This document shows, piece after piece, positions 1 to 40,972 of a DNA stretch of 40,972 nt. The translations under genes and the position numbers were made by a program. Numbering within the stretch: the first letter of the stretch is position 1; every line of letters begins with the position of its first letter. A model generated the notes under the pieces. It ran no database searches. It had not been told where the DNA came from and saw only the letters and a list, made by a program, of their open reading frames with translations. Origin of the DNA: a virus. The DNA is taken from IMG/VR virus record IMGVR_UViG_3300020180_000004, positions 1 to 40,972 of that record; one strand, 5' to 3'.

Positions 1-110
1 TGTTGATTCTGATTTTCATTGCTCTACCTGCTCTTTTTTTGGAAATATAATTATGTTCGTATGAAGTTGCCTAAGCGGTTTTCTTTTCCATTTTTTTAAA
101 AGACATTTAA
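1..110. repeat. Terminal direct repeat, left copy
   Basis: Bases 1-110 are identical to bases 40863-40972. An exact overlap of this size at the two ends of a contig usually means that a circular or circularly permuted molecule was assembled and cut at an arbitrary point. The repeat lies inside coding sequence (end of one leftward gene and start of the next), which argues against a true packaged terminal repeat chosen by the phage. A real short terminal redundancy cannot be excluded from sequence alone. Confidence 0.9.
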
Positions 111-345
111 TTTTCATTGGGTAAAGTCTTTTTACATCGTCTGGATATTTCTCGTAAAGATTTGATATGTAAAAAAGTGCTTCTTCTCTGTCTTTAAATT
201 TTACTGCTCTTTCAAAATCAAAAGTTACCGTCCTACGACATTTGGTCACTCCATTGTCTTTTGTTCTGGAAACATATCGACACAGCGGAAACTTCTGTTT
301 CATTTTCTTAAAAACTAATATATACGGTTTATTTGTATCCTTCAT
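16..345 (-). CDS. Small basic protein of unknown function
   Basis: This gene encodes 109 aa, rich in Lys and Arg, with no signal peptide or membrane helix. I do not recognise the family. Its ATG overlaps the TGA of the gene before it (342-551) as ATGA, and its own TGA overlaps the ATG of the next gene (40510-40881, read across the contig junction) in the same way. The tight chaining supports it as a real gene whose translation is coupled to its neighbours. The net positive charge would allow nucleic acid binding, but no motif supports that. Confidence 0.75.
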   Translation of the reverse strand: MKDTNKPYILVFKKMKQKFPLCRYVSRTKDNGVTKCRRTVTFDFERAVKFKDREEALFYISNLYEKYPDDVKRLYPMKIKCLLKKWKRKPLRQLHTNIIIFPKKEQVEQ

Positions 346-551
346 TGCTCTGTCTCGTGCGGCTCTAAACCATCAATTTTCTTGCCAATAGCTTCGTCCG
401 CTAGCAGGTTCATTTCTTCGTAAAGACTTGCGAAAAAATAAAGTCTTTCCAGGGGAGACAAATCATGCTTTTCAATCGATGCAATCAAGTCTCCGAAAAC
501 ACTTACAAACTTCGGCTCAGAAATTTCTGTTACTACTTTTGTTTTTTTCAC
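342..551 (-). CDS. Small acidic protein of unknown function
   Basis: This gene encodes 69 aa from a GTG start at 551. A longer reading in the same frame (to 593) is possible, but GTG at 551 overlaps the TGA of the 47-aa membrane protein gene just upstream as GTGA, the pattern seen between its neighbours, so I prefer the shorter form. The product is predicted mostly helical, with no membrane segment and no Cys. Its end overlaps the next gene (16-345) as ATGA. No family recognised. Confidence 0.6.
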   Translation of the reverse strand: MKKTKVVTEISEPKFVSVFGDLIASIEKHDLSPLERLYFFASLYEEMNLLADEAIGKKIDGLEPHETEQ

Positions 552-691
552 GTCAACCCGACTACCAAACAAATAGCAGCTCCGATAAAGCAAAGTATCG
601 CTAGTACCTTCAGCCGATTCACTTCGTCTTGACGCTTAATTCTCTCTCTATCTATATCCATAATTTTAGTTACCTCGTCTTGATCTAACAT
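548..691 (-). CDS. 47-aa single-helix membrane microprotein
   Basis: An ATG-started frame of 47 codons. The first 28 residues are charged and predicted helical (rich in Asp, Glu, Lys, Arg). Residues of about 29-46 form one hydrophobic helix running to the C-terminus. This is the layout of a small C-tail-anchored membrane protein. It starts three bases after the 695-1030 gene ends and its TGA overlaps the next GTG. Function unknown; small phage membrane proteins of this kind can act in lysis timing or host membrane interference, but nothing here decides that. Confidence 0.6.
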   Translation of the reverse strand: MLDQDEVTKIMDIDRERIKRQDEVNRLKVLAILCFIGAAICLVVGLT

Positions 692-694
692 TTT

Positions 695-1030
695 CTATTT
701 CTCCATCTCTTTAATCTTTGCGAGCGCCACCCTTGCGGCCAAGCCTCCAACGTTTTTATCGTCTGTACGCTCGTCAAGCTTGAAATCGCCACTCCCTAAA
801 TCACTCTTATCAATAATACCGTAGAGGTAGGCACTCACGACTGGAAAGCCATGCTGCCAATTATCTTGGCTTGCGTAAAACTCCAAAGCCTTGATCGCTA
901 TATCAAGCTGTTTTTGAAACGCTCTCTCTTTACTTTTGGTTGGCGCGTGTGACCACGTCACAACTACATTTAATTTATTCGAGTTAACAAGCTCCTGCAT
1001 TGGCAGGGTTATAGTTGTGCTTTTTTCCAT
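695..1030 (-). CDS. Unknown 111-aa protein
   Basis: The start chosen is ATG at 1030, preceded by purine-rich GGAGAAATAGGA. An in-frame upstream extension to 1138 would run into the coding region of the preceding gene and lacks a better ribosome site. The product has a beta-looking first half (residues 5-30) followed by a helix rich in Lys and Ala, a central segment of about residues 55-72 with several aromatics, and a Lys/Glu-rich C-terminal helix. It is soluble, with no signal. I do not recognise the family. It sits inside the coupled leftward chain. Confidence 0.7.
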   Translation of the reverse strand: MEKSTTITLPMQELVNSNKLNVVVTWSHAPTKSKERAFQKQLDIAIKALEFYASQDNWQHGFPVVSAYLYGIIDKSDLGSGDFKLDERTDDKNVGGLAARVALAKIKEMEK

Positions 1031-1034
1031 ATTC

Positions 1035-1292
1035 CTATTTCTCCACTGAGTTAAGTTTCTCCACATACTTATTAACTTTTTCTCTAGAGCCCCAAGAATA
1101 ATGCGGAAGCTTGACGTATATGTATTGAACAATTTCAAACAGGCTTGCTCTATTGTAAGAATCAGCAGCGCCCAAAGCTCCGCATAAATTGTTTTCTAAG
1201 ACCGCGCTTAAAAAACTTCCTGGCATAATTCCCTGCTTTACATAAATCTCTAAAGACTCCTTCACGCTGTCACTAACCTTATTATGTTCCAT
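1035..1292 (-). CDS. Unknown 85-aa protein
   Basis: ATG at 1292 follows the ribosome site AGGAGAAATAAA and lies 1 base from the end of the preceding gene. A longer in-frame reading to 1592 overlaps that gene almost fully and is rejected. The 85-aa product is predicted helical and soluble; the stretch at residues 14-45 resembles a short compact helical domain. No recognised motif. It is one link in the leftward chain of small genes. Confidence 0.7.
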   Translation of the reverse strand: MEHNKVSDSVKESLEIYVKQGIMPGSFLSAVLENNLCGALGAADSYNRASLFEIVQYIYVKLPHYSWGSREKVNKYVEKLNSVEK

Positions 1293-1293
1293 T

Positions 1294-1761
1294 TTATTTC
1301 TCCTCTGGGTTAAATCGAACCAATGGTCCCTTACTGTAATTAGCGTCACTGTCGTCAAGACCGCAATCACCACGCGTAGAATGCTTATCACAAAATATTC
1401 TATAAGCGCTTGATGCAGATTCCGATTTGTGCCCGTCCCTAGAATAATCAAATTTCTTTTTAGCCAGAACCGTAGCGACCTGGTCGCAACCCTCTTGGTC
1501 ACAAATATCGCCCTCTCCTGCAAAAAAACCCGCACCATTGTCGCAAGCCTCGATGTGACGGGCACCACATAAATACGCAGCGTATGCAACACTCCCTGCG
1601 TACGAGGTCGTTACCAACTTCCCCTTGCGATAGAAATTAATAACAGCACCTATCCGCCACTCGGAACCAGATGACTCGCTATCTTTCCAGCGCGGTTGTG
1701 TCTCGATAATGATTTTATCAAATGCTTGCGCATCTGGTTTTAAATCTCTTCTGTCTTTCAC
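1294..1761 (-). CDS. Cys-rich unknown protein, possible metal-binding
   Basis: GTG at 1761 is chosen because GGAG lies eight bases upstream and the preceding microprotein gene stops two bases earlier; a longer frame to 1800 lacks such a site. The 155-aa product has seven or so cysteines, several in the second half together with His residues (a CDQEGCD segment and a CDKH segment), which could form one or two zinc sites. The first half is beta-rich. I know no family that matches. It may be a small zinc-binding protein; this is inference from residue spacing only. Confidence 0.7.
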   Translation of the reverse strand: MKDRRDLKPDAQAFDKIIIETQPRWKDSESSGSEWRIGAVINFYRKGKLVTTSYAGSVAYAAYLCGARHIEACDNGAGFFAGEGDICDQEGCDQVATVLAKKKFDYSRDGHKSESASSAYRIFCDKHSTRGDCGLDDSDANYSKGPLVRFNPEEK

Positions 1762-1763
1762 AT

Positions 1764-1871
1764 TTATTTCTCCATTTCTTTTAAAAACTCTCTCAACCAA
1801 CTTATACCAGACGCAAACAACACAACGGTTACCGCTATCGCTACACCTGCAATTTTTAAAGTCTCATTCAC
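1764..1871 (-). CDS. 35-aa membrane microprotein with strong ribosome site
   Basis: A GTG-started frame of 35 codons preceded by AGGAGGTAAA, the strongest Shine-Dalgarno site in this block. Residues of about 5-24 form a single hydrophobic helix, followed by a short amphipathic tail with alternating charges. The GTG overlaps the TGA of the gene before it (1868-2032) as GTGA, and the stop lies two bases before the next GTG start. The strong site and overlaps make it likely to be real despite its size. Function unknown. Confidence 0.65.
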   Translation of the reverse strand: MNETLKIAGVAIAVTVVLFASGISWLREFLKEMEK

Positions 1872-2032
1872 TTTACCTCCTCTACTTTTATCCAAATAAT
1901 ATTTCCGCGCATAATTCTGTCCATGTATTTAGTGGCCTCGTACTTCGCATTATCTTTGTCACTTGCGTACAAAATAATTGTCGTGACCTTGCTCGTAGAA
2001 TTTTTCTGGAACTCTAATCTAAATCTCTTCAC
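1868..2032 (-). CDS. 54-aa unknown protein
   Basis: A GTG-started frame of 54 codons. The GTG overlaps the stop of the 24-aa frame upstream (GTGA), and its own TGA overlaps the next GTG. The product has a beta-alpha-beta appearance: a strand near residues 16-23, an amphipathic helix at about 26-40 and a strand at 44-50, the general outline of many small phage proteins that annotate residue-substitution or single-domain folds. No motif recognised. The same DNA also carries the strong ribosome site of the following gene at its 3' end. Confidence 0.6.
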   Translation of the reverse strand: MKRFRLEFQKNSTSKVTTIILYASDKDNAKYEATKYMDRIMRGNIIWIKVEEVK

Positions 2033-2103
2033 CAAACTAATCCCATCATAAATAAAAGAAAAAGAAGGACTACTACAACCCTTGCGAACTCGCCAACACT
2101 CAC
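2029..2103 (-). CDS. 24-aa hydrophobic peptide
   Basis: A GTG-started frame of 24 codons, nearly all hydrophobic after residue 7, so it would be a single membrane helix with a very short N-terminal segment. Its GTG overlaps the TGA of the zinc-ribbon gene upstream and its TGA overlaps the GTG of the 54-aa gene. Because it is so short, the case rests on the stop-start overlaps at both ends; it may only serve to carry ribosomes from one gene to the next. Confidence 0.4.
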   Translation of the reverse strand: MSVGEFARVVVVLLFLLFMMGLVW

Positions 2104-2324
2104 TTCCTACTTCCCTTGCTAAAATATTTCTTCTGCCCGTGCTTCCTACCCACCACTAACCACAAAAGGGCTGCGTTACAATCTGGGCAAAAAGACTCCT
2201 TCCTTCTCACATGCGGTGCCTGAATAAATTTAACAACACCACGGTCCTTGTCGTAACACTTTGTCTTAATGTCCGACCTACATGTGAACGAATCACATAA
2301 TCCTATCTGGTCCCCTGTCTCCAC
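2100..2324 (-). CDS. Small zinc-ribbon-like protein
   Basis: GTG at 2324 is preceded by AGGGGGGAAGC. The 74-aa product carries Cys at residues 10, 15, 23, 46 and 49, with a typical CPDC knuckle at 46-49 and a basic C-terminus (GRKHGQKK). This looks like a small zinc ribbon able to bind nucleic acid or a protein partner. It follows the membrane coiled-coil gene and leads into the chain of microproteins through a GTGA overlap. No specific family recognised. Confidence 0.65.
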   Translation of the reverse strand: METGDQIGLCDSFTCRSDIKTKCYDKDRGVVKFIQAPHVRRKESFCPDCNAALLWLVVGRKHGQKKYFSKGSRK

Positions 2325-2357
2325 GCTTCCCCCCTAAACAGAAAATAAAACCACTAA

Positions 2358-2801
2358 CTACTCTGTAACCTTATCAAGTTGCTTGTCCAAACAACCAGTG
2401 TAAACCCGTAACGGTGTGGCAAAAGATATCTTTAAATCTTTCGTCCTCGTGGCCTCCACTCTCGCCGCATGCGCAATATTTTTTATCTCTTCCAACGTTT
2501 CGTTTAACGAAACTAAAGTGTCGCTCATACGGGTGGCGCCCTCCTTTAAATCCCTAAGCTCTCTTCGTAACATACTAATCTCCGTCTTATGGAACGCCTC
2601 GAATACCGCAATAATTCCGCCCAACTCTTTTACCCTACTCTCCAAATGCTCTAATCCCCAAGTCTCCGCCGTCGCCTTGTTCATGGCAGCAAGCCTCGCT
2701 CTCGCAACACGCTGATTTGCCCAACCGTAATAAAATAAAGAGCAACCAAGCACCATCGCCACACCCATAAATAAATAAAATAAAACATTCCCTACGTACA
2801 C
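2358..2801 (-). CDS. Membrane-anchored coiled-coil protein
   Basis: The start chosen is GTG at 2801, five bases after AAAGGGGG; a longer frame to 2939 would cross the inverted-repeat leader and has no ribosome site. The 147-aa product starts with a hydrophobic helix (about residues 4-26), then a long charged helical region (about 30-125) with heptad-like spacing. That is the plan of inner-membrane spanins and of some other phage membrane proteins, but no lipoprotein partner gene lies next to it. It is the first gene of the long leftward block, so it is probably made early. Confidence 0.6.
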   Translation of the reverse strand: MYVGNVLFYLFMGVAMVLGCSLFYYGWANQRVARARLAAMNKATAETWGLEHLESRVKELGGIIAVFEAFHKTEISMLRRELRDLKEGATRMSDTLVSLNETLEEIKNIAHAARVEATRTKDLKISFATPLRVYTGCLDKQLDKVTE

Positions 2802-3163
2802 CGCTGCCCCCTTTAAATTTGTGTTAACTTTGTATGTTTCTTTTTGTAGCCGTACGGTACTTTGAGACGTGCCGCATTGGCAAATGAAAAAAGTACCGTA
2901 GGCACGCTGCACACACAGCCACAACCACAGTGCCACCACAACTTAGCCACACAAAAATTCGTTAACTATTTAGAAACATTGGGCCTTTGGCGAGAATATT
3001 TATTCTGTTAGAAAAAACTGATACTAGATGTAGTAAAGTTACCGCGTCGCCAACCCAATTGACGACGAGAGTATTTTACACATACCTTGAAATTGGACGG
3101 GTATTCTCGTACCAATTTTACAAAACTAAATACGCCAACCAACCAACCATTACGAGGGACTCT
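2802..3163. promoter_or_regulatory. Divergent intergenic region with interleaved inverted repeats
   Basis: This 362-bp gap separates the leftward block from the rightward primase gene and should hold the promoters of both. An 11-bp perfect inverted repeat (TACGGTACTTT at 2853-2863 and AAAGTACCGTA at 2890-2900) is interleaved with a 6-bp pair (CGTGCC at 2868-2873 and GGCACG at 2901-2906). In RNA this order allows an H-type pseudoknot, just upstream of the first leftward start. A weak rightward promoter is possible: TTGAAA at 3087-3092, 17 bases, TACCAA. No clear leftward -35/-10 pair was found. Confidence 0.45.
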
Positions 3164-5824
3164 ATGGATGCTTTGCTTTCTTTTATCATTTCTCACGGCT
3201 ACACCTTCACACCCGATGTTCTAGATAACCAGTGGCATGATACAAAATGCCCTGCTACTGGAGAGAAAATCGCCTACAAAGGGCAGGTCGACCCGCAAAA
3301 TAAATACTCCCTCGTCTTTAAACTCTGGAGAGATACGACCACACTTTACACATATAAGGACGAAAATTTCTCCTCCATGTCAAAAGCAGAAAAGAAAAAG
3401 CTAGAAAAAGAAAAATTGGCGAAATGGGAAACACTCTCCCACTTCACCACTCAAATATACAACACAGCAAAGCGACCGTGTGGCAAACTTAACTACCTCA
3501 CACGCAAAGGCTTCGACCATGACACCGCCTCCCTGTACCACTGGGGCACTGACAATCAAGGTGTACCGATGCTAGTAGTTCCCCTCTACGATGCCGCCTC
3601 TAAAATCTGGAACGTGCAATACACCCAACTCGATGGACACAAATCTTTTGTCTCGGGCGCAAAAATTAAAAATGTATTCTACTCCTTTAAAAAAGAAACG
3701 CTGCCACCACTATCTAAAAATATAATAGTTATCTGTGAAGGCTTCTCCACAGGGCTAAGCGTGCAACAGGCACTTGGGCACAGCGAACACGAAGTCCTCT
3801 GTAGCTTTGGCACTGGAAATATCAAACACCTACTCGAACTTTTTAAAAAACAAAAACTACTAAAAGAATTCATCGTGGTACTAGATAACGATTTTGAAAA
3901 GAAAACCAATGCGGGTCGCCTTGTTGCTAAAAGTATCAAAGAGAAATACCAAGGTGTTAAAATTGTCATACCGGAACAAGGCGACCTCGTGACTGGAGAG
4001 TCTGACTACAATGATCTCATGCAACGCAAAGGACTCGCCTGGGTACGAGAGGATATTCTAAAACAAATCGCAGCACTTCGCGGGCTGGCGCCACTGGAAC
4101 TTTTGCCACTGGAACAGTCGTACTCCGTGGACAGCCGTGCCACTGCGCCATTGGTGGGATATATAGATAACAGCGAACCCACAAGGGCTGCCACCAACAC
4201 AGCACAAATAAATCTAGTAGCACCCCAACCAAAACCCACCAACCCCAACCCCACAACTCAACTTGTAAAACCTACGCAAACAGAAATTGTGGAAAATGTA
4301 GAGAGTGTAGAGATTGCGCCACAAGCAGCCCTCATCAAAGTGGGATATGATGATAAAGGTGTATACGTAGGAGATATCGAATCATTCGACGCAGGCTTTC
4401 ACACCATGACGTTCGCCAAAGACGGAACACCCACTGGCCAAGTACCAAACTATCAAGACCTAAAAAAATACTTCGATAGAACACACCACTACAAAATTGT
4501 TGGAGAGTCGAAAAGCTGTATGAAATGGGCAGATACTCACTACGAAATACTACCCGATATTTATATCGAAGCGTTCGCACAGAAACACTTCTTCCCACAC
4601 GCTAAAAATAATCTCATCAAAGAATTTAAAGGCCTCGTACTAAGAACCAATATCGTTCCCATGGAATTTTTCACAACTAAAATACAACGCAAAATTAACT
4701 TCCTAAATGGGTATCTAGATATTCACACAGGCAAACTAAAACCACACGATAAAAAAATGGGCTTCAGGTACGTGCTGCCCTACGACTATGACCCACTGGC
4801 CAATTGCCCACTCTTCGAAGCCTTTCTAACTAGAGTCACCTGTGAAGACTCATCCCTCGCCACACTTATACTCGAATACTTCGGCTACGCCATAAGTGGC
4901 GAGGGTTGCTGGGCACAAAAAATGCTCATTCTCCTAGGCGAAGGCGCCAATGGGAAATCTACACTAGTAAACATAATGAGACGCGTGTTCGGTGAAGCAA
5001 ATTGCTCAGCCGTCTCCGCCAATAGATTTAGCGACAGCAACGCCCTCTCCATTATGGATGGGAAACTTATTAACATTGGCGAAGAAACACCTAAGAAAAG
5101 CTTCATGGAGTCAGGCACCCTCAAAGATATCGTCACCGGAGGCATCGTCGCTGCTAAAAAATTATACAAAGATCAATACGAAGTACGCCTCTCAACTAAA
5201 CTCATGCTCCTATGCAATGAACTCCCTAGTACCTGGGACTCGTCAGCTGGGTTCTATAGACGACTCATCATCGTGCCGTTTAATAACACGTTCAATGAAC
5301 ACACGGTGGGCTATGACCCGTTTATGGAGCATAAGATGATTCCTGAACTAGCAGGCATCCTTAACAAAGTCGTCGAAGCCTACAAAGTCCTCGCCACTAA
5401 TAGAAAATTCTCTAAAGCTAAACTTGCCGAAGACACGCTGCACCAATATCGACAGGAATCCGACCATATCCTTGCCTGGAGCACTGAAAGTATACGCTTC
5501 CACGCGCTGGGTAATGGACATGATAAATATTATGCTGCAATGCAAATACTTTACGATAATTACCGCGATTATTGCGAGAAATCAGGCATCAAATCCGTCA
5601 ATAAAATTGTCTTTGGAAAATCGCTTCGCCGCATTGTGCCAGAGTACAGCAAAAGGTATGGAATGTTCGGGCCAAAAATAGCTAGAAAAAGGGGACTTTT
5701 TGGCGTGACGCGTAGCAATGGGGTTCACTGGGAAATGGGGACGGGTGATTTCTCTGACGATGCTGGGGATGCGATACCCGAACACTTTTCTGAAATAAAT
5801 CAGGTGGGGAACTTAGAATATTGA
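3164..5824 (+). CDS. Toprim primase / D5-type SF3 helicase
   Basis: An 886-aa replicative protein that should make RNA primers and unwind DNA at the phage origin. The N-terminal half has a Toprim domain: the conserved Glu at 192 (ICEGFSTGLS) and the LDND acids near 241-243. A Pro/Thr-rich linker follows (about 330-400), then a D5-type domain and an SF3 helicase with Walker A GEGANGKST (592-600, Lys598), acidic pair GEE at 640-641 and a sensor motif LCNELP. The frame is open from a TTG at 2987, but those 59 residues look non-coding and ATG 3164 has GAGGG six bases upstream, so I start there. It resembles P4-alpha and D5-like primase-helicases. It is the only gene in its transcription unit. Confidence 0.93.
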   Translation: MDALLSFIISHGYTFTPDVLDNQWHDTKCPATGEKIAYKGQVDPQNKYSLVFKLWRDTTTLYTYKDENFSSMSKAEKKKLEKEKLAKWETLSHFTTQIYNTAKRPCGKLNYLTRKGFDHDTASLYHWGTDNQGVPMLVVPLYDAASKIWNVQYTQLDGHKSFVSGAKIKNVFYSFKKETLPPLSKNIIVICEGFSTGLSVQQALGHSEHEVLCSFGTGNIKHLLELFKKQKLLKEFIVVLDNDFEKKTNAGRLVAKSIKEKYQGVKIVIPEQGDLVTGESDYNDLMQRKGLAWVREDILKQIAALRGLAPLELLPLEQSYSVDSRATAPLVGYIDNSEPTRAATNTAQINLVAPQPKPTNPNPTTQLVKPTQTEIVENVESVEIAPQAALIKVGYDDKGVYVGDIESFDAGFHTMTFAKDGTPTGQVPNYQDLKKYFDRTHHYKIVGESKSCMKWADTHYEILPDIYIEAFAQKHFFPHAKNNLIKEFKGLVLRTNIVPMEFFTTKIQRKINFLNGYLDIHTGKLKPHDKKMGFRYVLPYDYDPLANCPLFEAFLTRVTCEDSSLATLILEYFGYAISGEGCWAQKMLILLGEGANGKSTLVNIMRRVFGEANCSAVSANRFSDSNALSIMDGKLINIGEETPKKSFMESGTLKDIVTGGIVAAKKLYKDQYEVRLSTKLMLLCNELPSTWDSSAGFYRRLIIVPFNNTFNEHTVGYDPFMEHKMIPELAGILNKVVEAYKVLATNRKFSKAKLAEDTLHQYRQESDHILAWSTESIRFHALGNGHDKYYAAMQILYDNYRDYCEKSGIKSVNKIVFGKSLRRIVPEYSKRYGMFGPKIARKRGLFGVTRSNGVHWEMGTGDFSDDAGDAIPEHFSEINQVGNLEY

Positions 5825-6020
5825 TGGTGGGGTGCGTTGGGAATTTGTGGGGGTTGTCGCGGTGTGGTGTGAAAATTGGGGGTTTTTTGGCTTGGTGGAC
5901 GGGTAAAAGGGGAAAGTGTCCAGGATGTTTTGGAGGTATGTGAACATCTGTCACCTATTGAAATCATTGAGGAATTATGCTTGGTGGACAGGTGTACATA
6001 TACTTTTCTTTAAATAAAAA

Positions 6021-6057
6021 GTATATATATATATATATGTATGTATGTATGTGTGTG
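6021..6057. repeat. AT/GT microsatellite
   Basis: An alternating purine-pyrimidine tract: about eight AT steps, then three GTAT units, then GT steps. Such a tract melts easily and can also adopt left-handed DNA. It lies in the candidate origin region, where an easily opened element would fit, and it could vary in length between isolates. Confidence 0.85.
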
Positions 6058-6070
6058 GACCCAGGATGGG

Positions 6071-6102
6071 CCCAATAGCCCAATAGCCCAATAGCCCAAT
6101 AG
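6071..6102. repeat. Four tandem copies of CCCAATAG
   Basis: Exact 8-bp direct repeats, four in a row, preceded by GGATGGG, whose GGG can pair with the first CCC. The short period is not a protein-coding repeat. In the candidate origin it could be a small iteron set or a replication-slippage product. Confidence 0.85.
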
Positions 6103-6396
6103 CTAAAGGTGGTGGGCGTTTTTATCTGTTATACCGTCCGCAATCATATAAACCACTGTAATTTCAAGTAGTTAAGTACGTACGCATGTATCTGTTCCGC
6201 CTGTTCGCATGTTCACCGCCTCAAAAGCAGCTAAAAACAGCCCTTCGCCAGTAAAATAGGCATGCCGCGACTTGGCGAAACTCGGCGCGGTTTTCTCCAA
6301 AACTCGGCGGTTTTTGGGCAAAAATTTGGCGGTAAAAATTGACTGATTTTTGGCGAAAAGGTAGACTTTTTTTGGTTGGTTTTTACAGTTTTTTTG

Positions 6397-6420
6397 TCGG
6401 GGCCGAAAAGCCCCGATTTT
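6397..6420 (+). terminator. Rho-independent terminator, rightward
   Basis: A 7-bp stem TCGGGGC / GCCCCGA with a 6-base loop CGAAAA, followed on the top strand by TTTT. On the other strand the stem is followed by purines, so it should stop rightward transcripts only, most likely those from the primase-helicase gene about 570 bp upstream. The T run is short, so termination may be partial. Confidence 0.7.
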
Positions 6421-6496
6421 ATCTTAATTACGTATGGGAAATTTGAGTATAGTAATCTAAGGGTACTATAAGACGGCCAGCCTCCAGCTTTGGAAA

Positions 6497-6600
6497 TGTT
6501 GTCTCAAAACGAGACACTTCAATGTTGTCTCAAAACGAGACACTTCAATGTTGTCTCAAAACGAGACACTTCAATGTTGTCTCAAAATGAGACACTTCAG
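6497..6600. repeat. Four tandem 26-bp palindromic repeats
   Basis: Four copies at an exact 26-bp spacing (GTCTC starts at 6501, 6527, 6553 and 6579). Each holds TGTCTC-AAAAC-GAGACA, a perfect 6-bp inverted repeat around 5 bases. In the fourth copy the spacer is AAAAT, which extends the arms to 7 bp. The linker ACTTCAATGT is conserved too. The array ends two bases before the stop of the leftward lipoprotein gene. Spacing of about 2.5 helical turns fits an array of protein-binding sites (iterons or operators). As RNA it would form four equal hairpins at the end of the leftward transcript. There are no unique spacers, so it is not a CRISPR. Confidence 0.85.
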
Positions 6601-6602
6601 TG

Positions 6603-6878
6603 TTACCAACACCGAACATCAGTCTTCACAAATCGACCGTATACGTCAAAGATAGGCTCTGAAGTACAGACATGGCCCACAAGATCGTATTGTGTGGGCA
6701 TTCCCAGACTTGCGCCGCTTGCATCTTCAAGCCCCTTTAGAGCGCCTCCTCTTAAAGTCTCCGTTAACGCCGGTGGAAGTTGAAAACCCTGTTTGTGGAC
6801 CGTTTTAGAGCTGCAAGCGCCCAACAGTAGGACTAAGCTTAGCACGGGCACTAGTTTGAAACATTTTGAAAATCTCAT
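6603..6878 (-). CDS. Small lipoprotein
   Basis: A 91-aa protein with a type II signal sequence: basic start (MRFSK), hydrophobic core of about residues 8-19 and lipobox LLGAC with Cys22. After processing about 70 residues would face the periplasm; two more cysteines (near 73 and 90) could form a disulfide. AAGGAG lies 5 bases before the ATG. It is the last gene of the leftward cassette. Small phage lipoproteins can block superinfection (as Llp of T5 does) or act as outer-membrane spanins. There is no partner gene typical of spanins beside it, so exclusion is the more attractive guess, but it is only a guess. Confidence 0.8.
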   Translation of the reverse strand: MRFSKCFKLVPVLSLVLLLGACSSKTVHKQGFQLPPALTETLRGGALKGLEDASGASLGMPTQYDLVGHVCTSEPIFDVYGRFVKTDVRCW

Positions 6879-6901
6879 AAGTCTCCTTTTTGTTTAGTAT
6901 C

Positions 6902-7165
6902 TCAAAGATAACCGTAGTCCTTTGCATATTGATTTAGGATATCAAGAATAGTCGTTTCAAAGTCATGCGGCGCAATTGCATGAAGTTTTTTAGTCTCGAA
7001 GTATCCCGAAAAATAGTGCCCGGTCTTATCGGGTACTAAGACGATAAGCTCGTGCCGATTCAGGGCATCAGCAACGTGATACCAATCGAGTATTCCGTCC
7101 AACTCGGTCCCTTCCACGAATTTAAAGTAAAGATTTTTCAATGGTTTATATTGTGGCATAGTCAT
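6902..7165 (-). CDS. Unknown 87-aa protein
   Basis: An 87-aa soluble protein with alternating strands and helices and a high share of aromatic residues (several Tyr, Phe, His). A second Met at residue 3 is an alternative start. The ATG overlaps the TGA of the lipoprotein gene upstream (7162-7377) as ATGA, and AAAGGGAG precedes it. I do not recognise the family. Its place between two lipoprotein genes hints at a shared job, perhaps at the cell surface, although this protein has no export signal. Confidence 0.75.
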   Translation of the reverse strand: MTMPQYKPLKNLYFKFVEGTELDGILDWYHVADALNRHELIVLVPDKTGHYFSGYFETKKLHAIAPHDFETTILDILNQYAKDYGYL

Positions 7166-7377
7166 TCACTCCCTTTTTTTAAAGTACATTCGATATCAAG
7201 ATACTTAGTATTATAAGCGGTTATCCATTCATCTAAAATCTTAGGACTCCAATCGTCTCCACAAACAAAACTTGCAACCGATCGGGAGTCCGTTTGTGGT
7301 GAGACAAATTTAGAAAACCTAGTCGTTGTATTAGTCGTGCATGCACTAATCAATATGAGCAGAATTATGAGTTTCAT
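7162..7377 (-). CDS. Small lipoprotein
   Basis: A 71-aa protein with a short lipoprotein signal: MK followed by about nine hydrophobic residues and ISAC, Cys13 being the likely lipidation site. The mature part, about 58 residues, starts with a Thr-rich stretch and has two further cysteines (near 39 and 64), a layout similar to the other lipoprotein in this cassette. It is coupled to both neighbours by ATGA overlaps. Function unknown; superinfection exclusion or envelope modification is possible. Confidence 0.75.
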   Translation of the reverse strand: MKLIILLILISACTTNTTTRFSKFVSPQTDSRSVASFVCGDDWSPKILDEWITAYNTKYLDIECTLKKGSE

Positions 7378-7721
7378 GTTTTCACTCCACTATTTTTGTC
7401 AATCCATGCGCACGCTAGCGCGCAAAGCTTGTCTTCTTTGCCTTCAAAAACATCACTAGGCTTTTCAAAGTTTACTATTATGGAAAAGTTAACTTCATGA
7501 CTTGGCTCGCCGTCCTCGGAACAAGCCATGAGTCTAATTCCGCCACAATTCGCACCATTGTCTTGCAGACAATACGTCAACACGTCTCCTTTGGACGTTC
7601 TAGATTTATACGTTATTTGACAATGGCCCGTGTGAGACTTCCAATCACTAGCAAGTCTCATGAAAATCTCACTCACTTTTTCACCGGATTTTAAAGGACT
7701 CGGATACTTATTTGTTTTCAT
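7374..7721 (-). CDS. Unknown 115-aa Cys-containing protein
   Basis: The start chosen is ATG 7721; a GTG three codons earlier (7730) overlaps the preceding stop and is possible. The ATG is supported by the MKTN start shared with several genes of this cassette and by GGGAAGG nine bases upstream. The protein has six or so cysteines but no signal peptide, and a beta-rich central part. No family recognised. It ends in an ATGA overlap with the lipoprotein gene. Confidence 0.75.
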   Translation of the reverse strand: MKTNKYPSPLKSGEKVSEIFMRLASDWKSHTGHCQITYKSRTSKGDVLTYCLQDNGANCGGIRLMACSEDGEPSHEVNFSIIVNFEKPSDVFEGKEDKLCALACAWIDKNSGVKT

Positions 7722-7726
7722 ACTAT

Positions 7727-7966
7727 TCACCCTTCCCCGTTAATTATTATCATTAAAATCTCAACGTCTTTTTTAGATATATTAATTGAAAATCCTAGAT
7801 GCTCGTCTGTCGATATTTTCCAAGTCCCCCAAAGTTCGGGGCCAGGACTTTGTATTTCTACAGCGTTAACTAGTGCCTCTAAAGTGTACCCTGTTTTCCA
7901 AACGAAATGCGCAAGTAGTCTTTGTACTGTATTTGTTTTGTCAAAAAAACTTCTATTTGTTTTCAT
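7727..7966 (-). CDS. Unknown 79-aa protein
   Basis: ATG 7966 is preferred over an in-frame GTG at 7975 because GAAGGG sits eight bases before it and its first residues (MKTNR) match the recurring start of the cassette. The product has an N-terminal helical part of about 35 residues and a C-terminal part with strands that ends in a hydrophobic segment (ILMIII), too short to span a membrane. The gene starts one base after the preceding stop. No family recognised. Confidence 0.7.
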   Translation of the reverse strand: MKTNRSFFDKTNTVQRLLAHFVWKTGYTLEALVNAVEIQSPGPELWGTWKISTDEHLGFSINISKKDVEILMIIINGEG

Positions 7967-7967
7967 T

Positions 7968-8255
7968 TTATACACCCTTCGCTTTTTTAATTATTTCAAT
8001 AAGCTTCGCTTCCATATTATTAGCTGAAAATTCATCGGCATTCGGGTCTTGCAACAAAGCAAGACAAGCTTCCAATGTTTCGAACATTTCGGGCGCTGCA
8101 ACTATCAAAGACAAATCCGCATCCTTCATTTTGCCTTGGAAGTAACCGTGAATATGAGGTGTACTGTTTGCCAGAAAATATTCAGTCATGCCAGTGTGCT
8201 CACCAGTGTTTTCAATAATATGCCAAGGTGCTTTGGTAAAGTTTGGTGTTTTCAT
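7968..8255 (-). CDS. Phage protein with AAPEM motif, unknown function
   Basis: A 95-aa protein whose middle reads LIVAAPEMFETLEACL. This closely resembles a small-protein type seen in very many phages of Gram-negative bacteria, with an N-terminal region that starts from a Trp/His segment, the LIAAAPEM motif, and a short C-terminal helix. To my knowledge its role is not established. Finding it here supports a Gram-negative phage and helps validate the cassette. ATGA overlap with the gene upstream. Confidence 0.8.
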   Translation of the reverse strand: MKTPNFTKAPWHIIENTGEHTGMTEYFLANSTPHIHGYFQGKMKDADLSLIVAAPEMFETLEACLALLQDPNADEFSANNMEAKLIEIIKKAKGV

Positions 8256-8509
8256 TTTTCACCCCTCTTAAGTTTAGGCTCATTGAAATAAGTATAACTA
8301 CGACCTGAAATGGTATCGAATTTTTGAATACCTTTTTCAAAATTATATTCACATTTAAGTTTTAGAAGTTTTAGTTCAGCATCGTTGTGTGATTGTACTC
8401 CATAGCCAAGGGTTGAAATAAAGATCGTATTGTCATTTGTACGTCCAAAAATAAACCCATCGTCTCGCCTAGACTCTAGTTCTAGTAGTAATTTTATGTG
8501 TGGTTTCAT
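8252..8509 (-). CDS. Unknown 85-aa protein
   Basis: An 85-aa soluble protein beginning MKPH, with a helix over the first 14 residues, a beta-rich centre and a strongly basic end (PKLKRGEK). It starts right after the stop of the preceding gene (TAAATG) with TAGGGGG four bases before, and ends in an ATGA overlap with the AAPEM gene. No family recognised. Confidence 0.75.
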   Translation of the reverse strand: MKPHIKLLLELESRRDDGFIFGRTNDNTIFISTLGYGVQSHNDAELKLLKLKCEYNFEKGIQKFDTISGRSYTYFNEPKLKRGEK

Positions 8510-8791
8510 TTAGCCCCCTACTCGTTTATAATTGTTTAGAAAAGCTCTGTTTGGTTTTTCGATTCCTTCAAATTCGCACTCAATTCCTTCGGCCTTAAGT
8601 GCATTGATTAAAATTCCAGCATCGAAGTCTTCTTCAAGCATCCAATGAGTATCAGATCTAAATGAGTAGCTAGATATACTTGGTATAATTCCAAGTGTTA
8701 TCATCAGAGCGTTTTCAACCTTGACCCAGCCATGACATGGACTAAGGTAATGTTTCAGTTTTAGTTTCAGCGTTATGATTTTTGTTTTCAT
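8510..8791 (-). CDS. Unknown 93-aa protein
   Basis: A 93-aa protein that starts with a Lys/Leu-rich amphipathic stretch (MKTKIITLKLKLKHY). The rest mixes strands and helices; the part around residues 55-80 (acidic, then LINALKAEG) resembles a beta-alpha unit. No Cys pairs or export signal. GGGGGG precedes the start at a normal distance. No family recognised. Confidence 0.7.
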   Translation of the reverse strand: MKTKIITLKLKLKHYLSPCHGWVKVENALMITLGIIPSISSYSFRSDTHWMLEEDFDAGILINALKAEGIECEFEGIEKPNRAFLNNYKRVGG

Positions 8792-8792
8792 T

Positions 8793-9476
8793 TTAAAATC
8801 CCCCCCGTACGTTTTTTTTCATGCATATAACAAATGGATGTTTTTTTAGCGCGTTTAGTTTTTTCTTGAGACCGTTTGGTGTTTTAAAGTTTATTGAAGT
8901 TTCAAAGCTATCATCAGACGATCGATGATAGGGCGAGTCGCTTGCAGATACATAAAAATCTACATTAGCCGAAGTCTCACTTGTGAACATAATTCTAGCT
9001 TGAAACTGAATAGTATCGTCTGAATCTTGGGAATATTCGGCTAAGTCGTTTTCTTGTTCTTCAGACAAAATAGTGTTTTTAGGAATACCCTTGTCTTTAA
9101 AAAAGCATTCACGATCGTATTCGCTACTTTTTTCTAGCACTATATCAGTCTTTTCAAAGCCGGTGTTTTCACACGCACTATATTGGTCTCGGTAACAAAC
9201 GCCCTCGAGTCCGCCCTTGTTATGTGAAAATGAAATAAACCCGTCGCGTGATCTGCACTCAAATGGACCAATACGATCACGGCCAAAGCTAAGCTCTTCC
9301 AAAAAAGCACGCATAATTTCGAGATACTCGTTCGCTACTTTGAGCGTGATCTCTAAATCTTCAAGTTTTAAAGCGTGCTTAGATTTTAGCTCGCGCATCT
9401 TAACAATTTCAGCGAACGTGATTGAGTCTACATTCTTTTTGAATTGGTCGTATTTAGTACATTTAATTTGTTTCAT
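8793..9476 (-). CDS. Unknown 227-aa acidic protein
   Basis: This is the longest gene of the leftward cassette, with AAGGAGATCTAAA before the ATG. The N-terminal third (to about residue 70) is strongly helical and charged and may be a coiled coil; the middle is rich in Ser, Asp and Glu, and the last 70 residues are beta-like with a basic tail. There is no membrane segment or catalytic motif that I recognise. Its position second in the transcript, after a 50-aa gene, suggests early and abundant expression. Confidence 0.8.
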   Translation of the reverse strand: MKQIKCTKYDQFKKNVDSITFAEIVKMRELKSKHALKLEDLEITLKVANEYLEIMRAFLEELSFGRDRIGPFECRSRDGFISFSHNKGGLEGVCYRDQYSACENTGFEKTDIVLEKSSEYDRECFFKDKGIPKNTILSEEQENDLAEYSQDSDDTIQFQARIMFTSETSANVDFYVSASDSPYHRSSDDSFETSINFKTPNGLKKKLNALKKHPFVICMKKNVRGGF

Positions 9477-9513
9477 TTTAGATCTCCTTTTTTTTAAAGT
9501 CTTTGGTTAGACG

Positions 9514-9666
9514 TTATTTTTTAATTAATGAATTGATATACTCTTTGGCTAATTTGATTGAAATAATTTGTTTCGGCTTTGCCTTCTGGTCTTGTGCTCG
9601 TACAAATACAGTACTATTAATGTAGTCGTTAAGTATCCAGTAGCCTTTATAATTGAATGTGATCAT
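9514..9666 (-). CDS. 50-aa unknown protein, first gene of cassette
   Basis: A short frame with an excellent ribosome site: AAGGAG eight bases before ATG 9666. The product is basic, with an aromatic N-terminus (FNYKGYW), a probable strand at 17-23 and an amphipathic C-terminal helix, like many small early phage proteins. It lies immediately downstream of the promoter and operator-like site at 9704-9762, so it is the first gene of the transcript. The family is unknown. Confidence 0.75.
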   Translation of the reverse strand: MITFNYKGYWILNDYINSTVFVRAQDQKAKPKQIISIKLAKEYINSLIKK

Positions 9667-9703
9667 ATTAAAATCTCCTTGTTTTTAAAGACCCGGTTGG
9701 TCT

Positions 9704-9730
9704 AGTAACTTTTTGTTACTGTTTGTTACT
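9704..9730 (-). promoter_or_regulatory. Operator-like inverted repeat with third half-site
   Basis: AGTAAC-TTTTT-GTTACT (9704-9720) is a perfect 6-bp inverted repeat around 5 bases, and a further GTTACT half-site follows at 9725-9730. It lies four bases downstream of the -10 box of the leftward promoter, so it covers the expected transcription start. A bound protein here would block initiation. The arm length and 5-bp spacer are the same as in the 26-bp repeats at 6497-6600, although the arms differ. A candidate binder encoded in this genome is the ribbon-helix-helix protein at 39673-39930. Confidence 0.5.
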
Positions 9731-9733
9731 TAT

Positions 9734-9762
9734 ATAATAACTTATCGGATTGAAGAAGTAAA
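9734..9762 (-). promoter_or_regulatory. Sigma70-type promoter of leftward cassette
   Basis: Read on the minus strand: -35 TTTACT at 9762-9757, a 17-base spacer, and -10 TATTAT at 9739-9734 (five of six consensus bases). It drives the cassette from 9666 to 6603. The surrounding DNA is very AT-rich, so chance matches are possible, but spacing and position relative to the first ribosome site are right. Confidence 0.55.
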
Positions 9763-10169
9763 GCTTTAGTTATATTTTGTTATATTTTGTATCAAAATGT
9801 ATCTAAGTGTTCTTATCCTTATATATGAGGGAAGTCAGTACGTTTCGCGGCCGCGCTCGCAAGTATACAAATACGCCCTCACGCGAAGCGCCCTCGAGGA
9901 ATACTATAACTTATAGATACAAATGTTATATACTTAAGGTCTTGTTATGCTTGGTCTATTTGTTTCGGTGTCTCAATTCGCTGCATTTTTCCGTGTCAAA
10001 TTGGCCCTATTTTAAGGGGAGGGTAGGGTCTCGAGCGGTGAACGAGTGCGAAGCATGGTCACGCGTAAATTTTTTTCCAATTTATTTTTTTTTTTAATTC
10101 CGACACCGCGCCATGTGCTATAACAAACGAAGAAACAAAACAATGGGGGCATTGAAGGAGACCAGTTCT
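9763..10169. other. Intergenic region between leftward cassette and recombinase
   Basis: I see no convincing gene in this stretch. It has an AT-rich left side with a 10-bp direct repeat (GTTATATTTT, at about 9769-9790), a GC-rich patch with a NotI site (GCGGCCGC), and a T-rich tract just before the late genes. A rightward extended -10 box, TGCTATAAC at 10116-10124, could start the transcript that carries the recombinase and packaging genes, but no -35 box accompanies it. An attachment site may also lie here, next to the recombinase gene; nothing marks it directly. Confidence 0.4.
10116..10124 (+). promoter_or_regulatory. Possible extended -10 promoter
   Basis: TGC followed by TATAAC gives an extended -10 element with five of six consensus bases. 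Start of transcription would fall near 10131, about 40 bases before the recombinase start codon. There is no recognisable -35 box at the usual distance. The upstream in-frame ATG at 10113 lies inside this element and would then be untranscribed. Confidence 0.3.
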
Positions 10170-10868
10170 ATGTCCCAGTTACCAATAACACACCCACCAA
10201 TAACACACCCACCAATAACACACCCACCAATCACACGTCCAATCACACGTCCAATCACACGTCCAATCACACGTCCAACCACACGTCCAATCCCACAGTC
10301 ACCCACTCCAACAAAGCGACGGGCTCGTTCTGAGTACGAGTTAACAGACCACAAGTATTTAGAGGTCGAGGAGCAGGCTAGATTTTTGGAGACTTTAAAG
10401 AAGTTCGAGTTCACATCTCCACGAGACACGACGTTATTGTGGTTGGCGTTGGCCACTGGTGCGAGGGCGAGTGAGTTGTTGAATATAAAGTCCTCTGACG
10501 TATTTGGTGGGAGGGTAAAGAAGGTTTTCATAAGGGGGTTAAAATCTTCCAGGGACCGTGCGATGCCGATACCTGATTGGTTGTATAGAAAGGTGCTTGG
10601 GTTGATTCCGTGTTCTTTGAGTGGTCGTGTATTCCCAATAAGTTATATAAGATTTTACCAGATTTGGTGTGACTATCGTCCGGTGAAAAAGAAGTTACAT
10701 AGTTTGCGTCATACGTATGCGGTGAATGTTTACCGTGGTACGAGGTCACTTTTTATTTTGCAGACAGGTCTTGGTCATCGGAGTTTATCGAACACATTAA
10801 TTTACGCGAGGTACGAGGCTGCGCAGGAGGATTTGAATGCGGCGATGAGGGCTTTAAAGTTGAGATAG
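10170..10868 (+). CDS. Tyrosine recombinase (integrase-like) with repeat N-terminus
   Basis: A 232-aa protein. Residues of about 65-232 form a tyrosine recombinase catalytic domain: Arg99 (TGARASEL), Lys125, His177 and Arg180 (HSLRHTYA), His203 (LGHRS) and nucleophile Tyr212. In place of the usual core-binding domain, residues 5-43 are Pro-Ile-Thr-His/Arg repeats followed by a basic patch. ATG 10170 is chosen for its GAAGGAG site nine bases upstream; in-frame ATGs at 10113 and 10143 have none. It could integrate the phage or resolve genome multimers. Loss of the N-terminal domain should weaken DNA clamping, so it may need a partner. It shares its G-rich coding style with the terminase genes that follow. 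Confidence 0.85.
   Translation: MSQLPITHPPITHPPITHPPITRPITRPITRPITRPTTRPIPQSPTPTKRRARSEYELTDHKYLEVEEQARFLETLKKFEFTSPRDTTLLWLALATGARASELLNIKSSDVFGGRVKKVFIRGLKSSRDRAMPIPDWLYRKVLGLIPCSLSGRVFPISYIRFYQIWCDYRPVKKKLHSLRHTYAVNVYRGTRSLFILQTGLGHRSLSNTLIYARYEAAQEDLNAAMRALKLR
10182..10298 (+). repeat. In-frame tandem repeats in recombinase gene
   Basis: Three exact 15-bp units (CCAATAACACACCCA) are followed by six 12-bp units, four of them exact (CCAATCACACGT) and two diverged. Every unit is a multiple of three, so the frame is kept and the protein gains PITHP and PITR repeats. The two unit types share the start CCAAT and an ACAC core, so one probably arose from the other. Such arrays change length easily. 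Confidence 0.9.
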
Positions 10869-10904
10869 TTGACAGGGTTAAGTGGTTAGTGGGAACTTGG
10901 TGGT

Positions 10905-11522
10905 ATGTCAGATAATTTACTAGCAATCGAAGATATCAGGGGTTCAAGACTAATCGCGTTGGACATGCTGCCTCCAAAGTATAGGGTAAAATTTACAGAG
11001 ATGGATCCGCTTGTGGCGGATATGACGGAGATGGGTTTGGAGGAGCGGTTTACGCGCACGCCCAACGACTACGCGTTACGCAAGCGACTATGGGAATTAG
11101 TGGATGAGTGTCAGTTGACTGGCCAGAAGATTTCCACGGAGGCGTGGGTGCGGGGGATTGTTGAGTCGCCGTATATGCATCAGACGCTTATTAATAATCC
11201 TTTTAGGTTAGCGTGGTTGCTTACCCCACTGACGCATCATTCCGCACGATATGAAGAGTTATTTCACCTTGTTTTCAGCAAATTACGTAAAAGAATGTCT
11301 GAAATGGAGGTAAATGACGCGAATTTCGCATCAACGGTTAAGTTTTTAGAGAATCTTTCCAATCGCGTCATGGGTCCAGTGCCGCGCAACATCAATTTAA
11401 AGACTCAAAGTTTGCCTCCTCCGGAACCGGTGCGCACGAACAATGCGGATATGGATAAGAGGTTGAAGGAGTTGGAGGACATGAAGAATGCGATCCCCAT
11501 TATTGATGTGGACCCAGGATGA
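10905..11522 (+). CDS. Probable terminase small subunit
   Basis: A 205-aa protein directly before the large terminase, overlapping it by 4 bases (ATGA). The N-terminal half (residues 20-110) is helical and could hold a DNA-binding fold; the C-terminal part has a Pro-rich segment and a helix ending in an acidic tail. Position, size and the overlap suggest the DNA-recognition subunit of the packaging motor. I cannot name a motif, so another packaging-related role is possible. Confidence 0.6.
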   Translation: MSDNLLAIEDIRGSRLIALDMLPPKYRVKFTEMDPLVADMTEMGLEERFTRTPNDYALRKRLWELVDECQLTGQKISTEAWVRGIVESPYMHQTLINNPFRLAWLLTPLTHHSARYEELFHLVFSKLRKRMSEMEVNDANFASTVKFLENLSNRVMGPVPRNINLKTQSLPPPEPVRTNNADMDKRLKELEDMKNAIPIIDVDPG

Positions 11523-13081
11523 GCGAGGACATCCCACAGGGGCGTGCGTTGGCGGAGCGCAACCGTATAGAGACGGAGATATTGCGTTTAAAGCGGATCA
11601 AGCTGGAGCGAATGGAGATAGAGTTTCGCCAGCGGGAGATGTTGCCGCATTTGCATAGGTACAAGTTTTACACTTGGGCCAGGGAGTTTTTCGAATCGAA
11701 GAATCGCGAGGGGATGTTTTTGGTAGCTGCCAATCAGTTATCAAAGAGTTCGACTGCGATAAGAAAGATTATTCACTGGTCGACGGAGAAGAGTTTGTGG
11801 GCTGAGTTGTGGCCGGGTAAGACGCCCAATTTATTTTGGTATTTTTATCCCAACTTCCAATTGGCGACGACGGAGTTTGAGACTAAGTGGATGGAGTTTT
11901 TGCCTAGGGACAAGGGTTGTCCTAAGTACGGTTGGAAGTCTGTTTATGATAAGGGTGTAATTCAGAAGATTGTTTTCAATTCAGGAATTATTTTACAATT
12001 CAGGGCATATTCTCAGAAGTTAATAGATATTCAGGCGGCGAGTGTATATTTCGTTGTGGCGGACGAGGAGATGCCAGTGCATTTGTATCCGGAGATTAAG
12101 GCTCGAACGAATGCGACGGACGGATATTTCTTAATGGTATTTACGGCGACGCTTGGCCAGGATTACTGGAAGCAGACGATGTCCCCGGATTCTTTGCAGC
12201 AGGAGATGCACAAGGGCGCATTGAAGCGGGAGGTCAGTTTGTATGACTCCCAATTTTACGAGGACGGTTCCCCATCGCCATGGAATTTGGAGAAGATAAA
12301 GCGAGCGGAGGCTAACTGTCCGACTGAGGCTGAGGTGTTGCGTCGTGTGCATGGAAAATTTGTAAAGAGTGAGGGTTTAGTTTATCAGAGTTTTTCTATG
12401 GAGAAGAATATTTCAGAGAGTCACCCGTTGCCAAAGGACTGGTATGTTTATGGTGGCATTGACCCTGGCACTGGCGGGACGTCGGGGCACCCGACGGGGA
12501 TAGTATTTTTAGCGGTGAATCCCACGTATACAAAGGCACGAGTGTTCAGGGGGTGGCGTGGTGACGGCATAGTCACGGATTCCCAGACCATATTGAATAA
12601 GTTTCGTGAGTTAAGAAAAGGATTAACTATGTCGATGCAGGTTTACGATTATGCAGCGGCGGATTTTTTCATTGTGGCATCGAGCCAGGGTGAAAACTTG
12701 GTGAGGGCGGACAAGCGTTTGGAGTCTGGTGTTGCGATCTTGAATACTTTATTTAAGAATCAAATGTTATCCATTCAGCGAGGCGACCCGGAGTTAGACA
12801 AGTTGATATCGGAGTTACGGACGTTAGCTATTGGTAAGGATAAGCGCCACGCGAAGGACGATTTAATTGATCCGTTGAGGTACATATGTAAATTGGTGCC
12901 GTGGGATTTCTCAAGCATCGAGTTACCGGAGGAATTAAAAGAGATTGCAGTTGTTGCGAAGGTAAAGACTAGTGGAGAGTCGAGGCGCGATTGGTTTAAG
13001 GGAGACGGGCACGATAGTAAGTCGGGTTACGTTGATGAAGAGCTTGACTCATTTAACGAATTATTGGGAACATTAGACTAG
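11519..13081 (+). CDS. terL: Terminase large subunit
   Basis: A 520-aa packaging ATPase and nuclease. ATPase: an atypical Walker A, AANQLSKSST (70-79, Lys76), in place of the usual GxxxxGKS/T, and Walker B VVADEE with Asp182 and Glu183. RNase H-like nuclease: first acid Asp315 (GGIDPG), second in VYDYAAADF (377-382) and third in KDDLIDPL (447-451). The segment RRVHGKF before the nuclease is typical of this family. The N-terminal 45 residues are a charged helix likely to contact the small subunit. It lies next to the portal it would dock on. Confidence 0.92.
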   Translation: MSEDIPQGRALAERNRIETEILRLKRIKLERMEIEFRQREMLPHLHRYKFYTWAREFFESKNREGMFLVAANQLSKSSTAIRKIIHWSTEKSLWAELWPGKTPNLFWYFYPNFQLATTEFETKWMEFLPRDKGCPKYGWKSVYDKGVIQKIVFNSGIILQFRAYSQKLIDIQAASVYFVVADEEMPVHLYPEIKARTNATDGYFLMVFTATLGQDYWKQTMSPDSLQQEMHKGALKREVSLYDSQFYEDGSPSPWNLEKIKRAEANCPTEAEVLRRVHGKFVKSEGLVYQSFSMEKNISESHPLPKDWYVYGGIDPGTGGTSGHPTGIVFLAVNPTYTKARVFRGWRGDGIVTDSQTILNKFRELRKGLTMSMQVYDYAAADFFIVASSQGENLVRADKRLESGVAILNTLFKNQMLSIQRGDPELDKLISELRTLAIGKDKRHAKDDLIDPLRYICKLVPWDFSSIELPEELKEIAVVAKVKTSGESRRDWFKGDGHDSKSGYVDEELDSFNELLGTLD

Positions 13082-13083
13082 AT

Positions 13084-13401
13084 ATGGAAAAAAAGTCGAT
13101 AAAAGAGATGAAAGATCTTGAAAAGACATTAAAACTTTGTGTTAAACTTGGAGTGAGTGAGATAAAGTTCGGAGATACACACGTTATTTTTGGGGAAGTA
13201 AGCAAGCAACCTCGAAAGCCCCGCAAGGCCGTAGTGAAAGAGCAGGTAGAGTCTGCATATAAGGCAGATCTTCAGGCGCAGTATGATGAGGTGATGGAGG
13301 ATTTATCCGTATCACACATCGAAGATCCATTGGGATACGAAAATGCAATTGCGGCGGGGCTATTAGGGAATGAAACAACAGACGATTCAAGAGCTCAATA
13401 A
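13084..13401 (+). CDS. Small protein between terminase and portal
   Basis: A 105-aa protein. The first 40 residues contain a helix, then a strand-turn-strand (VSEIKFGDTHVIFGEV); the middle is basic (QPRKPRKAVVK) and the rest acidic. A small gene is often found here in podoviruses, but I do not recognise this one. Its last 32 bases overlap the portal start in another frame. Confidence 0.75.
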   Translation: MEKKSIKEMKDLEKTLKLCVKLGVSEIKFGDTHVIFGEVSKQPRKPRKAVVKEQVESAYKADLQAQYDEVMEDLSVSHIEDPLGYENAIAAGLLGNETTDDSRAQ

Positions 13402-15472
13402 ACTATACAGTGACGCGGACGATTTGGACAAGGCTATATTTGCGGATCAGAGGTCCAATCTCCAGTTGGTGGCGGGCGAGCATTACAGCAAAAAGAATTC
13501 TCACTATTGGAATAGAATAAGAGATAGTAAAGAATTAAGTTCCGATCAAAAAGTACGTCTCACAAAAAATCATATATATAAAATATCAAAGATTAGAAGA
13601 AACATTCTACTTTCTCATGCTGCGGGCATTGGTATTGTTCCGAGTAACGAGTCAGAGTTACAGGACCAAAAGTCTGCGGAGTTAAATAAGGCCGTTTGGA
13701 ATTACGGCAAAGAGAAGTTAGGTATAAAGAAGCGCGTTCACGAGTGGGCAAAGGAGTACTTTGACATTGGTGAGGTTGCTATAAAAATGTTTTGGGACCC
13801 ACGCGCAGGCAGGTTCTTAGGATACAAACAAAAATTAGATGAGATGGGTCAACCTGTAATGGATGAGATGGGTCAACCTGTCGCTGGGGAAGAGGCTATT
13901 TTCTCTGGCGATTTAGTTCTCCATAAAGTTTACGGATTTAATTTACTCAGGCACCCGAACGCAAAGACGATGGACGAGTCGCCTGTACTTATTATTAGAA
14001 GTGCGGTTCAGACGGAAGAGCTTATGCGAATGTTTGGGGACGACGAGGAGAAGAGTAGATTTATTGTGGACGGAAAAGACGACACGTACGTTATTTTCGA
14101 TTCTGTTAAGCAGAGTTACTCTAAGGAAAAAGGCGTAATGACCTTACGTGAATATTATTACAGACCTTGTCCAGAAATGCCAAACGGATATTATTATATT
14201 ACTGTTGAGGGCGGTGTTTTAGCGCAGGGAGAGTTACCATTTGGTATTTTCCCAATTTTGTACCAAGGTCACGATGAGATCGAGACATCTCCGAGGCACA
14301 GGTCGCCGATTAAGCAATTGCGTCCGTGTCAGATAGAAATAAATAGAGCAGCTTCAAAAGTAGCGGAACATCATATTACTTTAGGTGACGACAAGTTAGT
14401 TTTAGTTAACGGCTCTAAAGTTTCCAAGGGTTCCGATTTCCCAGGGATTAGAACGATGACGGTAACGGGCCAAGCGCCAGTTATTATTGGTGGCAGGACT
14501 GGCGAGCAGTACTTGCAACACATTGCTACAAACATACAAGAGATTTACGAGTTAGCGCAGATTCCAGAGAGCATGGCGGAGAAGAGTCAGGGCGATCCAT
14601 GGGGCGAGTTATTTAAATCAGTGAAGCAAAAAAAGAATTTTATAATAGACGCAGAGAAGTTTGCATTTTTCTTAGTAGACGTGTGCAAATTGTATTTAGA
14701 TTTAGCGAAGAACTATTTCGACGACACGATGCTTGTTGAGATGGTTGGGAGAAATGAGCGCATAAATATTTCTGAATTTAAGAACACAAAAGCACAATGC
14801 TACCAGATAAAAGTTGAACCATTAAGTGAAGATATGGAGACAATGATGGGGAAGCAGTTGATGCTGAACCATGTGCTCCAGTATTCAGGTGGGCAATTAA
14901 ACAGGGAAGACATTGGCAAGCTTGTGCGTTTAATGCCGTACGCAAACAATGAAAAAGCGTTTGACGATATGACTTTAAACTACGATAGGGCGACAAACCT
15001 TATTTTAGCTTTGGATAGAGGGGACGCACCTGCTCCGAGCCGTTATGATGACGGCCCATACGTGATTAAAAGATTAACTGCGCGTCAAGTGCAGTCCGAT
15101 TTTGCGTATCTTGATCAGGCTATCCAGCAGAACTACGAATTAACGGTAAAACTATACGAAGAATTAGAAGCGGACAAGATGGCCAAGATACAGGCGGCAA
15201 ACGCTGACTTTATCCCTACGGACGGCCCATCAATAAAAGTAGCGTGGTACATAAAAGATCCGACGAATTCGGCTAGATCAATACAGGCCACCCTTCCAGC
15301 CAATGCGATAAATTGGTTGGTTAAAAGATTAGAAGATCAAGGTACTAACCAACAGCAGTTGGAGGGTATCAAAAATCAAGGAGTGCTAGCAGAGATAGCA
15401 CAGCAATTTAAACAGGGACAAATTCCACAGGGAAGTGGTGGTTTGCCTAAGCTCCAAGGAGGATTAGTATGA
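13370..15472 (+). CDS. Portal protein
   Basis: A 700-aa protein that would form the dodecameric ring through which DNA is packaged and ejected, and on which the head assembles. Length, position between terminase and scaffold, and text such as the N-terminal helical region, the hydrophilic mid-region with WAKEYFDIGEVAIKMFWDP, and the long Gln-rich helical C-terminus fit the P22-type portal group, whose members have about 725 residues. An 8-residue segment (DEMGQPV plus one) is duplicated near residue 160. The coding style turns AT-richer than that of the terminase genes before it. Confidence 0.88.
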   Translation: MKQQTIQELNKLYSDADDLDKAIFADQRSNLQLVAGEHYSKKNSHYWNRIRDSKELSSDQKVRLTKNHIYKISKIRRNILLSHAAGIGIVPSNESELQDQKSAELNKAVWNYGKEKLGIKKRVHEWAKEYFDIGEVAIKMFWDPRAGRFLGYKQKLDEMGQPVMDEMGQPVAGEEAIFSGDLVLHKVYGFNLLRHPNAKTMDESPVLIIRSAVQTEELMRMFGDDEEKSRFIVDGKDDTYVIFDSVKQSYSKEKGVMTLREYYYRPCPEMPNGYYYITVEGGVLAQGELPFGIFPILYQGHDEIETSPRHRSPIKQLRPCQIEINRAASKVAEHHITLGDDKLVLVNGSKVSKGSDFPGIRTMTVTGQAPVIIGGRTGEQYLQHIATNIQEIYELAQIPESMAEKSQGDPWGELFKSVKQKKNFIIDAEKFAFFLVDVCKLYLDLAKNYFDDTMLVEMVGRNERINISEFKNTKAQCYQIKVEPLSEDMETMMGKQLMLNHVLQYSGGQLNREDIGKLVRLMPYANNEKAFDDMTLNYDRATNLILALDRGDAPAPSRYDDGPYVIKRLTARQVQSDFAYLDQAIQQNYELTVKLYEELEADKMAKIQAANADFIPTDGPSIKVAWYIKDPTNSARSIQATLPANAINWLVKRLEDQGTNQQQLEGIKNQGVLAEIAQQFKQGQIPQGSGGLPKLQGGLV
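13838..13885 (+). repeat. 24-bp tandem duplication in portal gene
   Basis: GATGAGATGGGTCAACCTGT occurs at 13838 and again at 13862, giving a 24-bp unit present twice and the protein repeat DEMGQPVM/DEMGQPVA. The frame is preserved. It probably lies in a surface loop that tolerates insertion and arose by slippage. Confidence 0.9.
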
Positions 15473-16512
15473 ATACCGAAAATATTCAAACGACACCCGC
15501 TACTGGTGGTATGAGTGCCGAAAGCACGAGTGCAAACGTAGCAACAGAAACTTCCATAAATGAAGTGGCCCCTAGCACACCGAGTGTTGGTGGTGAAACT
15601 ATCGACACAGCGTTACCTACATATACGCCCAATTTTAAATATAAGGCGGCATTTCAAGAGAAAGAGTTAGACGGTTTTTGGCATCCATTAATTAAGGACC
15701 CAGATTCTGAAAAGAAAGTGAAAGAGATTTTCACTAGAGCAGACGCTTTCGACATGATGAAAGACAAATACGAGAAGAGAGATACAGATTACTCTTCTTT
15801 ACAAAAAGACTATGAGACACAGGCACGAGTGGTACAAAAAGTAGTCGATGCCAGACAGAAATCAGATTTTGATTCTGTGTTTAGAAATTTAAACATGACA
15901 GACCACGAAGTATTACAGTGGGCAGCAAAGAAGATAGACTATTTAAATATGATGAATGGTTTAGCTCCAGAGCAGAGGACTGCGATAGAGCGACAGCAGC
16001 AGGCAGTCTACGCTAATGAAACATATCAAGAACAATTAAATGAGACGCAATCATTACTCCAGCAGCAGAAGACACAGGTCGTGGCCATGCAGTTGGACAT
16101 TGTACTTTCTAAGCCAGAGGTACAACAAATGTCTACGTCTTGGGACGAAAAAATGGGATCAGGCGCTTTCAAACAAGCGGTCATAGAGGAAGGTCAGAAT
16201 CATTGGTTATTTACCCAACAACAAACGGGTCAGGGCGTTGTTTTAACACCAGAGGACGCAATCTCTAAAGTGTTACATAAGTTTGGGAAATTTATCAGTC
16301 TTCAACAAGGTGGTTCAGCTCCGCAAGAGTCCACCCCTCAGGGCACGCAGTACGCACAGCAGAACACGCAAAGTTTTGCGAGCACACAGGCAAAACCTGT
16401 TATTCCCGCTATACCAGGGTCATCAAAAACTCCAATTAAAAAACAATTTACGAGTTTAGATGAGATTAAAAAACACGCTAAAGAATTAGAACGCAGAGAT
16501 AGCGGCTACTAA
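15469..16512 (+). CDS. Scaffolding protein
   Basis: A 347-aa protein between portal and coat genes, overlapping the portal gene by 4 bases. A Ser/Thr-rich flexible N-terminus (to about 50) is followed by long charged helices with Gln-rich segments (about 85-215), likely coiled coils. The C-terminus ends in a basic helix (about residues 322-343, SLDEIKKHAKELERR), comparable to the helix-loop-helix with which the P22 scaffold grips the coat. It should direct procapsid assembly and leave afterwards. No protease motif seen. Confidence 0.8.
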   Translation: MNTENIQTTPATGGMSAESTSANVATETSINEVAPSTPSVGGETIDTALPTYTPNFKYKAAFQEKELDGFWHPLIKDPDSEKKVKEIFTRADAFDMMKDKYEKRDTDYSSLQKDYETQARVVQKVVDARQKSDFDSVFRNLNMTDHEVLQWAAKKIDYLNMMNGLAPEQRTAIERQQQAVYANETYQEQLNETQSLLQQQKTQVVAMQLDIVLSKPEVQQMSTSWDEKMGSGAFKQAVIEEGQNHWLFTQQQTGQGVVLTPEDAISKVLHKFGKFISLQQGGSAPQESTPQGTQYAQQNTQSFASTQAKPVIPAIPGSSKTPIKKQFTSLDEIKKHAKELERRDSGY

Positions 16513-16549
16513 TATTTAGCTTTACAATTAAAAAAGGAAATACAATTTT

Positions 16550-17839
16550 ATGGCAACAAGTAGAGTTTTTCAGGACATGCTAAATGAATATTTAGCAGTT
16601 GATCTTTTAAAGGCCGAGTTAAAGAAACAAGATTACTACTTTTCAAAAGTAGATATGGATGAAGGCGCAAAAGGCGGAAACGTTATCGTTCCTTTTGAAG
16701 GGCAGTACGCTTCTTCAATTGAATTCGGTGCATTAGCGTCTGATACAGATATCTCTGAGTACAAATATGTAAGAGGCACACTTGCTCCTACAGTTGAAGC
16801 TTGGGGTACTCTAGTTTTCAACCACAGAGATTTAATGCAACATGATGGTAAAGTTAACGAGACATCGTTTCTTAAAATTTTACCAGGACAAATCACAGAC
16901 TTCATTACACAAATGAAATGTGCATTGTCTACTAACGCATTAAACGGAAGTTCATTTGCTACAGTAACAGTTGATGGAACTGCGGGCGGTGTGATTGAAG
17001 TTGATAGAGTAGAGCGTTTCACTCTTTCTCAAAAAGTTATTCTAGACGATAACAACTCTGTGGCAGGTACATTCTATGTAATTGCAGTAGACGTTAACGC
17101 TGGGACATTGGGACTTGGCGCTGTAACACTTTCTGCTACACGCGGTGGTGCTGCTGCTGACGTTTCTGCATACACTGTAGCTCAAGTAGCTAAAGTTTTT
17201 CACCCAGGAGCGCAATCCTCTTCATACACATCTATCAAGTCACAATTAGCATCTCTTGCGAACGGTGGTCCAGCTACACTTTTTGGTCAAACAAAAACGG
17301 CTTACCCACATTTACAAGCGACACAAATTGATGGTTCTGCGGTATCTGCAACAAACGTACTTCAAAAGATTTTTGATGGTGCATCTAGAATGCAGCGTTT
17401 AGGTAGAAACATGGCTGACCTTGAAGTGATCATGAGCTTAAAGCACATGGGATCTATTCTAACTTTGTTAGAAGTTGGTGGCGGAACTGCTGTAACATCT
17501 CCGGGCAAAGGTGCTTTCAACGTTGTTCAGGGTTCAAGAAAAGTATCTGCATACGGTTGGACAGAGATCATGGTTGGATCTCCAGCGGGACACATGCTTA
17601 AATTAGTAGGTGTTTTAGATATGGATAACGATTGGATCTGGTTCAACGGTGGTTGGGACACAGTAACGTTCTATTCTAACGGTGGCTTAAAGAGAAGAAA
17701 AGCTCCAGACGGAAAAGAATATTTCGAGAAGAGAGCGACGTCAGGATACCAATATATTCTTGACCATGTTATGGAAGGCGACCAAGCGGTTAAAGCTCCA
17801 TACAAGCATGGAATCATTCACTCAATTCCAAACTACTAA
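16550..17839 (+). CDS. Major capsid protein
   Basis: A 429-aa protein in the standard place after the scaffold, close in size to the P22 coat (430). The layout fits an HK97-type fold: an N-terminal helix, an extended segment rich in hydrophobic residues, and a C-terminal beta-rich axial part. Residues of about 160-225 form a Gly/Ala/Val-rich beta insertion that could be an added domain. Codons are more AT-ending and uniform than in neighbouring genes, as expected for the most expressed gene, and a terminator follows. The start has AAAAAGGA upstream. Confidence 0.88.
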   Translation: MATSRVFQDMLNEYLAVDLLKAELKKQDYYFSKVDMDEGAKGGNVIVPFEGQYASSIEFGALASDTDISEYKYVRGTLAPTVEAWGTLVFNHRDLMQHDGKVNETSFLKILPGQITDFITQMKCALSTNALNGSSFATVTVDGTAGGVIEVDRVERFTLSQKVILDDNNSVAGTFYVIAVDVNAGTLGLGAVTLSATRGGAAADVSAYTVAQVAKVFHPGAQSSSYTSIKSQLASLANGGPATLFGQTKTAYPHLQATQIDGSAVSATNVLQKIFDGASRMQRLGRNMADLEVIMSLKHMGSILTLLEVGGGTAVTSPGKGAFNVVQGSRKVSAYGWTEIMVGSPAGHMLKLVGVLDMDNDWIWFNGGWDTVTFYSNGGLKRRKAPDGKEYFEKRATSGYQYILDHVMEGDQAVKAPYKHGIIHSIPNY

Positions 17840-17854
17840 GCAAAACTTTAATAG

Positions 17855-17885
17855 GGAGCCTTTCGGGGCTCCTTATATTTATTTT
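17855..17885 (+). terminator. Terminator after major capsid gene
   Basis: Stem GGAGCC / GGCTCC with loop TTTCGG, then a T-rich stretch (TTATATTTATTTT). It lies 16 bases after the coat stop codon. A partial terminator here would raise coat expression over the fibre genes downstream, a common arrangement. Confidence 0.75.
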
Positions 17886-17896
17886 AGTGGGGAAGT

Positions 17897-19537
17897 ATGA
17901 GAAAAAGCGGTTCACGTCTTATTTTAAAAGACATTGAGGACAACTACGTCCGCGAAAACTTTTTTAGGTTAGAGAAGTTTTTAGACGAACAAGTTTTCTT
18001 TGACGGTGATTTTAGTTTTTTTGAAATAGACATAAAGTCTCAAGATTTTAATTTTAAGGTAAAGCATTCTCTTAAGTTTATTCCGCAAGACGTTTTCTTT
18101 TTAGCGGTAGAGGGTGACCATAATTTTTACTTTAAGTATCAAGATTTCGACAGAGATTTTATGTATATTTCTGCAAGCGGACCCTGTGTTATTCGATTTA
18201 TTGCGGGCAGACTAAGTTACAAGGGCAGAGTAGATTTAGGTCATACTCAGACCTACCCACTTGTAGTCCCAGGCTCTGCTGCGATAGCAGACCATACGTT
18301 ACTAACAAATATTGGAACTAACACTCACGCACAAGTTGATTCACATATTGCATCTACTGCAAATCCACACGCGGTAACAAAAGCGCAAGTGGGTTTAGCG
18401 AATGTAGATAATACGAGTGACGTAAATAAACCAGTATCAACGGCCACACAAACTGCACTTAATAATAAAGTTACAACATTAACTGGAGATGTTACTGGTT
18501 CGGGGACAAGTAGCTTTGCTGCTACTGCGGTTTCTATCGGAGGAAAAACAGCTGCTCAAGTGTCTACCTCTGTAGATGATACAATTGCTGCAACGTCTTT
18601 AAATACTGCCAGCGCAATAGTGAAAAGAGATGCAAGCGGAAACGTTGCTCTTGGAAAACTAGCTTTAAGTGGTAGTCCAATCGACACTAATAGATTTTTA
18701 AATTTAGTTGTTTCACAAGCCCCTGTTGCAGCAACAACATCAATTTTTAACCAAATCAGCGTACCTTCGAATGCCAGCAATTTTGCTGTGACTGGGTTTA
18801 GGAGCCGTGTTTTAAGCACAAATTCTGAAAACATAACTAGAAGATATATCGGAATGTTCAACAGTGTAGATCACACTGGCACCGGAAGCACTACCGGAAA
18901 TAACGGCCTTGTCGGTACGGATTCTTTCGGTCAGCTACAGTCAGCTGCTTCGATGGGTTTGGTCAGCGGGATCGCTGGCACTTGCAATAATACGTCTACC
19001 GGCACGATAACTAACGGATTTGGTGGCTTATTTGCGGTCAGCAATTTTGGAGTCGGTCTAATTACTACTGCGCAAGTTGTGTCTGCGGCGATCGGGAATT
19101 TTAACGCTGGTGGCACAATAACTACTGCTTACGGAGTACGGGTTCAAAATATTATTAACTCTGGAACGGTGGGAAGTACGTTCGGGGTTCATGTCGGAAA
19201 TTTAACTGCCGGTGTACAAACTAACGTGCCGTTTTCTTTTTTCGCAACGGACGCGAACGCTTTCAACTATTTTGCAGGGAGAACAAAGTTCGGGGCAGGA
19301 ACAACTATTCCAACGACTGGATTTAGCTTAGACAACAACGGTGGGTTTAGAACAGAAAGCACGATAGGCGAAATGATTCGGGCAAATAATTCTGGGCTTT
19401 CTTTTTTTGGAAACGCAGCTGTAGTTAAGCAGCCAAGCGCAGGCGCAGTTTCAGCTGGTGCTACTTATACAGCGACAGAACAAACTATGATTCAAGAAAT
19501 GTACGATGCTTTAAGAGTTTACGGACTACTAACATAA
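17897..19537 (+). CDS. Fibre protein, possibly head fibre
   Basis: A 546-aa protein. Residues 1-120 form a distinct aromatic-rich domain, probably for attachment to the virion. Next comes a linker common in phage fibres (HAQVDSHIASTANPHAVTK and GLANVDNTSDVNKPVS, about residues 148-190). The rest is Thr/Ser/Gly/Asn-rich repeats expected to fold as beta structure, and the last 30 residues may be a trimerisation tip. It lies directly after the coat gene and away from the adaptor genes, so it may decorate the head; a tail fibre is the alternative. It would bind the host surface. Confidence 0.75.
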   Translation: MRKSGSRLILKDIEDNYVRENFFRLEKFLDEQVFFDGDFSFFEIDIKSQDFNFKVKHSLKFIPQDVFFLAVEGDHNFYFKYQDFDRDFMYISASGPCVIRFIAGRLSYKGRVDLGHTQTYPLVVPGSAAIADHTLLTNIGTNTHAQVDSHIASTANPHAVTKAQVGLANVDNTSDVNKPVSTATQTALNNKVTTLTGDVTGSGTSSFAATAVSIGGKTAAQVSTSVDDTIAATSLNTASAIVKRDASGNVALGKLALSGSPIDTNRFLNLVVSQAPVAATTSIFNQISVPSNASNFAVTGFRSRVLSTNSENITRRYIGMFNSVDHTGTGSTTGNNGLVGTDSFGQLQSAASMGLVSGIAGTCNNTSTGTITNGFGGLFAVSNFGVGLITTAQVVSAAIGNFNAGGTITTAYGVRVQNIINSGTVGSTFGVHVGNLTAGVQTNVPFSFFATDANAFNYFAGRTKFGAGTTIPTTGFSLDNNGGFRTESTIGEMIRANNSGLSFFGNAAVVKQPSAGAVSAGATYTATEQTMIQEMYDALRVYGLLT

Positions 19538-19554
19538 AAAAAGGGAATTAATTA

Positions 19555-19902
19555 ATGGCTATTCAAAAAGAAAAAACTCTAGCTAACGGTTCGGTCGGCA
19601 ATTATTGGAGAGTGACCTCTGTTTTTATAAACAGACAAGCTTTTCAAATAGATGCCAGAATAGCTTTATTCAAAGACGTTGCAGCAAGTAGCGAGGGAAA
19701 GCCTCCACTAGGAGAAAACAAATCTTTTATATTTTCTTTTACTATGGCTGAGTTTTTAGCTGCTCCAAACGCTCTACATTTCGTTTATACAAAAATAAAA
19801 GAGCAAGCTGCTGTATTAACTTATTTTGAAATCAACGGTGAGCCAGTGGAACCTCCGACTAGATTCGATGCGGATATATACGGTGGCATTGATGTTTTCT
19901 AA
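19555..19902 (+). CDS. Unknown virion-associated protein
   Basis: A 115-aa protein with strong beta character and no signal or membrane helix. It starts 17 bases after the fibre gene with AAAGGGAATTAATTA before the ATG, and its end overlaps the next small gene by 11 bases. Placed among fibre genes, it may be a fibre-associated or decoration protein. No family recognised. Confidence 0.7.
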   Translation: MAIQKEKTLANGSVGNYWRVTSVFINRQAFQIDARIALFKDVAASSEGKPPLGENKSFIFSFTMAEFLAAPNALHFVYTKIKEQAAVLTYFEINGEPVEPPTRFDADIYGGIDVF

Positions 19903-20038
19903 CGAGGCCAGCCTGACGAAAGAGCAAGCTCTGCAAATACTTGCAAGTGCCGTAGCGCAAATGAAGTTAACGCTTCAGGAGCATCAAATGTTACAGCAAG
20001 CTTTAATGGTTTTGAAAGCAGAGGACAAAAAGACATGA
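19892..20038 (+). CDS. 48-aa helical protein
   Basis: ATG 19892 is chosen over an in-frame upstream start at 19826, because GGTGG precedes it and the upstream part only mirrors the end of the 115-aa gene in another frame. The product is a single Gln/Ala/Leu-rich amphipathic helix. Overlaps on both sides (11 bases before, ATGA after) support coupling. Function unknown. Confidence 0.6.
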   Translation: MFSNEASLTKEQALQILASAVAQMKLTLQEHQMLQQALMVLKAEDKKT

Positions 20039-20109
20039 CTGCGGAAGAAAAAGCCAAATTAAAGAAGGCTATACGGTTGGTTTCAGTACTAGAAAGACCG
20101 ATAATATGA
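20035..20109 (+). CDS. 24-aa peptide frame
   Basis: A 24-codon frame that starts with the ATGA overlap at the stop of the 48-aa gene. It encodes a Lys/Ala/Glu-rich helix followed by a hydrophobic end (AIRLVSVLE). Another 17-codon frame (20106-20159) overlaps its stop in turn. The case rests only on these overlaps, so both are doubtful. Confidence 0.35.
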   Translation: MTAEEKAKLKKAIRLVSVLERPII

Positions 20110-20207
20110 CGAGAGGTATGCACTACGAAGGTATAGCGGGACCCAAAGATAGAATATAGTGGACATATAGTTTTAATATTTTAGACTAATTACAAGGCGG
20201 GGATTTA

Positions 20208-20441
20208 ATGGATAACAACGTAAAGAGTTTTCTTCAGGCAATACGCCATGAAGCGGTGAAGCTTTATAGAGCGTACGACGCAAGTAACCGCGTTTCCTTT
20301 CAATATGAGGCGCTTCATACAGCAGAAGACGGTGACCCTTGCATGGTTACAGAGTACCAATACGACGGACTATCTACTAGGGTAACTAAGATGCGTGAAT
20401 ATGTAGGTGTTTGGGATTCTGTTACCATGGACATTCCATGA
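20208..20441 (+). CDS. Unknown 77-aa protein
   Basis: A 77-aa protein with AAGGCGGGG before the ATG. An N-terminal helix (to about 25) is followed by a beta-rich part containing several Tyr and one Cys. It overlaps the next fibre gene as ATGA. Small genes at this place often encode fibre attachment proteins or chaperones, but I do not recognise this one. Confidence 0.7.
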   Translation: MDNNVKSFLQAIRHEAVKLYRAYDASNRVSFQYEALHTAEDGDPCMVTEYQYDGLSTRVTKMREYVGVWDSVTMDIP

Positions 20442-22564
20442 GTTTATTCGACAGAAGCCCACAGGGAAATATTCAGAGTCCGACAACAGCACCCACACTA
20501 GGAAGTTTATTTTATTCGAACGCAAGGCTTCCTATTGCGTTTAATGGTAACGCTGAATCTGCGATCAATTATATTTTTGCAACCCTTTATCCAAACTATA
20601 TTTCAACAGTAGCAAACGTTGCGGCCCTTCCACTGACTGCAAACCCAAACGATTATTATATCGTGAGTAACGACGGGGACGGAAAGTCTGCTGGTTATGT
20701 TTGGGTTGTTAGAGACAATGCAGGCGGTTGGGAGAAGAAGTACGACGTTGATTGGAGTTATGAGGGTATTTACTCAGAGACTTTAAATAGAACACAATAC
20801 GTCTACGTTTCTAAGAACGGCTACTCTCAAAGAAATGCTTTAGGTGTCGTGGTTACTGGCTTGTACGCTGGGCAGACAATTTATGGTGGGGACGCAACAC
20901 TTCAAAATTTAACTTTCAATGCGAACTCTTTTGATGGGACCGGGTATGTTCAAACCGACAATTCTTTTAGGCCTACTGCTGATAATAGTATCGACCTTGG
21001 GACTGCGCCGCTCCGTTTTGGAGCAGGATATTTTGGTAGCAGTATTGTGGTGGGCACTCTTACTCTTAGCGGTGCAAGCATTGTTGATTCCACTGGTACA
21101 ATAGGTTTCGATAACGAGAATTTAACAACAACAGGTAACGTAACTGCTGCCTCCTTTTTTGCTACAACACAAATTCAAATCGGATTGCCTGCGGGAAGAT
21201 TAATTTTAGCGCCCGGATCTATTACAGACGAAAGCGGATTAATCGCTTTCGGTAACGAGAATTTAACTACCACGGGTATCATATCGGCGGGAAGTTTTGT
21301 CGCCACTTCTTCTGGAACTTTTGGTGACATTACAATTTCCACGGGGTCGATTATTGCCACGGGTGGTGTGATTTCTTTCGGCAACGAAGACCTCTCCACG
21401 ACGGGCACATTTTCTGCGGGGGATGCGACCGTCACACGTTTAACTTCGGACAACATTCGTTTAGACGGAAACACGATTTCAATAATAGGTGTAAATGGCA
21501 ATTTAATTTTATCTGCAAACGGTACGGGGATCATTGATCTTCAAAGTGCTGCGACAACCTTAGGTGTAACTGCCACGGGCGTAGTAACTGTAACGGGTCA
21601 AGTGAACGCGGATAATTTAAGATTTGATGGGAATATTATTTCGAGCACTGATTTGAATGGTGCTATTCGGCTACAACCTAATGGTACAGGAGATATTGTT
21701 GTTACGGCAAGAACTTCTCCAAACGCCAACAACACTCTGGACCTTGGTGGGTCAGCTCTAAGATTTAAAGACTTATATTTAGGCGGAAACATTTCCGATG
21801 GAACCACTAGCATTTCTCAGCCCACGCTTCAATCTTTGCGCGACATAAATGTCGGTGTAGTGGTTGGTATGGCGCTATTTTACGACGGCACGAAGTGGGT
21901 AGCCTCTGCTCCTGATACAGAGATTACGCACGGCACACTCTCAGGTTTAACGACCGGGGACGCGGGTCACACTCAATTTGTAATGCTTGCTGGTAGGTCT
22001 GGAGGCCAAACGGTTCAAGGAGGAACCGCCGCAAGCAACCTTTTAATTTTAGAGTCAACTTCAAGCGTAACAAAGGGGACAGTTCAGACAAAAGATAATT
22101 TTGTCCCGTTCACAAACGCAAGTTTCTCCGGGACATGGTCGGGAACGGATCTTGGTAGTGGCACGAACTTCTTCAGGGACGTCAACACTAAGGGAGAATT
22201 CTTCGGGTTGCGTTTACAAAACGTAGCTGCGAATCCAGCAAGTTCTGCGCAGAACATTGGGCGTCTTGTTTGGAACACGGTTGATAAAACAGTTTATTTA
22301 GACACGGGCGTTTCTTACATTGCGGTAGGGGACTCTGAGAAATTTACGCAAGACACAGTATGGGACGGTATTTTAACTACCCAGGATTTCAACGTGTCTT
22401 CCGAAATTACAGACGCAAGAACTTCTCTTTGGCAATTATGCGATAACGCAAACGATTTCGAGAGAATTTACACAGTGATAAAAGCGATAAGCGCAACAAC
22501 AGTAAGGGTAGTAGTCAGTCCAGCACTTCCAGCAGGATCATATAGATTGATTGGAATAAACTAA
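20438..22564 (+). CDS. Repeat-rich fibre or appendage protein
   Basis: A 708-aa protein from ATG 20438 (ATGA overlap with the gene before; a frame extending to 20411 has no site). The first 130 residues are an attachment-like domain. Three copies of a motif like IxFGNENLTTTG occur near residues 220, 268 and 311, followed by two copies of a LDGNTIS...NGTG motif typical of phage fibre shafts. The C-terminal 150 residues are less repetitive and end in a compact beta domain. The repeats suggest a long trimeric beta shaft that carries the receptor-binding end. Confidence 0.78.
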   Translation: MSLFDRSPQGNIQSPTTAPTLGSLFYSNARLPIAFNGNAESAINYIFATLYPNYISTVANVAALPLTANPNDYYIVSNDGDGKSAGYVWVVRDNAGGWEKKYDVDWSYEGIYSETLNRTQYVYVSKNGYSQRNALGVVVTGLYAGQTIYGGDATLQNLTFNANSFDGTGYVQTDNSFRPTADNSIDLGTAPLRFGAGYFGSSIVVGTLTLSGASIVDSTGTIGFDNENLTTTGNVTAASFFATTQIQIGLPAGRLILAPGSITDESGLIAFGNENLTTTGIISAGSFVATSSGTFGDITISTGSIIATGGVISFGNEDLSTTGTFSAGDATVTRLTSDNIRLDGNTISIIGVNGNLILSANGTGIIDLQSAATTLGVTATGVVTVTGQVNADNLRFDGNIISSTDLNGAIRLQPNGTGDIVVTARTSPNANNTLDLGGSALRFKDLYLGGNISDGTTSISQPTLQSLRDINVGVVVGMALFYDGTKWVASAPDTEITHGTLSGLTTGDAGHTQFVMLAGRSGGQTVQGGTAASNLLILESTSSVTKGTVQTKDNFVPFTNASFSGTWSGTDLGSGTNFFRDVNTKGEFFGLRLQNVAANPASSAQNIGRLVWNTVDKTVYLDTGVSYIAVGDSEKFTQDTVWDGILTTQDFNVSSEITDARTSLWQLCDNANDFERIYTVIKAISATTVRVVVSPALPAGSYRLIGIN

Positions 22565-22596
22565 GCGGGCCTATTCCGTATAAATTAGGGGGAAAA

Positions 22597-24123
22597 ATGA
22601 AAGTATATGGTAATCTTGAAGCAGCAGCGGTTGAGAGTTTAGCGAGTAATCCTGCGGGGAACGTAACCGGAAGATTCTGGTGGAATTCTACAACACTACG
22701 TCTAACTTTAGACGACGGCACAAATAAACTAGCGATTCTAAGAAACGATCAGGTGTTAATTCTAGGCACCAGTGGAACTGCGGCCAACAACGTTAGGATT
22801 AACAGAGGGGCCAACGCTCTTCTACAATTTGTTACTGGCGGTGACACGACGGCAGAGGGCACGCTCTCTACTTCTTTAGCACAAATCTCTGCAAGATTAG
22901 AAAATTATACGAACGCGGCGAAGCCTGCTTTTGGAAATGCGGGTCGGTCGATATATATAACAGATCTTGCAGATTTATACGTAGACACAGGTAGTGCGTG
23001 GAAGGCTATCGGTGGGGCTCCACTTACAACTAAGGGCGACTTATACGGATACTCTACAGTAGATGCTAGAGTAGCGGTGGGTACGAACGGACAATTTTTA
23101 AAGGCGGACTCAAGTACTGCGACAGGCCTTGCGTGGGACACGATTGCCAGTGCTCCTGCTGCGTTTAATACATACACAACTACTCAGACATTAAGTAACT
23201 CTAACGACATCGTTCTTTTGGATTCTACTAGTGGAGCTTTCACAGTTACTCTGCACACAGCGGTGGGGAACACGGGAAAAATCCTCACACTAGAAAGGAC
23301 TGACGGTACGTTAGCCAATCCGATAACACTTGCTACAACGTCTGGACAAACCATTGGCGGTATTGCGAGCGGAGCTTACGCTCTCTATACTGCGGCGGAA
23401 CTTTTAAGAATAGTCAGCAACGGAACGAATTGGATTATTTTAGATCACGAGACAACTACTGCGGAAGTTGATGCTGGTCAGCTAGCAATTTCTTCTTCAC
23501 ATCACTTTGATTTCACAATCACATCTGCAACCGTAGCGAGCAATACAGTGTATTCTCATAACGGCCAAATATATACGGTCAGCACTGGCATAGCTCCGAG
23601 TACGCTATTGCGCATGGCAGGCTCCGGTGCGCCATCTGCTTCCGGAACTCTGACCTATGTGTCGGGTCCAACTGCTGGCGATAGAACATTTTCCTCTGTT
23701 GCCACAAACACTCTTACCAAGGGCACTATTACTTATGAAAATTTTTATTGGGTGCGAAACGGTAAAAATATAAATTTTAGATTTGAAGCTAGGTATGGAG
23801 CTGGCACTGCTGGGTCTGGTGATTACGTGTTTAGACTACCCGCGACTTTGCGGGCTGAAATGACGAACCTCAGAGCTTCGATGACAAATGTTGGGCCTAT
23901 GGGCGCTGTGATCGGTGACCTTAGCACGCTTGGCTCCGGCATGGCTGGGAACGCAAGCAGCGCGCTTCGTACATTTATAGTATATCTTGGCAATACTGAA
24001 TATTTAAAATTAGCGAACACGACCGACGGAGTGTATGGCGCAAGCACAGGTAATACAAATTTAGCAACGGCACTGTCGTTCTCGGTTACGGGTTCATATC
24101 CTGTAGTTGGATGGCAGCCGTAG
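22597..24123 (+). CDS. Second fibre protein
   Basis: A 508-aa protein with GGGGGAAAA before the ATG. Residues of about 20-35 (GRFWWNSTTLRLTLDDG) and 130 (DLYVDTGSAWKAIG) resemble a segment near the end of the fibre gene upstream (RLVWNTVDKTVYLDTG), so the two probably share domains or work together. The middle is Thr/Gly/Ala-rich. The last 150 residues have the Gly-rich, aromatic-poor look of a receptor-binding tip and end in SYPVVGWQP. Probable receptor binding at the host surface. Confidence 0.75.
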   Translation: MKVYGNLEAAAVESLASNPAGNVTGRFWWNSTTLRLTLDDGTNKLAILRNDQVLILGTSGTAANNVRINRGANALLQFVTGGDTTAEGTLSTSLAQISARLENYTNAAKPAFGNAGRSIYITDLADLYVDTGSAWKAIGGAPLTTKGDLYGYSTVDARVAVGTNGQFLKADSSTATGLAWDTIASAPAAFNTYTTTQTLSNSNDIVLLDSTSGAFTVTLHTAVGNTGKILTLERTDGTLANPITLATTSGQTIGGIASGAYALYTAAELLRIVSNGTNWIILDHETTTAEVDAGQLAISSSHHFDFTITSATVASNTVYSHNGQIYTVSTGIAPSTLLRMAGSGAPSASGTLTYVSGPTAGDRTFSSVATNTLTKGTITYENFYWVRNGKNINFRFEARYGAGTAGSGDYVFRLPATLRAEMTNLRASMTNVGPMGAVIGDLSTLGSGMAGNASSALRTFIVYLGNTEYLKLANTTDGVYGASTGNTNLATALSFSVTGSYPVVGWQP

Positions 24124-24138
24124 AGCGAGGGGTTTTAT

Positions 24139-24495
24139 ATGGGCGCTGAAGTGTGGATTGCGGCAATTGGTTTAGGTACGACGTTAATTGGCACCGCTAA
24201 ATATATGGTAACTAAGTTAGATGACTCTAACAAGGAAGCCATATCTGCACACAAGGCACACCTTCAAACTTTTAAGGAAGAGATTACAAAAGTTAGAGAA
24301 GAGTACTACGACACGAAAATTAGTAATGAGTCTTTAAAGGCGATGGTGTTGACGATGCAGAAGAATTTTTCTGATATGAACACTACCCTAAAAATGTTCG
24401 TAGAGTTAACTAGAGGCTCGATGCTTGAGAATGAGAAAAGATTCGACAAACTCCACGAGGAGTTTGGGAAAGTTTTAATAAGGTTTAAGAAATGA
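24139..24495 (+). CDS. Membrane protein of lysis cluster, holin or spanin candidate
   Basis: A 118-aa protein with one N-terminal hydrophobic helix (about residues 5-24) followed by a charged helical region likely to form a coiled coil. This topology fits an inner-membrane spanin, and some single-helix holins are similar. It overlaps the endolysin gene by 4 bases (ATGA), which ties it to lysis. No second membrane helix, so it is not a classical two- or three-helix holin. Confidence 0.6.
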   Translation: MGAEVWIAAIGLGTTLIGTAKYMVTKLDDSNKEAISAHKAHLQTFKEEITKVREEYYDTKISNESLKAMVLTMQKNFSDMNTTLKMFVELTRGSMLENEKRFDKLHEEFGKVLIRFKK

Positions 24496-24920
24496 GCTTT
24501 TTTAAAACACCTGAAGTTGAGAGACGAGTACAGTTCATGTGCATAGAGGCTAAGAACATCATGGGCGCTTGTATAAACTTTGTAATTGATGCGGGCATGG
24601 TGCCTGTCATCACGGAGACAGTGACGACTAGAGGAGAGGACGAAAAGCTGCATAGAACTTCTGCGACACATAGGGAAGGAAGAGCTTTTGATTTAAGGTG
24701 CAAGGATTGGCCAACGGAAGTGAAGTTAGATTTTTTATCTTTTATAGAAGATCAGTACGGTTCTTACGGGGCGCTCTCGGCGGACGGATATCCAAAGATT
24801 GTTCACCACCATGGCGAAGGGGACAGCGAGCACATGCACGTTCAGGTAAATAAGAAATATTATAATTTAGCAAGATTATCAGGATTTAAACTAGAAAAAA
24901 GGGGAATAGAAAATGTCTGA
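24492..24920 (+). CDS. M15-family peptidase endolysin
   Basis: A 142-aa enzyme with the full signature of M15 peptidases: THREGRAFD gives the zinc ligands His60 and Asp67, and EHMH gives the catalytic Glu113 and the zinc ligand His116. These enzymes cut peptide cross-links of the cell wall (L-Ala-D-Glu or D-Ala-D-Ala type bonds). There is no cell-wall binding domain and no signal peptide, as is usual for endolysins against Gram-negative hosts that leave the cytoplasm through a holin. Confidence 0.88.
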   Translation: MSFFKTPEVERRVQFMCIEAKNIMGACINFVIDAGMVPVITETVTTRGEDEKLHRTSATHREGRAFDLRCKDWPTEVKLDFLSFIEDQYGSYGALSADGYPKIVHHHGEGDSEHMHVQVNKKYYNLARLSGFKLEKRGIENV

Positions 24921-25206
24921 AGAAATTCAAGGGACGAAAGAAACAAAGGAACTTTTAATAGCACTTTTAAAGGTGACACCCATTTTACTTAAACAATTTA
25001 AGGACGGCGCACAGGTACAAGACGCCACTGAGTTATACGAGAAGATTGTAGGGAACGCAGAGATGAAAGCGGTTATTTTACAAGCATATGAGGGTTACAA
25101 GTTAGTGCCTGGGGAACTAAAAGATTTATCTGTTAAAGAGGGAATCTCTTTGGCCAGCGAATTGTTGCCTGAATTATTTAAGGTAATTGATGAGCTTAAG
25201 AAATAA
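24913..25206 (+). CDS. Helical protein next to endolysin
   Basis: A 97-aa, all-helical protein with several Leu-rich amphipathic segments and Lys/Glu at regular spacing. No membrane helix or signal. It overlaps the endolysin gene by 8 bases and the next small gene by one base (TAATG). The place suggests a role in lysis control, such as an antiholin-like factor, but no motif supports this. Confidence 0.6.
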   Translation: MSEEIQGTKETKELLIALLKVTPILLKQFKDGAQVQDATELYEKIVGNAEMKAVILQAYEGYKLVPGELKDLSVKEGISLASELLPELFKVIDELKK

Positions 25207-25385
25207 TGGGCGCACTAAAGTCGATTTATAATATTATGCTGGCTCTCCCGGAGATTCTTAAAGTTGTAGGAAGTATTATCCAGTACTACAAAATGAAGGA
25301 CAAGGAAGCTAAGCTAAAAAAGGCGATAGAGGAAGATGAGAAGAACAAAGTTACTTCTAATATTGAGCGCATTATTAACAAGTAG
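25206..25385 (+). CDS. 59-aa membrane-associated protein, spanin-like partner
   Basis: A frame of 59 codons starting with a TAATG overlap. Residues of about 6-28 are largely hydrophobic and could insert in or lie on the membrane; the remainder is a highly charged helix. The lipoprotein gene that follows starts inside this gene in another frame, the architecture of overlapping Rz/Rz1 pairs. At 59 aa it is short for an inner-membrane spanin, so the assignment is open; the 24139-24495 product is an alternative partner for the lipoprotein. Confidence 0.55.
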   Translation: MGALKSIYNIMLALPEILKVVGSIIQYYKMKDKEAKLKKAIEEDEKNKVTSNIERIINK

Positions 25386-25557
25386 TTGTGCTTTAAAGGA
25401 GCCTAAGGACGTAAAAATCTATCAGGCCTCTTTAGAGGAAGCAGCTCTTGTTAGATATCAAGAGGAAGAGTTTATTTCTTTTGGGGACCCTGCGATAGAT
25501 AATTACATGTGTCTTTCAAAAGAGGATTTAATTAAGGTTTTAAGGAATTTAAAGTAG
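25336..25557 (+). CDS. Small lipoprotein, candidate outer-membrane spanin
   Basis: A 73-aa protein with a basic start (MRRTK), hydrophobic core and lipobox LTSSC, Cys18 being the lipidation site. The first 50 bases overlap the preceding 59-aa gene in another frame. The mature part (about 55 aa) is acidic and contains a helix with Glu/Ala repeats. In a lysis cluster this fits an outer-membrane spanin that helps break the outer membrane after the wall is cut. Confidence 0.65.
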   Translation: MRRTKLLLILSALLTSSCALKEPKDVKIYQASLEEAALVRYQEEEFISFGDPAIDNYMCLSKEDLIKVLRNLK

Positions 25558-25567
25558 AGGGGAAAAG

Positions 25568-25948
25568 ATGTTAACACTCACATATGGTTATAAAAAACCA
25601 CAAACAGGCGACCGTGGGGTGCCTTTTTTTACAGCAATGGAAGATAACATTCAACGCTTAAACGACCATACACATAACGGTTCCGATGCGGCACTTCTAT
25701 CGGCACAAAGTATCGTGGGGATTGAGACCACCATTTTAGCAGTAAATTGGGTGGTACACGGTGCGACAGGTTTTTACAGACAGCTAATAACATCTCCAGC
25801 TGGAATCGCATACGACACGGTACAGATATCCTTCAGGCTAGCAGATAGATCCTATGTTTTCCCAACCATTGAAAGAGTAAGTGCTGCCCAGTACTACATT
25901 TACACAATAGATAATACGTTGGCTTATTTCGCTGTATACGGGGGTTAG
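25568..25948 (+). CDS. Tail-associated protein of unknown function
   Basis: A 126-aa protein with a motif RLNDHTHNGSDAALL near residues 30-46, a form that recurs in podovirus tail or fibre attachment proteins. The rest is beta-rich. The gene sits directly before the large tail protein, with AGAGGGGAAAAG before the ATG. Probably a tail hub or fibre-linking component. Confidence 0.65.
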   Translation: MLTLTYGYKKPQTGDRGVPFFTAMEDNIQRLNDHTHNGSDAALLSAQSIVGIETTILAVNWVVHGATGFYRQLITSPAGIAYDTVQISFRLADRSYVFPTIERVSAAQYYIYTIDNTLAYFAVYGG

Positions 25949-25951
25949 ACT

Positions 25952-28219
25952 TTGGATTTATTAGAATACAAAAATCCATTTGAGGTAGGTACTTTTTCTG
26001 GGGGCATAACAGACAATGTCTTTAGGCAGGCACCAAATCGTGCGGCGACGATTGATAATTTTCTAATCAAGTCGGACGACTCTCTCACATCAAGGGCGGG
26101 TTCTGAGATTGATAATTTGGCGAACCCGATTATCCCTGCTGGAAATCAGCGAATTGGTACTTTGATTAACTATAACAATAACGACATCATGTTTGTGCAT
26201 TCTGCAAAGAAGCTTTATTACAGGGATCCTTCGGCGTACACAACGTTACAAGGCACCACTGGGAACGACGTTTTATCTGTAGGGACTGTGACAAATATTT
26301 TGTCAGTCACTCAGTGGAACGGGCACTTGTATTTAACAAGCGATGCGTACCCACTACACACAAAAATATATAAAGACACCGCTGGAGATTATCAAGTAAG
26401 AACGGCGGGACTTCCAGCCCTTGCAACAGCGCCCACTATAACAGTAGGTGTTGCGAGCACTAACGATTTCATTTACTCCTTTCATCACGGCTACACTTAC
26501 ACAATAGACGGCACAACTTTTCAAGATTTTGGGCCCGTGACAGTTGTAGAAGTTCCCAATAGTGGCAACCCTTCAGTAAATGCTAACGCTATTTCTTTAA
26601 TTCCAGTTTTAGCTAACGGAGCGACTGGGAACTATGATACAGCAGCACTTCGAATATTTATTTATCGAACGCTTGCAGGTGGGCAAGACTCTTACCTCAT
26701 AGGGAATGTTACGAATGGGACTACGGTATTTAATGATAACGTCAGCGATACTGTTATTCTTGATAACGATTTATTATACATTGATGACGGCACGTTAGAC
26801 TTCGACCCTCCGCCATTATCTAAATACATTCACGTAGTCAACAATACTGGATACTACGCATACCTAAACGAGAATTCTTCTTTAAGAAAAAGTATAATTA
26901 GACAAAGTATTCCCGGAGACCCAGACTCTGTACCACTCCCATTTGACATTCAAGTAGAAGATGAGATAACGGGAATTAGTTCTGCTAAGTCCGTCCCAAT
27001 TGCACTTTGCAAAAGACATATTTACAGAATAGAAAACTCCTTTGACAGGTTTGGCAGAGGCACTCCTCTCCCAGTTAGAATTTCGGATACTGCGGGCTGC
27101 ATTTCCCACGCGTCAATCGTACAAGCAGAGAACGGTATTTTCTGGTTTGGAAATGACGGTGTTTACGCAACCGACGGCTACCAAGTACTAAAAGTTTCCG
27201 ACGGAAACAATGATAGATATAAAGAAATTTTAGCGCAAACAACTCAAGCGAATAGAATATACGGAAGATTCGATGAGAAAGAACGACGAATATACTGGGC
27301 ATTTCAGCAAGATTCGGCATCTTTAGATAACGATTCTTTTTTAATTCTAGATTTACGTGTGCCATTGGGCCCTGATATGCCGTTTGTGACTGCCAGTGGG
27401 AATAGTTTTAGACCAAGTGCTATTGAATTTTTCAATAAGCAATTGTACCGAGCGGATACCCGTGGGTATGTATTTTTACACGATGGGGCCTACACCACAG
27501 ACCCAAAGGTCGACACAAATGAATTTCCAGTTAATTGGGTAAAAGAGACCGTTATCTGGACGTATGCGTCTATCAACTATAACTTTGGTCAGACGGCACT
27601 TAGAAAATATGTGACTAAGATTTTATTAACCGCTGCCAATAGAAATAACACCTCCATTCAAATTACTGCGGTAAACGATGACGGAAAAATCGTTAGAGAG
27701 TTAAAACTTATTAGATGGAGAAGGAACTTTGTTTGGGGCGACGATGATTTCGTTTGGGGCTCTCTAGACTGCGTGTGGAATGCGGTCGGATTAATTGAGC
27801 AATGGCGCAGAATGCCTGCGAAAGGTTTACGACTCTCCTACTTGCAGATTAAAATTTCCAACGCCGTTTCAGTGATAACTGCCTCTGATACTATAGGCAA
27901 GGCGACGTTTAACCCTGTTCTAAACACTATAACGCTGGACTCTTCTGCGACACAGGACTGGCCAGTTGACAGCGTAGACTATATCATTAAAACTGAAGTC
28001 GATAACTACCAAAAAGAATTCGTCGTATCGACTAGGTCTGCGGACACACTAACTGTCTTTGACCCAGATAATTCCCTACCGACGGGAAGTTTAAAGTGGG
28101 AGTTGTCGGGCTATAAAAAAGGTGAGACGCTAAATTTATTATCGTACAATTTATATTGGGATAACAATAGTGACAACCAGTTAACATATGAATCGGGTCA
28201 AGACGGGGCGAACGCTTAA
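25952..28219 (+). CDS. Large tail hub/stabilisation protein
   Basis: A 755-aa protein starting at TTG 25952, after GGGGG; the next Met is about 76 residues on and would cut off the conserved-looking NPFEVGTFSGGITDN segment, so TTG is the start. Sequence and length suggest a beta-propeller-like or beta-rich tail protein that closes the portal channel, as gp10 of P22 does. It is followed by an adaptor gene. A WGDDDFVWGSLDCVW segment near 590-605 is rich in aromatics. Confidence 0.7.
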   Translation: MDLLEYKNPFEVGTFSGGITDNVFRQAPNRAATIDNFLIKSDDSLTSRAGSEIDNLANPIIPAGNQRIGTLINYNNNDIMFVHSAKKLYYRDPSAYTTLQGTTGNDVLSVGTVTNILSVTQWNGHLYLTSDAYPLHTKIYKDTAGDYQVRTAGLPALATAPTITVGVASTNDFIYSFHHGYTYTIDGTTFQDFGPVTVVEVPNSGNPSVNANAISLIPVLANGATGNYDTAALRIFIYRTLAGGQDSYLIGNVTNGTTVFNDNVSDTVILDNDLLYIDDGTLDFDPPPLSKYIHVVNNTGYYAYLNENSSLRKSIIRQSIPGDPDSVPLPFDIQVEDEITGISSAKSVPIALCKRHIYRIENSFDRFGRGTPLPVRISDTAGCISHASIVQAENGIFWFGNDGVYATDGYQVLKVSDGNNDRYKEILAQTTQANRIYGRFDEKERRIYWAFQQDSASLDNDSFLILDLRVPLGPDMPFVTASGNSFRPSAIEFFNKQLYRADTRGYVFLHDGAYTTDPKVDTNEFPVNWVKETVIWTYASINYNFGQTALRKYVTKILLTAANRNNTSIQITAVNDDGKIVRELKLIRWRRNFVWGDDDFVWGSLDCVWNAVGLIEQWRRMPAKGLRLSYLQIKISNAVSVITASDTIGKATFNPVLNTITLDSSATQDWPVDSVDYIIKTEVDNYQKEFVVSTRSADTLTVFDPDNSLPTGSLKWELSGYKKGETLNLLSYNLYWDNNSDNQLTYESGQDGANA

Positions 28220-28236
28220 TAGTTATTGGGGGATTT

Positions 28237-28944
28237 TTGGCTTTTAAAACTCTGGACGAAATTAGAAGTAAAATTCAAAGAGATTTGGATCTTGAGGTTG
28301 AAGAATTTATTCAGCCACTAGAAATGATCGAGTACATTAACGATGCGATCACTCTAGCTGAAGCCAAAATCATAGACCTTGGTTTGAGGGACAAGTACTT
28401 TTTTGCCAGAACTAAATTGTCCATCGTCCAGGGTGCAGAAGACATCGAACTTCCTTCAAACATTTATGCAAATAAAATAGTGAAGCTTGTATATTCAAAC
28501 GGCACAGAAATTTATCCGATGAAGCCAATGGATAGAGAAAAAATGTTTGAAGAAATTGAACTTATAAATAGTGCAGGTTCAGCGCCTTTAATCTTCTACC
28601 GATACCTAATTAGAAACGATACTCCAGGTGGGGAAGTAATTCAGATAGTTCCGAAAGCAAGACAGACTTTAACGGACGTTATTGTTTGCTGGTACTACAG
28701 AGACGCCAACAGATTATCTGCTGACACGGACCTTTGTGATCTCCCAGAGATCTCAATTCAATTCGTCTATCAATATGTAAGAGTAAGAGTGTACGAAAAA
28801 GAAAAGGGCGCATCGTGGCTACAGGCCAAACAAGATTTAATGAAAATTGAAGTAGACATGTTAACGACGCTACAACAACAAATCGCAGATAGTGACTTAA
28901 CTAAAGTGGAACAGGACTTTTCTGCATACGAGGAGCATAGCTAA
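28237..28944 (+). CDS. Head-tail adaptor protein
   Basis: A 235-aa protein starting at TTG 28237, after TGGGGG. The N-terminal half is helical with text like IRSKIQRDLDLE...EYINDAI, the form of phage head-tail connector adaptors that attach below the portal (P22 gp4-like role). The C-terminal half has a YQYVRVRVYEKEKG helix and an acidic end. Overlap of TAATG with the next gene. Confidence 0.7.
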   Translation: MAFKTLDEIRSKIQRDLDLEVEEFIQPLEMIEYINDAITLAEAKIIDLGLRDKYFFARTKLSIVQGAEDIELPSNIYANKIVKLVYSNGTEIYPMKPMDREKMFEEIELINSAGSAPLIFYRYLIRNDTPGGEVIQIVPKARQTLTDVIVCWYYRDANRLSADTDLCDLPEISIQFVYQYVRVRVYEKEKGASWLQAKQDLMKIEVDMLTTLQQQIADSDLTKVEQDFSAYEEHS

Positions 28945-29735
28945 TGGCTGGTAAAGGTAGTGACCCAGAATTTGAAGCGTGGAGCAGCAGCACAGGCGGC
29001 AAGAATTATAACGATTTCGTAGCGTGGAAGAGTATGCAAAATGATTTGCAGAACACGCTTAAAGACGTTCGAACTCAATATGAACAACTAAAACCCGCAG
29101 CCCAAGCAAGGCCCGGGATGGTATTATCTCCATCGACGGATTTTGAGAGAAAAGCTGGCGTCACAGCGCCTATGTACGAAGGGACGAGAGATGCGCAAAC
29201 AGGCGTTCTGCTCGATCAATTCAAACAAGATCCATACGCTGGGGAAGCACTACAGAAATTAAAAGCACAAGGTTTTGCAGAAGGTTTATCTCCGTGGGCA
29301 CAAATGCAAATGGACTCACAGAAACTAGGGCAGCAAAATTCCAGAGCAGGTGCGCAGCGCCAACAAATGCAGGCGCAGTCATCGGCACAAGGTCAGCTTG
29401 CACGCTCTGGCGGTTTAACAGGCGGGGCAGCGGCACTTCTTGCTAGACAGGGTTCTAGAGATTTAATGAACTCTAATCAGGGAATTTCCAGAGAAGGTAT
29501 GAACCAGAGACTGGGAATTGAACAACAAGATTTAGAACGAAAGAATAAAATTATTGGTGCCTTTGGCGAACGTGAGACAGACGCAAATAAAGGTAATATC
29601 AACCAAAGTATGCAGGACATTAATAGAAAAAGTTTATTTGATATGGAAAGATATCGCCAACAAATGTCTGCGTGGGGCGCAGAGAAAAGTGCCGATGCGA
29701 CTAGAAGTGCTGGCGGCGGAGGCGGGAAGAAGTGA
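28944..29735 (+). CDS. Gln-rich virion protein, possible ejection protein
   Basis: A 263-aa protein with long Gln/Ala-rich helices (about residues 90-165) that include Met/Gln repeats, and a Gly-rich C-terminus. Composition resembles proteins ejected with the DNA by podoviruses. It stands between the adaptor and the GNAT-like gene. No enzyme motif seen. Confidence 0.6.
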   Translation: MAGKGSDPEFEAWSSSTGGKNYNDFVAWKSMQNDLQNTLKDVRTQYEQLKPAAQARPGMVLSPSTDFERKAGVTAPMYEGTRDAQTGVLLDQFKQDPYAGEALQKLKAQGFAEGLSPWAQMQMDSQKLGQQNSRAGAQRQQMQAQSSAQGQLARSGGLTGGAAALLARQGSRDLMNSNQGISREGMNQRLGIEQQDLERKNKIIGAFGERETDANKGNINQSMQDINRKSLFDMERYRQQMSAWGAEKSADATRSAGGGGGKK

Positions 29736-30157
29736 TACTTAAATTGTTTTCAAAAGAAGAGTGGGCACCTGTGGCGGCACTTGCGCACAAGGCTTGTTTC
29801 TATGAAGACAGGCCAGACGCGCAAAACACTTTTGATTTTGTGATGGTGGCCGAGCATGAAGAGGGGAAAGCTATTGCTTACGCTACTATTCTAGAGATTG
29901 ATTCTAAGACCGCGTACATGCAACACGGCGGCGCTTTCCTAGAAATACGTGGAAAATACACAACACTTAGAACGTACCAAATGATGGTGAACTTTTTAAA
30001 GGGTAAGTACTCTAGAATTTCCACTAGAGTGTGGAATCAAAATATTCCAATGTTAAAAATGGCAATGAGCCAAGGTTTAATTATTCAAGGGATCGACGTC
30101 ATAGACGGAACGGTTCACGCGATCATGTCATGGAGTAAACCTAGTGAAGGAAACTAA
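29732..30157 (+). CDS. GNAT-fold-like protein in virion cluster
   Basis: A 141-aa protein starting at GTG 29732, which overlaps the preceding stop as GTGA. The order of strands and helices (helix, strand pair, AYATILEIDSKTAYMQHGG, a basic turn, then a helix and a WNQNIPMLKMAMSQG segment) fits the acetyltransferase fold, and similar short GNAT-like proteins are encoded in podovirus ejection clusters (T7 gp13 has been predicted so). A clear acetyl-CoA loop (Q/RxxGxG/A) is not obvious, so it may be a structural relative and not an enzyme. Confidence 0.6.
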   Translation: MILKLFSKEEWAPVAALAHKACFYEDRPDAQNTFDFVMVAEHEEGKAIAYATILEIDSKTAYMQHGGAFLEIRGKYTTLRTYQMMVNFLKGKYSRISTRVWNQNIPMLKMAMSQGLIIQGIDVIDGTVHAIMSWSKPSEGN

Positions 30158-30650
30158 TTTGCTTCAGACAATTCAAAGACAAGCGTCGAGTGGCGCACTT
30201 GCAAATCCAAAAGATAGAGCGGAGCTAGTGGCGAAAATATTTCAGCTTCAAGATGAAGTCGGGAAATTGCCACAAGAGACGGGCGGGCTTCAGCATCATT
30301 TCTCTGAAGGACTCTACGGTAGAGAATTGTCCCTTACAAAAGGTACTTTAATTGTTGGGAAGATTCATAAATATAAAAACTTAAATATTATATTAAAGGG
30401 TAGAGTTACTTTCTTTAGCATCGATGGTGCTTATGAGGTAACCGCTCCAAAAGTATTCGTGGCAAGTCCTGGCGTTAAGCGGGTCATTTACGCGCACGAG
30501 GATTCTATTTGGATGAACGTACACGCGACTAAAGAAACAGATATAAATAAAATAGAAGAAGAAGTTATTGCTAAAACCTTTGATAGTGTTGAAGGAATTA
30601 GCGAGGAAGAATTAAAAATAATCAAGGAGGCTCTAGTATGTCATGGATAG
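30144..30650 (+). CDS. Cupin-like phage protein
   Basis: A 168-aa protein. The central part (about residues 50-130: TKGTLIVGKIHKYKNLNIILKGRVTF and later PGVKRVIYAHEDSIWM) has the strand pattern of a cupin barrel, with His at plausible positions, similar to proteins seen in other podovirus tail clusters. Start may be GTG 30144, or TTG 30159, which has AAGGA upstream; both lie close to the preceding stop. Function unknown; possibly a head or tail component. Confidence 0.6.
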   Translation: MKETNLLQTIQRQASSGALANPKDRAELVAKIFQLQDEVGKLPQETGGLQHHFSEGLYGRELSLTKGTLIVGKIHKYKNLNIILKGRVTFFSIDGAYEVTAPKVFVASPGVKRVIYAHEDSIWMNVHATKETDINKIEEEVIAKTFDSVEGISEEELKIIKEALVCHG

Positions 30651-31012
30651 CAGTAGGCGCAGCAGCGATTGGTCTTGTGACCAGTGTAAGTAACAATAAA
30701 GCAAAAGCAAAAGCACAACAAAAGCAGGCAGATATTTCTGCGGCACAAACACAGTACTCGCCATGGACAGGTCAACAGGCACAGGAGTTTAACCCGCAGG
30801 CCATTGATGGTACAGGGGACGCACTTAAAGGAGTAGCGGGCGGGGCTTTTTCTGGAATAATGTCTAATAACGCAAATGCGGCAATGCAACCGGACACCTC
30901 CGCTACTAACCCAATGCTAGCTGGAGATCCCAATAACCCATGGTCACAAATGGGCGGCATGGGCGCGGGCAATCAATACGAACAAATGATGAAGAAGAAA
31001 ACCATCGGTTAA
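30638..31012 (+). CDS. Small membrane-active virion protein, ejection candidate
   Basis: A 124-aa protein with a perfect ribosome site AAGGAGG. A hydrophobic N-terminal helix (residues 2-17) is followed by Lys/Ala/Gln-rich helix and Gly/Asn/Met-rich low-complexity sequence. Such proteins in this cluster often enter the cell envelope with the DNA. It starts inside the last codons of the cupin-like gene. Confidence 0.6.
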   Translation: MSWIAVGAAAIGLVTSVSNNKAKAKAQQKQADISAAQTQYSPWTGQQAQEFNPQAIDGTGDALKGVAGGAFSGIMSNNANAAMQPDTSATNPMLAGDPNNPWSQMGGMGAGNQYEQMMKKKTIG

Positions 31013-31029
31013 AGAAGGAGCGATTTCTT

Positions 31030-32172
31030 ATGGCTAAAACCATCGAAGAAATGATGAATGACCCGGAGTTACTTGCACAACTTGGTAAACAGGTTGCAGG
31101 GCAAATGCAGGGACAGGATTCCGAAGAGCAGCAAATGATACTGTCTCAAATGGCAGCGCAGGCAGAGCCTATGCCAGAGAGTCAGCCACTACCTCCGCCA
31201 CCAACACCGAGCCCTCTTTCAAGTAACCCTGTGCCGAGACAAGCTATGGGGGACGCAGGCTATGGCGATATCTTAAAAAAGATTAAAGGGTACAGTACCG
31301 CGAGAGAATCTGAGATGGAGAAAATAAAACAGTACATGGGGGATTACGCAAAAGCTCCACGTGGAACTGACTTCAGACCCATGGCTGCATTTTTTTCTAA
31401 GCTAACAAATAACCCGGAACTAATGCGAACGGCTGAAGGGCTTGCGCCAGAGAGCCAAACGGACAAAACAAAAAACATGATCGGCTTCCAACAAAAGTTG
31501 GCGCAATTAGCTGGCGATCAAAAACAGGCAGACTCTGCACAGAGACATGCTTCAGAGCAAAACAGACTCCAATTCATGCGAGATAAAATGGAGCGTGGCG
31601 AAAGAAGCTTGGCGCTTAGAGCAGCACAAACTTTAGAAAATAACGTCCAAAAATTTGAGAAATCAAGACAGGGAAAAGCGGCCTTAGACGCCTCCATAAA
31701 TACTTTAGAAGGAAAGCTCGGCTTTAAATTAGACGACTACGACATGGAAACAAATATGGCAAACGGTTCTTCTATAGATTTACCCGGCGTGAATGTTCCA
31801 GGGCTAGGGCGTGTAGGCGTATATGACAAAGAGGCGAGACAAATAGATACCGCAATGGCACGAGTGTTCAACATTGAACTAAAAGATAGGTCCGGGGCAG
31901 CAGTCACCACACCTGAAATGAACAGATTAGCATTAGAATTTAGTGCGGGTGCTTTCCAAACGGAGCCAGAAAAAATTCAAGCAGTTAAAGATTATACTAG
32001 GTTATTAAAAGAAGAGCTTAAACGTAGAGACGCCGCGTTCTCTCCAGAAGTAAGAGACCTTTACCAAGACAGACTCACTGGAATGCAGGGGCCTGCGCCA
32101 AGTGGCGGCGGTGCTTTCGGTGCGGATAAAATGAAACGAATGGAAGAGTTAAGAAAAAAGGCAGGTAGATAA
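31030..32172 (+). CDS. Helical virion protein, probable ejection protein
   Basis: A 380-aa protein from ATG 31030, which has AGAAGGAG upstream; an in-frame extension to 30940 overlaps the previous gene and is rejected. A Pro-rich linker lies at about residues 48-68, followed by long Gln/Arg/Lys-rich helices (100-245). The last part is again helical, and ends Lys/Arg-rich. Large helical internal proteins at the end of podovirus late regions usually form the DNA-ejection channel. Confidence 0.65.
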   Translation: MAKTIEEMMNDPELLAQLGKQVAGQMQGQDSEEQQMILSQMAAQAEPMPESQPLPPPPTPSPLSSNPVPRQAMGDAGYGDILKKIKGYSTARESEMEKIKQYMGDYAKAPRGTDFRPMAAFFSKLTNNPELMRTAEGLAPESQTDKTKNMIGFQQKLAQLAGDQKQADSAQRHASEQNRLQFMRDKMERGERSLALRAAQTLENNVQKFEKSRQGKAALDASINTLEGKLGFKLDDYDMETNMANGSSIDLPGVNVPGLGRVGVYDKEARQIDTAMARVFNIELKDRSGAAVTTPEMNRLALEFSAGAFQTEPEKIQAVKDYTRLLKEELKRRDAAFSPEVRDLYQDRLTGMQGPAPSGGGAFGADKMKRMEELRKKAGR

Positions 32173-33869
32173 TGGCTTTGACCGCACAGGAACAAGCTGA
32201 ATTAGACAATCTTGAACTTGAACAATTGGAACAAGAGTATGCGCGGTCAAATGCTAACGCTAGTGCAGCGCCTACTGCCCCCGCTCCAACTAAAAAAGCT
32301 GTGCCAGCCGTTGAGGAAATGCACCCTGACGTTTCATGGTCTGATAGAGCGATCGTTAAAAACTTTGCACAAAGTCCAGAAACTGGCGCAGGGTACTTAA
32401 ATCAACAAGGCTTTGAAACAGAAATTAGAAACGGCAACATCTACGTTAGAAAACCAAATGAAGATAAATTTAAAGCCTTAGACCCAAGCGGGTTTGATGT
32501 CCAAGACATAACAGACATGGGGTTCGATATCCCCGCAGGTGTTGCCACCGGAGCGGCCACAGCGGCCGGCGGCTTAGCTTTAAATATCCCAGGCGCCATT
32601 GGCGCAGGGGCCGCTAGTTCCAGTGGACTAGAGGGGCTTAGACAAGGTATCGGGAAATACCTAGGTATCCCGCAAGACATATCCGGAAAAGATATGGCAG
32701 TAGCAGGGGCACTGGGCGGCGCTTCTCCAATATTATTCGGGACAGGGGCAACCGCTGCACAAATGCTAAAGAGCGGTGTTATTCCATCTACACAAAGAAG
32801 CCTTGTGACAAAAGGTATTGAGAAAGCTTTCCCATATGTGGGAAGAGCTTCTTCAGGGGTTCCCGTAAAAGCTATAAAAACATACATGCAAGAGACTGGG
32901 ACCGTTGACGCTTTAATTAAACAAGGGCCCGACGTCGCAGCACAAATCTCTAATAAAATGCACGGGGAAATTAAAGAGCAGTTCTTCCAAAAGAAAAAAG
33001 AAATAGGGGAAGCTCTCTCCACACAAATAAAAGGTGGGGATAATCTAATTCCAACAAGCGCAATTTTTGCGCCCCTTGCTGAAAGGCACGCTGAACTTGT
33101 GGCGTCCCAAAGATTTAAGACCCCGAGTGGTAAAGCAGAGGCTAAAGCATTAAAAAAAACTATCACAGGACTTCTAAAAGGCCTCCCAGTTGAAGTGACT
33201 CCAAATACTGCGTGGGAATTACAGGACACCCTAAAACAATTATCTAACTACAATAATGTTAAAGGGACCATGCAATCACGCTTTGGGCCAAGCGCCAGTG
33301 GTGCAGAGAAAACGCTAGCGGACGCCGCTGCGAAAGCTTATAAAAATGTAAACCAAGAACTGGAAAACGCAGCGGGAGCTGCTGGTCTAAAAAAAGAATA
33401 CACAGACGCCTCAAGGCTACAAGAAAAATTACAAAAATATTTCAACACTCCAGAGGCCACCGAAAGAACTCTAATGTCCTTAGACGCTAAGTCGAAAGGG
33501 GCCGCTAGAAAAACTGTATCTGAATTTGAAAAACTAGTGTCACCTCCTGGAGCTAATATCTCAAAACAGGCGGACCTTCTAAACTCGTACTCGTATTTCC
33601 AAGACCCAGAACTTCTACCCATCTCCTCTGGAGGTACAACTTCCACCTCTAGATCAATTGGGATAAGTTCTGCGTTCGAAGCGTTAGGCGGGCTTGCGGG
33701 ACCAAAAGGAGCGCAAGTCGGACGGGCTACTGGGAATGTTTTGGGCGGTCCTGCTGCAATTAAACAAATAGTTAAAAAAGGTAAGACCATTGGAAAAGCG
33801 TTAGGGGCAGGGCCCGCTAGAACTTCGCCATGGTTACAAATGGGTATTAGAGACGAGGGGAACAAATGA
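32172..33869 (+). CDS. Large ejection/internal virion protein
   Basis: A 565-aa protein. Residues of about 120-160 and 175-200 are Ala/Gly-rich hydrophobic stretches that may insert in a membrane; the rest is helical, with a long charged coiled-coil region at about 265-470. This resembles the largest ejection protein of podoviruses (P22 gp16-like role). No lytic transglycosylase motif was seen, so wall penetration may depend on another protein. Overlaps both neighbours by 1-4 bases. Confidence 0.65.
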   Translation: MALTAQEQAELDNLELEQLEQEYARSNANASAAPTAPAPTKKAVPAVEEMHPDVSWSDRAIVKNFAQSPETGAGYLNQQGFETEIRNGNIYVRKPNEDKFKALDPSGFDVQDITDMGFDIPAGVATGAATAAGGLALNIPGAIGAGAASSSGLEGLRQGIGKYLGIPQDISGKDMAVAGALGGASPILFGTGATAAQMLKSGVIPSTQRSLVTKGIEKAFPYVGRASSGVPVKAIKTYMQETGTVDALIKQGPDVAAQISNKMHGEIKEQFFQKKKEIGEALSTQIKGGDNLIPTSAIFAPLAERHAELVASQRFKTPSGKAEAKALKKTITGLLKGLPVEVTPNTAWELQDTLKQLSNYNNVKGTMQSRFGPSASGAEKTLADAAAKAYKNVNQELENAAGAAGLKKEYTDASRLQEKLQKYFNTPEATERTLMSLDAKSKGAARKTVSEFEKLVSPPGANISKQADLLNSYSYFQDPELLPISSGGTTSTSRSIGISSAFEALGGLAGPKGAQVGRATGNVLGGPAAIKQIVKKGKTIGKALGAGPARTSPWLQMGIRDEGNK

Positions 33870-34120
33870 AGAAAATAGAAATACATCCAATGGACGATAT
33901 GAAAGAAAAGACAGAAGGAACTTTAGACGACTACGAGATTAAAGAGGCGATGGACGTTCTCGTAAAAGCTGAAGAAGTAAAAGAAAATGAGCAGCTCTTC
34001 TCTGCGGCTAAAAAACAAATGTCTAAGAAACAAAACTCTATGCAGAAGATAACGTCTCTCAGTGGACTAAAAGACGCAGCTAAAAAAAGAATTAAAGAAA
34101 TAGAAACAGAAGAAAGCTAG
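33866..34120 (+). CDS. Small charged protein, last late gene
   Basis: An 84-aa, highly charged helical protein (acidic first half, basic second half). It overlaps the ejection gene as ATGA. Its stop codon overlaps by 4 bases the stop of the convergent gene 34117-34572, so no terminator lies between the two transcripts. Function unknown. Confidence 0.7.
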   Translation: MKKIEIHPMDDMKEKTEGTLDDYEIKEAMDVLVKAEEVKENEQLFSAAKKQMSKKQNSMQKITSLSGLKDAAKKRIKEIETEES

Positions 34121-34572
34121 TTAGAAACATGTGTCTGTGAAGTGGCCGTTTCAACGTCCATTCCCTGGATCATGTCCGCATCTAATAATAGCGGCTTAAT
34201 CGCCAGCAATTCATTCACCGACAGCTCAAGCTTGCTTAGTAGCTCTGTGGAAAACTTTGGGGATTGCACTGTAAAACTGTGCTCGCTTGCCTGTTTAAAC
34301 TCTGCTTCAAATTCTTTGTTCTTTTCTTTTATAATAACTCTTTGATCCGGTTGTCCCTCAACCTTAACCAACGTTGTGTACTCTTCTTCTAGCTTAGCGA
34401 AAAGAACGTCCGATAACTCTTTTTCTTCGTTAATTTTTTTTGCCAAAGATAAAAGCGACACCGTCACTTCAAACGGCAATCTGCTTTGTAGCATCCGTTG
34501 AATAATACCAATGAAAGTTTTGCTTCTAACATCGCCCCAAGTTAACTCAATCTCCTGCTTTTGTTTTTTCAC
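34117..34572 (-). CDS. Unknown protein, last gene of leftward block
   Basis: A 151-aa protein, helical in its first half, then mixed with many Glu/Lys. No motif recognised. It overlaps the VRR-NUC gene by 26 bases at its start and the convergent late gene by 4 at its end. Placed after nuclease and polymerase genes, it may belong to the replication set. Confidence 0.7.
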   Translation of the reverse strand: MKKQKQEIELTWGDVRSKTFIGIIQRMLQSRLPFEVTVSLLSLAKKINEEKELSDVLFAKLEEEYTTLVKVEGQPDQRVIIKEKNKEFEAEFKQASEHSFTVQSPKFSTELLSKLELSVNELLAIKPLLLDADMIQGMDVETATSQTHVSN

Positions 34573-34891
34573 TATACCCTTCCTTACTTATGCCTAAGAG
34601 AATTTCGCCCACGTGTTTCCAGTTCTCTGGATATGCATAGAGGCCAAGTCCCCCAGACTTGTTTATCTTATTTATATTTAACTCTTGTAGGGTCCCTTCC
34701 ATTTTCTCTTTCCTGGAACGCTTTAACTCTAAAGCGACAAACGTTCCGTTTATACAGAGAACGTAGTCCGGGACACCTCTAATTGTTTTTTGCTGAACCT
34801 TAACAAACCATGTGTCATTAAGTGCCTCTAAGAACTTCTTCACTGTCCTTTGGAAATCTCGCTCCAATGGCGCTTTGTATTTCTGTGACAT
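34547..34891 (-). CDS. VRR-NUC family nuclease
   Basis: A 114-aa protein with the PD-(D/E)xK core: Glu10, Asp42 (RGVPDYVL) and Glu55-x-Lys57 (ALELKRS). VRR-NUC single-domain phage proteins cut branched DNA such as Holliday junctions or flaps; the enzyme could resolve replication or recombination intermediates before packaging. Its first 74 bases lie inside the end of the polymerase gene in another frame. Glu10 lies in this overlap, so a later start would lose a catalytic residue. Confidence 0.85.
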   Translation of the reverse strand: MSQKYKAPLERDFQRTVKKFLEALNDTWFVKVQQKTIRGVPDYVLCINGTFVALELKRSRKEKMEGTLQELNINKINKSGGLGLYAYPENWKHVGEILLGISKEGYSEKTKAGD

Positions 34892-36770
34892 TCCCCACCT
34901 CTATTGCGTCATGAAATGAGTCTAACGAATAAGCCATACTTGTTGTCAAAGGAATATGCCGATAAGGATACGCTGCCTCCATTAACCTTTGTAACTCTGG
35001 TACAATGTGTACCTCTTCAAAGGGGACCTCAAAGAGCAGCTCATCGTGGACTTGTAGCAATATTCTAGCGTCACACTTATTTTGTTTTATAAAGGCGTCA
35101 ATGCCGCACATTGCAAGTTTTGTGATGTCCGCACACCCACCTTGAATAATGGCGTTTACTGCCTTATACGCAAAATCAGGTTGTGGGAAATCTAGCTTTC
35201 TTTTCAACCAAGTATACACGGCTCCGCGTTCCTTGGCGACATCGGAACTTCCGTAAATAAATCTCTTCACCCTGGGCAGGGCTTTAAAATATTTCTGCTT
35301 AAATTCCCTCGCCTCATCGTAGGTGACGCCAAGTTGATCTGCTAACTTTTGCAAACCCATGCCGTAGATCAAACCAAAGTTTAAACTCTTCGCCTCACGT
35401 CTTGTAAGTCCCGTCAGGTCCGCCGTCGCTTGGTGCGGGTCGTAGCCTTTTTTAATCTTTTCGATTAACGCCATTTCCTTTGCGTACTCAAGCATGAGTC
35501 TAAATTCTTGCTGAGAGTAATCTATCATTAGGAAAAAATAACCGGGCCTGGGAATGAGAGCTTTTCTCACTGGGAAAGTTCCCACTTCTTCAGAGGGTAT
35601 GTTCTGCAAATTTGGATCTGAGTATGAAAATCTTCCGGTACGTGTGCCCGTCTGCTTCATGTCTGCATGTAAAAAATTGTGCTCGTCTGAAAGTACTAAA
35701 TAAGATTTGAAATATGTGTCAGCCCTTTTAGATGCGTCTCTATATTTCAAAATGTTTTGGGCCAACTCGCCATCGGTCTTAGTTAAAAACTCACCAGAAA
35801 TAGAGTCGTTATTTTTAATAGTCTTAGGAGGGTTAAAGCCCGCCGCAATAAACATAGGAGACAGTTCTTTACTGGAGTCTATTAAGTGTTTTTTGTATGT
35901 TGCAAAGAACCACTCTTCAACGTTCAATATCTTCTGCTGCTCTTCTTTTAAAGCCTCAACACAGTACTCTCTATCTATTAAGACTCCGCGCTCCTCTGCC
36001 TCACAACAAATAGTTAACACCTTACTCTCAAGCTCAAACACTTTATCAAGTGAGGTCTTTTTTTCATTTTCGTACTGGCGCCTCTTCTCTTGATCTAAGT
36101 ATAGTTCTCTAGTAATGAAAACATCCATCGCACCGTATGGTGCAATTTTAGTAAACGGAACCATATGAAAATATTTAATCGTCGACGTCTTCGTTTTTCC
36201 AGTGACCTCTTCCACATGATAGAGACCGTTGTTTGTTATATAATTATCAACGGCGTCATCTTTGGCGTACTGTGGAAGTTTTCTAATTAGAATGTTTTTA
36301 AGAGAGTAGCTCATGTGGTCGTTCTCTAAAATTCGCTCTCTTATCATAGTGTCTTCGAGGCTTCCTTTTAAATGGAAGTTGTCCCGCATAAGCATATGAT
36401 AATCGAACTTTATATTCTGACCCACCCAAACTTGGTCGTTCTCAAATAAAGGTTTAAGACGCTCCTTATACGAGAACACCCAATCACTCTCAAACTTTCC
36501 AAATAAATCTTCTGGTAAAAACGAATAGTCTTGGAAATTAATATAATACACAGGGCCTGTCGCATTCGACATTCCTATGGAGAATACTCGGTCGCACTGC
36601 ATCCACTTCAAACCAGTGGTCTCCGTATCTACCACTTTAAAAGAAGATGGCTGGGCAAGCGCATCTAAACCTAGCGACGATGCGCCGATGATTCTAAATT
36701 CATCGGACGCGCCGCCACCCTGTAGAGAATTCTCCCACAGGTGTTTGTCCCCTATAATTCTGTAGATCAT
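34818..36770 (-). CDS. Family A DNA polymerase with 3'-5' exonuclease
   Basis: A 650-aa replicative polymerase. Exonuclease: Asp48 and Glu50 (VVDTETTG), Asn119 and Asp123 (GQNIKFDYHM), Tyr212 and Asp216 (PYGAMD). Polymerase: motif A Asp417 (IDYSQQEFR), O-helix with Arg457, Lys461, Phe465 and Tyr469 (RREAKSLNFGLIYG), and motif C His575-Asp576-Glu577. All catalytic residues are present, and no 5' nuclease domain exists. Phe465 corresponds to Phe762 of E. coli Pol I. Its last 22 or so codons double as the start of the VRR nuclease gene. Confidence 0.95.
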   Translation of the reverse strand: MIYRIIGDKHLWENSLQGGGASDEFRIIGASSLGLDALAQPSSFKVVDTETTGLKWMQCDRVFSIGMSNATGPVYYINFQDYSFLPEDLFGKFESDWVFSYKERLKPLFENDQVWVGQNIKFDYHMLMRDNFHLKGSLEDTMIRERILENDHMSYSLKNILIRKLPQYAKDDAVDNYITNNGLYHVEEVTGKTKTSTIKYFHMVPFTKIAPYGAMDVFITRELYLDQEKRRQYENEKKTSLDKVFELESKVLTICCEAEERGVLIDREYCVEALKEEQQKILNVEEWFFATYKKHLIDSSKELSPMFIAAGFNPPKTIKNNDSISGEFLTKTDGELAQNILKYRDASKRADTYFKSYLVLSDEHNFLHADMKQTGTRTGRFSYSDPNLQNIPSEEVGTFPVRKALIPRPGYFFLMIDYSQQEFRLMLEYAKEMALIEKIKKGYDPHQATADLTGLTRREAKSLNFGLIYGMGLQKLADQLGVTYDEAREFKQKYFKALPRVKRFIYGSSDVAKERGAVYTWLKRKLDFPQPDFAYKAVNAIIQGGCADITKLAMCGIDAFIKQNKCDARILLQVHDELLFEVPFEEVHIVPELQRLMEAAYPYRHIPLTTSMAYSLDSFHDAIEVGNVTEIQSAIGARFPKDSEEVLRGT

Positions 36771-36785
36771 TTATATACCCACTAC

Positions 36786-37595
36786 TTAGTATTCTAATTG
36801 ATCTTCAGGGACCGCTTTTGCACGAAGTGGATTTCTAGTGGCCGCTGCTACATCATCAATATCTTGCGCCAAATCTTCTGCACTAGTTTCCAAATCACCC
36901 GCACTTTGCGCGTTTAACATTGTCTTCGTCCACTCTCTAATTGTTGACCAGTATTCTTGCGGGGCCTTCTCGTGCCCTGTCTTATTTGCGACAGGGTCCA
37001 CTTTGAAAACCTGCCACTCACCTTTTGGAGATGTCACACTGGATAGTGCAAACTTCATCAACCACGGCTCTACCTGAAATCTTTTAATCTCATCGTATCT
37101 ATTCATAAGGGGTAAAGCTGCTGCGGAAAAACTAGTAGAAGATAAAACGACTTGCACAGGTGTTACACCGTCGCCACGTTTCAAATCCTCTTCTAATAAA
37201 ACAAAAAAGGTTGCCGTCTGATAACTCTTTTCACTTGTTCCATCGGGCTTAATTACTTCCCATTGAAACTGGCCAGCATTCTTCCAAGGAGTTACACCCG
37301 TCGGTGTAGGCTTTTGATCTTTAGGCCCCTTCTTAGAGTGGAACCAAGAAAGTTTATAGGTTAGCGGGTACATGATAACTTTCTCTTCAGAGTCAGCTAG
37401 CTTTGCTAATTCTGGAGTAAGGTATAATTCTCCGATTAATCCTTTTCTTCCTTGTGTTGTGCCTTGATGAATTTTTAATTTTCTCAAACGTAAATGGTCG
37501 GACGATAGTACCGGGGCCATTGCTAATAAACTTGTATCTACGTCTTTAACTTCTATAACATTATTCACTTTTTTCTTTTGTACTTCTTTGCTCAT
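36786..37595 (-). CDS. Probable ssDNA-binding protein
   Basis: A 269-aa protein immediately upstream of the polymerase. The body (about 30-200) is beta-rich with Lys and aromatic residues; the C-terminus is acidic (an SAEDLAQDIDD segment) followed by a short basic tail. An OB-like core with an acidic tail next to a phage polymerase suggests ssDNA binding, as gp2.5 in T7. I see no signature motif, so this rests on context and composition. AGAGGAAAG precedes the ATG. Confidence 0.5.
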   Translation of the reverse strand: MSKEVQKKKVNNVIEVKDVDTSLLAMAPVLSSDHLRLRKLKIHQGTTQGRKGLIGELYLTPELAKLADSEEKVIMYPLTYKLSWFHSKKGPKDQKPTPTGVTPWKNAGQFQWEVIKPDGTSEKSYQTATFFVLLEEDLKRGDGVTPVQVVLSSTSFSAAALPLMNRYDEIKRFQVEPWLMKFALSSVTSPKGEWQVFKVDPVANKTGHEKAPQEYWSTIREWTKTMLNAQSAGDLETSAEDLAQDIDDVAAATRNPLRAKAVPEDQLEY

Positions 37596-37596
37596 T

Positions 37597-37998
37597 TTAC
37601 TTTCCTCTTTTTAAATACTTGTTCTCTTTAGGTAACCCCAGGCCTGGGGCTACGAATAAGGGATCATTAATCGTTTTCTCTTTATACCAAGAATTTAGTG
37701 TTGCGTGATGAACGGTCGCAAACGTGTCCCATTCTCCAATCTCTTTCATAAACCCGACAAAGGACAACTTCTCGTCACCCTTGGGCATGTCTATTTTCTT
37801 CTCTACCACTAAACGGAGAGAACCAGATTGACCACTAAACTTCTCTAGATTGTTTGCTTCAAAGAGCTTTATAAGCTTTGACTGAATCTCTTGAATTTCT
37901 TTATTCAAGGGCTTGATAATATCTTCTTCCACTTTATCGACCTGCTTCTTCTTATCAAAGAATAGCTCGGTCAGTCTTGTCACTTCACTAATTTCCAA
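37597..37998 (-). CDS. Unknown protein with coiled-coil N-terminus
   Basis: A 133-aa protein: a Lys/Glu-rich helix over residues 1-50, then a mixed region (about 55-115) and a basic end. Small helical proteins like this occur before SSB genes in many phages (some are recombination or host-nuclease control factors). No catalytic motif. It starts about 100 bases after the SNF2 gene. That gap holds only very short frames of 15-17 codons without good ribosome sites. Confidence 0.65.
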   Translation of the reverse strand: MEISEVTRLTELFFDKKKQVDKVEEDIIKPLNKEIQEIQSKLIKLFEANNLEKFSGQSGSLRLVVEKKIDMPKGDEKLSFVGFMKEIGEWDTFATVHHATLNSWYKEKTINDPLFVAPGLGLPKENKYLKRGK

Positions 37999-38101
37999 TT
38001 GTCCCCCAATACTTTTTTCTTTTCCATTATTTGGAATAAACTAGGATTTACTAGAACTGGGGAAATAGTCAAACCAAGACACGGCCTGATACACAGCGTG
38101 A

Positions 38102-39505
38102 TTAGAGTTTTGCTGAAATAGTTTTGAGCACTGCGTCCGAAATATCCTGCTTAGTGGAGAGAGCTTCCAATACGTGTTCATCCAAACTGCCCTTACACAC
38201 CAAGTCTATACGTGTGATTTTTTGATGGATGTCTGAACCGCCCCTGTAATTTCTAGCCTCACTCTGCACATCATGCTCAAGTGAAAAACTTCTGGAGTAG
38301 TAGACGGCGTAACTTGCCGCAGTTAGATTTACACCAATGCCGCCAGCCCCAGCGTTACCTATGAGCACACGCACTCTCTCGTCCGTTTGGAACGAGTGTA
38401 TCGCGCCAGCCCGATCCTTTGTGCCGCCATGCAGTTCAACAAAATCTAATTTTAACTTGGCGCACACTTCTTTTATCATGGTGTAATTTTCTTTAAAACA
38501 CGCCCACACAATGACTTTATGATACGGCGCTATGTCCGCTAAAATTTCCCGCAACGCCTCTATTCGTGGAGTGTCTTTAAACCGGATCTCTTTACCGTCT
38601 TCCGTCTTGATAAACCCAGAGAGAATCTGCATGAGCCTTAGGCCCTTGGTAAGTGCTATACTTGCAGAACAAGCTTGGTCATTTATATATGTGACAAACT
38701 CTCGCTCCATTTGTTTGTAATGCTTTAACTGCTCTGGGGATAGGCCTACCTCTATTTTCTTTCTAACAAATGGCGGTAGGTCTAAACACTTAGACTTCTC
38801 AACGTACATCGCCTTCTTAAATACTTTCTCCTTCACCTCGTGTTCAGCACTGGGACGGAGCACCCAGTCAGGCCAGGTGACATGCGACGGGGCGTTTGCG
38901 TTCTTATTGTAGAAATAAAAGTTTTTAAAAAACGAGAAGCTATTCCCAAAAGTCTCACCACCGTCTAAGAATTTAAACTGGGAATAAAAATCCATTAGGT
39001 TGTTTAGGATCGGTGTGCCCGTTAGAATATATTTGTACTTCGCTTTAAGCGAAAGCTCGATTGCTTTCTTTGTGGTTTTTGCGCCTGCACTTTTAAGTCG
39101 ATGGGATTCATCGGCAATGATACACACGGGCCGCCACACTTTTAAAGCTGTGACTAAATCCTCCATGAGCAATGCCTGATAATTTGTAATTAAAATTCTA
39201 GCCTTCGTTACCTTTGCCCTCTGCGTTCTGTACTTCCCGGAACCCCGTAACACTTCCACTTCTTCGTCTGGTACTTTTGAAAACTTGGCCCACTCGTCCC
39301 TCCAGTTTTCACAAACCACGGTGGGGCATAAGATAAGCGTGTTAAATAAACCGCCTTCTTGTTTAAACTTTTGTCTGAGTAGTTCAATAATCCCTCTAGA
39401 TTTCCCAACCCCAGGGTCCCAAAACAAAGCATAGTTATCTAATGTGAGCGCCTTTTCTATGAGATCTTTTTGGTGCGCCCACATGGGCTGGTTTCCTTTT
39501 TCCAT
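38102..39505 (-). CDS. SNF2-type superfamily 2 helicase/translocase
   Basis: A 467-aa protein with all main motifs: Walker A DPGVGKS (Lys35), box II ADESH (132-135), LTGTP (161-165), GIGVNL near 389-394, and motif VI QSEARNYRGG with Arg418 and Arg421. SNF2-like phage proteins move along duplex DNA and can act in recombination or in removing bound proteins; some are called helicases without proof of unwinding. No nuclease domain. The genome holds a second motor (the SF3 helicase), which probably does the replicative unwinding. Confidence 0.9.
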   Translation of the reverse strand: MEKGNQPMWAHQKDLIEKALTLDNYALFWDPGVGKSRGIIELLRQKFKQEGGLFNTLILCPTVVCENWRDEWAKFSKVPDEEVEVLRGSGKYRTQRAKVTKARILITNYQALLMEDLVTALKVWRPVCIIADESHRLKSAGAKTTKKAIELSLKAKYKYILTGTPILNNLMDFYSQFKFLDGGETFGNSFSFFKNFYFYNKNANAPSHVTWPDWVLRPSAEHEVKEKVFKKAMYVEKSKCLDLPPFVRKKIEVGLSPEQLKHYKQMEREFVTYINDQACSASIALTKGLRLMQILSGFIKTEDGKEIRFKDTPRIEALREILADIAPYHKVIVWACFKENYTMIKEVCAKLKLDFVELHGGTKDRAGAIHSFQTDERVRVLIGNAGAGGIGVNLTAASYAVYYSRSFSLEHDVQSEARNYRGGSDIHQKITRIDLVCKGSLDEHVLEALSTKQDISDAVLKTISAKL

Positions 39506-39579
39506 CTAGACATTCCCTCAAGTTTTCTAATTTGTTGTCCGATAATAGTACTAGTCAAGGCACGACGATTTATACCCAT
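39457..39579 (-). CDS. 40-aa basic peptide frame
   Basis: A 40-codon frame from ATG 39579, with TAGGAAA just upstream, that overlaps the first 49 bases of the SNF2 gene in another frame. The product is basic with a Thr/Ile-rich helix. It follows a foldable RNA element. It may be a small gene or a leader peptide for the SNF2 gene, or chance. Confidence 0.3.
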   Translation of the reverse strand: MGINRRALTSTIIGQQIRKLEGMSRWKKETSPCGRTKKIS

Positions 39580-39582
39580 TTT

Positions 39583-39670
39583 CCTAGCTCGGCTCCTTTT
39601 TGGATACAGCAAAAATATCTGAACTCCTTTGATATGCAGTCACTCATATCTACAAAGGAGCCTGGCTAGG
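39583..39670 (-). promoter_or_regulatory. Foldable leader element with competing stems
   Basis: CCTAGC-TC-GGCTCCTTT (39583-39599) pairs with the right arm 39654-39670, giving 15 pairs with one 2-base internal loop. Inside lie CTCCTTTGATATG (39624-39636) and CATATC-TAC-AAAGGAG (39645-39660), which form their own 13-pair stem. The AAAGGAG of the right arm is shared, so the two stems exclude each other. In the leftward RNA the element lies right after the ribbon-helix-helix gene and before the SNF2 gene; AAAGGAG also looks like a ribosome site. It could be an RNA switch, a partial terminator, or an mRNA processing site. Confidence 0.5.
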
Positions 39671-39672
39671 GC

Positions 39673-39930
39673 TCAGTTCGACAGAGTGTTAGATGCTCTT
39701 TTTCTTAGTTTTATCGCAGGCTTTTTTTTTACAGAATGCAATCTGTCGTCGACATCGGCCCTAGTCTCACCCTTCACATTTAGCTCATGCTTCTGGGTAG
39801 ACTTGTTGAGGCGCACTCTCTCCCACACAAGGGTCTCGATTAACTTCTGACCAGTGAAGCCCAACCACGCAACCTCTGTGTCCACACTTCTTCTTAGCTC
39901 CTCTGGAATTCTAAACATAATATTCTTCAT
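39673..39930 (-). CDS. Ribbon-helix-helix DNA-binding protein
   Basis: An 85-aa protein whose first 45 residues (MKNIMFRIPEELRRSVD...) match the Arc/ribbon-helix-helix layout: a short beta-strand, helix, turn with Gly, second helix. The rest is basic and probably disordered. Such dimers bind short inverted repeats and usually repress. Candidate targets here are the palindromes at 9704-9730 and 6497-6600. Its ATG overlaps the previous stop (ATGA). Confidence 0.65.
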   Translation of the reverse strand: MKNIMFRIPEELRRSVDTEVAWLGFTGQKLIETLVWERVRLNKSTQKHELNVKGETRADVDDRLHSVKKKPAIKLRKRASNTLSN

Positions 39931-40199
39931 ACTAAATCTCCTCCTGAAGCGTTATATAATCGCTTCTTTTCTACACCTGTAATGTAGCCGACACCATACG
40001 CAACTGCGATCTGTGTGCCGATCACTTTTGTTAACGCTTCTTTCGCTTTGTCTGTAACTTCTATCTCGTTTTCTTCTAGGGCGTCTAACGCTGCGACCAT
40101 TATTTCTTCGATCTTGTTCTTTGTAAATATGTTGGCGTCTCGCTGCGCTCTGACTAATTTATTTTGCGACTTCGCATCGTTCTTATAAAACACATCCAT
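39927..40199 (-). CDS. Unknown 90-aa helical protein
   Basis: A 90-aa protein with AAAGGAG eight bases before the ATG. Two amphipathic helices (about residues 28-45 and 50-62) and an Ala/Val/Gly-rich end. No membrane helix long enough to count. Overlaps the ribbon-helix-helix gene as ATGA, so the two may act as a pair (for example an antitoxin-like or regulator partner). No family recognised. Confidence 0.65.
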   Translation of the reverse strand: MDVFYKNDAKSQNKLVRAQRDANIFTKNKIEEIMVAALDALEENEIEVTDKAKEALTKVIGTQIAVAYGVGYITGVEKKRLYNASGGDLV

Positions 40200-40225
40200 G
40201 CTAGTAACTCCTTTGGCATAAAATG

Positions 40226-40285
40226 TTACAAAAAGGTACTGAGATATACAAGGGAAAAGAATCTCTTTTTATCTATATCGCTCAT
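40226..40285 (-). CDS. 19-aa peptide frame
   Basis: A 19-codon frame starting eight bases after AGGAAG in the gap between two small genes. The product has a charged start and a hydrophobic end. It is too short to judge and may be chance, but the gap and its ribosome site fit the style of this block. Confidence 0.25.
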   Translation of the reverse strand: MSDIDKKRFFSLVYLSTFL

Positions 40286-40297
40286 GATTGCATCTTC

Positions 40298-40513
40298 CTA
40301 GGCCTCGTCGCCCTGCATGGGTACGTCTTTGCGCCTTTTTATTTCCGTTAGCGCAAGCCCTAACTTCTCTGCCAAAACAGCATGGTGCGCCTCTAATATT
40401 TTATCGACTATTAAGCTTGCTTGATTTGATTCAAATGTTCCGCTTGGCGTTTCGCTCCAGCACATCGATGCTTCACCGATCGCTTCGCCTACTATTGTTT
40501 TAAACTCTTTCAT
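40298..40513 (-). CDS. Unknown 71-aa protein
   Basis: A 71-aa protein predicted helical, with a weakly polar N-terminal half and a Lys/Arg-rich end (IKRRKD). Its ATG overlaps the stop of the gene upstream (40510-40881) as ATGA. No motif recognised. Confidence 0.65.
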   Translation of the reverse strand: MKEFKTIVGEAIGEASMCWSETPSGTFESNQASLIVDKILEAHHAVLAEKLGLALTEIKRRKDVPMQGDEA

Positions 40514-40881
40514 AATTCACCTTCTGCTTTAATTAACATTATCAATGCATCTACTTGATTCTCTAGTTCCTGTGTTTTCGATGCGTATAATGTGGCTGCG
40601 TATGTGGCTACCTCTGAGGCTGCACGCAATGAGGATGCGTCTGAGGATGCGTCTGAGGATGCATATGCAGAAAATGCGCAATCAATCGCGAACGCTTCGA
40701 CTAAAAATTTAGGCATAACTCGAATGGTAACCCAGATTTTATCTATTGCGCTGATCTTTTCTAGCTCTAAAAACTCTAAAATATCCCCATCAAAATCTTT
40801 GTAATTTTCTCTCCAAATAACAAGCCGAGATACGCATGGCTTTAATGCTTCTATTATTTCCGTGTTGATTCTGATTTTCAT
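40510..40881 (-). CDS. Unknown protein with Ala/Ser/Asp repeats
   Basis: A 123-aa protein whose start lies in the terminal repeat (40881 equals 19). Residues of about 72-98 are Ala/Ser/Asp-rich repeats (YASSDASSDASSLRAAS), the kind of low-complexity helical repeat found in many phage early proteins. The first 60 residues and the last 20 (a Leu-rich helix) look like folded parts. Coupled by ATGA overlaps to both neighbours. Function unknown. Confidence 0.7.
   Translation of the reverse strand: MKIRINTEIIEALKPCVSRLVIWRENYKDFDGDILEFLELEKISAIDKIWVTIRVMPKFLVEAFAIDCAFSAYASSDASSDASSLRAASEVATYAATLYASKTQELENQVDALIMLIKAEGEL
40631..40662 (-). repeat. 12-bp tandem repeat in Ala/Ser/Asp gene
   Basis: GAGGATGCGTCT occurs twice and then in part (GAGGATGC) on the top strand, encoding the Ala-Ser-Ser-Asp repeats of the leftward protein. 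Length is a multiple of three, so slippage would add or remove four residues without breaking the frame. Confidence 0.8.
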
Positions 40882-40972
40882 TGCTCTACCTGCTCTTTTT
40901 TTGGAAATATAATTATGTTCGTATGAAGTTGCCTAAGCGGTTTTCTTTTCCATTTTTTTAAAAGACATTTAA
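40863..40972. repeat. Terminal direct repeat, right copy
   Basis: These 110 bases equal bases 1-110 exactly. It carries the start of the gene 40510-40881 and the end of the gene 16-345, which therefore join across the junction as one continuous leftward block. Confidence 0.9.

Follow-up and report, generated by a model that had tools for sequence, protein, structure and literature searches.

Between positions 2324 and 548 of a 40,972-base virus record (the window, analysed here at its full length), eight short open reading frames follow one another on the minus strand almost without interruption, and the question they raise is whether such a run of tiny frames consists of genes at all and, if it does, whether these make up a conserved module of their own or a passing set of accessory genes. 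Our analysis points to the latter. With a probability of about two in three, we read the eight genes as the leading section of an uncultured phage's leftward early/replication operon. In related phages, the segment that they occupy holds other small genes. In the window, several gene junctions of this segment carry a short repeated sequence.

An operon of tightly packed small genes

The window carries an exact 110-base repeat at both ends and comes from an IMG/VR virus record, which makes it probable that we see a whole phage genome here, 40,862 bp long without the 110-bp end repeat. We found no match among annotated phages for the DNA of its first 8 kb or for its portal protein, no DNA match to the locus in the plasmids searched, no prophage relative in bacterial and archaeal genomes when searching with the capsid, and no Rfam family in the window. 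The minus-strand operon begins near position 2801, divergent from a plus-strand primase with Toprim and D5 domains, passes through the eight-gene chain, crosses the ends of the record and continues to a helicase of the SNF2 type and a DNA polymerase of family A (PolA). Its probable first gene, directly upstream of the eight (Table 1), encodes a 147-aa membrane protein with a single helix and a coiled coil; proteins of a similar plan are found at the corresponding place in three related phages (G001, G006 and G011), with weak sequence similarity to it. A search ahead of the operon revealed no promoter-like site, and the leader RNA does not fold better than its shuffles (z −0.33). The leader between the operon and the primase also contains a perfect 11-bp inverted repeat, TACGGTACTTT (2853–2863 and 2890–2900), which may be an operator. 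Short repeats are seen as well in some protein sequences of the window, namely near-repeats (ASSDASSDASS) in a 123-aa protein (40510–40881), tandem-like repeats (SQNETLQC) in the translation of 6490–6783 (plus strand), and N-terminal tandem-like repeats (THPPITHPP/TRPITRP) in a phage-integrase-family protein (10113–10868, plus strand).

Table 1. Genes of the chain and its surroundings, copies of the junction repeat and likely lysis genes in the window. SD, anti-Shine-Dalgarno pairing; KD19, best 19-residue Kyte-Doolittle mean.
Feature	Position	Strand	Remarks
147-aa protein, N-terminal helix and coiled coil	2801–2358	minus	SD −10.7
74-aa zinc-ribbon-like protein, GTG start	2324–2100	minus	SD −10.9 kcal/mol
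24-aa single-helix membrane microprotein	2103–2029	minus	GTGA overlap at both ends; KD19 2.54
54-aa soluble protein	2032–1868	minus	GTGA overlap at both ends; codon score 13.2 bits
35-aa microprotein with one helix and, after it, a short charged tail	1871–1764	minus	codon score 9.8; KD19 2.19
GGAGAAATA, copy 1	1765–1773	minus	end of 35-aa gene; SD of 155-aa gene
155-aa Cys/His-rich phage protein	1761–1294	minus	C-terminal signature RGDCGLDDSD.NY
GGAGAAATA, copy 2	1295–1303	minus	end of 155-aa gene; SD of 85-aa gene
85-aa protein	1292–1035	minus	43% over 61 aa to a homologue in the G011/G026 small-gene array
GGAGAAATA, copy 3	1036–1044	minus	end of 85-aa gene; SD of 111-aa gene
111-aa protein	1030–695	minus	codon score 22.8; AL(E/D)FYA...W stretch, short match in L086
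GGAGAAATA, copy 4	696–704	minus	end of 111-aa gene; SD of 47-aa gene
47-aa tail-anchored microprotein	691–548	minus	charged 28-aa N-terminus, C-terminal helix; KD19 2.79
69-aa gene	551–342	minus	GTGA overlap; beyond the eight-gene border
109-aa gene	345–16	minus	ATGA overlap; next gene, across the record ends, at 40881
Likely lysis gene	24139–24495	plus	helix and coiled coil, weak Rz-like spanin match
Likely lysis gene	24492–24920	plus	motif THREGRAFD...EHMH, resembling M15-type endolysins (by eye); without a match in Pfam
Likely lysis gene	25336–25557	plus	lipoprotein-like

The chain itself is largely as an earlier note, made from the DNA letters alone, had described it. All eight genes are present with the lengths given there (74, 24, 54, 35, 155, 85, 111 and 47 aa), four of them encoding products below 60 aa (24, 35, 47 and 54 aa); four junctions are 4-nt GTGA stop-start overlaps (at 2103, 2032, 1871 and 551), and the others are gaps of 2, 1, 4 and 3 nt, within the 1–4 nt claimed. 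What did not hold is the border at 548, where the chain does not end: it continues with the 69- and 109-aa genes and, across the ends of the record, with 40881–40510 and 40513–40298. Ten genes thus tile the stretch 2324–16 with junctions of −4 to +4 nt, the chain as a whole takes in no fewer than 12 genes of the operon, and the limits of the eight-gene set are arbitrary.

In 3000 dinucleotide shuffles the longest chain comprised six genes, and an eight-gene chain occurred in none. By codon usage, each of the eight frames outscores the other five frames of its own stretch, with scores near zero for three of them (74 aa, −3.6; 24 aa, +1.2; 47 aa, −0.1 bits). Seven of the eight genes are also called, with the same starts, by a home-made gene finder, among them the 47-aa gene despite its low score; only the 24-aa gene is missed. 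Ribosome-binding sites lie within the terminal parts of the preceding genes, and the AGGAGG site that the earlier note had pointed out before the 35-aa gene shows the strongest anti-SD pairing of the operon (−13.3 kcal/mol, the 2nd percentile for all start-like codons being −8.8 kcal/mol). Tiling, codon usage and ribosome-binding sites together establish that the eight-gene chain is not due to chance. The translation predicted for it is well supported by the overlaps, the ribosome-binding sites and codon usage, and for the neighbouring genes also by homologues; we regard it as very probable for the genes of the chain and as quite likely for the 24-aa gene, which is the least certain because the gene finder missed it. 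Moreover, overlaps or gaps of a few nucleotides, with the SD sequence within the upstream gene, are the layout of a translationally coupled chain. Of 14 overlapping gene pairs from bacteria and archaea that Huber et al. 2019 (PMC6728339) tested, 13 showed strictly coupled translation, and coupling requires overlaps or very short gaps (PMC10666635); by analogy, the genes of the chain are probably translated by stop-start coupling.

The three single-helix products of the earlier note are likewise found, with best Kyte-Doolittle means over 19 residues of 2.19–2.79 (Table 1). Taking all its frames together, the window contains 495 open reading frames of 20–60 aa; 9% of them attain a value of 1.6 and only three attain 2.2, two of these being the 24- and 47-aa frames. 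A role of the three peptides in the membrane is plausible. None of the eight proteins has a reliable match in Pfam, PHROGs or NCBIfam, and we regard weak hits such as HdeD or OXA as chance. For the 24-, 35-, 47- and 54-aa proteins no relative was found, including in a search with all four joined as one query, and no genome with DNA homologous to the microgene frames was found. The zinc-ribbon-like protein has a positional counterpart of 79 aa in G001 (L007:17912–18151), with which it shares its cysteine pattern and an LLW motif. Relatives of the 155-aa Cys/His-rich protein, probably zinc-binding, occur in three virus contigs that are otherwise dissimilar (66, 48 and 30% identity); the members of this family, which has the C-terminal signature given in Table 1, are encoded at 1294–1761 of the window, L085:6001–6471, L086:3581–4027 and L087:5905–6624, and that of the window has no reliable match in Pfam or PHROGs. 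Similarity of the 155-aa gene to L085 at the DNA level begins at the start codon. AlphaFold2 models of this protein are poor, with a mean pLDDT of 47 from one sequence and 50 from four.

Relatives and the turnover of the primase-helicase segment

Relatives of the phage were found among uncultured virus contigs, in 55 loci identified by the portal protein, the portals of related phages being 54–68% identical to that of the window. For G001, identities are 61% in the terminase, 68% in the portal, 70% in the capsid, 47% in PolA and 63% in the helicase; for G003 they are 63% in the helicase and 65% in the portal. These phages keep the primase and the helicase, and one of them also the zinc-ribbon protein. 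The microgenes are absent, and in their place stand unrelated small genes, which again include single-helix membrane peptides. In G001, genes for products of 113, 72, 101, 62, 27 and 182 aa lie between the zinc-ribbon gene and the helicase. Of these products, that of 62 aa shows a lipoprotein-like signal, and that of 27 aa consists of a single helix; the gene for the latter overlaps the following one by four bases and has a strong ribosome-binding site. The interval of G003 holds a helix-turn-helix-repressor-like protein (by eye), genes for 84, 50 and 43 aa, the 50-aa product being a single helix, and a 159-aa gene, and in G005 a leftward array beside a primase-like gene encodes single-helix products of 50, 24 and 34 aa. 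Content thus turns over between core genes that are kept. Judged by sequence comparison, what recurs is the type of location and the type of product, not the sequences, and this fits an accessory slot with fast turnover, not a conserved module. Near the terminase of a relative (L064:5438–5712, minus strand), a gene for a 36-aa single-helix product overlaps a 55-aa lipoprotein-like gene by four bases; this pair is possibly a two-component spanin.

Small, co-directional and tightly packed genes within a replication/early operon are what characterises an early accessory array, and we consider it likely that the eight genes form one, their early timing being suggested by their position and by other phages. 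The earlier note had instead seen in the membrane microproteins next to the zinc-ribbon protein a possible host-takeover or membrane-modifying module that it could not match to any described one. That the microproteins and the zinc-ribbon protein form one conserved module of this type, acting as a complex, appears improbable to us. Their genes are indeed adjacent and coupled by stop-start overlaps, but such overlaps are a default spacing in this phage group and ordinary here, since 108 of 584 junctions in related phages are four-nt overlaps. Furthermore, different genes follow the zinc-ribbon counterpart in G001, and the interval holds other genes in G003, G005, G006 and G011. The proposal is thus not supported by the relatives, where the neighbours are conserved and the microgenes are missing and replaced by others, and what had seemed without parallel is a variable accessory early-gene array of a familiar kind.

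Two further readings concern the microproteins alone. A role of the single-helix peptides in lysis, as holin, antiholin or parts of a spanin, would agree with their size and topology, which suit small holins or lysis regulators, but is very unlikely because a likely lysis set lies elsewhere, at 24139–25557, in the rightward late region on the opposite strand (Table 1); the microgenes belong to the replication operon and do not lie next to an endolysin gene. It is also conceivable, if rather unlikely, that some of the shortest frames are spacers that happen to stay open. This would apply above all to the 24-aa frame, which has little coding signal (1.2 bits), is omitted by the gene finder and lies in a T-rich stretch that would encode hydrophobic residues anyway. 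Against this, the frame fills a gap of 68 nt exactly, with four-nt overlaps on both sides, hydrophobicity like that of its product is rare among short open reading frames, and similar helices of 24–27 aa with strong SD sites are encoded in the corresponding arrays of G001 and G005.

A repeated sequence at the gene junctions

The sequence GGAGAAATA occurs four times in the genome, where 0.44 copies are expected, and all four lie at the ends of four consecutive genes (Table 1), where they extend into the stop codon and occupy the position of a ribosome-binding site for the gene that follows. The ends of the 155- and 85-aa genes are alike over a longer stretch, 19 nt at 89%. The four proteins that end in it (35, 155, 85 and 111 aa) have no similarity to each other, and in both genes with homologues GGAGAAATA falls in the C-terminal tail, outside the conserved part. 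A mere preference for certain codons and SD sequences is unlikely as its cause: in a simulation with a simple, crude model, a 9-mer was common to two gene ends in 0.3% of trials and to four ends in 0 of 20,000. A second pair of similar ends, with the sequence AGAGCAATGAA, is seen in the 69- and 109-aa genes (341–351 and 15–25).

Other contigs have junction sequences of their own. L085 carries the repeat AGCATGGGGTG at 5985, 6597 and 7193, two of the three copies being at predicted gene junctions, and in L044 (1885–2814) the repeated sequence AGGAGGTTTGATATG lies between small genes, and AGGAGGTTT is present at five places, four of them with near-identical surroundings at successive gene starts. 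Over 27 sequences, gene pairs that share an upstream 9-mer are neighbours in 29 cases, a count that includes gene duplicates, compared with 14 expected and a maximum of 27 in 1000 simulations. The nearest thing described is the start-associated sequence (SAS) of Cluster K mycobacteriophages, GGGATAGGAGCCC, a 13-bp consensus, which is likewise a short repeat with a ribosome-binding site before non-structural genes of different families (PMC3203893). In contrast to SAS, which has 11–19 copies, mostly in gaps of more than 50 bp, GGAGAAATA has four, each contained in the end of an upstream gene, the gaps there measuring 1–4 nt, and it is GGAGAAATA, not the SAS consensus, that precedes the genes here.

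These observations are suggestive of GGAGAAATA being a phage-specific junction sequence. A bolder idea, which we put forward tentatively and hold to be doubtful, is that each such phage keeps a junction repeat of its own (GGAGAAATA here, AGCATGGGGTG in L085, AGGAGGTTTGATATG in L044) that closes one small gene and holds the ribosome-binding site for its successor. Arriving genes would adopt this repeat, at which accessory genes with stop-start coupling, including those for membrane microproteins, could thus be plugged in. We consider the junction repeat the part of the locus most worth following; if real, it would help explain how arrays take up genes without loss of translation.

Known arrays and a possible mode of action

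Several described systems resemble the locus in part. The exo-xis region in the leftward pL early operon of phage lambda (ea8.5, ea22, orf60a, orf61, orf63 and orf73) is also an array of small early genes whose function is largely unknown, includes a protein with a zinc-finger fold, Ea8.5, and is dispensable under standard laboratory conditions (PMC4195576). However, no sequence relation to it is seen, membrane peptides are not a stated hallmark of the lambda region, and the genes described here sit between primase and helicase. The host-takeover module of SPO1, with 24 genes in the terminal redundancy, some of whose products shut down host functions, similarly groups genes whose products show little resemblance to characterised proteins (PMC10531801); the cluster studied here, in contrast, is not located in a terminal redundancy, is known from sequence alone and is not conserved as a unit in related phages. 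In the T4-like cyanophage S-PM2, an island of 33 ORFans, the 'ORFanage', for which deletion was shown by experiment, also consists of genes without relatives between conserved neighbours that are gained and lost quickly (PMC4503421), although both the phage and the block are far larger than here. The locus is a further example of these familiar, variable accessory early-gene arrays, and not a conserved new module.

As an accessory array, the chain would work as follows. The genes would be carried on one polycistronic early mRNA and translated by termination-reinitiation at the stop-start overlaps, so that the tiny genes would need no separate promoter and would be made in step with their neighbours. 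Going by position and by other phages, the three single-helix peptides would insert into the inner membrane of the host early in infection and may act there as dispensable accessory factors on membrane processes of the host or of incoming phages, for example in superinfection exclusion or in the tuning of a host membrane protein. Such a host-directed action, with superinfection or a host membrane protein as our preferred guess, has about even odds in our view, because of what small phage proteins generally do (reviewed in PMC11323111). The segment between primase and helicase would be a slot with fast turnover, in which relatives retain the frame genes and place other small genes.

Phage membrane microproteins mostly escape annotation. 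The locus and its relatives present a phage group in which such proteins recur in the early operon with differing sequences, and this would let one ask whether it is its place or its sequence that defines the job of a microprotein.
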